Below, in pieces: positions 1 through 45,088 of a DNA stretch of 45,088 nucleotides. This DNA comes from Acidimicrobiia bacterium. GTDB taxonomy: Bacteria; Actinomycetota; Acidimicrobiia; Acidimicrobiales; VFJN01. The position numbers and the translations under genes are program-made. The stretch's first letter is position 1. The number at the start of each line of letters is the position of its first letter. Under the pieces are notes generated by a model. It ran no database searches and had not been told where the DNA came from. It saw nothing but the letters and a program-made list of their open reading frames with translations. The stretch is from the NCBI GenBank assembly GCA_009694375.1, contig SHVB01000019.1:1-45088 (forward strand), written 5' to 3'.

Positions 1-1
1 G

Positions 2-301
2 TTAGTCCCGTGCTTCGTATTGCACCGCGGCGCGCTCGGCCGAGATGGGGGCGATGTAGTCGGCGATGATGGCCTGATGGGTCGGGTCGGCCCGGTACGC
101 CTCGTACCCGGCGCGGTCGTCGAAGTCGGCGACGACGGCGAAGTGGAAGTTTCCGGCGTTGACCTCAGCGTCGGGGCCGAAGCGGAACGCTCGGATCGAG
201 GGGATGATTCCCGGCAAGGAACGGAGGCCGTTACTGACGGCCACTTTCTGGGCCTCGGTAGCTTCGGGGACCCACCGGAACATCACGACGTGGCGGAACA
301 T
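2..301 (-). CDS. Dabb-family (stress-responsive A/B barrel) protein
   Basis: A 99-residue protein that begins MFRHVVMFRW and has the layout of the Dabb family: an N-terminal HVVMF strand, a central stretch on FRFGPDAE, a hydrophobic FHFAVVADF strand and a C-terminal DPTHQAI segment. Members are small dimeric ferredoxin-like barrels; some act as cyclases or dehydratases in natural-product and aromatic metabolism, many have no known role. The length fits a single-domain member. The ATG at 301 is chosen; a GTG one codon upstream is possible. It is transcribed away from the SDR at 498, and a near-palindromic 13-mer lies about 31 bp upstream of its start. The stop codon is at the left edge, so the gene is complete. 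The family call is solid, the function is not known. Confidence 0.85.
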   Translation of the reverse strand: MFRHVVMFRWVPEATEAQKVAVSNGLRSLPGIIPSIRAFRFGPDAEVNAGNFHFAVVADFDDRAGYEAYRADPTHQAIIADYIAPISAERAAVQYEARD

Positions 302-332
302 CACCTCACCGTAGGCCAGCGGCGACGGTCGG

Positions 333-345
333 TAAACAGTGTTCA
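333..345. promoter_or_regulatory. Putative operator, site 1 of 4
   Basis: On the minus strand this reads TGAACACTGTTTA, a near-palindrome around AACA-C-TGTT. It lies between the divergent Dabb gene and the small ORF/SDR pair. Similar 13-mers occur at 1298-1310, 4570-4582 and 7806-7818, each just upstream of a catabolic gene. A possible plus-strand -10 box, TACGGT, is at 355-360. Size and symmetry suit a TetR-like repressor, but the binding protein is not in the window. Confidence 0.5.
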
Positions 346-388
346 GGCTCCTGTTACGGTGTGCCCAGCGGAAACGAGGGAGACCCAC

Positions 389-493
389 ATGTCGCTTGTT
401 GCAGGGACAGCCATCGGCACGACCGCCTCGGCGGAGTGCTGCGATGGGGCCACCATCGCCGACCCCGCGCTGCCCACCGCCGAGGCGGGCTGA
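389..493 (+). CDS. Possible 34-residue peptide upstream of SDR
   Basis: An ATG at 389 follows a purine-rich GAGGGAG at a suitable distance and opens a 34-codon frame (MSLVAGTAIGTTASAECC...) that stops at 491-493, four bases before the SDR start. It contains an adjacent Cys-Cys pair and is otherwise rich in Ala, Thr and Gly. It sits about 43 nt downstream of operator site 1, the same spacing as between site 2 and the CCO start at 1353. It may be a translated leader that couples to the SDR, or a real small peptide. I recognise no family; it could also be untranslated leader sequence. Confidence 0.3.
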   Translation: MSLVAGTAIGTTASAECCDGATIADPALPTAEAG

Positions 494-497
494 TCCG

Positions 498-1253
498 ATG
501 GATCTTGGGCTCACGGGCCGGCGGGCCGCCGTGGCGGCATCATCGGCCGGTCTCGGGTTCCACGCCGCTCGCGCCCTGGGTCGCGAGGGGGCACGGGTGG
601 CCATCAGCGGGCGCGACGACGCCCGGCGAGCTGCCGCCCTCACCGCCTTGCGAGCCGAGGGCATCGACGCCGTGGCCGTGGCGGCCGATGTCTCCACTCC
701 CGCTGGGGCCGAGGCCTTCGTCGGCTCGTGCATCGATGAACTTGGTGGCGTCGACATCCTCATCGCCAACGCCGGTGGACCCCCACCCGGCACCTTCGCC
801 ACCACCACCCTCGACGCCTACCGCCAGGCGCTTGATCTCAACCTCCTCTCTACCGTCGCCATGTGTAAGCAGGCGGTGCCGGGCATGCAGGAAGCCCGCT
901 GGGGACGCGTGGTGGCCATCACCTCCATCGCGGTACGGCAGCCCATCGCCTCGTTGATGGCCTCCACCACGGCGCGTGCCGGGGTCACCGGCTTCCTGAA
1001 GGTGCTCGCCACCGAGGTGGCCGCTGACGGGGTGACCGTGAACTCCCTCCAGCCCGGTGTGCACGCCACCGATCGCCTGGCGTCGATGCCGCCCGCCGCC
1101 CTGGCGGCACTCATGGCCGACATACCCATCGGTCGGCTCGGCGACCCGGCCGCCTTTGGTTCGGCGGTGGCGTTCCTGTGCAGCGTTGACGCCGGCTTCA
1201 TCACCGGTACCTGCCTCCCCGTCGACGGGGGCGCCGCCCGGGGATTGTTGTGA
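498..1253 (+). CDS. SDR-family oxidoreductase, noncanonical BKR-like
   Basis: A 251-residue protein with the Rossmann fold of short-chain dehydrogenases: coenzyme loop around AASSAGLG (residues 11-18), an IANAG motif after strand 4 and a C-terminal LPVDGG. Two signatures differ from classical SDRs. The first Gly of TGxxxGxG is Ala, and the SxxxYxxxK site is altered: after TSIAVRQP, Ser stands where Tyr is expected and Arg where Lys is expected. This matches a known BKR-like SDR subgroup with an imperfect coenzyme motif and tetrad, so substrate and even catalysis are open. The ATG at 498 follows the small frame at 389 by four bases, suggesting coupling. It is upstream of a CCO gene and probably acts in the same pathway, for example on alcohol or ketone intermediates. 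Confidence 0.85.
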   Translation: MDLGLTGRRAAVAASSAGLGFHAARALGREGARVAISGRDDARRAAALTALRAEGIDAVAVAADVSTPAGAEAFVGSCIDELGGVDILIANAGGPPPGTFATTTLDAYRQALDLNLLSTVAMCKQAVPGMQEARWGRVVAITSIAVRQPIASLMASTTARAGVTGFLKVLATEVAADGVTVNSLQPGVHATDRLASMPPAALAALMADIPIGRLGDPAAFGSAVAFLCSVDAGFITGTCLPVDGGAARGLL

Positions 1254-1289
1254 CCGGGGTGTTCCCGAGACAGGGTTGATCTCCTCCGG

Positions 1290-1310
1290 TAGGATGGTGA
1301 ACACCGTTAG
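1290..1310 (+). promoter_or_regulatory. Promoter with putative operator, site 2 of 4
   Basis: TAGGAT at 1290-1295 resembles an actinobacterial -10 box. Two bases later comes the 13-mer TGAACACCGTTAG (1298-1310), which shares the ACACYGT core with sites 1, 3 and 4. It ends 42 nt before the CCO start at 1353. A repressor bound here would cover the transcription start. The same order, a TA-rich hexamer, two bases, then TGAACAC, recurs at site 4. Confidence 0.5.
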
Positions 1311-1352
1311 GCCGCAGTTTTGCGGGCGGCGCAAAGCCACCACGAAGGACTC

Positions 1353-3074
1353 ATGTCGACCCCACACTCTTTGACGACCGCGCCACACGCCGATTTCGAA
1401 CTTGAGGTGGTGGAGGGGGTCTGGCCCGAGGACATCAGCGGGGAAATGGTGTTCTCCAGCCCCCTGCGGTGCACGCCGATGGACTACTCCATCTTCGACT
1501 GGGGCTCGATTTGCCGCCTGTCCCTCGCCGCCGGAACGCGCGGGGCGGGCCCGGGGCGCTTCGCCTGGCAGACACGTTCGATTCAGTCGCCCGGCAAGCG
1601 ACTGTGGGATCGGCTGCCCGAGCAGTTCACCACCACTGGCACCGGATACCAGTCCCCGCTGGGCCCGGCGAACGCCTCCAACACCGCCCCGCTGCCGTGG
1701 GGGGGACGTCTCTACACGACCTGGGATGCCGGACGACCGATCGAGTTGCACCCCGACACCCTCGAGTTCGTGGCGGAGGTTGGCCACCGCGACAGTTGGG
1801 GAGGGAACTCGCTGGAAATGCCCGGCATCATGCCGTTCCTGTTGTCGACCGCCCATCCCGTGGTGGACCCTGAGCGCGACTGCCTCTGGTCGGTGAAGTT
1901 GGAATTCGTGATGGAGCCCAGCATTGGTCTGCGCCCATCGGTGGTGCGCTACGACGCCACCGACGGGACCCAGGTGCGCCACTGGCCGCTGGAGGGGGTT
2001 TCCTTTTTGGGCTCCACTCACACCGTGAGCCAGACCCGCGACTGGCTGATCCTCGCCGACTCCGGCAACTTCAAGCCCGATCCGGCGGAAATGTTCGGCG
2101 GCGAGCGCGTGCTGACCATTGACCATGAGGTACCCGTCTGGCTGATCCGCAAGGACCAACTCGACGGCCTCGCCACCGGTACGCCGGTGACCCCCATCAC
2201 CCTCACCATGGCACCCCCCGCCGGTCACTTCTACGCTCGCTGGGACGATTCCGACGGCATCTCGGTGGTGTGGGAAGGCATGGACCTCATGGACCTCGCC
2301 TTCTACCTGAAGGCCGATGACCTCGACGTCAACGGCAACCCCATGGACCCCGCCGCCGTGGGTCTCTACAACATGGCGATGGCCCCCGAGACGATCGTGG
2401 AGGTGCTCTTCGACCCCGAGTCGGGCAAGGCCATCGAACGGGGCCTCTATCGCGAAGACTGGACGTTCAACCTGCAGCTTTCCGCCATGGACTGGTCGAC
2501 CGAAGGTCTGACCAAGCCCACCCTGCACCACGTGACCTACCAGGGCTGCCGCCCCTCCAACATCTCGCTCCGGGCCGCCACGCTCTACGCCGACCGCATC
2601 GACCTCGACCAACTCCGCCAGGCCACCCCCGGCGCGCTCGCCACCTTCGAGCGGGGTTCGATGGAACTCAAGGCCAAGTGGGACTACCCCAACCTGGACG
2701 ATCACATCACCTCTCCTACCTTTGCCCCGCGGGGGTGCGGGAGCTCCGGCGCCCAGAGCGCCTATGCCGGTGGGGAACCCGGCGGCCACGACGGCTACGT
2801 GCTGCAACCGGTGATGTCCGATGACGGCTTCCGCCTGGAGCTCTTCGATGCGGCTGCCGTGGGGAAGGGTCCCATCGCGGTGCTGAAGGGCACGAACCGG
2901 GAGTGTGTGCCGATGGTCCTTCACTCAGCGTGGATGCCCTCCTACCACGACCTCGTGGACGCTGAGCGGCTGCGTTTCTCCGATGAGTTGAGCGACGACC
3001 TCATGGCCAGCGTGCCCGAGGAGTTGCACGGTGCGATCCGCGAGGTAGCGACGGAGTGTGACGAACTCTTCTGA
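1353..3074 (+). CDS. Divergent carotenoid oxygenase (RPE65/CCO) family protein
   Basis: A 573-residue protein of the carotenoid cleavage oxygenase superfamily, non-haem Fe(II) enzymes that split a C=C bond of carotenoids, apocarotenoids or stilbenes with O2. The blade motif ANASNTAPLPWGGRLYTTWD (106-125) matches the conserved NT..W.G.L...WE region. Four candidate iron-binding histidines appear in the right order and context: H168 in STAHPVVDP, H223 in STHTVSQ, H292 in AGHFYARW and H524 in VLHSAWMP. It is longer than typical bacterial members (about 480) and distant from the neighbour at 3084, with extra sequence around residues 320-470. The ATG at 1353 is the first suitable start after promoter site 2. 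The two CCO genes are tail to tail with a 9-bp gap. Family is well supported; cleavage site and substrate are unknown. Confidence 0.85.
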   Translation: MSTPHSLTTAPHADFELEVVEGVWPEDISGEMVFSSPLRCTPMDYSIFDWGSICRLSLAAGTRGAGPGRFAWQTRSIQSPGKRLWDRLPEQFTTTGTGYQSPLGPANASNTAPLPWGGRLYTTWDAGRPIELHPDTLEFVAEVGHRDSWGGNSLEMPGIMPFLLSTAHPVVDPERDCLWSVKLEFVMEPSIGLRPSVVRYDATDGTQVRHWPLEGVSFLGSTHTVSQTRDWLILADSGNFKPDPAEMFGGERVLTIDHEVPVWLIRKDQLDGLATGTPVTPITLTMAPPAGHFYARWDDSDGISVVWEGMDLMDLAFYLKADDLDVNGNPMDPAAVGLYNMAMAPETIVEVLFDPESGKAIERGLYREDWTFNLQLSAMDWSTEGLTKPTLHHVTYQGCRPSNISLRAATLYADRIDLDQLRQATPGALATFERGSMELKAKWDYPNLDDHITSPTFAPRGCGSSGAQSAYAGGEPGGHDGYVLQPVMSDDGFRLELFDAAAVGKGPIAVLKGTNRECVPMVLHSAWMPSYHDLVDAERLRFSDELSDDLMASVPEELHGAIREVATECDELF

Positions 3075-3083
3075 GGCCGCCGC

Positions 3084-4523
3084 CTACCGCTCAGCGGCGG
3101 CGAACCAGTTGGCGTGGAACCCGAAGGGCATGCGTTGGGTTAGATGCACCCGGGCGATCGGCCCGGCGGTCACATTGCCAGCATCCAGTACGCAGACGTC
3201 GGTGCGATCAGTGGCGTCGTCGTACACGGCATTGAGGAGCCAGCCGTCGTCCTCGCCGTGGCCCTGCGGGTTCGGCACGAAGACGCTCTCCCCCACATGG
3301 CCGGTGGGGCCGGAGTTCCAGATCTGACGCTCCCCGCTGGCATCGTCGTATCTCACGATGCTGTCGAAGTCGCCCAGTCGTCGTTGGGGGGCGACGGTGG
3401 CGGACATGTAGTGATAGCGCGAGCGCACTCCGTTGAAATCGTCGTTGAAGCGGGCAAAATCGCCACCGAGGTCGTCGGTCTGATCCCAGCCGGCTTTGTC
3501 GGCGGCGAGGTCTACCCAGAAGCGCGCCGGATACGGCGGGGTGTTGTCGCCGCCCGGCGCATCCGGTGGGGCAGTGGAGTCGATGCCGAAGTCGGGGTGC
3601 TCGAATCGGGTACCGGAGAACTCGATACGGTCGCCGTCGGCCCAGCCGTTCCAGAAGTGCTGGACATGCCCGGCGTCGATATCGAACCAGCGCACCTCGT
3701 CGCCGGTGCCGTGGCGGGGGATCACGCCGATGCGGGCACCATTTTCCGGACGCCACTGCACCATGGGCCCTTTCCCCAGGTTGGCAATATCGAAGACGAT
3801 GGGGGAGTCGAGGAACACGGCATGGTGCTCGGTGATGATGAAGTCGTGCATCATCACCGGCGCCGGCAGGGTGATCTTGGCGCGGTGCACGAGCGCGCCG
3901 TGGGCGTCGACGACGTAGTAGCGAATGACGGGTTCCAACACCGAGTAACCGAAGAAGAACATCTCGCCGGTGCGCGGATCGATCCGAGGATGGGCCGTCA
4001 TGGCGCCGGTGAGACTTCCGTCGAAGGTGTACTCGCCCACCGTGTCGAGGTCGGCGGTGACCTCGGTGGGGAGCCCTCCCTCCCACAGCGCCAGGTACCG
4101 CCCGGCGTGGCGCACGATGTGGGTGTTGGCCGGGTTCTTCACCGGTCCGGCGTCGCCCACCAGCGCGGGTTCCGGGAAGTTCATGACATCGCCCAGACCC
4201 GGATAGACCGCCCGCCCGAGGTCGGCTTCGGCCCGCAACCCGCGCGACCGGATCCACCGATTGCGGTAGGACGCTCCGCCACCGTCGAAGGTCACCCCGT
4301 GCAGCATGCCGTCGCCGTCGAACATGTGGTACCGGCCCACCGGTTGGAACAGTGGGTTCGGCCCGTTACGGATGAAGGAGCCCTGCAGCCCGGCGGGAAG
4401 CTGGCCGGTGATGGCCAACTTGGCCACGTCAACCTCAACGTCCACCGGAAACAGATTGCCGGCTAGGTCGGGCTGGTTATCCTGGCGGCTGACGTTTCCG
4501 GTAAGGGTGGTGGCGACGTGCAT
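3084..4523 (-). CDS. Carotenoid cleavage oxygenase (apocarotenoid/lignostilbene type)
   Basis: A 479-residue canonical CCO: GSFIRNGPNPLF (48-59) near the N terminus, FDGDGMLHG (68-76), LWEGGLP, and the four iron ligands H178 (MTAHPRIDP), H226 (MMHDFIIT), H289 (HVQHFWNGW) and H470 (FGFHANWFA). Such enzymes cleave a conjugated double bond to give two aldehydes or ketones, using O2 and no reductase. No signal peptide is seen, so it is cytoplasmic. The ATG at 4523 follows a GGAG-like sequence and lies about 46 nt from operator site 3. It is convergent with the divergent CCO at 1353; the pair under a shared operator motif suggests two successive or alternative cleavage steps. A lignostilbene-type substrate is the main alternative to an apocarotenoid. 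Confidence 0.93.
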   Translation of the reverse strand: MHVATTLTGNVSRQDNQPDLAGNLFPVDVEVDVAKLAITGQLPAGLQGSFIRNGPNPLFQPVGRYHMFDGDGMLHGVTFDGGGASYRNRWIRSRGLRAEADLGRAVYPGLGDVMNFPEPALVGDAGPVKNPANTHIVRHAGRYLALWEGGLPTEVTADLDTVGEYTFDGSLTGAMTAHPRIDPRTGEMFFFGYSVLEPVIRYYVVDAHGALVHRAKITLPAPVMMHDFIITEHHAVFLDSPIVFDIANLGKGPMVQWRPENGARIGVIPRHGTGDEVRWFDIDAGHVQHFWNGWADGDRIEFSGTRFEHPDFGIDSTAPPDAPGGDNTPPYPARFWVDLAADKAGWDQTDDLGGDFARFNDDFNGVRSRYHYMSATVAPQRRLGDFDSIVRYDDASGERQIWNSGPTGHVGESVFVPNPQGHGEDDGWLLNAVYDDATDRTDVCVLDAGNVTAGPIARVHLTQRMPFGFHANWFAAAER

Positions 4524-4569
4524 GGATGCTCCTTGGTGGTGGCCCTGACGGGGCCGCTACCCCTATAAC

Positions 4570-4582
4570 TTTACACCGTTTA
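4570..4582. promoter_or_regulatory. Putative operator, site 3 of 4
   Basis: TTTACACCGTTTA on the plus strand, aligned base for base with sites 1, 2 and 4 through the core ACACCGTT. It lies about 46 bp upstream of the CCO start at 4523. On the minus strand it is followed by TATAGG-like bases that may form the -10 box. The convergent end of the esterase gene is at 4628, so the only gene this site can serve is the CCO. Confidence 0.5.
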
Positions 4583-4627
4583 CCATCAGGGCACGCGTGC
4601 CGTCGTTGCTCAGGGTGGTCGCCCGCC

Positions 4628-5731
4628 CTACCCGGCCCGGCCCGGAAGGGCGGCGAAGAAGTCCCAGATCAGGCTGGTGGCATCGATGTCCAGGTTGGTG
4701 AGCAACACGTTTTGGGCCATCGAGGCCGGGGTCTCACCGATGGCGGGGGGGAGCGGATTGGCGGGTTGGGTAGCGTTCCCGGTGAGGACAGCAGTGAGGA
4801 GGTCCTCGGTAACGGGCATCGGATGCCCAGGCCAGGAGTGACCGTGCTTCCGTAACCGGTACAGCACCGTGGGGGCCGCACACCGAGTCCAGCGGACCGA
4901 CTCCACCGTTGGGGTCACCGCCGCCACCTCCGGCGTTCCGGCACAGCCGTTACGGGCCGCGACGGCTTCGAGCGCGTCGGTTACGGGGACGAAGGTGCCG
5001 GCCTGTTCACTGCGGCGACCTTCGAAGGGGGTGATGATGTCGTCGAGGCCATGAAAAGCCAGCGTAGGGATGGCCCGGCCCGTCGGGGGACATTCGGCGG
5101 ACTGGTAGGCCGCCGCCACCGCCGCCACCGCCACGATGCGCTCGGGGAGGGCGCAGGCCACGACCAGGGCGATGTAGCCGCCGGCGGAGAACCCGGTGGC
5201 GTAGACCCGCGACGGATCGATGCAGGTCTGAGCGCCGAGTTCGTCGAGCAGCGCCGCCACGAAGGCAGGTTCGTCAACCTCGTTTCCCTCGGGGTCCCAT
5301 CCGCTGGCCCCGGTGACCTGGTCGGACAAGCCCACGAGGAGGCCCTCGGGGTGGACCGACACGAATCCGTGCTCGTCGGACTGGGCGGCCAAGCCGTCGG
5401 TGGCGCCTTGGAGGGCGGCGTTTCCGCTGAAGCCGTGGAACGACAGCACCACCGGGAGGGGCTCGGCGCGGGCGACCGTGGCGGTGGGGGAGGCGGGCAG
5501 ATGCACGAGAGCGGTTCGCTCCCTGCCTTGGACCGTCACCTTGATCCGGTCGATGGGACCGTGGGGCAGACCATCGCTACAGGCGGCACTGGCCACGGCG
5601 GCGACGGTGGTGGGGGTGATGGCGGGCGTGGCGGTGTTGTTGCCCCCGCAGGCGGCGGTGGTCATCGCCAGAGCCCCGACCAACCCCGCAACCCGGACGA
5701 TTCGGGACCCACGATGACCCCTGGTAATCAC
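4628..5731 (-). CDS. Lipoprotein esterase, PHB-depolymerase/LpqC-like
   Basis: A 367-residue alpha/beta-hydrolase exported as a lipoprotein. The N terminus is basic, then hydrophobic, ending in TTAACGG with Cys28 as the likely lipidated residue, followed by a Thr/Ala-rich linker. The catalytic domain has an oxyanion-type LSFHGF, the nucleophile elbow GFSAGG (Ser182), an acidic residue in HGLDD (230/231) and the histidine in HGHSWPG (near 298). This matches the polyhydroxybutyrate depolymerase/feruloyl esterase group. The start is GTG at 5731, overlapping the stop of the upstream lipoprotein gene by GTGA; longer upstream reading would destroy the signal peptide. It is third in an operon after a Rieske oxygenase. 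It probably hydrolyses an ester outside the membrane, perhaps releasing substrate for uptake. Confidence 0.85.
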   Translation of the reverse strand: MITRGHRGSRIVRVAGLVGALAMTTAACGGNNTATPAITPTTVAAVASAACSDGLPHGPIDRIKVTVQGRERTALVHLPASPTATVARAEPLPVVLSFHGFSGNAALQGATDGLAAQSDEHGFVSVHPEGLLVGLSDQVTGASGWDPEGNEVDEPAFVAALLDELGAQTCIDPSRVYATGFSAGGYIALVVACALPERIVAVAAVAAAYQSAECPPTGRAIPTLAFHGLDDIITPFEGRRSEQAGTFVPVTDALEAVAARNGCAGTPEVAAVTPTVESVRWTRCAAPTVLYRLRKHGHSWPGHPMPVTEDLLTAVLTGNATQPANPLPPAIGETPASMAQNVLLTNLDIDATSLIWDFFAALPGRAG

Positions 5732-6540
5732 CAGTCGGCGAGGGGCTGGGGCGGGAAGATGCTGGCGCGCTCGGCGGCGAGTCGGTCGCAATCCCAGTCG
5801 GCTCCGACGCGTTTCCAAATCACCGGATTCCGGGCCGGATCGTCGATCTGCTTCCACTGGGCGGCCACCAGGAAAGCCGGATTGCTGGCGCCCAGGATCA
5901 GTTGCTCGGACTTATCGGTGATCGTCCCGGTGAGGAGGTCGGGGCTCTGGCTGGTGAGGTTGTAAATGAAGATCTCCCGCCGGGCCAGGTAGATATCGCC
6001 GCGCAGCGCGTCGCTGACCTTCACCGAGGAGGTCACCCCGGGATGGCCATCGCCGTCGGCATCAAAGATGCGAGGGTCGTTGGGATCACTGGGTAAGGCT
6101 TCGGTGGCGGGGTTGTCGATCTTGATGCCGATCGGGGTGGGCGTGGGGGGGCGTGCGATGTGCAGTTTGCCGTTTACCTCTGTCACCTCGACCGGCGTGG
6201 CGATAGGCACAATCGCCTGAGTGGCGGCGTCGGAGATCGTGATCTCCAGGTTCACGTCGTTGGCCACATCGGCATGACAGAACGTCATGGCGTTCCACAA
6301 CTCGCCGTCGCGCAGTTCGAGGTCGGAGAATCCGGTGCTGATGATCAGGACCTTCATCGTGGTGTCTTCGTACGCCACTACGTCGTAGTGGGCGTAGCGA
6401 CCGACGAGGTCCTCCGTCCCGGCGGGCAGGTCGCCGGCGTCGCTGGCCGTGTCGGTGTTCGAGCCCGAGGAACACGCCGCTACCACCAGGGCCAGCAGTA
6501 GGCCCAGCCCCAGAAGCCGTCGGGTCGGTGCCATGCTCAT
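5728..6540 (-). CDS. Lipoprotein of unknown function with Ca2+-loop-like motif
   Basis: A 270-residue predicted lipoprotein: Arg-Arg at 7-8, a hydrophobic core and the lipobox VVAAC with Cys23. A Ser/Thr/Asp-rich linker follows, then a domain I do not recognise. At 160-168 it carries DADGDGHPG, a loop like the calcium-binding DxDxDGxxG of EF-hand or thrombospondin-type repeats. Other visible pieces are a single Cys in TFCHADV and a Trp/Asp-rich C terminus. The ATG at 6540 overlaps the Rieske stop by ATGA, and its own stop overlaps the esterase start by GTGA, so it is tightly coupled between an oxygenase and an exported esterase. A substrate-binding or enzyme-support role on the cell surface is a guess. 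Confidence 0.8.
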   Translation of the reverse strand: MSMAPTRRLLGLGLLLALVVAACSSGSNTDTASDAGDLPAGTEDLVGRYAHYDVVAYEDTTMKVLIISTGFSDLELRDGELWNAMTFCHADVANDVNLEITISDAATQAIVPIATPVEVTEVNGKLHIARPPTPTPIGIKIDNPATEALPSDPNDPRIFDADGDGHPGVTSSVKVSDALRGDIYLARREIFIYNLTSQSPDLLTGTITDKSEQLILGASNPAFLVAAQWKQIDDPARNPVIWKRVGADWDCDRLAAERASIFPPQPLADW

Positions 6541-7751
6541 GCCGATTCCACGTAGCCGTCGAGCGCATCGGATACGGCCGTGCCGACCGGGAGGAGGTCG
6601 GGCCCGATGGCCAGGTCGACCGCCCGCTCGAAATGATGGATGAGCCGTTCGTGCCAGCCGATGTGGAACGGCCGGGCACCGGGCGAGGAAATCGAGGCCT
6701 GGATGGGGGCCATGTTGGCCTGGTCCTGCGCCATCACCGTGTCGAAAAGCACCATGCGGTCGAGGTGTTCTTGGGGCACCTCATCACCGGCCCAGGCCGG
6801 CGCATACCAGCGCAGTTCGAGATCGGTGGTGGTGCCACTGGTGGGCCACATGCACAAGAAGGTAAATGCCCCGGTGTCCATGGGGACCACCAGGTTGGGG
6901 AAGATACCGAAGGAGGTTGAGGTCTGACGCCACAGCAACGGGACCGCCGGGTTGTCGTTCTCCTCGGAGACCATGGCGAAGTCGCGGAAAGCGTCATGCT
7001 TCTCCACCGTGAGTCGACTGTTGCCGTGGGGCAGCATCGTGACCGTCGCCGACTGGTCGTTGTAGAGGAAGGCGGCGTTGTCGGGGTGCACCGTGCGCAC
7101 GTGGTACACCTCGAGAAAAGCGTCGACCATGAGCTTCCAGTTGCAATCGAGCCGGTGCACCTGGGTGCCCACCGCCCGCATCGCCGGACCGTCGATCTCC
7201 GCCATCTGATCCGCAATGGGCCCGAGGAACTCAACCAGCGGCACGGCCTGGGCATCCTCGCTGATGAAGACCCAGCCGTCCCATGTCTCGCAACGCACCG
7301 GCACCAGCCCCAACGATCCCTGGTCGAGATCGGCGAAACTGCGGGAATCGGGAACCGACTTGAGGGTGCCGTCGGTGCCGTAGGACCAGGAGTGGTACTG
7401 ACACGTCAGTCGCCGGGCGGTGCCGCACTCGTCGCGGGTGACGGGGGCGCCGCGGTGGCGACAGGCGTTGTAGAAGCCGCGTAGCTCGCCGTCGTCACCG
7501 CGCACCACCACGATGGGTGCTCCCGACCGAGTGGTGAGCCGATACGAGCCCGACTGCGGCCATTCGGACTCATGGCCGACGAACAGCCAACTGCGGCCAA
7601 AGATCCGTTGCTTCTCCAGTTCGTAAAACGCCGAGTCGGTGTAGCGGCCCACCGGAATGACCGGGATCTCTACCGCCTCGGCGGGCGGCGCGGTGCGGGC
7701 CTTCTCCTGGTCGATGCGCTCCCGGATGGTCCGTTCCAACGTGGCGTCCAT
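6537..7751 (-). CDS. Rieske non-haem iron oxygenase, alpha subunit
   Basis: A 404-residue aromatic-ring-hydroxylating-type oxygenase. The Rieske [2Fe-2S] cluster ligands are C97-R-H99 and C117-Q-Y-H120. The mononuclear iron ligands are H217 and H222 in EVYHVRTVHPD, with D343 in AQDQAN completing the 2-His-1-carboxylate site. Such enzymes hydroxylate, demethylate or dihydroxylate with electrons from a ferredoxin or reductase; no reductase or beta subunit is in this operon. The ATG at 7751 has AAGGAG six bases upstream, which excludes a longer N terminus. It heads a three-gene operon with two lipoproteins and is divergent from the amidohydrolase operon, sharing operator site 4. Substrate unknown. 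Confidence 0.93.
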   Translation of the reverse strand: MDATLERTIRERIDQEKARTAPPAEAVEIPVIPVGRYTDSAFYELEKQRIFGRSWLFVGHESEWPQSGSYRLTTRSGAPIVVVRGDDGELRGFYNACRHRGAPVTRDECGTARRLTCQYHSWSYGTDGTLKSVPDSRSFADLDQGSLGLVPVRCETWDGWVFISEDAQAVPLVEFLGPIADQMAEIDGPAMRAVGTQVHRLDCNWKLMVDAFLEVYHVRTVHPDNAAFLYNDQSATVTMLPHGNSRLTVEKHDAFRDFAMVSEENDNPAVPLLWRQTSTSFGIFPNLVVPMDTGAFTFLCMWPTSGTTTDLELRWYAPAWAGDEVPQEHLDRMVLFDTVMAQDQANMAPIQASISSPGARPFHIGWHERLIHHFERAVDLAIGPDLLPVGTAVSDALDGYVESA

Positions 7752-7797
7752 GCGTCTCCTTGTGTCGGGCCCAGAGTGGTGGTGCGGCCTCATTTGC

Positions 7798-7818
7798 TAC
7801 GGTACTGAACACTGTAAA
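7798..7818. promoter_or_regulatory. Divergent promoter with putative operator, site 4 of 4
   Basis: TACGGT at 7798-7803 is a possible plus-strand -10 box, and two bases later the 13-mer TGAACACTGTAAA (7806-7818) matches sites 1-3. It lies 28 bp before the GTG at 7847 and about 47 bp before the Rieske start at 7751. Bound protein could control both operons. On the minus strand, TACCGT or TAGCAA next to it may be the Rieske -10. Confidence 0.5.
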
Positions 7819-7846
7819 CTGTGCACGAGCAAAGGGGGCTCCGGCG

Positions 7847-9193
7847 GTGATTCCAAGCAACCCATCCGGGGTGCTGATCTCCGGTGGTTCGGTGATTTCC
7901 GGCCGGGGTGACGCGCGGCAGGCCGACACGGACGTGTTCATCAGCGGCGATGTGATCGTGGCGGTGGGGGAGCCGGCCCGGGAGTTGGCCCGCGTCGCCG
8001 GCCCGGGGGTGGAGCAGGTGGATGCCACCGGGCTCACCGTCATGCCCGGCCTCATCGACGCTCATTGCCACATCAGCTTCGGCGAACCGGCCAGTAACGA
8101 CGAATTGTTCTTCCATCGCGATCAGTCCACCGCCGCCATGCTGGCGGCGTTCAACGTGCGGAAGTTGTTGCTCGCCGGTGTCACCGGCTTCCTCGATGCC
8201 GACTGCCTCTGGAACATCGGACCGGCGTTACGCGACAGCATCGAGGCCGGGATTGTTCCGGGCCCGAGAATGACCTCGGGGATGAACGCGCTCCTCACTA
8301 CCGCCGGAGGCACGGCGGGCCGCCTGATTCCCGATACGGGCACCGCCGCCTACGCCCACGTGATGGGCAACCGCGACGAGATGGTGCGGACCACGCGGCA
8401 GCAGATCAAGTACGGAGCCGACTGGGTCAAGATCCACGTCACCGGGTCGCTCCCCAATCGCCAGGGCGAACTCACCGTGTGGAGCTTGGACGAACTCCGA
8501 GCCGTCACCGATACCGCCCACGCCCTCGACACGCCCACGATCGCCCACTGCCGCAACGCCCACGCCACCCGGTTGGCCGCCGAAGCGGGCGTGGACATGA
8601 TCCTGCACGCCAGTTTCATCGACGAGCCCGCCCTGGCCGCCGTGGTGGAAGCAGGCTGTGCCATTGTCCCCACCTTCACCTTTCTGGCCAACCTGGCCGA
8701 CCACGGCGCCAAGGTGGGCGCGCTCAGCACCCAGGTGGAGTTGTTCCGAGGTGAGATCGATGCCACCGCGACGATGTTGCGCACCGCCCACGACGCCGGC
8801 GTGCCAATCCTCTCGGGATCCGAGAGCGGCTTCGCCCTCACGCCCTACGGCCACTGGCACGCCCGCGAGATGGAGGTGCTGGTGGAGGCGATGGGACTCA
8901 GCGCGCTCGAGGCCATTCGCTGTGCCACCTATAACGGGGCACGGGCCCTGCGCATGGATGAGGGCACCATCGGGGTGGTGGAGGTGGGCGCGGCAGCCGA
9001 TCTCCTCGTCGTGCACGGCGACCCATCTCGAGATGTGACGGTGCTCGGCGACCGATCCAACCTGCGTCACGTGTTCTCGCGGGGTCGGGCCGTAGATCTC
9101 GCCGGCCCCTGGCCCGAGCGTGACCCACTCCCCGGCGAGAAGGTGGGCCAGTGGGCTGCTGATCTACTCACCTGGGAACGGGCCCACCGATGA
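7847..9193 (+). CDS. Metal-dependent amidohydrolase (imidazolonepropionase/prolidase-like)
   Basis: A 448-residue amidohydrolase-superfamily TIM barrel with flanking beta-sandwich. Metal-site residues include H73-C-H75 in DAHCHI, a candidate bridging Lys195 in DWVKIHV, H234 in IAHCR and H254 in LHASF. In the strand-8 position, where relatives have Asp in GTDSG, this protein has GSESG (Glu326), an unusual replacement. The C-terminal GTIGVVEVGAAADLLVVHGDP is typical. Such enzymes hydrolyse amide, lactam or ester-like bonds of small cyclic or peptide substrates. The GTG at 7847 is chosen because of AAAGGGGG eight bases upstream; reading further back crosses the promoter. Its stop overlaps the SDR start by ATGA. 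First gene of a plus-strand operon. Confidence 0.88.
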   Translation: MIPSNPSGVLISGGSVISGRGDARQADTDVFISGDVIVAVGEPARELARVAGPGVEQVDATGLTVMPGLIDAHCHISFGEPASNDELFFHRDQSTAAMLAAFNVRKLLLAGVTGFLDADCLWNIGPALRDSIEAGIVPGPRMTSGMNALLTTAGGTAGRLIPDTGTAAYAHVMGNRDEMVRTTRQQIKYGADWVKIHVTGSLPNRQGELTVWSLDELRAVTDTAHALDTPTIAHCRNAHATRLAAEAGVDMILHASFIDEPALAAVVEAGCAIVPTFTFLANLADHGAKVGALSTQVELFRGEIDATATMLRTAHDAGVPILSGSESGFALTPYGHWHAREMEVLVEAMGLSALEAIRCATYNGARALRMDEGTIGVVEVGAAADLLVVHGDPSRDVTVLGDRSNLRHVFSRGRAVDLAGPWPERDPLPGEKVGQWAADLLTWERAHR

Positions 9194-9990
9194 GCCTCAC
9201 CGTGGTGGTCACCGGCGCGGGTCATGGCTTGGGCGCGGCCATTGCGGCCGCCGCCGCCGCCGTGGGCTGGCGCGTGGGGGTGCTCGACCGTGACGGGGAG
9301 GCCGCCGCCCGCACCGTCGCCGCCATCGGCGACCACGCCGTGGCCCTAACCGCCGACATAACCGTGGAAGCCGACATGGACCGGGCCCTCGATCTCTTTG
9401 CCGATGCCACCGGCCAAGCGGCCCCCGACGGGTTGGTGGCCAACGCCGGCATCGTGCGGTTCGGACCCCTCGCCACGGTGTCGGTGGAGGATTGGCGGGC
9501 CGTGGTGGACGTGAACCTGACCGGGACGTTCATTGCCGCCCGTGGGGTGGCCCGGCGCATGCGGGCGGCGGGGACCGCCGGGTCGCTGGTGACGGTCACC
9601 TCCATGAACGGGGTGGCGCCGGGACCCAACGCCGGCGCCTACGGCGCCACCAAAGCCGGGGTGGCGCTGCTCACCCAGCAGATGGCCATCGAGTGGGGTC
9701 CCGATCGGATCCGCTGCAACGCCGTGGCCCCCGGGCTCATCGATGCCGGCATGTCCGAGCCGGTCTACGCCGATGCCGAGATTCGGGAACTCCGAGCCGC
9801 CCGCGTGCCCTTGGGCCGATTGGGTACGGCGCAGGACGTGGCCCAGGCCGTGTTGTTTCTGCTCTCCGAGGAGGCCGGCTACATCAACGGGATCGAACTG
9901 CTCGTGGATGGGGGGGTCACTTCCACGGTGATGAGCACCCTGCCCCGACCGGCGTCGGTCGACACGGTCGGACCTGCGGGGGGCTCCTAA
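9190..9990 (+). CDS. Classical SDR oxidoreductase
   Basis: A 266-residue classical short-chain dehydrogenase. It has TGAGHGLG for dinucleotide binding (8-15), an Asp at the end of strand 2 in VLDRDG that favours NAD(H), NAG in strand 4, the catalytic TSMNGVAPG...AYGATKAG (Ser, Tyr, Lys) and the C-terminal LLVDGG. It most likely oxidises a secondary alcohol or reduces a ketone. The ATG at 9190 overlaps the amidohydrolase stop by ATGA and the next gene starts three bases after its stop, so all are probably translated from one message. It has a longer tail after DGG (about 25 residues, Pro/Gly-rich) than usual. Substrate unknown. Confidence 0.93.
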   Translation: MSLTVVVTGAGHGLGAAIAAAAAAVGWRVGVLDRDGEAAARTVAAIGDHAVALTADITVEADMDRALDLFADATGQAAPDGLVANAGIVRFGPLATVSVEDWRAVVDVNLTGTFIAARGVARRMRAAGTAGSLVTVTSMNGVAPGPNAGAYGATKAGVALLTQQMAIEWGPDRIRCNAVAPGLIDAGMSEPVYADAEIRELRAARVPLGRLGTAQDVAQAVLFLLSEEAGYINGIELLVDGGVTSTVMSTLPRPASVDTVGPAGGS

Positions 9991-9993
9991 GCG

Positions 9994-10734
9994 ATGATGG
10001 CCCGTAACCTGATGATCTCTGGTGGTCCCCTCCACGATTTCGCCGCCACCACCGCAGTGCTGGCCGAGGTGCTAGCCGAGGAGGGCGTGCAGTCCACCGT
10101 GTTCGACGACCCGCACGCCGGTCTGCTGGCCCTGGCGGACGGCGCTGGCACCTGGGACCTCGTCACCGTGAACGCGCTGCGATGGCAGATGGGATCCGCC
10201 CGCCACGCGCCGCTGCGAGACCGCTGGGCGTTCACCCTGAGCGACGGCGAAGCGGAGATCATCGACGGCTACGTGCGCGGCGGGGGCAGCCTGCTGGCGT
10301 GTCATGGCGCATCCATCTGCTTCGACGGCGATCCGCGGTGGGCGGCGTGCATCGGGGCCACGTGGAACTGGGACCGGTCGTCGCACCCTCCTCAGGGGTT
10401 GGCGGTTATCTCGTCCACCGGGATGGGTCGGAGTCATCCCATCACCGCCGGCATCGCCGAGTTCACCACGGTCGATGAGATCTACGGCTTCCTCGACTAC
10501 GACACCGGGTTGGAGCCGTTGCTCACCAGCGCCCATGGGGGCCAAGATCATCCGGTGCTCTGGGCCCGCTTGGTGGGACGCGGGCGGGTGGTGACCGACG
10601 TGCTTGGGCACGACGCGGCGGCGATGACCCATCCGATGCACCGATTGATTCTGCGGCGAGCCGCCCGGTGGCTGATGTCGGTCGATGCGCCCACCGACAG
10701 GTGGCCACAACCGGCGGGTGACCCCACCCCATGA
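9994..10734 (+). CDS. ThuA-like domain protein
   Basis: A 246-residue protein of the ThuA-like, glutamine-amidotransferase-like fold. Seen motifs are MISGGPLHDF at the start, GGGSLLACHGAS (about 90-101), GRSHPITAGIAEF followed by TVDEIYGF, and a closing GRGRVVTDVLGHD. These are typical of ThuA, linked to trehalose and other disaccharide use, but the molecular activity of the family is poorly known. The start at 9994 is three bases after the SDR stop, and the stop overlaps the P450 start by ATGA. Its place between an SDR and a P450 hints at a role in the same catabolic route, possibly on glycosylated substrates; this is inference. Confidence 0.82.
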   Translation: MMARNLMISGGPLHDFAATTAVLAEVLAEEGVQSTVFDDPHAGLLALADGAGTWDLVTVNALRWQMGSARHAPLRDRWAFTLSDGEAEIIDGYVRGGGSLLACHGASICFDGDPRWAACIGATWNWDRSSHPPQGLAVISSTGMGRSHPITAGIAEFTTVDEIYGFLDYDTGLEPLLTSAHGGQDHPVLWARLVGRGRVVTDVLGHDAAAMTHPMHRLILRRAARWLMSVDAPTDRWPQPAGDPTP

Positions 10735-11942
10735 CCGACCGTCTCGAGATCACCGTCTCCAGTTACCACCAGGCCCGGGAAGCGTTCCGTCAGAAGGGGT
10801 TGCGCCAGGCCCTCTACGACGAGGGTGAGGTGGTGATGTCCGATGTGCTCGTGAACCTGCATGGCGCCGATCACCAGGCCCGTCGCCGCCTCGAGAACCG
10901 CCTGTTTCGCAAGGACACCCACCGCCTCTACGAGCGCGAGTTCTTCCCGCCGGTGGTGGCGGCCACGCTCGCTCCCCACGCGGCCAACGGCCACGCCGAG
11001 TTGGTGACCCTGAGCCACGAGCTGATGATGAACCTCGCCGCCTTCACGGCCGGGGTGGATCGTCCGCACGGCACTCGTGAGGAGACCATGCGCCTCTACG
11101 ACTATCTGATGCTCTTCATCCAGGGGGCCACCCTCGCTCATTACACCGGCGACCGCGCCGCCAAGCGGGAAGAAGTAGCCCAGGCCCTGGCGGCGTTCGA
11201 ATCCGAGTTTCTGCGGCCGTCGATTCAGCGACGCCGGGGGCTGCTCGCCGCCGTGGAGGACGGATCGGGGGAGGAAGCGGACCTCCCGCGCGATGTGCTC
11301 ACGACCCTGTTACGCAACGACGCCGAACTGCACCTGCCCTCGGAGGTGATCCTGCGAGAAACCTGCTTTTTCCTCCTGGCCGGCGCCCACACGAGTGCCA
11401 CCGCCTTCGTGCGCACCCTCCACAACGTGTATGCCATGGGCGAGGAGCACCCGGAGGACTTCGAGCAGGCCTGCACGGACCTGGCGTTTCTTCAGCGATG
11501 TGTGCACGAGACGGTGCGCTTGCAACCGTCGAGCCCGATCGCCATGCGGTACGCGCTGGACGAGGCCGACCTGCTCGGCGAAGTGCACATCCCCGCCGGG
11601 GCCTTTGTGATCATCGACCTGATGGCGGCTAACCGTGATCCGTCCGTCTTTGGTGAGGGCGCCCATGACTTCGACCCCCATCGCCTCCTGGAACCGGGCG
11701 TGGCCCCGTGGGGATTGAGCTTCGGTCTCGGCATGCACGCCTGCATCGGTCAGGACCTGGCGGCGGGCATCGACCCGATGGGCCATCCCGTGGGCGATGA
11801 CCACCTCTACGGGCTCGTCCCGGTGGCGATCCGGGCGCTGCTCGATGCCGGAGGGCGGCCCGACCCGGCTGATCCGCCCACGATGGATCCCGACAACAGC
11901 CGGGGCTACTGGGGCCGCTACCCGGTGGTGTTTCCGGCGTGA
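10731..11942 (+). CDS. Cytochrome P450
   Basis: A 403-residue soluble bacterial P450. The I-helix oxygen-binding motif AGAHT is at 217-221, ExxR is E260-TV-R263, and the haem loop FGLGMHACIG holds the axial ligand Cys338. It binds haem, uses O2 and two electrons, and hydroxylates or epoxidises a hydrophobic substrate. No membrane anchor is present. The ATG at 10731 overlaps the ThuA stop by ATGA; the stop overlaps the next gene by GTGA. The likely electron donor is the ferredoxin at 16515; no ferredoxin reductase lies in the window. CYP family not assignable by eye. Confidence 0.95.
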   Translation: MTDRLEITVSSYHQAREAFRQKGLRQALYDEGEVVMSDVLVNLHGADHQARRRLENRLFRKDTHRLYEREFFPPVVAATLAPHAANGHAELVTLSHELMMNLAAFTAGVDRPHGTREETMRLYDYLMLFIQGATLAHYTGDRAAKREEVAQALAAFESEFLRPSIQRRRGLLAAVEDGSGEEADLPRDVLTTLLRNDAELHLPSEVILRETCFFLLAGAHTSATAFVRTLHNVYAMGEEHPEDFEQACTDLAFLQRCVHETVRLQPSSPIAMRYALDEADLLGEVHIPAGAFVIIDLMAANRDPSVFGEGAHDFDPHRLLEPGVAPWGLSFGLGMHACIGQDLAAGIDPMGHPVGDDHLYGLVPVAIRALLDAGGRPDPADPPTMDPDNSRGYWGRYPVVFPA

Positions 11943-12958
11943 TCGACCTGCACGCCCATGTGGTGTTGGAACAGACCCTCGGCGCAGCCGGTCGCTACGG
12001 TCCGGACCTCGACGAGGGCGACGCCGCCGTCGCTCGCCTGCCCTGCTACCGCGTGGGCGACTACCAACTGCTTGGGGTGCGTTACCGAGACAGCGCCTTC
12101 ATGGACGTAGATCGGCGCCTTGAACAGATGGACGAGCGCGGCATCGACCTACAGGTCCTTTCCCCCAATCCGCTCACCTTCTTCCACCACATCGACTCGA
12201 CCACCGCGATTGCCTTCAGTCGTTGTCAAAACGATGGCCTGGCCGCCATCGTGGGCCGCCATCGTGGGCGGCTGGCCGGTCTGGCCCAGTTGCCGATGCA
12301 GGACCCCGCCCACGCGGTGGCGGAGTTGCATCGGGCGGTGTCCGAATTGGGGCTGCTCGGCGCCTACATCGGCACCGATCTCGGTCGACCGCTCGACGAC
12401 CCGGCCTTCGACGTGGTCTACCGGGCCTGCATCGACCTCGATGTTCCCCTGTTCATCCATCCCGCGCCCGGCGGCATCGATGCCCCCCGGCGAGACGACC
12501 GGATGGCTCGCTTCGACGCCGACCTGTGGCTCGGCTTCGCCCACGAGGAAGCCCTGGCGGTGGCCACCCTGGTGCTCGGCGGGGTGTTGGCTCGCCACGA
12601 GGAACTCGACGTGTGTGTGTCGCACGGGGGCGGGTCCACTACCTGGCTAGCCGAGCGAATGCGCCATGCCGCCACTACCCGACCCTGGGCCGACGCCGCC
12701 CTACGCGCCGAGGGTGTGGTCGATGCCCTGGTGGGCCGCCTGTGGTGGGACGCCCACGTAGGAGGTCCCCGGGCGTTGGCCATGCTAGTGGCGGCGGCGG
12801 GGACGGATCGATTAGTGGGGGGAACCAATTTCGCCGGCTGGGACGAGACCGCCGATCCCAGTTATGGCGATGCCAGCCTGGCGGCCACGCTCGATGCCAA
12901 CGCCCTTCGATTGCTGCGGCTCCCGCCCGGGGTTCCGGCCCCTCGCCCCCCCACCTAG
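11939..12958 (+). CDS. ACMSD-like amidohydrolase (Amidohydro_2)
   Basis: A 339-residue amidohydrolase of the ACMSD group (2-amino-3-carboxymuconate-6-semialdehyde decarboxylase and relatives), which decarboxylate or hydrolyse ring-derived acids. Metal ligands: H5-A-H7 at the N terminus, His in LFIHPAP and His in VSHGGG. The usual strand-8 Asp position reads GGTNFAGWDE, with Asn as in many Amidohydro_2 proteins. The internal LAQLPMQDPAHAVAELHRA is characteristic. The GTG start at 11939 overlaps the P450 stop by GTGA. Position right after the P450 suggests that it acts on a product of oxidation, but the reaction cannot be named. Confidence 0.87.
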   Translation: MIDLHAHVVLEQTLGAAGRYGPDLDEGDAAVARLPCYRVGDYQLLGVRYRDSAFMDVDRRLEQMDERGIDLQVLSPNPLTFFHHIDSTTAIAFSRCQNDGLAAIVGRHRGRLAGLAQLPMQDPAHAVAELHRAVSELGLLGAYIGTDLGRPLDDPAFDVVYRACIDLDVPLFIHPAPGGIDAPRRDDRMARFDADLWLGFAHEEALAVATLVLGGVLARHEELDVCVSHGGGSTTWLAERMRHAATTRPWADAALRAEGVVDALVGRLWWDAHVGGPRALAMLVAAAGTDRLVGGTNFAGWDETADPSYGDASLAATLDANALRLLRLPPGVPAPRPPT

Positions 12959-12970
12959 CCGCGCCGCCGC

Positions 12971-13753
12971 ATGATCGTCCTTCTCGGCACCACCCTGGCC
13001 GCCACCCTCAGCTGCATGCTGGCGCTGTGGGCCCTCAGCATCCGGCGCCGTGATCCGAGTTTCGTCGATGCCTGGTGGCCGCTCGGGTTTGTGCTGGTGG
13101 CCTGGATCTCCCTGCTGATGAGCCACGGCGATCCCACTCGTCAGGCCCTCCTGGTGGGCATCACCACTCTCTGGGGCTTGCGTCTCAGCGGCTACCTCTT
13201 TTGGCGGTGGCGGCGCAACGGACCGGACCCGCGCTACGCCAGCATGCTCCGTCATTCCTCGGGCAACCCCCACCTCTTCACGTTGCGCAACGTGTTCCTC
13301 TTGCAAGGGGCACTTCTTTGGATCGTCTCCCTGCCCTTGCAGTTGGGTCAGTGGTATCCCAACCCGCCGGGATTGCTGTTCCCGGGGATGGTCGGGGTGG
13401 TGCTGTGTGTGGTGGGGGGCGCTTTCGAGATCATCGGTGACGCGCAGTTGGTGCGTTTCAAAGCCCAACCAGCCAACGCCGGTCGGGTGATGGACCAGGG
13501 GCTCTGGCGCTATACCCGTCACCCGAACTACTTCGGGGACGCTTTGCTCTGGTGGGGCCTCACGCTCATCGCGGTGGTGAACCCCGTCACCGCCATCGCC
13601 ATTGCGAGCCCGTGTGTGATGACGTTCCTGCTGGCCCGCTGGAGTGGGGTGGGGCCGCTGGAACGCCGCCTCACCCGCCACAAACCCGACTACGCCCACT
13701 ACGTGGCCCGCACCAGTGGCTTCATTCCGCGGCCTCCTCGGGGTGGGGGATGA
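12971..13753 (+). CDS. DUF1295 / steroid 5-alpha-reductase-like membrane protein
   Basis: A 260-residue integral membrane protein with about six hydrophobic segments. The C-terminal signature GLWRYTRHPNYFGDALLWWG (about 176-195) defines the DUF1295 family, related to steroid 5-alpha reductases and isoprenylcysteine methyltransferases that bind NADPH or SAM through this region. A likely role is reduction of an enone or alkene in a lipid or terpenoid, but DUF1295 proteins are largely uncharacterised. The ATG at 12971 comes 12 bases after the preceding stop, so it is probably the last gene of the operon that begins at 7847. It converges with the amidohydrolase ending at 13761. Confidence 0.88.
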   Translation: MIVLLGTTLAATLSCMLALWALSIRRRDPSFVDAWWPLGFVLVAWISLLMSHGDPTRQALLVGITTLWGLRLSGYLFWRWRRNGPDPRYASMLRHSSGNPHLFTLRNVFLLQGALLWIVSLPLQLGQWYPNPPGLLFPGMVGVVLCVVGGAFEIIGDAQLVRFKAQPANAGRVMDQGLWRYTRHPNYFGDALLWWGLTLIAVVNPVTAIAIASPCVMTFLLARWSGVGPLERRLTRHKPDYAHYVARTSGFIPRPPRGGG

Positions 13754-13760
13754 TGAGCCG

Positions 13761-15173
13761 TTACGACGCCTCGTAGACCACCTGCCCGGCGCACACGGTG
13801 GCGGCGACATTCTCGGCGGTGAGTTGAGCCAAGGCGGTCGCGAGCGGCACGCGCAGGAGGCACAGATCGGCGGGGTGTCCCACCCCCACGGTCCGCACGG
13901 CCCCGCCGGGGTGATCGGACGCGCCGAGGAACAGGCCAAGAGCCGCCCGAGCGCTGATTCGCTCGGCCGGGCCGAGGGCCACCTCCTGGCGGGTGCGGCG
14001 ATTGACCGCGGCGCGCATGGCCCGCCACGGATCGGCGTGGGTATAGGGGGCATCGGTGCTCCCGCCCACGGCCACTCCGGCGGCGAGGAGTGACGCGCAA
14101 CGGTAGAGGTGGTCCTGATCATCGGCGTCTACCTCGCGTTGGTAATCGTCGCCGCGTTCGGCGATGAAGCCGGGCTGGGTGACCACGGTGATGCCGTGCC
14201 GGGCCAGATGAGCGACCTGCTCGGGCGCCAGGACCGAGCCGTGTTCCATCCGATCACCGTGGTGACTACCCGCCTCGTCCCAGGCGGCGAGGGCCAACAC
14301 CGCCGCCGGGCGGGTGACGCAATGGATGGCCACGGGCCGACCGGCGGCGTGGGCGAGCGTGATATCGGAGGCCAGGGTCACGAGGGCGGGGTAGGCGCTG
14401 TCGTCGATAATGAGTTTGACCGGTCCGCGCCCGAGGCCCTCGGGCAGATCCACGCCGAGGAGGTCGATGCCCCCGGTGACGGTGACCCGTTGGGGTAGTG
14501 CGCCGGTGCGCACCGCCTCGGCCAAGGCCGCCAGTTCGTGTCGGTGACGGTAGGGCGTGGCATCGGTGACGCCGATGACGCCATAGGTGGCGAGGCGGGC
14601 GCCGAGCGGTGCCAACTCCGGCGGGTCGGCCTCGATCAGCCCCGCGAGCAGGTCGTCGGCGCGATGCACTCGCCCGGTGGGCACCCCGTCGGGGTCTCGC
14701 TCAATGCCCGGATGAGCGTGCTCGGCCAGGGCTAGGCGTTCTAGGGCGAGGCTGTTGAGTGTCCAGCGGGCCCCGCTGCGGTGCTGCAGGCGCACCGGTC
14801 GGGGCGGGCTCAGGGCATCGAGGGCGTGGCGGTCGAGATCGCCCGCCACCGCTTCGTGGTACCCCACCGCCCGGAGCCAGACCCCCGGGGCGAGGCGACC
14901 ATCGGCCTCGTGCAGCACCCGGGCGAGGCTCGCCCGATCCTCGACTTCGGGAGGGCCCGCCGCTACCGACTCCGCCGCCGCCGCCGTGGCGAGGAGATGC
15001 AGATGGTGGTCGTGCAACCCCGGCAGCAGCGCACCGCCTCCGCCGTGGATCACCGTGTCCGCCGTCGAGGGCCGAAGGCCCGGCCCGATCGCCGCCACCA
15101 CGCCGTGATGGAGGCGCACATCCACCGCGGTGCCGTTCACCTCGACGTCGCGCAACAGGACCGGCGGGTTCAT
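13761..15173 (-). CDS. YtcJ-like amidohydrolase (Amidohydro_3)
   Basis: A 470-residue amidohydrolase of the YtcJ/Amidohydro_3 type. It has H57-L-H59 in PGLHDHHLHL, His in AIHCVTR, His in MEHGSVL and the strand-8 Asp in GGSTDAPY, followed by a typical C-terminal PADLCLL. Family members hydrolyse N-acyl amino acids, formamides or related C-N bonds; many are unassigned. The ATG at 15173 overlaps the stop of the CoA transferase by ATGA, so the two form a minus-strand operon. It is the third amidohydrolase in 8 kb, and each belongs to a different subfamily. Confidence 0.88.
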   Translation of the reverse strand: MNPPVLLRDVEVNGTAVDVRLHHGVVAAIGPGLRPSTADTVIHGGGGALLPGLHDHHLHLLATAAAAESVAAGPPEVEDRASLARVLHEADGRLAPGVWLRAVGYHEAVAGDLDRHALDALSPPRPVRLQHRSGARWTLNSLALERLALAEHAHPGIERDPDGVPTGRVHRADDLLAGLIEADPPELAPLGARLATYGVIGVTDATPYRHRHELAALAEAVRTGALPQRVTVTGGIDLLGVDLPEGLGRGPVKLIIDDSAYPALVTLASDITLAHAAGRPVAIHCVTRPAAVLALAAWDEAGSHHGDRMEHGSVLAPEQVAHLARHGITVVTQPGFIAERGDDYQREVDADDQDHLYRCASLLAAGVAVGGSTDAPYTHADPWRAMRAAVNRRTRQEVALGPAERISARAALGLFLGASDHPGGAVRTVGVGHPADLCLLRVPLATALAQLTAENVAATVCAGQVVYEAS

Positions 15174-16444
15174 CGACGGACCCCGGTTCCGAACACGGCG
15201 GCGTTGTGGGCGCCGAGGGGTGCGGCGGCGTGTCGAACCGGCCGCGCCCGGGGGGCCGCCACCACCGGGGCCGAAGCGATGGGACGCGTGGGGCCGGCCA
15301 CGGCGGCAGCGACTTCGGCCATCGCCACGTCGAGCCGCCAGCGTCCGCCGCCCCGCAGGCTATCGAGGGTGGCCAGCGCCGCCACGAGGCCCGTAAGGGG
15401 ATCAGCCACGGCGTCGGCGCAAAAACATGGTCCGGCGGCGTCCCAGACGACGAGGCCGCCGGCCACGGCCGTGTCGTCACCGAACCCCACCCGCTCGCGA
15501 CCGGGGGCGGTTTGTCCGTGGGCCGTGATGGAGGTCCATACCCTTACCCGGCCGGTGGCCATCACGGCCTCGGCGTGGATGCCGAGTTGCTCCAACGCCC
15601 GCGGCCGCGATGCTTCGATCACCACGTCGGCATCGCGCAGGAGATCGATCAACACGCTCACCCCTTGCGAATTGGTGAGGTCGAGGGCCACGCTGCGCTT
15701 GCCGGCGTTGAGGAGATCGAAGAACCCCGGCGGCCCGAGGCGCGCCCCGTCGGGCCGACCGGTGGCCTCCACCTTGATCACCTCGGCACCCGTGGCGGTG
15801 AGGAGGGATCCACACAGCGGGCCGGCCCACAAGGCGCTGAGGTCGATGACCCGTAGGGGCCCGGGTCGGGGAGGAACCGGCGCCAGGGGCATCTCGCGCA
15901 GGCGCACCGGAAGCGACCCGGGGCGGCCGGGCGCGGTAGTGGCCGACGAAGTGGGGGCAGGAAGCCCTGCCACCGGCAGGCCCAGCAGGGTGGCGCGTTC
16001 CACTGCCGCTGCGGTGGAACAGGACCCTACGAACGCCGCCACCGCGACCCAGGGCAGGGGCAGAGGTGGCGTCTGCTCCAGCCACGCCGGCAGGAGATCG
16101 ACGTCGTCGGGTCGGGCCAAGGTCACCGCCAGCCACCCGTCGCGGGTGGCAAGGAGGCGAGTGGCCCCCCCACAACTGATGGATCCCTGACGACTCAGGC
16201 CTCCGATGGCCGCTCGCTCGCCGAGCAGCGCTAGCGGATCCACCCGCAGCGGGCGGCCGGCGGCGTCGGGATGCTCGGCCAGTTGATCGGCAAATCGGGC
16301 CAGCGTGGGGACCAAGCCCGCTGGCGGTCCCAGCGGCGCCCGGTGGGCGCGCCCGGTGAGGGCCATCGCCCCACTAGCGGCCCAAGCATTGATCTCGGCG
16401 GTGTGGGCGCCCAACTCTGGCCAGCGCATAGGCCATGATCCCAT
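15170..16444 (-). CDS. CaiB/BaiF-type CoA transferase with permuted order
   Basis: A 424-residue family III CoA transferase-like protein, which would move CoA between acids without ATP. The order of parts is unusual. Residues 1-175 look like the middle and C-terminal part of a CaiB domain (AEINAWAASGAMALTG, then ATRLLATRDGWLAVTLA and ERATLLGLPVAGLPAP). Only then, from residue 198, comes the N-terminal Rossmann part (LRVIDLSALWAGPLCGSLL, EVIKVEATG, NAGKRSVALDL), followed by GFGDDTAVAGG and DPLTGLVAAL, which is the middle part again. The start at 16444 is the most upstream ATG not in the promoter region; an ATG at 16429 is possible. It is coupled to the amidohydrolase and divergent from the ferredoxin. 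Family well supported, activity unproven. Confidence 0.82.
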   Translation of the reverse strand: MGSWPMRWPELGAHTAEINAWAASGAMALTGRAHRAPLGPPAGLVPTLARFADQLAEHPDAAGRPLRVDPLALLGERAAIGGLSRQGSISCGGATRLLATRDGWLAVTLARPDDVDLLPAWLEQTPPLPLPWVAVAAFVGSCSTAAAVERATLLGLPVAGLPAPTSSATTAPGRPGSLPVRLREMPLAPVPPRPGPLRVIDLSALWAGPLCGSLLTATGAEVIKVEATGRPDGARLGPPGFFDLLNAGKRSVALDLTNSQGVSVLIDLLRDADVVIEASRPRALEQLGIHAEAVMATGRVRVWTSITAHGQTAPGRERVGFGDDTAVAGGLVVWDAAGPCFCADAVADPLTGLVAALATLDSLRGGGRWRLDVAMAEVAAAVAGPTRPIASAPVVAAPRARPVRHAAAPLGAHNAAVFGTGVRR

Positions 16445-16502
16445 TGGAGACACCCGGGGCGCGCCCCGGCGGCGGCGAGCCCCGGGCTGCCCCGGATCGA
16501 CG

Positions 16503-16508
16503 TAGGCT
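16503..16508 (+). promoter_or_regulatory. Probable -10 box of a leaderless ferredoxin mRNA
   Basis: TAGGCT followed by six bases and then the ferredoxin ATG at 16515. With normal -10 spacing, transcription would start at the A of the start codon. No ribosome binding site is present upstream of the ATG, which agrees with a leaderless message, common in actinobacteria. Confidence 0.45.
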
Positions 16509-16514
16509 GCGACG

Positions 16515-16709
16515 ATGCGGATCGCGGTGGACACCACGCTGTGCACCGGTCACGGCCGTTGCTACTCCCTCGCCCCGGAGGTCTTTGTGGGCGACGACGA
16601 CGGCTATTGCGTCAGCGTGGCCGTCGAGGTGCCGATCGGATTGGAAGCCGAGGCGCTCAAGGGTCTGCGCAACTGCCCCGAGCGGGCTATTCGTGTGGTG
16701 GATAACTGA
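16515..16709 (+). CDS. P450-type 3Fe-4S ferredoxin
   Basis: A 64-residue ferredoxin of the actinobacterial P450 redox-partner type. Cluster ligands are C10, C16 and C54 (followed by Pro55), in CTGHGRC and RNCPERAI; His13 stands where a fourth Cys would be, giving a 3Fe-4S or atypical 4Fe-4S cluster. It transfers single electrons, most likely to the P450 at 10731 and perhaps to the Rieske oxygenase. The ATG follows a -10-like box by six bases. It is on the plus strand, divergent from the CoA transferase. It is not adjacent to the P450, which is 4.6 kb upstream. Confidence 0.93.
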   Translation: MRIAVDTTLCTGHGRCYSLAPEVFVGDDDGYCVSVAVEVPIGLEAEALKGLRNCPERAIRVVDN

Positions 16710-16812
16710 AGGTTGCCGCGACCAGCACGAGACTCCCGGGCGCGTTACTGTCGGGATTTCGAACAGTCGTGTCATGTACTTCGATGGCATCGATCACACC
16801 TCGGGGGGAACC

Positions 16813-18174
16813 GTGTCGCGATCCGTGAGAAACGTTGGAGTTGCGTTAATCGTCGGGCTGGTGATGGCGGCTTGTGGAAACTCAAGCGACGATGCCAGCC
16901 CCGCTAGCACCGCGGCGAGCGATTCCGGTGCGGGTACGGCCAATAGCGACCGCGATGAGTTCGTGTCGATCTCCGGTGTGCCCGGGGTAAGCGACGACGA
17001 GATCGCGTACGCCGTGGTGGGAACCAAGAGCAACAACCCCCTCGGCAGTTGCATCCTCGACTGCTACGCGGCCGGGGTGGAGGCCTACTTCGCCTACCAG
17101 AACTCCCTCGGGGGCATCTACGGCCGAGACCTAGTGGTGCGGGACGTACTCGATGACGAACTCGGCCAGAACCAGGTGCGAGCCCTCGAAGTGATTTCCG
17201 CCGAACAGGACTTCGGCGTGTTCCAGGCCACCCTCCTCGCCACCGGGTGGGGGGCGCTCGATGATGCGGGTGTGCCTACCTACGCATGGGGCATCAACGC
17301 CACTGAAGCCGCCAACCGAATGCACATCTGGCCCAGCCTGCCGGTGCGGTGCCAGGACTGCCCCACTCGATCGGTGCCCTACGCCGCTAAATCCTCCGGC
17401 GCCCGGCACGCCGCCTCGTTGGGCTACGGGGTGAGCGAGAATTCCAAGGTCTGCGCCCAGACCGTGGCCAAGGCCATTGAGAAGTACGAACCCGACACCG
17501 GGGTGGATATCGTCTACACCAACGACGATCTCGCCTTCGGGCTTCCCAACGGGATTGCTCCCGAGGTGACCGCCATGAAGAAAGCGGGGGTGGATTTCAT
17601 CTCCACCTGCATCGACCTCAACGGCATGAAATCCCTCGCCCAGGAACTAGCCCGGCAGGGGATGGACGACGTGGTGCTTTATCACCCCAATAGCTACAGC
17701 CAGTCCTTCGTGACCGAGGCGGACGGCCTCTTTGAGGGCGATTATGTGACCGTCCAGTTCCGGCCCTTCGAAAGCGATCCCGGCGACAGCAGTCTCACCG
17801 AGTTTCTCGAGTGGATGAAGAAGCAGGGCGACGAACCATCCGAAATGGCCATGGTGGGCTGGATCAACGCCACGCAGGCCTTCGATGGCCTCCTCGCCGC
17901 CGGCCCCAACTTTGATCGCGAAAAAGTTACCGCCGCTACCAATGCCATGACCGACTTCGATGCCGGTGGCCTCCTCATGCCGGTCGACTGGACCGTGAGT
18001 CATGTGCCTTACACCAACGCGACGCGCAGCGCCAACGATGCGGATGAATGCACCGTGCTCGTGAAGGTCGTGGACGGGGTCTTCGAGACCGTGGGGCCGG
18101 TCGCCGAGCCCGGGTTGTGCTGGAGCGGATCAGACCTCGCTTGGTCCGAACCGAAGCCCGCGGCATTCGGCTGA
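16813..18174 (+). CDS. Liv-type ABC transporter substrate-binding lipoprotein
   Basis: A 453-residue periplasmic-type binding protein (type I fold, branched-chain amino acid/LivJ-like) anchored as a lipoprotein. The signal ends in GLVMAACGNSS with Cys21 as the lipid site, then a Ser/Ala/Asp linker. The mature part starts with a DDEIAYAVVG strand and shows the repeated alpha/beta pattern with QNSLGGIYGRDL. In this family many members bind aromatic, fatty or terpenoid acids and amides rather than amino acids. The GTG at 16813 is chosen for the upstream GGGGGGAA and the signal peptide right after it. The permease follows after 22 bases, so the ligand is probably the island's substrate or a breakdown product. 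Confidence 0.92.
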   Translation: MSRSVRNVGVALIVGLVMAACGNSSDDASPASTAASDSGAGTANSDRDEFVSISGVPGVSDDEIAYAVVGTKSNNPLGSCILDCYAAGVEAYFAYQNSLGGIYGRDLVVRDVLDDELGQNQVRALEVISAEQDFGVFQATLLATGWGALDDAGVPTYAWGINATEAANRMHIWPSLPVRCQDCPTRSVPYAAKSSGARHAASLGYGVSENSKVCAQTVAKAIEKYEPDTGVDIVYTNDDLAFGLPNGIAPEVTAMKKAGVDFISTCIDLNGMKSLAQELARQGMDDVVLYHPNSYSQSFVTEADGLFEGDYVTVQFRPFESDPGDSSLTEFLEWMKKQGDEPSEMAMVGWINATQAFDGLLAAGPNFDREKVTAATNAMTDFDAGGLLMPVDWTVSHVPYTNATRSANDADECTVLVKVVDGVFETVGPVAEPGLCWSGSDLAWSEPKPAAFG

Positions 18175-18196
18175 TCCCCATCAGGTCGGTCCGTTG

Positions 18197-20299
18197 ATGG
18201 TCCTCGCCACGGCACTGGGGGAGGACCTATCCCGCGCCTTTCTCCAGGGCCTGCCCCCCGGCTCGGTCTATGCCCTGATCGCCATCGGGTTCGTGCTGGC
18301 CTACAAGACCAGCGGTGTGTTCAACCTGGCCTTCGGGGCACAGGCGTACGTGTCGGCGGCCCTGTACTTCCAGGCCCGACTGGAGTGGGGCTGGGGGATC
18401 CTGCCCGCCTTGCTGGTGTCGGTGTTTATTCTGGCCCCCGTCCTAGGACTCATCCTGGAGCGGCTGATCTTTCGCCACCTTCGCACGAGTTCCTCGGTGG
18501 CCAAGTTGGTGGTGGCCATCGGGCTGACGGTGGCGATTCCCAGTCTCTTCGACGTGCTGGTCGGCTTCGAACCGGTGGCCGGACAGACCCCCACGGGCAT
18601 CATCCCCGGCGGGGCCAGCGTGTTCTACCAACCCGTGGGCGTCTACGCCTTTAGCCGCGACGAGTTGATGGCGATGGGCGTGGCCGTGGTGGTGATGCTG
18701 GGTCTAGCGGCCCTGTTTCGGTTCTCGGGCATCGGGCTCCAGATGCGAGCGGTGGTGGAGAGCCCGCGTATGACCGAGTTGAACGGCATCCAGGCCGACC
18801 GTGTCTCGGCCTTTAGTTGGGCGCTGTCGAGTGTGTTCGCCGGCCTGGCCGGGGTACTGATTGCCCCGCGCTTCAACACGCTGGCGGCCCCAGATTTCTT
18901 CAACCTGGTGGTGGTGGCTATCGCCGCTGCCGCCGTGGGCCGCCTGATAAGCCTGCCGCGAGCCTTGGCGGGCGGCTTGGGCTTGGGGGTGTTCATCGCC
19001 TTCGCCAACACGTTTCTCCCCGCGTGGGCGCTGTCGTATCCGATCCTCGCTCCCATTCAGGACAACGTGGCCCCGGCGGTGCCCTTCCTCGTGTTGTTTG
19101 CCCTCCTGGTGCTGTGGCCGGCGGTGCGGGCCACCAAGGAACAGGCCGACCCGCTCTCGGGGGTAGACCCGCCACCACCGTCGCTGGCCTCCCATGAGCG
19201 CAGTGCCGGCCTCACCGTGGCCACGCGGGTGTTTGCGGTGGTGTTCTTTCTCACGGTTGGCTTGGTGGTGTTCACCCAAGCCGACGTGAGTTGGCTCTTT
19301 CTCGTCACGCAATCGGTGATCCTTGCCACCCTTTTCTTATCCATCACCGTGATCACCGGGCTGGCCGGGCAGATCTCGCTCTGCCAGGGGAGCTTTGCCG
19401 CCATCGGCGGTTTCACCGTGTTCCAACTCAGCGATCGCTACGGCACATCGGTGTTGGTAGCGGCGCTGATCGGGGCGGGGGTGGCGGCGGCCTGCGCGGC
19501 CTTGTTGTCGTTGCCGATCCGGCGCCTCGGGGGCGTCTGGGTGGCGATCGCCACCCTTGCCTTCGCCTTCTTCTTCGATGCCGTGATGGTGAAACTGCCC
19601 TGGGTCGGCGGCGGCGGTACCTCGTTGCTGCAAGGCACGCGCGTGCCGCGCCCCACCATTGGGCCATGGGACCTCGGCAACGACAAAGCATTCCTGGTGC
19701 TGGCCCTAGTGGTGTTCCTGGTCGCCTCGTTGGCGGTCATCCAGATCCGCGAGGGCACCACCGGTCGCACGCTGCGGGCCTTGCGGGGTAGCGAGTTGGC
19801 CTCACAGTCCATTGGCATTTCCCCCGCTCGCTCCCGGGTGATGGCTTTTGCACTGTCGGGGTTCCTCGCCGGCCTCGGGGGAGCGATGCTCACCATGCAT
19901 CAGGAAAACGTCAACTACACCCTCAACTTCTCTCCTTTTGCCGCCCTGTTCTGGCTGGTGCTGGTGGTGTCGCTGGGATCCCGCACCGTGGAAGGGGCCG
20001 CCCAAGCCGGGGCCGCCTATGCGCTGTTCGAAGCGATTGTGCTGCGGGGGGCGGTGTTCGGGTGGATCTTCCGGAATACCGATCGCATCCCGGGCATCTT
20101 CCCAATCTCGCCGAAATGGCGCTTCATCATCTTCGGCCTCGGCACCATTCAGTTTGCCCGTCACCCCGAAGGGCTCGTGGAGTTCAACACGCGTCGGGCC
20201 CACCGCCGCGTCGAGGCCATCATGGCCCGACTGCGTGGCTCCCCGGCCGCGCCGCCACCCGAGCCGGATGCTCCCGTAGCGGAGGAGTCGGTGCCGTGA
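18197..20299 (+). CDS. Fused LivH-LivM ABC permease
   Basis: A 700-residue membrane protein that joins two permeases. Residues about 1-310 are LivH-like (GLPPGSVYALIAIGF, VFNLAFGAQAYVSA), and about 335-650 are LivM-like (LAGQISLCQGSFAAIGGF, RLGGVWVAIATLAF, SLGSRTVEGAAQAG). The two halves are joined by a charged Pro-rich linker. Separate LivH and LivM proteins are usual; fusions occur in several actinobacteria. The ATG at 18197 is preferred to the TTG just before it. The stop overlaps the LivG start by GTGA. It forms the channel of the importer made with the binding protein and two ATPases. Confidence 0.93.
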   Translation: MVLATALGEDLSRAFLQGLPPGSVYALIAIGFVLAYKTSGVFNLAFGAQAYVSAALYFQARLEWGWGILPALLVSVFILAPVLGLILERLIFRHLRTSSSVAKLVVAIGLTVAIPSLFDVLVGFEPVAGQTPTGIIPGGASVFYQPVGVYAFSRDELMAMGVAVVVMLGLAALFRFSGIGLQMRAVVESPRMTELNGIQADRVSAFSWALSSVFAGLAGVLIAPRFNTLAAPDFFNLVVVAIAAAAVGRLISLPRALAGGLGLGVFIAFANTFLPAWALSYPILAPIQDNVAPAVPFLVLFALLVLWPAVRATKEQADPLSGVDPPPPSLASHERSAGLTVATRVFAVVFFLTVGLVVFTQADVSWLFLVTQSVILATLFLSITVITGLAGQISLCQGSFAAIGGFTVFQLSDRYGTSVLVAALIGAGVAAACAALLSLPIRRLGGVWVAIATLAFAFFFDAVMVKLPWVGGGGTSLLQGTRVPRPTIGPWDLGNDKAFLVLALVVFLVASLAVIQIREGTTGRTLRALRGSELASQSIGISPARSRVMAFALSGFLAGLGGAMLTMHQENVNYTLNFSPFAALFWLVLVVSLGSRTVEGAAQAGAAYALFEAIVLRGAVFGWIFRNTDRIPGIFPISPKWRFIIFGLGTIQFARHPEGLVEFNTRRAHRRVEAIMARLRGSPAAPPPEPDAPVAEESVP

Positions 20300-21069
20300 C
20301 CCCCATCCTCGAGACCAGAGGCATTTCCAAGTCCTACGCCGGGATCGGCGCGCTCAGGGACGCGACCGTGCAGGTGGGCGAGGGCGAGCGCGTCGGCCTC
20401 ATCGGGCCCAACGGCGCCGGTAAGACCACGCTGTTCAACTGCATCCTCGGCCTGCTGGCTCCTGATGCGGGGTCGGTGCGACTGGCGGGCGACGACATCA
20501 CTTCCTTGCCGGTGCACCTGCGGGCGCGGCGGGGCATCGGCCGTTCGTTCCAGCGCATTGAACTCTTCACCGAGTCCACCGTGCGAGAGCATCTGCTCAT
20601 CGCCGAGCGGGTGCGCCGGGGCAACGGATCGCTCTGGAAAGACCTCTTGGGCCGTGGCCGGCCCAAGGCCGATGAGTTGCAGGCCTGTGATGCCGTGTTG
20701 GAACGACTCGGACTGGGCGAGCTGGCCGACGAACCCATCGAGCAACTGAGTTTGGGACAAGGGCGGTTGGTGGAGGTGGGGCGGGCCTTGATGACCCACC
20801 CGCGCATCCTGTTGCTCGATGAGCCATCTTCGGGTCTGGATCGTCAGGAGACGGCTGATCTGGCGGCCACCTTGCGCGACCTGCAGGGGGAGCAGGGCTT
20901 CGCCATCTTGTTGGTGGAGCACGACGTGGAGTTCGTGGCGGCCTTCACGCAGCGGTGTTATGTGCTCGACTTCGGCACGCTGATTGCCGATGGACCCACC
21001 GCCGAGGTACTCGAGCGCGCCATCGTGCGCGAGTCGTACCTCGGGAGTGTCAAGAGGGATGACCCATGA
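20296..21069 (+). CDS. ABC transporter ATPase, LivG-like
   Basis: A 257-residue ABC ATPase. Walker A is GPNGAGKT at 37-44, the signature region reads LSLGQGRLVEVGRAL, and Walker B is ILLLDEPSSGLD. The long insert with HLLIAERVRRG and the IRESYLG-like C terminus place it in the LivG branch. It energises the fused permease. The GTG at 20296 overlaps the permease stop by GTGA and has GGAGGAG upstream. Its stop overlaps the LivF start by ATGA. Confidence 0.95.
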   Translation: MTPILETRGISKSYAGIGALRDATVQVGEGERVGLIGPNGAGKTTLFNCILGLLAPDAGSVRLAGDDITSLPVHLRARRGIGRSFQRIELFTESTVREHLLIAERVRRGNGSLWKDLLGRGRPKADELQACDAVLERLGLGELADEPIEQLSLGQGRLVEVGRALMTHPRILLLDEPSSGLDRQETADLAATLRDLQGEQGFAILLVEHDVEFVAAFTQRCYVLDFGTLIADGPTAEVLERAIVRESYLGSVKRDDP

Positions 21070-21797
21070 CACCGATTCTCGATCTGCGGAGTGTGTCGGC
21101 GGGCTACGGACCATTCCATGCGCTCTTCGATGTCTCCCTGTCGGTGCGGCCCGGTGAAGCGGTGGCACTGCTCGGCGCCAACGGCGTAGGCAAGACCACC
21201 GTGGCGCGCGTGGCCACCGGCTTGATTCCGCCCTCGGAGGGTTCGGTGTGGGTCAATGGCACCGAGATGACGGGGGCGGCAACGTTTCGCTTCGCTCGCG
21301 CCGGGGTGGCCCACGCGCCCGAAGGACGCTCCGTGTTTGCCACGTTGTCAGTGGAGGAGAACCTGCGCCTGTCGTTCCGACAGTCCAAGGGGCGCCGGGG
21401 CGTTGCCCCGGCTTTGGATCAGGCCTTCACCCAGTTTCCATCCTTGGCACGTCGGCGCCGCATGCTCGCCGGCGATCTTTCCGGGGGGGAGCAGCGCATG
21501 CTGTCCATGGCTCGGGTCCTGGTGGAAGCGCCCCGGCTACTGGTGGCCGATGAACTCTCGCTCGGGTTGGGACCGATCATCGTGGACGAGATCTATAACG
21601 ACCTCGCCCGGCTCCGATCCGAAGGCACCGCCCTGCTGATCGTGGAACAACAGATCTCCCATGCCTTGGCGTTGTGCGATCGCGTGGTGCTTCTCGAGCA
21701 CGGCACGGTGATCTGGCAGGGACCGACCGAAGACGCCGAAGCGCGGTTGGTGGCCAAGATCTTCGACCACGCCGCCGGTGAGGAACCCCCCTCGTGA
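21066..21797 (+). CDS. ABC transporter ATPase, LivF-like
   Basis: A 243-residue ABC ATPase with Walker A GANGVGKT (37-44), an LSGGEQRMLSMARVL signature and Walker B LLVADELSLGL, where DEL replaces DEP as is common in LivF. Pairs with LivG under the fused permease. The ATG at 21066 overlaps the LivG stop by ATGA. The first eight residues, MTPILDLR, resemble LivG's MTPILETR, as expected of paralogues. It ends the importer operon and converges with the copper amine oxidase, seven bases away. Confidence 0.95.
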   Translation: MTPILDLRSVSAGYGPFHALFDVSLSVRPGEAVALLGANGVGKTTVARVATGLIPPSEGSVWVNGTEMTGAATFRFARAGVAHAPEGRSVFATLSVEENLRLSFRQSKGRRGVAPALDQAFTQFPSLARRRRMLAGDLSGGEQRMLSMARVLVEAPRLLVADELSLGLGPIIVDEIYNDLARLRSEGTALLIVEQQISHALALCDRVVLLEHGTVIWQGPTEDAEARLVAKIFDHAAGEEPPS

Positions 21798-21804
21798 TCG
21801 TGGG

Positions 21805-23646
21805 TTAGTGGCAGTGGTCCGGCGGGGGCACGTCGAGGGCCGGGTTGCGATCGAAGAACCCGGCGGGAATCAGTTGGAAGCCGCAGGTCTCCACCGGCAT
21901 CACCGGCCAATCCTCCGGGCGCGGGATGTGGGTCACCCCGAAGGTGTGCCACACCACCACTTCGGTATCTACGAGGGAGCGGTCGGCCGCCGTCCACGCC
22001 GGCAGGCCCGCCCCTCCCGGATGCTGATTGGGGAAGTCGCCCGCCGCCCGCCGTTGGTCGGGGGTGTACGGGGTGACCCAGAGGTTCTTGGTGGCGAAGG
22101 CGGCCCGGGCGGCGATGCTGGAACCTTCGGAGGCGAGCAGGGTGGGGGAGGGCCCGGCGAGCAACTTGAAGGCCACCGGCGTGCCTAACGCGTTGGTGAC
22201 TGACGGATTGACGATCCGCCAGGACCGACTGCGGCTGGCGTCGGTCACGCGTTGGGCCTGCTGTTCCGAATCCAGCCGGGTCGCAGAGGGAGCAAAACCG
22301 TTGCGCAACGGGTTGTCGGCGTCGAGAGGGAGGGGATCCACGTTCAGTTCGTAGACCTCGTTGCGAGGGCCGTCTATCGCCATATCGAGCCGGGCGCAGA
22401 ACAAGTGCTGGTGCACCGGGGCGGCGAGGCCGGGGGCAACCGGGGGCGCGAAGGCTTCACACCGCTCGGAGGGAAGAGCCTTGGTGGAGAGGATCCCGGT
22501 GAGCTTCACTTCGAGTTCCAGTGAGCCATCGAGATGGAAGTACCAGTAGAAGCCGTAGTCGTAGTTGCCCACGGTGGCGATGGAGGAAACCACCAGTCGA
22601 CGCTTGCGCCGCACCTCCACATGACCAGTGAGCAGGTCCACGTGCTTCCACAGGATTCCTACATCCTCCTCATGGATACAGATGGCGTTGGGCAAGGTGG
22701 TGGCGTGTCCGCGTTGGTCGGCCAAGACGGCATCGAGATAGCGAATCTCCCCGAGACAGTCGCAACCCAGCGTGAGGCTGTTGGCCATCCGGCCCAGCCC
22801 CCACTCACCCACATCGAAGGCGTTTTTCCAGTTGTGGCCGGGGGTGGGGTCGCCGTAGGGCACCACCATTTCGTTCACCGAGGCCCGCCGCAGGATGGAC
22901 CGGCCGTCGTAGGTCACCTCGTGCAGCACAATGCCTTCGAGTGGGTCGAGGCTCACGAGCAGCGACCACCGCTGCCACCGCAACTCGTTGCCCTCCAGGG
23001 TGAAACTCACACCGTCGGGCTGGGTGATCGAAAGCGGGCGGAGATCGGCGCGGGCCGGCGCGTGGTCCTCGGCGCGGTAACGCCCCGGAGCCTCGGGCAG
23101 CGGGCTGATCCCAAGGTCCACTACTTCGAGGACCTCGCCCCGGGCCATGTCGACATGGATCAACAGACCCTCGATGGGACGGGCATACCCGTTGTCATCA
23201 GGCTGGTCTCGGTAGTAACAGATGCAGCGGGCGACCCGCCGACCTTCCTCGGCCGCTAGGCCGAAGTTCCCGGTGGGCCACGGGTCCACCTGCAAGCCGG
23301 TGAGGTCGGTGATGCCCCGCGCCGCAAGGGCGGCGCGGAATCCTGCGTGGTCGTGGAGGGCCAGAATGGCATTGAAGGCCTCCTCGAACCCGAGTGCCGG
23401 CACCGCCCCAGGGTGTTCGATCCAGGCCACCACCGCCGCGGTGGCAAGGGCCACGGTGGCTTCAATGAGCACCGTCTCCGGGCCCGGCACGATGATCAGA
23501 CGGGCCTGTCGCTGGGTGAGGCCCCGGGTGTCGTCGAGGGTGATGGTGGAGAAATGGGCCGCCTCGCCTAGCCGGCCGGTGGCTCGCACAGCGGCCACGG
23601 CCACGCCGATCTCGTCGGCGGTGAGGGGGTGCAGGAGGGTGGTCAT
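21805..23646 (-). CDS. Copper amine oxidase (TPQ-dependent)
   Basis: A 613-residue copper amine oxidase. The cofactor precursor is Tyr362 in GNYDYG, which self-oxidises to topaquinone. The catalytic base is Asp278 in FDVGEWGLGRM. Copper ligands are H412 and H414 in VHQHLF and H573 in GVTHIPRPEDWP. It oxidises primary amines to aldehydes, releasing ammonia and H2O2. No signal peptide is seen, so it is likely cytoplasmic. The ATG at 23646 begins right after the dehydrogenase stop at 23651, and both genes read in the same direction, so amine oxidation may feed an aldehyde or alcohol step. Substrate unknown (phenylethylamine- or tyramine-like amines are typical). Confidence 0.94.
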   Translation of the reverse strand: MTTLLHPLTADEIGVAVAAVRATGRLGEAAHFSTITLDDTRGLTQRQARLIIVPGPETVLIEATVALATAAVVAWIEHPGAVPALGFEEAFNAILALHDHAGFRAALAARGITDLTGLQVDPWPTGNFGLAAEEGRRVARCICYYRDQPDDNGYARPIEGLLIHVDMARGEVLEVVDLGISPLPEAPGRYRAEDHAPARADLRPLSITQPDGVSFTLEGNELRWQRWSLLVSLDPLEGIVLHEVTYDGRSILRRASVNEMVVPYGDPTPGHNWKNAFDVGEWGLGRMANSLTLGCDCLGEIRYLDAVLADQRGHATTLPNAICIHEEDVGILWKHVDLLTGHVEVRRKRRLVVSSIATVGNYDYGFYWYFHLDGSLELEVKLTGILSTKALPSERCEAFAPPVAPGLAAPVHQHLFCARLDMAIDGPRNEVYELNVDPLPLDADNPLRNGFAPSATRLDSEQQAQRVTDASRSRSWRIVNPSVTNALGTPVAFKLLAGPSPTLLASEGSSIAARAAFATKNLWVTPYTPDQRRAAGDFPNQHPGGAGLPAWTAADRSLVDTEVVVWHTFGVTHIPRPEDWPVMPVETCGFQLIPAGFFDRNPALDVPPPDHCH

Positions 23647-23650
23647 GGGA

Positions 23651-24892
23651 TCAGCATGAGGGGTCGATGGCCACCTTGATAGCGCCGGTGTGTTCTTGGT
23701 CGGCGATGGTGAAGAAGGCCTCCTGCCACTCCGACAGGCCGAAGGTGTGGGTAACTAATCCGGTGAGGTCTACCCGCCCGTCGACCACGAGGTCGAGGTA
23801 GTGCTCAAGGCCGTGTTGGCGCACTCCCTCCACTTCCTCGATCCCGAACGCATTGGACCCAACCAGGGAGATCTCCTTGAAGTAGAGCGGGCTCCACTCC
23901 CATCGTCCGGGGGCGTGCACACCACTTTTCACCAACGTACCGCGCGCCTTGAGCACCCGAACGGCCACTTCGAGGGTCTCGGGTTTGGCGATGGTGTCGT
24001 ACACCACATCGATGCCCCCGGGGTGACACATGGGGAGGCCACCGAGCCCGTCCAGGGTGGGCGCCAAGACACCACCGGACCACTGCGCCAACTGCTCCAC
24101 CAGTTCGAGTTGGGAACCGAGTCGGAACACGACGGTGGCGCCGAGTTGCTGCGCCAGGTCGGCCTGGGCATCGAAGCGGGCCACTACCGCCACCTCCACC
24201 TCGGGGTAGAGGGCCCTCAGTATGGCGACGGCGGCCGAGCCCAACGCCCCGGCCCCCCACACGAGCACCCGGCCGCCGGGGGGCGGAGGATGCCGGGTGA
24301 TCGAATGGAGCGACACTGCGAACGGGTCGGCCAAGATGGTGTGGGCGTCGTCCACCGCGTCGGGCACCGCGAAGAGCATCGATGAGTGCGCCGGCATCAA
24401 CTCGGCGTAGCCACCGGTGGCATCGCGGGAGGTTCCGGTGTGGATCCCCGTACTGATCTCGCCGGCGGTGAAACTCCAACAGAGGCTGTAGTCGCCCATC
24501 ACGCACGCCGGGCAAGGTGGCGAAATTCCCCGCGGGCCACACGAGAGCCACGGGTTGAGCACCACCCGTTGGCCCAGTTCGAACCCTTTCGCCTGCGGGC
24601 CGGCGGTCACCACCTCCGCCACCACTTCATGGCCGAGCACCTGCGGGAAGGAACAGAGGCCGCTCATGGCGCTGTCTTGGTCGCCTTCGAAGTCGAGGAG
24701 GATCTGCTTGGAGTCTGAGCCACAGATGCCGGTGAGGATTGGCCTGATGACATACCAATCCGGGCGCAGGGGCACGGCGTCGGGCACGTCGAGCAGCGCA
24801 CACGGCGAGGCGGCGAGGTTGTGCACCAGGGGGTTGTCGGTGGCGGGGGCGGTCCACGCCTGGGGACGGGTGCCGAACACCAGCGCTTTCAT
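23651..24892 (-). CDS. Zinc-dependent alcohol dehydrogenase (MDR)
   Basis: A 413-residue medium-chain dehydrogenase. Catalytic zinc residues are C57 in GICGSD and H88 in GHE. Structural zinc uses C118, C127, C130 and C138, with a longer loop than usual. The Rossmann motif VWGAGALGSAAV binds the cofactor. The start is ATG at 24892 (MKALVFGTRP). It lies head-to-tail with the amine oxidase, four bases apart. Its first 18 codons and upstream region are present a second time at 26016-26160, where the start codon is changed to ACG. Likely oxidises an alcohol formed in the local pathway. Confidence 0.92.
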   Translation of the reverse strand: MKALVFGTRPQAWTAPATDNPLVHNLAASPCALLDVPDAVPLRPDWYVIRPILTGICGSDSKQILLDFEGDQDSAMSGLCSFPQVLGHEVVAEVVTAGPQAKGFELGQRVVLNPWLSCGPRGISPPCPACVMGDYSLCWSFTAGEISTGIHTGTSRDATGGYAELMPAHSSMLFAVPDAVDDAHTILADPFAVSLHSITRHPPPPGGRVLVWGAGALGSAAVAILRALYPEVEVAVVARFDAQADLAQQLGATVVFRLGSQLELVEQLAQWSGGVLAPTLDGLGGLPMCHPGGIDVVYDTIAKPETLEVAVRVLKARGTLVKSGVHAPGRWEWSPLYFKEISLVGSNAFGIEEVEGVRQHGLEHYLDLVVDGRVDLTGLVTHTFGLSEWQEAFFTIADQEHTGAIKVAIDPSC

Positions 24893-24983
24893 CGTCGTCC
24901 CCCGATCGGTGAGCCCCGCCGGGCGGCGGCGGTATGACCGTAGCAAGAGAGATGAGACGCGTGTTCGAAGACGGCGTGCGCTC
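24839..24983. repeat. 145-bp direct repeat, left copy
   Basis: This segment holds the first 18 codons of the dehydrogenase plus its upstream region, and recurs at 26016-26160 in the same orientation with four single-base differences (141 of 145 identical). The two copies start 1177 bp apart. This copy keeps the ATG of the functional dehydrogenase, so it is probably the native location. It lies directly upstream of the methyltransferase gene and may supply its promoter (TATGAC, TAGCAA-like hexamers inside). Confidence 0.95.
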
Positions 24984-25047
24984 GTCGGGGCCCAGATCGC
25001 GATGGGCAGGGGACGGGCGCGTAGGGTTCGACCATGGGACGAAGCGG

Positions 25048-25944
25048 ATGAAGAAGGGGTCGAAGCTGTTTGAGGTCGAGCCCGCACCCCGTCACATTCG
25101 GTTCGCGCGGTCCGCCTATGAGCGCTTGTCGCTGCCGTTCGCCATTTTCTTCCTGCTCGGAGGCGGCCGGATCCACCCCTCGTACGAGTTGAACTGGCGC
25201 CGGCGGTTCCGGTTGGGCTGGCGCATCTACCGAAACACGCAACGACTCGTCACCCTCACCTCGTACCGCGCGCACCTCGCGATGGCAGCGAAGCTGTTAG
25301 AGCTGTCGCCTCAAGTCTCAGGCGCGGTGGTCGAGTGCGGGTGCTACCTCGGCGGCGCGACCGCCAACCTGTCGCTCGTGTGCGAGATCGTCAACCGCGA
25401 GCTCATCGTCTACGACTCGTTCGAAGGCCTGCCCAAGGCGGAGGCAGACGACAAGTACGCCTCAGAGGCTAGCGAGGGCTTCCTTCGCGCCGACCTGGAT
25501 GTCGTCAAGGACAATGTTCGCCGCTTCGGGGTGATCGAGCGGTGCACGTTCCGCAAGGGCTGGTTCGAGGACATCCTCCCTCACCATGACACGCCCATCG
25601 CCTTGTGCTTCCTCGACGTCGACTACCAGGCGAGCCTCCATACCTGTGTCAAGGAGCTCTGGCCCCACATCGTTGACAAGGGCTACCTGTTCATCGATGA
25701 GTACGTCTTCCTCGACTACTGCGCGTTGTTCTTCTCGGAGAAGTGGTGGCGCACGTACCTCGACTGTGACCCGCCCGGTCTCGCCGGCGTGGGCACCGGC
25801 GTGGCCGTGGGGCACTACTACCTCGGCCCGTACCCGGGCGATCCGCTGCACTCGCCCGCCAGCGTCGCCTACACGCGCAAGGGCGGCACGCGGTTCTCCG
25901 GTCTCTGGGGCTACTTCCCCGAAGGCGAAGAACCCGAGAGCTGA
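25048..25944 (+). CDS. TylF/MycF-like O-methyltransferase
   Basis: A 298-residue SAM-dependent methyltransferase of the TylF (macrocin O-methyltransferase) family. The SAM motif is VVECGCYLGG (94-103), followed by VYDSFEGLP (121-129). Acidic residues for a divalent metal are in FLDVD (188-192) and FIDE (215-218), as in MycF. An Arg/Lys-rich N terminus with a hydrophobic FAIFFLLGGG precedes the domain. The ATG at 25048 follows GGGACGAAG; an ATG at 25034 is out of frame. The gene lies alone between two copies of a 145-bp repeat and has no functional link to the flanking dehydrogenase and kinase. Family use in sugar or polyhydroxy O-methylation is known; here the substrate is unknown. Looks recently inserted. 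Confidence 0.88.
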   Translation: MKKGSKLFEVEPAPRHIRFARSAYERLSLPFAIFFLLGGGRIHPSYELNWRRRFRLGWRIYRNTQRLVTLTSYRAHLAMAAKLLELSPQVSGAVVECGCYLGGATANLSLVCEIVNRELIVYDSFEGLPKAEADDKYASEASEGFLRADLDVVKDNVRRFGVIERCTFRKGWFEDILPHHDTPIALCFLDVDYQASLHTCVKELWPHIVDKGYLFIDEYVFLDYCALFFSEKWWRTYLDCDPPGLAGVGTGVAVGHYYLGPYPGDPLHSPASVAYTRKGGTRFSGLWGYFPEGEEPES

Positions 25945-25950
25945 GCCCGC

Positions 25951-25983
25951 CCAGCCTGGCTGGCGTCGGACCCTGCATGGGTC
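25951..25983 (+). terminator. Weak stem-loops after methyltransferase
   Basis: Two short inverted repeats follow the stop codon: CCAGCC-T-GGCTGG (25951-25963) and GACCC-TGCAT-GGGTC (25969-25983). They could act as terminator or RNA 3' end structure. There is no T-run, so intrinsic termination is not assured. Confidence 0.25.
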
Positions 25984-26015
25984 AGTGTGTCGGGACTCTG
26001 GGGCTCGAGCGCTGA

Positions 26016-26069
26016 GGTGGCGGGGGCGGTCCACGCCTGGGGACGGGTGCCGAACACCAGTGCTTTCGT
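26016..26069 (-). pseudogene. 5' fragment of the zinc dehydrogenase, start codon lost
   Basis: Eighteen codons matching the start of the dehydrogenase at 24892 (KALVFGTRPQAWTAPAT). The initiator is ACG in place of ATG (CGT on the plus strand at 26067-26069), and the frame runs on into unrelated sequence at the repeat edge. It is a by-product of the 145-bp duplication, not a gene. Confidence 0.85.
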
Positions 26070-26160
26070 CGTCGTCCCCCGATCGGTGAGCCCCACCGGG
26101 CGGCGGCGGTATGACCGTAGCAAGAGAGATGAGACGCGTGTTCGAAGACGGCGTACGCTC
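26016..26160. repeat. 145-bp direct repeat, right copy
   Basis: Second copy of 24839-24983, four mismatches, same orientation. It ends 55 bases before the kinase GTG at 26215 and so probably carries the kinase promoter. The copies flank 1032 bp of unique DNA holding the methyltransferase. Such an arrangement fits integration of a circular molecule by homology or a duplication with insertion, not a normal transposon, whose target duplications are far shorter. Confidence 0.95.
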
Positions 26161-26214
26161 CCGGCCGCAGTCCGCTCGCGCAGCGCGGGGGGTTCGGCCA
26201 TAGGGGGAGAAGGC

Positions 26215-27585
26215 GTGAGCGACATCACCGTGGGTCTCGACATCGGCACGACGTCGGTGAAGGCGGTGGCGGTGACCGGCGACGGGGTGATCCTGGCCCG
26301 AGCCCGGGTGCCCCACGAGATCCGCACCCCCACCCCGGGTGCCTTCGAGCACGACATCGACCAGGCATGGCGCACCAACGTGCTGGGCGCCCTCGCGGCG
26401 GTGGCGACCGGACGAGACGTGGCGGCGGTGAACGTGTCGGCCATGGTCCCCTCGCTGGGGGCGGTACACGCCGATGGTTCCGCCGCCGGCCCGGGTCTGC
26501 TCTACGGGGATCATCGAGGTGAACGCGCCACCGTGGATTCAGCCAACCCGGGCGACAGCGGCGAGTTCCTGGCCTTTCTGGCCTGGCACGCCGCCACCAA
26601 CCCCCACGCCGCCGGATTCTGGCCGGCCCAGGCGGTGGCCAACCATGCCCTCACCGGCCGGGGGGCCATCGACACCACCACGGCGATGACCGCCCACCCC
26701 TTGTTTGACTTCGTGGGGTGGGACTCCGCCATGGCGGCCGCCGCCGGAGCCGACCCGGCCACGTTGCCCGGGATCGTCGCCGGGGTGGCTCCGGTGGGCC
26801 GGATTGGTGAAGGCGGGACGGCGGCGGGAGCGCTCGTGGGGGGAGGAGCCATTGACGCCCTTGCCGAACAGTTGGTGGCGGGTGCCGATCATCCTGGTGA
26901 CGTGCTCGTGCTCTGCGGCACCACCATGATCACCTGGGGGGTGCTGGAGCAGGAGCGGACGGTTCCGGGCCTCTGGACGATTCCGCACACCGCGGCGGGC
27001 CTATCCCTCATCGGCGGTCCGAGCAACGCCGGTGGCCTGTTCCTCGATCGGGTCCGGCGGTGGCTCGGACCCTCGGCGGCGGCTCGGGTAGGTGAGGTGG
27101 CCCCGGCCGAGGTTCCGGTCTGGCTTCCTTATGTGCGCGGAGAACGCACCCCCCTGCACCGCCGCGACCTGCGCGTCTCGGTGCATGACGTGGGTCTCCA
27201 GCACGGCCCGGAGCATCTCCTGCGGGGGGCGTACGAAGCGGCCGGCTTCGTGGTGCGTCACCACCTCGATCTGGCTGCCGAGGCAGGCCTGGTGCCCCAA
27301 CGCATCGTGGCCACCGGCGGCGGTACCCAGGTGGAGCCGTGGATGCAGGCGCTGGCGGATTGCACCAACCTGCCCGTGGCGGTGGCCGCCGTGCCCGAGG
27401 GGGCGGCGCTGGGCAGCGCCTTCGTGGCCCGGTGCGTGGCCGGACTGGAATCGTCGATGACCGATGCGTCGCGCTGGGCCACCACCGCCCGCATCGTGGA
27501 ACCAAACCCCCCCTGGGTAGAGGCGGCGGAGGGGCGCTATCGGCGCTTTCGGGGGCTGAGTGCGGCGGCGGTGGAGAGGGCCTGA
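26215..27585 (+). CDS. FGGY-family carbohydrate kinase (xylulokinase-like)
   Basis: A 456-residue sugar kinase of the FGGY/ASKHA fold. N-terminal phosphate motif GLDIGTTSVKAV (7-18), the C-terminal adenosine motif IVATGGGTQVEPWMQALADC and EGAALGSAFVA are clear. It would phosphorylate a sugar or polyol with ATP. The GTG at 26215 has GGGGGAGAAGG right upstream. It converges with the VOC gene. A class II aldolase and a 2-hydroxyacid dehydrogenase, which often accompany such kinases in sugar-acid or polyol pathways, are encoded in the neighbouring minus-strand operon. Its own promoter lies in the right repeat copy. Exact substrate not assignable. Confidence 0.9.
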   Translation: MSDITVGLDIGTTSVKAVAVTGDGVILARARVPHEIRTPTPGAFEHDIDQAWRTNVLGALAAVATGRDVAAVNVSAMVPSLGAVHADGSAAGPGLLYGDHRGERATVDSANPGDSGEFLAFLAWHAATNPHAAGFWPAQAVANHALTGRGAIDTTTAMTAHPLFDFVGWDSAMAAAAGADPATLPGIVAGVAPVGRIGEGGTAAGALVGGGAIDALAEQLVAGADHPGDVLVLCGTTMITWGVLEQERTVPGLWTIPHTAAGLSLIGGPSNAGGLFLDRVRRWLGPSAAARVGEVAPAEVPVWLPYVRGERTPLHRRDLRVSVHDVGLQHGPEHLLRGAYEAAGFVVRHHLDLAAEAGLVPQRIVATGGGTQVEPWMQALADCTNLPVAVAAVPEGAALGSAFVARCVAGLESSMTDASRWATTARIVEPNPPWVEAAEGRYRRFRGLSAAAVERA

Positions 27586-27604
27586 GGCACCCGGGTCCAG
27601 GGCG

Positions 27605-28054
27605 TTAGAAGAGGTAGTCGAAGAACTGGGTTTCCACCATGAGGGGCAATCGGTACCCCAGGTAAAAGGAGTGGAGGGCAAGGGCGCCCACGTATTCCTC
27701 CACGGTCGGTTCGATGAGGTCCACCTCGCCAGGATGGGCATCACGCCAGGCGGCGGCTCGGGCGTAGACCTCGTCGAACTCGGCCTTCGACGACACCGAC
27801 AGGCCGAAGTGGTCGAGGCGGGGGGCCACCATGGGGTTGGGGGTGGCGATGAGGAACACGAACTGCTCGTGGGTATGGGCGCGCAGCACGAGGCGGGCCC
27901 GGTCCTCGGTGAGTTGCGGATACTCCTCGAATCCGAAGACGTCTCCGTAAAACGCCACCAGGTCGGCGCGCCCGGCATCGTCGAGGGCTTCGGGGGCTAC
28001 CGACAGGGCCACGTGGTTCAAGCGGGGCGGTTTGGCAAACAGGGGGCCGCTCAT
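27605..28054 (-). CDS. VOC (glyoxalase/dioxygenase superfamily) protein
   Basis: A 149-residue protein with two beta-alpha-beta-beta-beta modules: LNHVALSV (12-19) and LDHFGLSV (80-87), the paired strands that start each module, with candidate metal ligands H14, H82 and E141. Single-unit VOC proteins include glyoxalases, extradiol dioxygenases and isomerases. The ATG at 28054 overlaps the dehydrogenase stop by ATGA, and it is the last gene of the ten-gene minus-strand operon. Reaction unknown. Confidence 0.85.
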   Translation of the reverse strand: MSGPLFAKPPRLNHVALSVAPEALDDAGRADLVAFYGDVFGFEEYPQLTEDRARLVLRAHTHEQFVFLIATPNPMVAPRLDHFGLSVSSKAEFDEVYARAAAWRDAHPGEVDLIEPTVEEYVGALALHSFYLGYRLPLMVETQFFDYLF

Positions 28055-29112
28055 GGGCGCACGAGGACCTTTCCGGCGAGGCGTCCCTCGGCCAGGCCTC
28101 GCATGGCGTCGAGGAGTCCGTCGAGAGGTACGAGGTCGGGTTCGAGCAGTTCGTCAACGGGCAGGGCCCCGGAAGCCAGCAGGCTCAGGGCCTCAGTGAA
28201 GCCGTTGTCGCTGTAGGTGAACGCCCCGGTGATGATCAGTTCGTTGAGCAGGATGCGGTTGGGATCGAAGCGGGGCGATTCGATCCCCGCCCCCACCAGC
28301 ACGAGGGTGCCGCCGCGCACGAGTTGGGCCAGGCCGGCTTCCATGGCGGCGGCTTTCCCGGAGCATTCGAGCACGACATCCACGGCCCCGGGCACGATGA
28401 GGCCCGGTTCGGCGATGGTGGGCACCACGAGATCACGAGGGTGGCACACCTCACTGGCGCCCACGGCGCGGGCGAGGGCTTGGCGGCGCTCGGTGGGTTC
28501 GGCGCACACTACGTGGTGGATGCCGCGGGCCCGCAGCGCGGCAATGGTGAGCGCGCCGATGGGGCCTGCGCCGAGGACCAACGCCCGTTGATCAACCCCG
28601 ATACCGGACTGGTGAATGCCGTGGAGGGCCACCGCGAGCGGCTCGGCCAGGGTGGCGGCGCGGGGATCGAGATCGACCGGTAGCGCCAGCAACTCTCCTT
28701 CGGGGCTCACCTTGTAGGTGGCGAAGGCCCCCTGCTCGGGGCCGATGCCGGGGGTATCGCGTTGGGCACACAGGGCGGGTCGGCCGGCCACGCAACTGGC
28801 GCAGGTGCCACACCGGATGGGAGGACCACCCACCACCGCATCACCGGGCTGCCATCGTTGTACCTGCGGGCCCACCGCCAGGACGGTGCCCGTCCACTCA
28901 TGGCCCTGCCAACTGCCGCGCTGGCCCCACCCGTCGAGCACCATGTGGAGGTCGCTGCCGCACACCCCGCAGAGGTCGATCTTCACGAGCACGTCCTGAG
29001 CACCCAGGGGCGGCACGGCCACGTCGCTTACCTGCAGTTGGCCCGGTCCTTGCAGCACGGCGGCGTTCATGCGAAGCGGAACCGGGCCCATGGGTCTCAC
29101 ACTAGAGGTCAT
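28051..29112 (-). CDS. Zinc alcohol dehydrogenase (threonine/sorbitol-dehydrogenase-like)
   Basis: A 353-residue medium-chain dehydrogenase. The catalytic zinc site includes C51 in GVCGSD and H71 in QGHEW; structural zinc has C101, C104, C107 and C115. LVLGAGPIGAL binds the cofactor. It resembles threonine/polyol dehydrogenases. The ATG at 29112 is set by its ATGA overlap with the GMC oxidoreductase stop, and its stop overlaps the VOC start the same way. It is about 27 per cent shorter in the zinc loop than the other dehydrogenase at 23651 and is a different subgroup. It likely oxidises a secondary alcohol made by the GMC or upstream enzymes. Confidence 0.92.
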   Translation of the reverse strand: MTSSVRPMGPVPLRMNAAVLQGPGQLQVSDVAVPPLGAQDVLVKIDLCGVCGSDLHMVLDGWGQRGSWQGHEWTGTVLAVGPQVQRWQPGDAVVGGPPIRCGTCASCVAGRPALCAQRDTPGIGPEQGAFATYKVSPEGELLALPVDLDPRAATLAEPLAVALHGIHQSGIGVDQRALVLGAGPIGALTIAALRARGIHHVVCAEPTERRQALARAVGASEVCHPRDLVVPTIAEPGLIVPGAVDVVLECSGKAAAMEAGLAQLVRGGTLVLVGAGIESPRFDPNRILLNELIITGAFTYSDNGFTEALSLLASGALPVDELLEPDLVPLDGLLDAMRGLAEGRLAGKVLVRP

Positions 29113-30803
29113 GGCTTTCCTCCGCTGAGGAGGGTGGCGGCGCGGTGGGCGAGAGCGGCCAGGGTCAAGGTGGGGTTGTAGCCCGCGGAGGTCACGAACA
29201 CCGACGAGTCGCACACGAGCACGTTGTCCACCTCCCACAGGCGTTGTTCGGGCGACACCACCGAGGTGGCGGGGTCGGTGCCCATGCGGGCGGTGCCCAT
29301 CACGTGACGACTCGCCGGCGCAATGCCGAGCGGACCCAAGGTGGCATGGAGGGTGAGGTCGCCCTGCGGGGGTGAGGTGGCCGAGAAGGCCGCCTGGGCC
29401 CCGGCATCGCGCATGATCGCCTCGTGCAACGGCGCCGCGTAGGCCGAGGCGGCTCGCTCATGGGCATGCGGCGCGTAGGTGACGCGTCCGGCGGGGAAGC
29501 CCCAGGCGTCGCGTACCGACGGGTCCAGGTCGAGGCGGTTGTGGGCCTGGGGCAGGTCCTCGCCTTGCATGGTGAACGCCCAGATCCGTCGCCGCAGGGC
29601 GCTGTTGGTCATCGCTTCGAGATGGGCCGCCCCGGCGGAATAGGTGGAGGCTTCGTCGATGGGACCGGGTCCCGACCCGTGTTCCACGACACCGCCGCGA
29701 AGCCACGGCAGGCCTGCGCTCTGCGCCGCCGCGCGCAGGGCGGGCGTATCGATCATGAGATCATCGTGGAGGTGGGTGACGCTGCGGCCGCGCTCGCCGC
29801 CGGTGGGCTCGGGGAAGATGCCCACCGTGAACGTCTGGAAGTGGTTGGTGAGGAAGCGTCCCACGAGGTCGCCGCCCAACCCGGTGCGCAGGAGGAGACG
29901 CGGCGTCTCGAAGGCCCCGCAGGCCAACACCACCGCCTCGCGGGCATGGACCTCCCGCACCGGTGGGGTGGGGTAGCCGGTGAGATCGAGGTAGCGAACG
30001 CCGGTGGCCCGCCGCCCGTCGGCCCGCCGGAGCACATCGGTCACGAAGGCCTCCGGGCGGAGTTCACAACGCCCGGTGATCAGGGCCCGCCGGAGGGCGG
30101 CTACGGGATCGCCCTTGGCCTCGATGGGACAGCCGTAGCCCCCACAGAACCCGCAGTCCATGCATGCTGGGCGACCGTCGTAGGGCACGCTGTTGACCCC
30201 GCTCGGGGCACGGTAGGGATGAAACCCGGCCCGGCGGGCGGCGGCGGCTGATACCACCGCCATGGGCATGTCGGGCCCCGGCGGCATCGGAAAATCGTTG
30301 CGGCGGGGGGCGGCAAAAGGATTCGTCCCGGCCTCGCCGGCCACCCCGAAGCTGATCTCCACGGCGGCGTAGTGCGCTTCGAGGTCGTCGTATTGCACCG
30401 GCCAGTCCTCCACCGCCGCTCCCGGCATGGGGCCGCGGGTGCTGCGCAGGTGGAAGTCCTCCTCACGGAAGCGCGGCAGTTTGGCGTCGGCGTGCACGCC
30501 GCCGCCGCCCACCGTGGAGGGCAGGTTGTTCACCTCCCCCACGAGCATCCGATCGCCGTCGGTTTCGTCGCGGCGGTAGGTGCGGGGCTCGAGGTAGGGG
30601 TCGGGTCCAAGGAGGTGACGTCGGGTGGCGGCCACTTCGTCGTTGGCGAAGTGGCGCCGGGAGGCGAAGGGAGGGGTGAGATCGAGGAGGTGGTTGCGGC
30701 CTTTTTCCAGGATCACCACCGACCACCCGGCCTGGGTGAGCACCTCGGCGGTGGTGGCCCCGCCGGGTCCGGAACCCACGATCACCACATCGCAGTCGGT
30801 CAT
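29109..30803 (-). CDS. GMC-family FAD oxidoreductase
   Basis: A 564-residue glucose-methanol-choline oxidoreductase. FAD binding: VIVGSGPGGATTAEVL (8-23) and VVILEKG. A Cys-rich CMDCGFCGGYGCPIEAKG lies in the middle, as in gluconate-dehydrogenase-type members. The C-terminal catalytic region has HVMGTARMG and GYNPTLTLAALA. It oxidises an alcohol, often of a sugar or sterol-like molecule, and passes electrons on. No signal peptide is seen. It is coupled to the small subunit gene upstream (30800-30803 overlap), so they probably form one dehydrogenase complex; no cytochrome subunit is present nearby. Confidence 0.92.
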   Translation of the reverse strand: MTDCDVVIVGSGPGGATTAEVLTQAGWSVVILEKGRNHLLDLTPPFASRRHFANDEVAATRRHLLGPDPYLEPRTYRRDETDGDRMLVGEVNNLPSTVGGGGVHADAKLPRFREEDFHLRSTRGPMPGAAVEDWPVQYDDLEAHYAAVEISFGVAGEAGTNPFAAPRRNDFPMPPGPDMPMAVVSAAAARRAGFHPYRAPSGVNSVPYDGRPACMDCGFCGGYGCPIEAKGDPVAALRRALITGRCELRPEAFVTDVLRRADGRRATGVRYLDLTGYPTPPVREVHAREAVVLACGAFETPRLLLRTGLGGDLVGRFLTNHFQTFTVGIFPEPTGGERGRSVTHLHDDLMIDTPALRAAAQSAGLPWLRGGVVEHGSGPGPIDEASTYSAGAAHLEAMTNSALRRRIWAFTMQGEDLPQAHNRLDLDPSVRDAWGFPAGRVTYAPHAHERAASAYAAPLHEAIMRDAGAQAAFSATSPPQGDLTLHATLGPLGIAPASRHVMGTARMGTDPATSVVSPEQRLWEVDNVLVCDSSVFVTSAGYNPTLTLAALAHRAATLLSGGKP

Positions 30804-31219
30804 TGGGGTGCTCGGGTGGGGGGGAAGAGCGGTTCGGGAAAGGCGATCCGCTGCCAGCCGCCGCCGTGGCGGTTGCCACCGTAGGCGGGGTCGCCGTAGG
30901 TGGCTTCACACGCATGGGCGTGCACCACGCGCTCATCGGCGGGGGTGGCCTCACCGTCACTCACGCGTTGATACACGGCTCGCACTTCGCTGAGGCGCTG
31001 CGTCCAGGCCTGGCGCTCCCACGGCCCCAGTTCCAGCCACGCCGGGCCCTCCCCGGCCCAATCGCCCGGGGCGGCCCACAGGCGCGGGGGATCGTGATCC
31101 AAGGCGGTAAGGAGTTGTTCCACATACTCCACCGACCCGAGAGCGGCGGCCCCGGGCACCTGCGCATCCATCGCCGTCGCAATAGCCGCTCGGTCTTCTT
31201 CGTTGAAGACGGGCGTCAT
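30800..31219 (-). CDS. Gluconate 2-dehydrogenase subunit 3-like protein
   Basis: A 139-residue protein matching the small subunit of gluconate 2-dehydrogenase: FNEEDRAAIATAMDAQVPGA, GSVEYVEQLL and a C-terminal DPAYGGNRHGGGWQ. The known family members assist a GMC partner and are exported by Tat; this one has no visible signal peptide. The ATG at 31219 follows GAGAGG; the stop overlaps the GMC start by ATGA, strengthening the pairing. The 31-base gap before it, after the aldolase stop, is the longest within the operon. Confidence 0.85.
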   Translation of the reverse strand: MTPVFNEEDRAAIATAMDAQVPGAAALGSVEYVEQLLTALDHDPPRLWAAPGDWAGEGPAWLELGPWERQAWTQRLSEVRAVYQRVSDGEATPADERVVHAHACEATYGDPAYGGNRHGGGWQRIAFPEPLFPPTRAPQ

Positions 31220-31250
31220 CCTCTCGGCGTTCCCGACTGGTCTGGGCGCG

Positions 31251-31913
31251 TCACGGGTTCCCCCGGAGGTAGGTGTACACCCCGGCCATGTCGCGGTTCA
31301 CCGAGTCGGGTAGCGGGTGGATGGTGGCGCCCATGGCCCGCGCCCCCCAGATGATCTTGGCGGTGCGTTCCACCAGCGCCGCGTTGTGGAGGGCTTTCTC
31401 GGGGGAGGCGGCACAGGTGACGAGGCCGTGGTTCGCGAGGAGGGTGGCGCCACGCTCCGCAAGGTGGTCGGCCACCTCATCGCCGAGGGCCACACTGCCG
31501 GTCCCGCGGTAGGCGCAGCAGGGAACGTCGCCGCCCAGGTAGACCACCACTTCTTCGATGACCGCCGGGATGGGTTCGTGGGCCAGGGCGAACATGGTGG
31601 CGTAGACCGCGTGCGTGTGGATGACCGACCCGAGTTCCGGGTAGCGCCGCAGGGCGGCAAGGTGCAGGTCCTTCTCGGTCGTGGGGGCCCGGGTGCCCTC
31701 CACCACCGTGCCGTCGAGGCCGACCACCACGAGGTCCTCGAGCCGCATCGCTTCGTAGGAGACCGACGAGGGGGTAAGGCAGACCAAACCGTCGGGTAGC
31801 CGCCCGGAGATGTTGCCAGAGGTGCCCTCTACCAATCCCTCGGCCAGCATTTTCTTGGCCGCCGCCAGCACGGCGGCGCGGGTGGTGGTGGGTGAGGCGG
31901 TGGTGTCAGCCAC
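31251..31913 (-). CDS. Class II aldolase/adducin-family protein (fuculose-phosphate-aldolase-like)
   Basis: A 220-residue class II aldolase. Zinc ligands are H99, H101 (VIHTHAV) and H162 (ANHGLVT); the phosphate loop is TSGNISG (31-37), and E80 in TEKD is the acid/base candidate. It makes or breaks C-C bonds of phosphorylated sugars or, in some members, acts as epimerase or decarboxylase. The start is GTG at 31913, overlapping the preceding gene by eight bases. Next to a 2-hydroxyacid dehydrogenase and near a kinase, so a sugar-acid or polyol branch is possible, but its place in a beta-oxidation operon is equally notable. Confidence 0.88.
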   Translation of the reverse strand: MADTTASPTTTRAAVLAAAKKMLAEGLVEGTSGNISGRLPDGLVCLTPSSVSYEAMRLEDLVVVGLDGTVVEGTRAPTTEKDLHLAALRRYPELGSVIHTHAVYATMFALAHEPIPAVIEEVVVYLGGDVPCCAYRGTGSVALGDEVADHLAERGATLLANHGLVTCAASPEKALHNAALVERTAKIIWGARAMGATIHPLPDSVNRDMAGVYTYLRGNP

Positions 31914-32886
31914 GGTGGAGGACCTCCGGGTTCACGAGGTTAGACGGGGCTTCGCCGCGCAACACGGCCACCAGGCCATCGGCGATCATGGTCGTGTGGT
32001 TCGTCTCGGTGTTGTAGGTGGCCCCGCCGATGTGGGGCGTGAGCAGCACGTTGTCCATCGTCATCAACGGATGGGTGGCGGCGAGGTGTTCGCCATCGAA
32101 ATGGTCGAGGGCGGCGGCGGCGAGATGGCCGGAGAGTAGAGCGGCGGTGAGGGCATCAAGATCATGGAGGCCAGCGCGGGCCGAGTTTACGTACACCGCC
32201 CCTGGTCGCATACGGGCGATCTGCTCGGCGGAGATGAGCCCCACCGTGTCGGGAGTGACGGCCGCGTGCATGGATACGACGTCGGCTTCGGCCAGAAGGT
32301 CCTCGAGGGTGTGGGACGCATCGGTCGCAAACGGATCGGCGGTGATGACCACCATGCCGAGGCCTTCCAGGCGCCAACGGGTGGCTCGTCCTACCGCGCC
32401 CAGGCCCACCAGCCCGGCGGTCCGGCCCGCTAACTGCCAGGCCCGGAACCGTTGGTAGGGGATGGTCCCATCGCGGTACACCTCGCCGGTCCGCACGTCG
32501 TGGTCGGCGGCCACCAGGCCTCGGGTGACCGCCAGCAATAGCCCCACGGTGAGTTCCGCCACGGCGTCGGCGTTGCGGCCCGGAGCCCGCAGCACCGGGA
32601 TGTGTTTCGCGGTAGCCCCGGCCACATCCACGTTGGTGGGATCACCGCGGGTAACCCCGATGGCTTCGAGGGGTAGGTCGAGCACCGGGCCCTGGCACTG
32701 GTCGGCCTCGCAGATCACCACGCTCGCTCCCACCGCCGCGGCGCGCTCGGCGAACTGTTCGGCGTTGTAGATGCGCAACGGACGCTGCTCGATCCACGGG
32801 TCGAGGATCACCTCACCGAGGCCCCGCAAGGTGTCGAGCCCCGGGCCCCGCAGCGGGGCAGTGGAGAGAATCACGCGCGAACTCAC
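31906..32886 (-). CDS. D-2-hydroxyacid dehydrogenase
   Basis: A 326-residue D-isomer-specific 2-hydroxyacid dehydrogenase. NAD-binding motif GLVGLGAVGRATRW, substrate Arg in VNSARAG and catalytic His in LTPHIGGAT; the Glu region reads ALDHFDGEH. It oxidises D-2-hydroxy acids or reduces 2-keto acids. The GTG at 32886 overlaps the MaoC stop by GTGA, and the longer reading upstream is in an unrelated frame. It overlaps the aldolase by eight bases. Together with the aldolase it may process a short hydroxy-acid fragment released by the pathway. Confidence 0.9.
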   Translation of the reverse strand: MSSRVILSTAPLRGPGLDTLRGLGEVILDPWIEQRPLRIYNAEQFAERAAAVGASVVICEADQCQGPVLDLPLEAIGVTRGDPTNVDVAGATAKHIPVLRAPGRNADAVAELTVGLLLAVTRGLVAADHDVRTGEVYRDGTIPYQRFRAWQLAGRTAGLVGLGAVGRATRWRLEGLGMVVITADPFATDASHTLEDLLAEADVVSMHAAVTPDTVGLISAEQIARMRPGAVYVNSARAGLHDLDALTAALLSGHLAAAALDHFDGEHLAATHPLMTMDNVLLTPHIGGATYNTETNHTTMIADGLVAVLRGEAPSNLVNPEVLHRG

Positions 32887-34073
32887 GGCGTGGCCTCGGA
32901 GGGGAGTTCGACGTCGACGGTGGCCTTGGCCATCACCGTGTGGTCCTGGTTCCTGAGTTCGACCTTCACCACCGCGAGGTGGCGTCGCCGGCGCTCCACG
33001 CGCTTGTCCACCACCTCGCCGGCGAAGAAGGTGGCATCCCCGGTGAAGGCCGGGTGGCGGTACTGCGCCGAGGAGTGCGTCACCGCGCCCCACTCACCGG
33101 CCCAGGCCGCCACGTAGTCGATGATCCACGCCCCCATCGAGGCGCCGTAGCCGTAGCCCCTGGGCATCCCCACGTGCTGGGCCCAGCGGGGCTGCAGGTG
33201 GCCGCGCGACGGGCCGTAGTAGGCGCCATCGGTGAGTTCGGGGTTCACCCGCTCCATGCGGCGATCACCCTCGAAGCCGGCCATCTCCTTCGTGTAGCCG
33301 AGCGCCTCCGCCCGCACCGTGGTGGGGCCTTTGGCGGTAGCGCCCCAGGTGGTCATGGGGAACGCCCGCCACTCGGTGGTGAAAGTGGCGAGGCTGTGTG
33401 GCCCGATGACGTTGCTGGCGAGGGCATCGCCAATCTGCACGCTTTCGAAGGGGCGCGGTTGGTGCTGCAGTTGTTGGATCTGGTCGATGAAGGGAAGTTT
33501 CTGTTGCTCCAGGTCGGCGAGAGCGTCATCGGTCCATTCCGGCTCGGTGGGCTCGGAGAACAACTTCTTCTCCTTGGCCTCGCGCACCTGGTAGCGGATG
33601 GCGGTGGATCGTTGCTGGGCCACCCGTTCGCCGCGTTGGTTGATGTAGAGCGTGTCGCCGCGCTGGAAACAGGTTGGTCCGGCGAAACTCGTGTCGGTGA
33701 CCCGGTAGTCGTAGGGCATCCGATGGCACACCATCCGGTCGCCGGGGCGCACCCGGGGCCCGAAGAACCACCAGTCGTCGCCGCCGAAGATCAGATGCGA
33801 ATTCGGGATCAAACCCACCTGGGCCGGAGAGCAGCCGTGACTGGTGTCGCAGGCCACGGTGAAGGACTGGGGCGCCACGATGGAATTGAAGCGGCTGGCC
33901 GCCGCCCAGCGCTCGTCGTAGTGCAGCGGGTTCGGATAGTGCATGGCCTGCACCCAGCGACGGATGTCGTTGGTGGCCACGGGTTCTTTGAGCTCGCCGG
34001 GTTCCATGGGTACGCCCATGTACTGGTCGAGGTCGGACACATCCAGGGTGGGGGAATCTTCAGCGCGGCTCAT
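32883..34073 (-). CDS. Double-hotdog MaoC-like dehydratase
   Basis: A 396-residue protein with two MaoC-type hotdog halves. The N-terminal half has AMHYPNPLHYDERWA (about 43-57), close to the hydratase NPxHxD motif, and IVAPQSF. The C-terminal half has VNPELTDGAYYGPSRG and SAQYRHPAFTGDA. Such proteins hydrate enoyl-CoA or dehydrate hydroxyacyl-CoA; heterodimeric and single-chain forms act in steroid and fatty-acid degradation in actinobacteria. The ATG at 34073 overlaps the ligase stop by ATGA. It follows an acyl-CoA dehydrogenase pair and a ligase, giving the order expected for acid activation, dehydrogenation and hydration. Confidence 0.88.
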   Translation of the reverse strand: MSRAEDSPTLDVSDLDQYMGVPMEPGELKEPVATNDIRRWVQAMHYPNPLHYDERWAAASRFNSIVAPQSFTVACDTSHGCSPAQVGLIPNSHLIFGGDDWWFFGPRVRPGDRMVCHRMPYDYRVTDTSFAGPTCFQRGDTLYINQRGERVAQQRSTAIRYQVREAKEKKLFSEPTEPEWTDDALADLEQQKLPFIDQIQQLQHQPRPFESVQIGDALASNVIGPHSLATFTTEWRAFPMTTWGATAKGPTTVRAEALGYTKEMAGFEGDRRMERVNPELTDGAYYGPSRGHLQPRWAQHVGMPRGYGYGASMGAWIIDYVAAWAGEWGAVTHSSAQYRHPAFTGDATFFAGEVVDKRVERRRRHLAVVKVELRNQDHTVMAKATVDVELPSEATP

Positions 34074-35704
34074 GGGGCTCCGGGGGTGGTGGGGATAGGA
34101 TCGATAACGAGGCGGTGCTGCACGAGGGCGAGAAGGGCGTCGTCGCGCACCTTGGTGGCACTGGCGGTCATGGGGATCTCGCCATCGGCGAAGAACAGGA
34201 CGTGCCGGGGCAGTTTGTAGGCCGCCACCCGGTCTTTGAGAAAGGCCCGGATGTCCTCGGCGCTGGCCTGGGCGCCGTCCTTCAGGGTGATGCAGGCCAC
34301 CACCACTTGGTCCAAACGGGGGTCCGGTATCCCCACGATGCGGCTCAATTTCACCGCCGGCATCGCCCGTAGCTGCACCTCGATCTCGGCGGGAGACACG
34401 TTGGCCCCGCCCGTTTTGATCATCTCGGTGCGCCGACCGGAGAAGTGCACGTACCCCTCGGCGTCCACGTGACCGGCGTCGCCGGTGTGGAAGAACCCGT
34501 CGGCGTCCAGGCTGGCCCCGTCGGCTTCGCCGAGATAGCGCAGCAAAAGGGTGGGACCGGCGACCGCGAACTCGCCTTCTTCGTCCACGCCGAGCACCCG
34601 AGCGGAATCAGGGTCCACGATGCGCAGGCGGTTCCCGGGGAGAAGCCGACCCATGCTCTGCTTGGTTAGGGGGCGCGGCGTGGTGCACCAGTGGCTCACG
34701 AAGAACGCGCAGGTCTCGGACAGTCCGTAGCCCACCGGCATCATCCAGGTGGGGTCGCCGGTGACGCGGGGATGGTGGGCGAAGGCGCTCTTGCCGAATA
34801 CGCAGGTGAGCGACGACAGGTCGGTGGTGGCCCACGCCGGATGCTCCGCCAAGGCGGCGGTCTGGTGGGGGAGCGAGTAGGGCTCGGTCACCCGCTCTCG
34901 TTCCATCAGGGCCAGCGCGGCGCCGGGTTCGAAGGTCTCTTGCATCACCCAGCACCCGCCGGCGGCGAGGGTGGAGCCCATGGCGGTGTTGAAACCGGCG
35001 GTCCAAAACAGCGGGAGGGCTGTCCACATCCGCGTGGCCGGGTGACGACCAAAGATTTGCGCCTGCACCCAGAACTGCAGGGTGGGGGCCCGGTGGGCGT
35101 GCAGCATCCCCTTGGGGACGCTGGTGGTCCCGGAACTGAAGATCACCACGGCAGGATCGTCGGGGGTCACCGCCTCGGCCGCCGCCGCCGGATCGGGCGG
35201 GGCGGTCAGAAAGCCATCCCAGGACGGGGTGCCCACCACCGCCACCGTGGTGAGGTCGGGGAGTTGGGCCCGGAGCGCGTCGAGGTCGTCACCGAAGCGC
35301 CGCTGCAGTAGGCGGTCCTGGGTGAGCACCACCCGTACCTGCGCCCGGCGAAGCATGAGAGCCAACTCACTTCGGGGAGCGAAGGTAGACAACGGCGCCG
35401 CGATCGCCCCGGCGAGGGCGGCCCCGAAGATCCCCGCCACCGCCTCGGGGCGGTTGCCCATCAAGATGCCCACCGCGTCGCCCCGTTTCACCCCGGCGGC
35501 CCGCAGGCCCTGGGCCACGCGGTGGGCCTGACGACCCAACTCGGCGTAGGTCCACCGGAGGGTGGCGCCGTTGCGCATCGGATCGTCGAACACGAGGGCC
35601 TCGTGGGGGGCGAAGCGGAGGGTGACCTCCTCTAGGAACCCCCCGAGGGTGAGGGCACCGATCCCGGGGAACTCGGCGAGCGGGGGTCCCTCGAAGGTGG
35701 TCAC
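34070..35704 (-). CDS. Acyl-CoA synthetase (AMP-dependent)
   Basis: A 544-residue ANL-family acyl-CoA ligase. P-loop FSSGTTSVPKG (about 189-199), GYGLSETC, the hinge YVHFSGRRTEMIKTGGANVS, and a C-terminal Lys in ASATKV for adenylation. It would activate a carboxylic acid to its CoA ester with ATP. GTG at 35704 overlaps the acyl-CoA dehydrogenase stop by GTGA. This is one of two ligases, the other at 37872. Acid specificity cannot be read from the sequence. Confidence 0.93.
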   Translation of the reverse strand: MTTFEGPPLAEFPGIGALTLGGFLEEVTLRFAPHEALVFDDPMRNGATLRWTYAELGRQAHRVAQGLRAAGVKRGDAVGILMGNRPEAVAGIFGAALAGAIAAPLSTFAPRSELALMLRRAQVRVVLTQDRLLQRRFGDDLDALRAQLPDLTTVAVVGTPSWDGFLTAPPDPAAAAEAVTPDDPAVVIFSSGTTSVPKGMLHAHRAPTLQFWVQAQIFGRHPATRMWTALPLFWTAGFNTAMGSTLAAGGCWVMQETFEPGAALALMERERVTEPYSLPHQTAALAEHPAWATTDLSSLTCVFGKSAFAHHPRVTGDPTWMMPVGYGLSETCAFFVSHWCTTPRPLTKQSMGRLLPGNRLRIVDPDSARVLGVDEEGEFAVAGPTLLLRYLGEADGASLDADGFFHTGDAGHVDAEGYVHFSGRRTEMIKTGGANVSPAEIEVQLRAMPAVKLSRIVGIPDPRLDQVVVACITLKDGAQASAEDIRAFLKDRVAAYKLPRHVLFFADGEIPMTASATKVRDDALLALVQHRLVIDPIPTTPGAP

Positions 35705-36666
35705 CGCGGCGCCGTACCCTGGGGAAAGAGGCCCTCGAAGCCGTGGCGGGCGATGGCCTCGGCGAGGGCCGCCGTGGTGCGCTCGGCGCCCCAGGGTAAG
35801 CGCAGGGCGGGTTGTACGAGGCGGATCAGCACACAAATGTCGTACTCGTCGCACACTCCGGCGGCGCCGTGGAGTTGTTGCGTGGTGCGGAGCACCGTGC
35901 GGGCTACGTCGATGGCGTGCAGGCGCAGGGCAAGGGCGTCGGTCAGCGCGTCGTCGGGGGCGGCGGTCAAGCGCCACAGCGTGAAGCAGGCCAACTCCCG
36001 CAGCCCCGCCACCGCCACGGAACAGTCCGCCAGTTGGAACTGCACTGATTGGAACGCCGCAATGGGTTTGCCAAACTGCACCCGGCCCTGCACGTGTTCC
36101 ACCGCCAACTCCAGCGCCCGGCCGGTGGTGCCCAGGATGTGCCAGGCGGTGAGCGTGAGGTGGATGGCGAGATCGGGGTGAGGGGTGGCGTCGAGGTGGC
36201 GGGGGTCGCCGGTCGGGCGGTCGAGCGCGTGGAGGTCGGTGACAAACGGCCCGAGGCGACTGCCGAGGGGGGCGGCGTTAGCGGCGGCGATGGTGTCGCC
36301 GCCGGTGAGCGAAGCCACCCGCCACTGCGGGAATAAGTCGCCGTGGTCGACCCGCCAGATGCCCTCGGGCACCACGGCGAAGGGGCGCTGTTGACGATCG
36401 CGCAGCAGGGTGCCCACCAGCGGGAACGGCAGGGCCACTGTGCCGGCGGTTTCGCACAGGGCCGCCGCGGCCGCCAGGGAGTCGGGGTTGGCGCGCGGGT
36501 CGAGGTCCTCGGCTCCGATGGCGGCGAGGGCGGCCGTCACCTCGCCTTCACGACGGGCCGGTTCTTCCTCGGCTCGGCGGGCGGCATCCACCCCGCCGAG
36601 GGCGGCGAAGGATTTGGCCGCGGTGGCGGCGAACTCGATCGCTTCGGTAGGCAGGACCGGGTTCAT
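35701..36666 (-). CDS. Acyl-CoA dehydrogenase, short subunit-like
   Basis: A 321-residue acyl-CoA dehydrogenase-fold protein shorter than the usual 380. The C-terminal half carries GRVQFGKPIAAFQSVQFQLAD and QQLHGAAGVCDEYD, typical of the family; the N-terminal half is reduced and lacks a clear WCxxxSEPxAGSD motif. The next gene is a full acyl-CoA dehydrogenase, coupled by ATGA at 36663-36666. In actinobacterial sterol degradation such pairs form alpha2beta2 heterotetramers that share FAD sites, and this pair is probably of that type. It needs its partner to be active (inference). Confidence 0.88.
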   Translation of the reverse strand: MNPVLPTEAIEFAATAAKSFAALGGVDAARRAEEEPARREGEVTAALAAIGAEDLDPRANPDSLAAAAALCETAGTVALPFPLVGTLLRDRQQRPFAVVPEGIWRVDHGDLFPQWRVASLTGGDTIAAANAAPLGSRLGPFVTDLHALDRPTGDPRHLDATPHPDLAIHLTLTAWHILGTTGRALELAVEHVQGRVQFGKPIAAFQSVQFQLADCSVAVAGLRELACFTLWRLTAAPDDALTDALALRLHAIDVARTVLRTTQQLHGAAGVCDEYDICVLIRLVQPALRLPWGAERTTAALAEAIARHGFEGLFPQGTAPR

Positions 36667-37811
36667 GCCCGCGGTCCCAGCAGGGCCTTGGCCACGATCA
36701 TGCGCTGCACTTCGATGGTGCCCGACGCCACGGTGGCGGCCTGGGCGTAGCGCCAGTGGTCCTCGATGGCGCCGTGCAACGGGGCGGTCGGTCCTGCTTC
36801 CAGGGCTCGTTCCTCCACGGCCTGGCAGAGCACTTCGGCCACCGCCTGGTCGCATTGGGTAACGGCAATGCGGGCGGAGGACGCCAGGACGTCGGGAACC
36901 TCGCCGGTGGCCTGGGCATGCACCGTGCGGTAGGCGAGTAGTCGAGCCACCCGTACCTGCACCAGGGCCTTGGCCCACTGTCCCTGCAGCGACGCTGGCA
37001 GGTCGTCCCAATGGGGGGCGAGAGCCGCGCCGAGGGCCGAGAGGAGTCGTTCGCAACGGGCGTAACGGGCGATGCCCACGCGTTCGTGGGCGAGGGCCCG
37101 GCGGATCACGGCCCAGCCCTCGCCCACGCCCCCCAGCACCGCGTCGGGTCCGACCGCCACGTTGTCGAAGAACACCTCATTGAGATGGTGATAACCCAGC
37201 ATCGAACGAATCGGCCGCACGGTGATGCCCGGTGCATCCATCGGGAGAAGGAACATCGTGATGCCCTCGTGACGCTCCCCAGACCCCACCCGCGCCGCCA
37301 GTACGCACCATTGCGCCATCCCGGCGTAGGACGTCCAGATTTTTTGTCCGCTGATGCGGTAGCCGTCGCCGTCGACACTGGCCCGGGTGGTGAGCGAGGC
37401 CAGGTCTGACCCGGCGTCGGGTTCGCTGAACCCCTGGCACCAGATCACCGTCCCGGCCGCGATGGCGGAGAGGTGCTGCTGCTTTTGGGCTTCGGTGCCG
37501 TAGGCCATGATGGCCGGGCCCACCCAGTTGAGGCCCATGTACTGCGCGCCACGCGGTTCGTGGTGGGCCCACATCTCCTCTCGCACCACCGTCTGGTCCC
37601 ACATCGACCCTCCTCCGCCGCCGTAGTGGGTAGGCCAGGCAATGGTGAGGAGGCCTTCCCGGGCGAGCCGTTGGCAGAACTGTTGGGCCACCTCGAGATC
37701 GGCGGGGTCGTTCGTGAAGGCCCCGAGATAGTCCTCGGGGATGGCCTCAGCGATCAGGGCGCGCAGTCTGGTCCGCAGGGCGGCCGCCTGCTCGCCAAGA
37801 TCGAAGTCCAT
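36663..37811 (-). CDS. Acyl-CoA dehydrogenase, full-length subunit
   Basis: A 382-residue acyl-CoA dehydrogenase with WCQGFSEPDAGSDLASL (FAD and acyl binding), KIWTSYAGMAQW, a GYHHLNEVFFDNV strand and the C-terminal ASGTIEVQRMIVAKALLG. It introduces a C2-C3 double bond in acyl-CoA, passing electrons to ETF. The start is ATG at 37811, with GAGGAG eleven to six bases upstream; a GTG two codons earlier overlaps that site. It is the first gene of the ten-gene operon and lies 26 bp from the dyad at 37838-37867. Confidence 0.93.
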   Translation of the reverse strand: MDFDLGEQAAALRTRLRALIAEAIPEDYLGAFTNDPADLEVAQQFCQRLAREGLLTIAWPTHYGGGGGSMWDQTVVREEMWAHHEPRGAQYMGLNWVGPAIMAYGTEAQKQQHLSAIAAGTVIWCQGFSEPDAGSDLASLTTRASVDGDGYRISGQKIWTSYAGMAQWCVLAARVGSGERHEGITMFLLPMDAPGITVRPIRSMLGYHHLNEVFFDNVAVGPDAVLGGVGEGWAVIRRALAHERVGIARYARCERLLSALGAALAPHWDDLPASLQGQWAKALVQVRVARLLAYRTVHAQATGEVPDVLASSARIAVTQCDQAVAEVLCQAVEERALEAGPTAPLHGAIEDHWRYAQAATVASGTIEVQRMIVAKALLGPRA

Positions 37812-37837
37812 GCGCACTCCTCGTCCACAAAGGTGAC

Positions 37838-37867
37838 ACGAACGTTAGTCCGAGGACTACCGTTCGT
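37838..37867. promoter_or_regulatory. 30-bp dyad operator between divergent operons
   Basis: ACGAACGTTAGTCC, two bases, GGACTACCGTTCGT: arms of 14 bp that match at 13 positions. It sits between the ATG at 37811 (minus) and 37872 (plus). TAACGT on the minus strand and TACCGT on the plus strand, inside the two arms, may serve as -10 boxes, so a bound dimer would block both promoters. Shape fits a TetR-family operator. The core CGAACG differs from the motif at sites 1-4. Confidence 0.6.
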
Positions 37868-37871
37868 TTCC

Positions 37872-39353
37872 ATGAGGTCCGTTCCGGCTTCGGTGGCCCG
37901 TGTTCTCGATGCAGCACTGGCCGCCGATCCGGATCGTGAGGCGCTCGTCACCCGCACTCGACGCCTGTCCTATGCCGAGTTGGATCGGGAGGCCAACCGG
38001 GCGGCCCACGCGCTCGCCGAGATGGGGATCGGCCCCGGCGACCGCGTGGCGGCGTCGCTGCCCAACGAGGCTGATGTGGTGATCGCCTTCCACGGCGCCA
38101 TGCGCCTCGGGGCGGTGTGGGTGGGGGTGAACCGGGCCCTGGCCCCGCCCGAGAAGCGGTTTCTCCTCACCGACTCGGGGGCATCGTGGCTGCTGTGCGA
38201 CGACGAACTCCCGGCGATGGGGGTGCCGGTACTCGGCCTGTCGGGGTGGCGAGAGGCCTGCGCGGCGGGCGATCCGAGGCCGGTGGACCGGTCGCCGGAT
38301 CCTTTTGCCCCCGCCGGCATCGCCTACACCAGCGGCACCACTGGTCATCCCAAAGGAGCGGTGCACAGCCAGCACAACCTGCTGGTGCCGGGCGCGGTGC
38401 TGGTGGAAACCCGGGGGTACGGCCCCGAATTGCGCAAGGGCGACTGCTTCCCGTTCACCGTCCTCAACATGGCCGTGCTCACCACCTTGCTCGTCTCGCA
38501 GGCCGGTGGCTGTTCGATCGTGATGGACCGCATCGATGCGGAGGGCGTGGCCGATTGGATCCGCACTGAGCGGGTCACCACCTGGAATGGGCCGCCGGCG
38601 CTACTGCACAGCCTGGCCACCGAATCCTCGGTGGCCCCCAGCGACCTCGCGACTTTGCGCGAGGTGTGGACGGGCGGGGCCGACTGCCCCGAAGCCATCC
38701 GGCAGGCGTTCGAGGCGAAGTTTTCCCGGCCGGTGCTGGCCACCTACGGCCTCACGGAGGCCCCCACCGTGGTGAGCATCGACGCACCCGACGGGCCGCA
38801 TCGGTCGGGCGCATCGGGCTGCCCGCTGCCGCATGTGCGCGTGCGTATCGCAGCCCCCGACGGGGCCACGGTGCCCCCCGGTGAGACCGGCGAGATCTGT
38901 GTGGCCCCCGCCGATGACCGGTATCGCCTCATGCTGGGCTACTGGGACCACCCCGAGGCCACCGCCGCCGCGCTGGCCGGGGGGGAGTTGCATACCGGCG
39001 ACCTCGGGTTCCTCGACCACCGCGGCTACCTGCATGTCCGCGACCGCCAGAGCCTGGTGATCATTCGTGGCGGAGCCAACGTGTACCCCGCCGAGGTGGA
39101 GCGCGTGCTGCACGAACTCCCCGAGGTGGGTGCCTGTGCGGTGATCGGCGTCCCCGACGAGCGATTGGGGGAACGCGTGCTGGCCCTCGTGGAGCCTGCC
39201 GTCGGGGCGGTGTTCGGCCAAGCCGCCGCCCGTGAGCACTGCCTCGCCAACCTGGCCCGCTACAAGATTCCCGAGCGCTTCGTGGTGGTCGAGGCCCTCC
39301 CGCGCAACGCCATGGGAAAGATCATCCGGGCCGACCTGGCGGGTTTGGTCTGA
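37872..39353 (+). CDS. Acyl-CoA synthetase (AMP-dependent), second ligase
   Basis: A 493-residue ANL-family ligase: P-loop YTSGTTGHPKG (152-162), TYGLTEAPT, the motif TGDLGFLDHRGYLHVRDR, and the C-terminal Lys in RNAMGKI. It is shorter and quite different from the ligase at 34070, so it likely activates a different acid. The ATG at 37872 comes five bases after the 30-bp dyad and has no ribosome binding site; a leaderless start from TACCGT (37858-37863) is plausible. Divergent from the ten-gene operon, convergent with the SDR ending at 39384. Confidence 0.93.
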   Translation: MRSVPASVARVLDAALAADPDREALVTRTRRLSYAELDREANRAAHALAEMGIGPGDRVAASLPNEADVVIAFHGAMRLGAVWVGVNRALAPPEKRFLLTDSGASWLLCDDELPAMGVPVLGLSGWREACAAGDPRPVDRSPDPFAPAGIAYTSGTTGHPKGAVHSQHNLLVPGAVLVETRGYGPELRKGDCFPFTVLNMAVLTTLLVSQAGGCSIVMDRIDAEGVADWIRTERVTTWNGPPALLHSLATESSVAPSDLATLREVWTGGADCPEAIRQAFEAKFSRPVLATYGLTEAPTVVSIDAPDGPHRSGASGCPLPHVRVRIAAPDGATVPPGETGEICVAPADDRYRLMLGYWDHPEATAAALAGGELHTGDLGFLDHRGYLHVRDRQSLVIIRGGANVYPAEVERVLHELPEVGACAVIGVPDERLGERVLALVEPAVGAVFGQAAAREHCLANLARYKIPERFVVVEALPRNAMGKIIRADLAGLV

Positions 39354-39383
39354 AGCGCGGCGGGCGCGGTAACCCTCACCGGG

Positions 39384-40166
39384 CTAGATCGAGTGGAGGG
39401 TGCCGCCGTCCACTTCGAGGGTGGCGCCGGTGATCCAGCGGGCCTGGTCCGAGGCCAAGAACACGACGGCGCTCGCGATCTCCTCGGGTGTGCCGAAGCG
39501 ACCCGTGGCGATGTCGTGCTTGGCCAGCATGCGTTCCATGATCTCGGAGGCGGATCGGTTGGTGCGGGCGGCGGTGGCGGCGGCGTTGGCTTCCACCAAT
39601 TCGGTGATGGTCACCCCGGGGATGACACAACTGCTCAGCACCCCCTCGGCGGCGAAGGCGCGGGAGAGAGAGGTGGACAGGTTCAACAGGGCGGCTTTGG
39701 CGGCGGCGTAGGGCGCAAACAGCGGGTCGGGTTCGCGACCGCTGATGGAGGCCACGTGGACGAGTCGGCCCCACCCGGCGGCCTGCATCACCGGTACCGC
39801 CGCCACCGACAGCCGGGCAGCGGCGAGGAAGTTCAACTCCAGGCCCTCCTGCCAGTCCTGCGCGGTGAGGTTGGCGAGCGGCTTGGCGGTGGCGCCTCCG
39901 GCGTTGTTCACCACGATGTCCACTCGGCCGAAGCGGCGTTGACATTCCGTCACGATCTCCTCGGCGGCGTGGGGGTTGGTCACATCGACGGGCCAGGCGG
40001 CCCCGGCGCCGTCGAGCTCCGCCACCACCGCGGCGAGCGCGTCGGCATCTCGGGCGCACAGGAGTACCCGAGCGCCCTCCGCCGCGAGGGCCCGTGCCAC
40101 CTGCCGGCCGATGCCTCGGCTGGCGCCGGTCACGATCGCGGCGCGGTCACGCAGGCCCAGGTCCAC
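39384..40166 (-). CDS. Classical SDR oxidoreductase
   Basis: A 260-residue classical SDR: TGASRGIG (dinucleotide loop), VNNAGG, an active site ASISGREPDPLFAPYAAAK with Ser, Tyr and Lys, and the C-terminal LEVDGG. I chose the GTG at 40166 because MDLGLRDRAAIV-like N termini are usual and TACCGT lies six bases upstream, suggesting a leaderless message; an in-frame ATG at 40205 gives 13 more residues but would overlap the divergent monooxygenase start. Probably reduces or oxidises the ketone handled by the neighbouring BVMO. Confidence 0.9.
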   Translation of the reverse strand: MDLGLRDRAAIVTGASRGIGRQVARALAAEGARVLLCARDADALAAVVAELDGAGAAWPVDVTNPHAAEEIVTECQRRFGRVDIVVNNAGGATAKPLANLTAQDWQEGLELNFLAAARLSVAAVPVMQAAGWGRLVHVASISGREPDPLFAPYAAAKAALLNLSTSLSRAFAAEGVLSSCVIPGVTITELVEANAAATAARTNRSASEIMERMLAKHDIATGRFGTPEEIASAVVFLASDQARWITGATLEVDGGTLHSI

Positions 40167-40172
40167 GACCGC

Positions 40173-40210
40173 ACGGTAGTGGAGGATGGCTAATCTGACA
40201 CTCATGTCAG
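40173..40210. promoter_or_regulatory. Divergent leaderless promoter pair with palindrome
   Basis: TACCGT on the minus strand (40178-40173) is six bases from the SDR GTG at 40166. TAATCT on the plus strand (40191-40196) is seven bases from the BVMO ATG at 40204. An inverted repeat CTGACA-ctca-TGTCAG (40195-40210) covers the BVMO start and could be a repressor site. No ribosome binding site is visible for either gene. Confidence 0.45.
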
Positions 40211-42027
40211 GTAGGGGGGAAGCCGAGGGCTACGACCCGGAGGTGGTGCGGGCTCGCTATCGGGCCGAGCGAGACAAGCGCCTCGTCTCGGGAAGGGCCG
40301 ACATCCAGGACCTCTCCGATGATGCCCATTTCGGCGCGTTCCGGCTAGATCCCTTCACCCCCGTTGCCGCGCGAGACCCGCGGCGCGACGACGTTGAGGT
40401 GGTGATCGTGGGCGGCGGGATGGCCGGGATCCTCGCCGGCGTCCAACTCCGCCAGGCCGGTATCGAGCAGATCCGCATCGTGGATCAGGCCGGCGGCCTC
40501 GGCGGCACCTGGTACTGGAATCGTTACCCGGGCGTGATGTGCGACGTCGAGTCGTACATCTACCTGCCGATGCTCGAAGAGTTGGGGTACGTCCCGACGA
40601 GTCGGTACGCGTCGGGGGAGGAGATTCGGCTCCACCTGCAGGCCATCGCCGACCGATTCGACCTCGAGGCGAACGCGCTCTTTCACACCGGGGTAACCCG
40701 TGCGGAGTGGGACGACCGCGCCGCCCGGTGGCGTATCAGCACCGATCGCGGCGACGCCTTCACCACCCGCTACTACGTGCTGGCGGTGGGGATTCTCAAC
40801 CTCCTGAAACTGCCCGCCATTGCCGGCATGGAGCAGTTCGAGGGACAGTCGTTTCATACGGCGCGCTGGGATTACGCCCGCACCGGAGGTGGCCCGGGGG
40901 AGCCGCTGGATGACCTCGGCGACAAGGTCGTGGGGCTCATCGGCACCGGGGCCAGCGGGATCCAGTGCTTAGCGCCCCTCGCCGAAGCCGCCCAAGCGGT
41001 CTACGTGTTTCAGCGCACGCCCTCCGCGGTGGGGGTACGGGGCAATAGACCTACCGCGACGGAGTTTGCGGAGGCGCGGTCGCCGGGCTGGCAGCAGGCC
41101 CGGATGGATAACTTCCAGGCCGTGATGCTGGGTCAGCCCGTGGAGGCTGATCTCACCAATGACGGATGGACACGCCACTACGCCGCCGTGCATCACCCGC
41201 CCCGTTGGAAGGGCATGACCCTCGAGGAGTACCTCCGCAACGGCGAGGAAGTGGACTACGGGATCATGGAAGAACACCGGCGGCGCGTGGCCGAGGTGGT
41301 CACCGATCCTGTGACCGCCGAGACGCTCAAGCCGTACTACCGCTACCTGTGCAAGCGTCCGTGTTTTCACGACGAGTACCTGGAGGCGTTCAACCGGGCC
41401 AATGTGACCCTGGTGGACTGTCCGGCCGGTATTGACCGGATCAGCGAAGGAGGCCCGGTGGTGAACGGCGAGACCTACGACGTGGACTTGCTCATCTACG
41501 GCACGGGCTTCGAAGCCGAACTCACCCCGCTGTTTCGGCGGGCCGGCCACGACATCATTGGTCGGGGGGGCGTGAGCCTGGCAGAAAAGTGGGGCCCCGG
41601 TGCGACCAGCCTCTTTGGGATGATGAGCCGTGGATTCCCCAACTTGTTCATGATGCCCGCGCCCGGTCAGCAGGCGGTGGTGACGGTGAGTTACACCCAA
41701 CTTGCGGTGTTGGGGGCGCAGTTCATCGGCGGAGCGGTGGGCATCCTCGAACAATCCGGCGTCAGGATTTTCGATGTGCGCGCCGAGGCCGAGGAGGCGT
41801 GGAGTCAGAAGATCGTGGACTCCTTCGTGGATGGGAGCGCGGTGATGTCGGCCTGCACGCCGTCGCGCATCAATCAGGAAGGCAACCCCCAGTCGCTGAA
41901 CCCGCGCAACGGCAACTACGGCCGCGGCTACGGCGACTATTTCGGGTATCGCGAGTTGCTGGAGCAGTGGCTCCAACGGGGCGACTGTGAAGGCCTAGAG
42001 CTTGAGGTTGGGCCGGTGGCACGATGA
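40204..42027 (+). CDS. Baeyer-Villiger-type flavin monooxygenase
   Basis: A 607-residue type I Baeyer-Villiger monooxygenase. The first FAD loop is VIVGGGMAGILAG (67-79), then GGTWYWNRYPGVMCD (100-114). The diagnostic FxGxxxHxxxW is FEGQSFHTARWD (212-223), and the NADP loop is IGTGASGIQ (246-254). It inserts oxygen next to a ketone to make an ester or lactone, using FAD and NADPH. Extended N-terminal 60 residues resemble those of cyclopentadecanone- and steroid-type BVMOs. The ATG at 40204 is preferred to that at 40186 because TAATCT precedes it. The next gene overlaps by ATGA. The resulting ester could be cut by an esterase such as that at 4628 or by the hydrolases downstream. Confidence 0.94.
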   Translation: MSGRGEAEGYDPEVVRARYRAERDKRLVSGRADIQDLSDDAHFGAFRLDPFTPVAARDPRRDDVEVVIVGGGMAGILAGVQLRQAGIEQIRIVDQAGGLGGTWYWNRYPGVMCDVESYIYLPMLEELGYVPTSRYASGEEIRLHLQAIADRFDLEANALFHTGVTRAEWDDRAARWRISTDRGDAFTTRYYVLAVGILNLLKLPAIAGMEQFEGQSFHTARWDYARTGGGPGEPLDDLGDKVVGLIGTGASGIQCLAPLAEAAQAVYVFQRTPSAVGVRGNRPTATEFAEARSPGWQQARMDNFQAVMLGQPVEADLTNDGWTRHYAAVHHPPRWKGMTLEEYLRNGEEVDYGIMEEHRRRVAEVVTDPVTAETLKPYYRYLCKRPCFHDEYLEAFNRANVTLVDCPAGIDRISEGGPVVNGETYDVDLLIYGTGFEAELTPLFRRAGHDIIGRGGVSLAEKWGPGATSLFGMMSRGFPNLFMMPAPGQQAVVTVSYTQLAVLGAQFIGGAVGILEQSGVRIFDVRAEAEEAWSQKIVDSFVDGSAVMSACTPSRINQEGNPQSLNPRNGNYGRGYGDYFGYRELLEQWLQRGDCEGLELEVGPVAR

Positions 42028-43679
42028 CCGGATCGGGTGCACCCGCCGCCGGGCAGCCGGTGGTGGTGGTGACCGGCGGGGGTGGTGGCATCGGCGCGGC
42101 CATCGCCACCGAACTGGGTCGGAAGGGCGCCTTCGTGGTCACGATGGACCCGCTGGTGTCCCTCGATGGCACCGAGCAACTCCCGGCCCCCGCCGAAACT
42201 ACCGCAGGCCGCATCATTGCGGCCGGCGGCGCGGCCCGGGCCTCGGGGGTGTCGGTGACCGATGGTGCGGCTGTGCGCGATCTATTCGAGAACCTGGACC
42301 GGCTTGATGCGGTGGTGAACGTGGCGGGTATCACCCGGCCGACGAGCTTCGCCAAGGGCACAGAGCAGGACTGGCGGGGGGTGCTCGAGGTGCACCTCAA
42401 GGGGTACCTCAACATCCTCACCGCCGCGCTACCGATCATGGCGGAGGCCCGCTACGGCCGAGTCCTCGGGGTCACCTCGGGCTCGGGGTGGCGACCAGCG
42501 GACACCGGGGCCTACGGGTGTGCCAAGCGGGCCGTCGCCTCCCTTACCTGGCAGATGGGCAACGAAGCGCCGCCCGGCGTCACGGTCAACGCCGTGTCAC
42601 CGATCGCGCTGACCCGGATGGTCACCGCCGCGCTCGGCCGGGCCCGGAGCGCTGGCGGAGGTGGTGGGGGTACATCGGCAACGGGCGGGCTGTCGCTTGG
42701 GTCGATGCCGGCACCGGAGGATTTGGGACCGTTGGGGGCATACCTGGTGGGGGCGGACGTGGGGTGGTGCAACGGCCGCGTGCTCTTTGCGGGCGGGTCG
42801 GAGGTGGCATTGATCGACGAACCCCAACTGTTGGAGGTCATTCGCAGCGACGACGTGAGGTCGCTGCCGCATCTTTTCGAGGCCGCCGCGGCGGCGGTAC
42901 TGGCTCCGGCCGAGGCAACGCAGCTCACCAACGGCGGGAGCAATCCGCGCCTGGCCACGATCTTCGACGATCCCGGTGCAGTGGAAGGCCGGGCGGGGAA
43001 GGTGGGTTCGTGCTTCATCGTGGGCGAATCGCCGGGGGTGGCGGCGGCGGTCACCGCGGCCCTCGCGGCCCGGGGTGTCACCTGCGCCGCCGTCGCCGCC
43101 GCCCCGGCGAGCGGGTTCGCGGGGGCGGCCGAGGCGTTAGCCGCCACGGTCAGCCGGGTGGGCGCCCCCGATGCGGTGGTGGTGGCCCTCGACGGCACCC
43201 CCGGCGCGCCCGGGGGGGCGAGTGGTTGGGAGCGGTTGCTCGCCGAGCACGCCGAAGTGGTGGACCACATCCACCGCGACGCCGGGTGGGTGCGCGCCGT
43301 GGCCGATTACGCGGCGGCGGCGGACCGCCCGCTTCGGCTGGTGACCCTCACCGATGCCACCACCGCCGGCGGCCGCAGCCGGGCCCAGTCCTCGGCGCAG
43401 TTGGCGCGCTCCTCTCGGCGAGCCACCGGCGAGCGCGTGGCGGCGTTCGCGGTGAGCATGGAGGCGCTGGGTGACGATGCCCTCGGTCCGATCGGCGAAC
43501 TCACCGCCCACCTCCTTTGCAGCCCCGCGGGCATCGACCTCGCTGGGGCGGAGTTGGTGACGGGCGCTGGCTGGTGCGGCCTGCGTAGCCACCCGCACCC
43601 GAGCGGCAGCATCGTCTTTGGAGGTCCGGAACTCCCCGAGTGGTTCGACGCCACGTTGCGAGCGCTGGTGGGTCGATGA
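42024..43679 (+). CDS. Tandem SDR protein with degenerate second domain
   Basis: A 551-residue protein. Residues 1-260 form a classical SDR (TGGGGGIG, NVAGI, Ser in TSGSGWRPADTG, Tyr-Lys in AYGCAKRAV). Residues about 325-551 form a second Rossmann-like part: SCFIVGESPGVAAAVTAALAARG, ALDGTP and a segment where the Tyr/Lys site is replaced by SSAQLARSSR, so it is probably inactive or a dimer partner. Gly-rich stretch GGGGGG near residue 215 interrupts the first. The ATG at 42024 overlaps the BVMO stop by ATGA, and its stop overlaps the amidohydrolase start the same way. Known multi-domain SDRs exist, but I cannot name this one. Confidence 0.85.
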   Translation: MTGSGAPAAGQPVVVVTGGGGGIGAAIATELGRKGAFVVTMDPLVSLDGTEQLPAPAETTAGRIIAAGGAARASGVSVTDGAAVRDLFENLDRLDAVVNVAGITRPTSFAKGTEQDWRGVLEVHLKGYLNILTAALPIMAEARYGRVLGVTSGSGWRPADTGAYGCAKRAVASLTWQMGNEAPPGVTVNAVSPIALTRMVTAALGRARSAGGGGGGTSATGGLSLGSMPAPEDLGPLGAYLVGADVGWCNGRVLFAGGSEVALIDEPQLLEVIRSDDVRSLPHLFEAAAAAVLAPAEATQLTNGGSNPRLATIFDDPGAVEGRAGKVGSCFIVGESPGVAAAVTAALAARGVTCAAVAAAPASGFAGAAEALAATVSRVGAPDAVVVALDGTPGAPGGASGWERLLAEHAEVVDHIHRDAGWVRAVADYAAAADRPLRLVTLTDATTAGGRSRAQSSAQLARSSRRATGERVAAFAVSMEALGDDALGPIGELTAHLLCSPAGIDLAGAELVTGAGWCGLRSHPHPSGSIVFGGPELPEWFDATLRALVGR

Positions 43680-44542
43680 CCGCTCGCCCCACCCGGGTGG
43701 TGGATGCGCACGTGCACCTGTGGGATCCGGCCCGCACCGACTGGTACCCGTATCTCTCGGGTCGTCAAGCCCTGAACATGGGCGACGTATCGGGGATGTC
43801 GCGCCGGTTCGACGTGCCCATCTACCGGGCGGAGTCGGGGGGGTGGAACGTGGAAAAACTGGTGAACGTGGCCGCCGCCACGGGTGGCCACTCGATCGCC
43901 GAGACGCTCGAACTCGACGAGCGAGCGCAAGTCGATGGCCTTCTGGCGGCGATCATCGGCGGCCTTCCCCCTACCGACACCGTTGCGCAGGCCCTGGCCC
44001 TGATCGACGAGCAGATGGCCGCGTCACGCTTTCGGGGTGTCCGTCCCATGGGGATGAGCGGTGGTCCCCTTCCCGCCGCCGAGGTGCTGCGGGGCCTGCA
44101 AGAGCGGGGTCTGGTGTTCGAGTTGATGGCGCAGCCCGATCAACTTCTCGCCGCCGCCGCTGGCCTGGAGAACTTTCCGAGTCTCGTCGTGGTGGTGGAA
44201 CACACCGGCTGGCCCCGGGCCAACACCCCCGAGGAGTTCGCGCTGTGGAAGGCCGGTATCGCCGCCCTGGCCGGGACCGGTGAGCAGGTGGTGTGCAAAC
44301 TGTCGGGGTTGGCGATGCCGCTGGGGTCGATGCAGGTGGCGGCCTTTGCCCCCTGGCTCGAGTACGCCATCGAAGCCTTCGGGGTTCATCGGTGCATGTT
44401 CGCCAGTAATTTCCCGGTGGATGGGATGCACGGCAGTTTCGACGAGCTCTACACCACCTTTGCCACGGTGACCGCCGGGCTGAACGACCAGGACCGCGCC
44501 CAGTTGTTCGCCACCAATGCCGAGCGCGTGTACCGCTGCTAA
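43676..44542 (+). CDS. Amidohydro_2 family hydrolase
   Basis: A 288-residue TIM-barrel amidohydrolase of the Amidohydro_2 (2-pyrone-4,6-dicarboxylate lactonase-like) group. H12-V-H14 opens the barrel, followed by LWDPARTDWYPYL, VVVEHTGWP and the closing FASNFPVDGM. Such enzymes hydrolyse lactones or C-C/C-N bonds of ring-derived compounds. Lactone hydrolysis would suit a product of the BVMO two genes upstream, which is an inference. The ATG at 43676 overlaps the previous stop by ATGA. The sulfatase gene begins 13 bases after its stop. Confidence 0.88.
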   Translation: MTARPTRVVDAHVHLWDPARTDWYPYLSGRQALNMGDVSGMSRRFDVPIYRAESGGWNVEKLVNVAAATGGHSIAETLELDERAQVDGLLAAIIGGLPPTDTVAQALALIDEQMAASRFRGVRPMGMSGGPLPAAEVLRGLQERGLVFELMAQPDQLLAAAAGLENFPSLVVVVEHTGWPRANTPEEFALWKAGIAALAGTGEQVVCKLSGLAMPLGSMQVAAFAPWLEYAIEAFGVHRCMFASNFPVDGMHGSFDELYTTFATVTAGLNDQDRAQLFATNAERVYRC

Positions 44543-44555
44543 GGAGAGGACCCGC

Positions 44556-45088
44556 GTGGAACCAGAGGAGTTCAAGGGTCGGATCGGTCGCTATCACTGG
44601 GACTCTGAGGCCCATTGGCCCCCCGAACCGCGACCCCCCGCCGGTGCGCCGAATGTGCTGTTGGTCATCCTCGACGACGTTGGGTTCGCCCAACTCGGGT
44701 GCTACGGATCCGCCATCGCCACTCCCACCATTGATCGGCTGGCGGCGGGGGGACTCCGCTATTCGAGTTTCCACACGACCGCGCTCTGTTCGCCCACCCG
44801 GGCCTGCGTGCTCACCGGGCGCAACCACCACGCCGTGGGCATGGGTCGGATCGTGGATTTGGCCACGGGCTTCCCCGGCTACGACGCTCGCATCCCCCCG
44901 TCGTGCTCGATGCTCCCGGCCATGTTGGTGCCGCAGGGGTACGCGGCGTGGGCGGTGGGCAAGTGGCACCTCACGCCGGAAGACGAAGAGCACCTCGGGG
45001 CTCGCCGCGACCGCTGGCCGTTAGGCCGCGGCTTCGAACGCTTCTACGGGTTCTTCCCCGGTGAGACGCATCAGTTCGTGCCCGCCCT
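44556..45088 (+). CDS. Type I sulfatase, 5' part (continues past window)
   Basis: The first 177 codons of an alkaline-phosphatase-fold sulfatase. Metal-binding DD is in LVILDDVG, and the maturation motif C78-S-P-T-R with ACVLTG marks the Cys that is converted to formylglycine. GKWHLTPEDE and RGFERFYGF are typical of arylsulfatases. The start is GTG at 44556, with AAGGAGAGG 7-15 bases upstream. No signal peptide is seen. It would remove sulfate esters from an organosulfate. The gene is cut off at the window end, so the C terminus is unseen. Last seen member of the BVMO operon. Confidence 0.92.
   Translation, partial: MEPEEFKGRIGRYHWDSEAHWPPEPRPPAGAPNVLLVILDDVGFAQLGCYGSAIATPTIDRLAAGGLRYSSFHTTALCSPTRACVLTGRNHHAVGMGRIVDLATGFPGYDARIPPSCSMLPAMLVPQGYAAWAVGKWHLTPEDEEHLGARRDRWPLGRGFERFYGFFPGETHQFVPA

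Follow-up and report, generated by a model that had tools for sequence, protein, structure and literature searches.

KstR is a TetR repressor that controls the actinobacterial, oxygenase-rich regulon for cholesterol catabolism through dispersed AAC/GTT operators, the half-sites of which are separated by a two-base gap. The locus described here resembles that system in its association with a TetR protein, in its dispersed AAC/GTT sites, and in a putative catabolic regulon rich in oxygenases, but differs in having a three-base gap. The KstR model did not match the TetR of this genome, and the TetR of a relative (L075) scored 25.3 bits against a cutoff of 280.

Loss of the TetR protein CcoR raised expression of cco1 100-fold in Mycobacterium kansasii (MKAN_RS18575/18580; counterpart in M. 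tuberculosis, Rv0653c-Rv0654) (PMC9861118). There, a TetR/AcrR-family regulator stands beside the carotenoid oxygenase (CCO) gene that it controls, as the TetR operon of the present genome is divergent from a CCO gene (CCO3). However, CcoR-cco1 is one divergent pair, with no operator given in the text consulted, whereas here a single operator is common to several unlinked promoters (those of three CCO genes, a Rieske oxygenase gene, a P450 operon, and a transporter). The regulon probably works like CcoR-cco1. A literature search found no carotenoid oxygenase regulon in Acidimicrobiia.

BioQ of actinobacteria, also of the TetR family, controls biotin genes and has a predicted operator, TGAAC-N3-GTTCA (PMC3398298). 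The consensus obtained here, TNAACACTGTTNA, contains that operator, with the same half-sites and spacing, and TGAACACTGTTCA stands in a bioY primer (PMC3398298). It is nevertheless very improbable that the sites described below are BioQ boxes: the genes under them look catabolic (oxygenases, hydrolases, and a transporter, with no biotin genes), and the associated TetR genes adjoin CCO genes. Membership in a biotin regulon was rejected, in view of the absence of any site scoring at least 10 at the bioB region of this genome (L249), the one bio locus covered.

Shared sites at promoters of the window

Four 13-mers, which the sequence-only reading had aligned by eye as a near-palindrome, were confirmed in position and strand within the window (the whole stretch of 45,088 nucleotides that was analyzed).

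333 to 345, minus strand: putative operator A, TGAACACTGTTTA (TAAACAGTGTTCA on the plus strand), in the divergent Dabb/small ORF-SDR1 promoter region; rank 1 in the window
1298 to 1310, plus strand: putative operator B, TGAACACCGTTAG, upstream of CCO1; rank 4
4570 to 4582, plus strand: putative operator C, TTTACACCGTTTA, upstream of CCO2, a minus-strand gene; rank 3
7806 to 7818, plus strand: putative operator D, TGAACACTGTAAA, in the divergent Rieske/amidohydrolase promoter region; rank 2

The genes next to these sites, which are putative regulon members, were annotated as follows.

2 to 301, minus strand: Dabb-domain protein (Pfam PF07876; gene call)
498 to 1253, plus strand: SDR1, short-chain dehydrogenase (Pfam; gene call)
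1353 to 3074, plus strand: CCO1, divergent RPE65/carotenoid-oxygenase-family protein (PF03055; gene call)
3084 to 4523, minus strand: CCO2, carotenoid/lignostilbene-type dioxygenase (PF03055)
5728 to 6540, minus strand: lipoprotein-like 270-aa protein of the Rieske operon (no Pfam match)
6537 to 7751, minus strand: Rieske oxygenase alpha subunit (PF00848 and PF00355; gene call)
7847 to 13753, plus strand: amidohydrolase-SDR2-ThuA-P450-amidohydrolase2-DUF1295 operon (Pfam), presumably driven from the operator D promoter

The RPE65 domain was found in all three CCO products (CCO1, 75.7 bits; CCO2, 435.3 bits; CCO3, 394.1 bits; cutoff, 27), and the NCBIfam matches to CCO2 fell below the equivalog cutoffs. 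Among relatives, the lipoprotein-like protein adjoins Rieske or CCO genes, and the gene order of the amidohydrolase-P450 operon is kept in several (e.g., L075 to L077, L084, and L086).

Operator A lies 31 bp from the Dabb ATG and 43 bp from the small ORF (389) preceding SDR1, operator B 42 bp from the CCO1 start (1353), operator C 46 bp from the CCO2 start (4523), and operator D 28 bp from the amidohydrolase GTG (7847) and 54 bp from the Rieske ATG (7751). The earlier claim of 28 to 50 bp from a gene start held for the other called starts, with the Rieske ATG slightly outside that range.

With a matrix built from other genera only, the four sites were the best four in 45 kb (24.7, 20.1, 17.2, and 14.7; next best, 8.9). 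The best common 13-mer over the four intergenic regions scored 69.96, compared with a mean of 54.9 (standard deviation, 1.9; maximum, 62.5) in shuffled sequence, a score reached in 0 of 500 shuffles. The full four-way match is significant, unlike the ACAC[CT]GT core alone (9 matches versus 9.2 expected) or the consensus with up to three mismatches (14 versus 13.2 expected, approximately chance). The informative core was revised from ACAC[CT]GT to AAC-N3-GTT half-sites, within the palindrome TNAAC-ACT-GTTNA. No score in the right-hand operons exceeded 6.6 (other-genera matrix), in agreement with the earlier failure to see a match there by eye.

The sites overlap the predicted core promoters and recur in two placements with respect to the −10 box. 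As first noticed, a TA hexamer followed by two bases precedes the 13-mer at 1298 (TAGGAT) and at 7806 (TACGGT); a geometry profile placed TANNNT with this 2-bp spacing before eight sites. Candidate −10 boxes were assigned as follows.

354 to 359, plus strand: TACGGT, small ORF-SDR1 promoter, with operator A 8 bp upstream (predicted from sequence and the geometry profile)
1290 to 1295, plus strand: TAGGAT, CCO1 promoter, with operator B beginning 2 bp later (from sequence)
7799 to 7804, plus strand: TACGGT, amidohydrolase operon promoter, with operator D beginning 2 bp later (likewise predicted from sequence and the geometry profile)

One geometry class has the operator 9 to 11 bp before the −10 box (offset, 22 to 24), which is not exclusively a repressing position, and there are TetR proteins that activate, FasR among them. 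In the other class, the operator follows the −10 box directly and covers the start point, which is a blocking position. Together with the repression exerted by CcoR in the nearest studied system (PMC9861118), this second class makes it improbable that the TetR acts at these sites as an activator or dual regulator, and we infer repression.

Sites elsewhere in the genome and in relatives

Beyond the window, the best matches in the genome were few, and three lay at promoters (C5:129686, C25:7485, and C5:78417), which argues against a 13-mer common at random positions. The site at C5:129686, CTAACACTGTTCA, is in the promoter region common to an ABC transporter operon and the divergent CCO3. The palindrome is present both at the predicted SBP-permease-TetR/CCO3 promoter region and at the predicted promoters of the window. 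Judged by these sites, the putative regulon reaches beyond the window to a third CCO, a liv-type ABC transporter, and a TetR gene, and probably also to a P450 outside the window. A match at C2:7507 (IclR/leuC-like promoter) was rejected as a member, with a score of 13.8, of which approximately 12 are expected genome-wide by chance, as were matches inside coding sequence (C7:117519, C9:5571, and C9:81464).

With a matrix from the first four sites only, a site was found upstream in 31 of 48 cases for orthologous core promoters of other genera, versus 1 of 89 for other genes. In relatives, they stood before CCO1 (recurring in other genera), CCO2, Rieske, amidohydrolase, Dabb/SDR1 (L075 to L077), and transporter genes and before none of the in-operon genes. 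In the sibling species L074, operator A is partly decayed (TCAACGGTGTTCG), operator B is unchanged, and operator C has diverged flanks with TTAACACCGTTTA kept; operator D is identical in G075 and present also in L077. Good sites were absent from L087, which has the gene cluster, and were found at the amidohydrolase promoter in only two of the eight relatives with intergenic space. Genomes G249, G264, and G005 had 7 to 9 sites (0 to 1 for the reversed pattern), and G143 and G023, without CCO1 and without a strong match to the C5-type TetR group, had 0.

The reading of these promoters as one regulon is supported by the rarity of the site at random positions and by its presence at orthologous promoters. 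Coincidence, or a generic promoter element such as an extended −10/−35 signature, would fit the lack of enrichment of the short core and the fixed spacing to a TA hexamer at two sites. That explanation is hardly credible given the confinement of the palindrome to one gene set (the promoter counts above), its more than one position relative to the −10 box, its absence from family members without the genes, the ranks of 1 to 4 in the window, and the shuffle test.

A candidate TetR regulator and its subfamily

A TetR/GntR-like regulator with the motif at its own promoter had been proposed; a TetR on contig C5 was found, and the GntR alternative was not borne out.

G000:C5, about 125,777 to 126,391: TetR (TetR_N, PF00440; TetR_C_33, PF13305), last gene of the SBP-permease-TetR operon (L114:777 to 1391, minus strand)

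The gene thus lies outside the window, away from the window genes that it would control. Its protein domains scored 32.3 bits (PF00440; cutoff, 24) and 48.5 bits (PF13305; cutoff, 26.8). No motif above noise (none of at least 12, window matrix) lay within approximately 1.5 kb of any TetR gene in the genome; the C5 TetR was found via the genome-wide motif search, its site being 3.3 kb away at the operon head.

Across loci with TetRs of the C5 subfamily, CCO presence and motif presence were associated (15:1/0:15; Fisher test, P = 5.7e-8). The P values overstate independence, because the genomes come from related species and each divergent promoter enters the counts twice. Without two same-genus copies and the two loci by which the TetRs had been chosen, 11 loci were left. 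The surroundings of the 31 subfamily TetRs contained 17 sites scoring at least 18, versus 0.1 expected from shuffles. Two clades were motif bearing throughout: clade A (9 rows; support, 99/97), which includes the TetR of this genome, and clade B (7 rows; support, 99/94). A subfamily TetR directly adjoins CCO genes at L195, L196, L197, L209, L210, L214, L217, and L219, and sites adjoin both genes at L195, L196, and L219. Phylum-wide samples contained no TetR of the C5 group outside the order; at L269, a CCO locus elsewhere in the phylum, the divergent gene was unrelated and the inverted repeat different.

A TetR regulon is favored because of the C5 TetR and the co-occurrence of TetR, CCO, and motif in relatives, and the C5 TetR is the leading candidate for the regulator in this genome. 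The sites could instead be real operators of another regulator, either a clade-B TetR missing from the assembly, which is 96% complete, or a member of another family. The CCO1/CCO2 cluster is linked in relatives to clade-B TetRs, and this genome has only clade A, 36 to 38% identical. This alternative is unlikely, since the sibling G075 carries the cluster with only a clade-A TetR, the clade-A TetR operon promoter bears the site in three same-genus genomes, and no TetR gene of the genome has a site of at least 12 in its roughly 3-kb surroundings (window matrix).

Proposed regulation and pathway

From the sequence comparisons, we infer with good confidence that a single TetR-family factor, likely the C5 TetR, uses the four 13-mers as operators; it would repress until released by a ligand. 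Seated over the start point or in the spacer between the −35 and −10 boxes, a TetR dimer would obstruct RNA polymerase at the Dabb/SDR1, CCO1, CCO2, Rieske, amidohydrolase-P450, and CCO3/ABC transporter promoters. A pathway substrate or product, which may resemble an apocarotenoid or a stilbene or be the coenzyme A ester of such a compound, would release the TetR, and uptake and degradation would be switched on together.

More tentatively, an order-specific, multilocus TetR regulon may run a CCO-Rieske-P450-amidohydrolase pathway that is so far undescribed and is served by a dedicated liv-type importer. The present genus may have lost the ancestral clade-B regulator of the cluster, with the CCO3-linked clade-A paralogue taking over the same operators and two regulons fusing.

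A motif found by eye thus becomes a testable regulon, for which a candidate regulator can be named and a consensus operator and conserved targets listed, in poorly studied, mostly uncultured Acidimicrobiia-type bacteria known from MAGs. The putatively coregulated set (three CCO-family oxygenases, Rieske oxygenase, P450, amidohydrolases, dehydrogenases, and transporter) outlines one catabolic pathway. Its substrate, which may be a natural product akin to isoprenoids or stilbenes, could be sought via ligands that free the TetR from its operator.

Four sites among the catabolic genes of the window

The assembly that contains the window (as contig C19) comprises 2.58 Mb and is 96% complete, and its closest named relatives are MAGs of Microthrixaceae, Acidimicrobiales, and other Actinomycetota. 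The four 13-mers (predicted operators A to D) by which the sequence-only reading joined the left-hand catabolic genes in one regulon were present exactly at the coordinates it gave, among the following gene calls.

2-301, minus strand, Dabb
333-345, minus strand, operator A
498-1253, plus strand, SDR1
1298-1310, operator B
1353-3074, plus strand, CCO1 (carotenoid-oxygenase family)
3084-4523, minus strand, CCO2 (same family)
4570-4582, operator C
after CCO2 and before the next gene in the listed order, esterase
5728-6540, minus strand, 270-aa lipoprotein-like protein
6537-7751, minus strand, Rieske oxygenase
7806-7818, operator D
7847-13753, plus strand, amidohydrolase-SDR2-ThuA-P450-amidohydrolase2-DUF1295

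Of the genes called and scanned across the 45-kb window, none was recognized as encoding a transcription factor. The 270-aa lipoprotein-like protein had no Pfam match; its orthologues in loci L075 to L088 were conserved and repeatedly accompanied Rieske/CCO genes. Between operator A and SDR1, a 34-codon ORF, MSLVAGTAIGTTASAECCDGATIADPALPTAEAG (389-493, plus strand), with a purine-rich stretch upstream, was kept intact in the sibling species with 2 amino acid changes.

The core ACAC[CT]GT, proposed as the shared signature, was uninformative alone (9 matches versus 9.2 expected). Agreement of the full 13-mers is beyond chance: the highest-scoring 13-mer shared by all four intergenic regions reached 69.96, versus a shuffled maximum of 62.5 (500 trials). 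When the window was scored with a matrix derived exclusively from promoters of other genera, operators A to D took ranks 1 to 4. The fourth site (14.7) stood well apart from the fifth (8.9), which overlaps operator D; the right-hand operons, where no motif had been seen by eye, contained nothing close in score.

Conservation of the site in relatives

With CCO1 as the query, 16 loci were retrieved, and upstream regions from 14 loci of other genera were scanned with a matrix of operators A to D alone. The motif was found at orthologous promoters: a site was present in 31 of the 48 intergenic regions preceding orthologues of CCO1, CCO2, Rieske, amidohydrolase, Dabb, and SDR1, versus 1 of 89 regions preceding other genes (Fisher, 2e-17, inflated by relatedness and divergent promoters). 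The CCO1 genes of L077 and L081 were counted as misses because their starts were mis-called, good sites lying just beyond the 150 bp that were scanned. No sites were found for the in-operon genes SDR2, ThuA, P450, and amidohydrolase2 in relatives. Comparison of the genome under study with its sibling species showed operators B and D to be identical and operator C to be retained with diverged flanks; operator A, the strongest in the former, was partly decayed in the latter.

With the relatives included, the consensus became a perfect palindrome that reads TTAACACTGTTAA or TGAACACTGTTCA (odd centre), with half-sites AAC and GTT spaced by 3 bases. This architecture equals that of the predicted BioQ operator, TGAAC-N3-GTTCA (PMC3398298); the bioB region of the genome, however, contained no site.

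A candidate TetR regulator

Good matches outside the window included C5:129686, C25:7485, and C5:78417, all three at promoters. The first lies between a third carotenoid-oxygenase-family gene (CCO3) and a divergent operon, substrate-binding protein-fused liv-type permease-TetR, and so provides a candidate for the regulator gene that the sequence-only reading had sought, with the motif at the promoter of its own operon. The second, CTAACACTGTTTA (G000:C25:7485-7497; L112:3986-3998), lies between genes for a P450 and a 537-aa secreted protein, and an identical site in the same context occurred in a same-genus genome (G169:C34; L258:1501-1513); this locus is a probable further regulon member. The fourth CCO gene (G000:C3:186685-188001; L281) had no site upstream, which shows that the motif does not mark CCO genes in general. 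For CCO2 and CCO3, scores against the apocarotenoid and lignostilbene dioxygenase models fell far short of the cut-off in each case.

The C5 TetR contains TetR_N and TetR_C_33 domains, and the same kind of TetR adjoins motif-bearing CCO operons in L075, L076, L079, and L083. An alignment of these five proteins was searched against 298 genomes of the order, and the surroundings of matches were retrieved (up to 14.6 kb each). The 31 strong matches had 17 nearby sites scoring at least 18, versus 0.1 in shuffles, and the 27 weak matches had 2. Among strong loci, the motif was found in 15 of 16 with a CCO gene versus 0 of 15 without one; two of the 15 motif-bearing loci had helped choose the TetRs and two were same-genus copies, leaving 11. 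Two clades in the TetR tree, A (containing the C5 TetR; CCO3 and transporter) and B (CCO1/CCO2), were motif-bearing throughout. A clade B TetR adjoins the CCO1/CCO2 cluster in relatives; the genome under study and its sibling contained clade A only, and which TetR would act on the window's genes is something we infer. When 296 genomes sampled from the phylum were searched with the five-TetR alignment, matches at 1e-35 were confined to the order. Upstream of the CCO gene in another actinobacterial genome (L269) were a divergently oriented gene for 185 aa and an inverted repeat unlike the motif, TGACATGTCACTGATGACATGTCA, which suggests that a separate CCO regulator exists in other parts of the phylum. 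Overall, the one-regulon reading is well supported by genome comparison and can be extended to a specific putative regulator.

Promoter geometry and predicted repression

In 83 oriented site-gene pairs, TANNNT hexamers, counted per offset, were overrepresented ending 2 bases before the operator (8 cases, including operators B and D) and starting 9 to 11 bases after it (13 cases), over a background of ~1 per offset. There was a further peak at offset 10, which arises in part from the operator's own last bases and was set aside. With the first two placements, operators would therefore overlap the likely start of transcription or lie within the -35/-10 spacer, and both are classic places at which to block polymerase. 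The best reading of these comparisons is that TetR bound to the predicted operators would repress the genes and that a pathway compound would relieve repression. The nearest studied system is CcoR of Mycobacterium kansasii, in which disruption of the TetR gene ccoR raised cco1 100-fold (PMC9861118), in agreement with the repression proposed here. An importer, oxygenases, and dehydrogenases under one predicted operator would fit a catabolic regulon.
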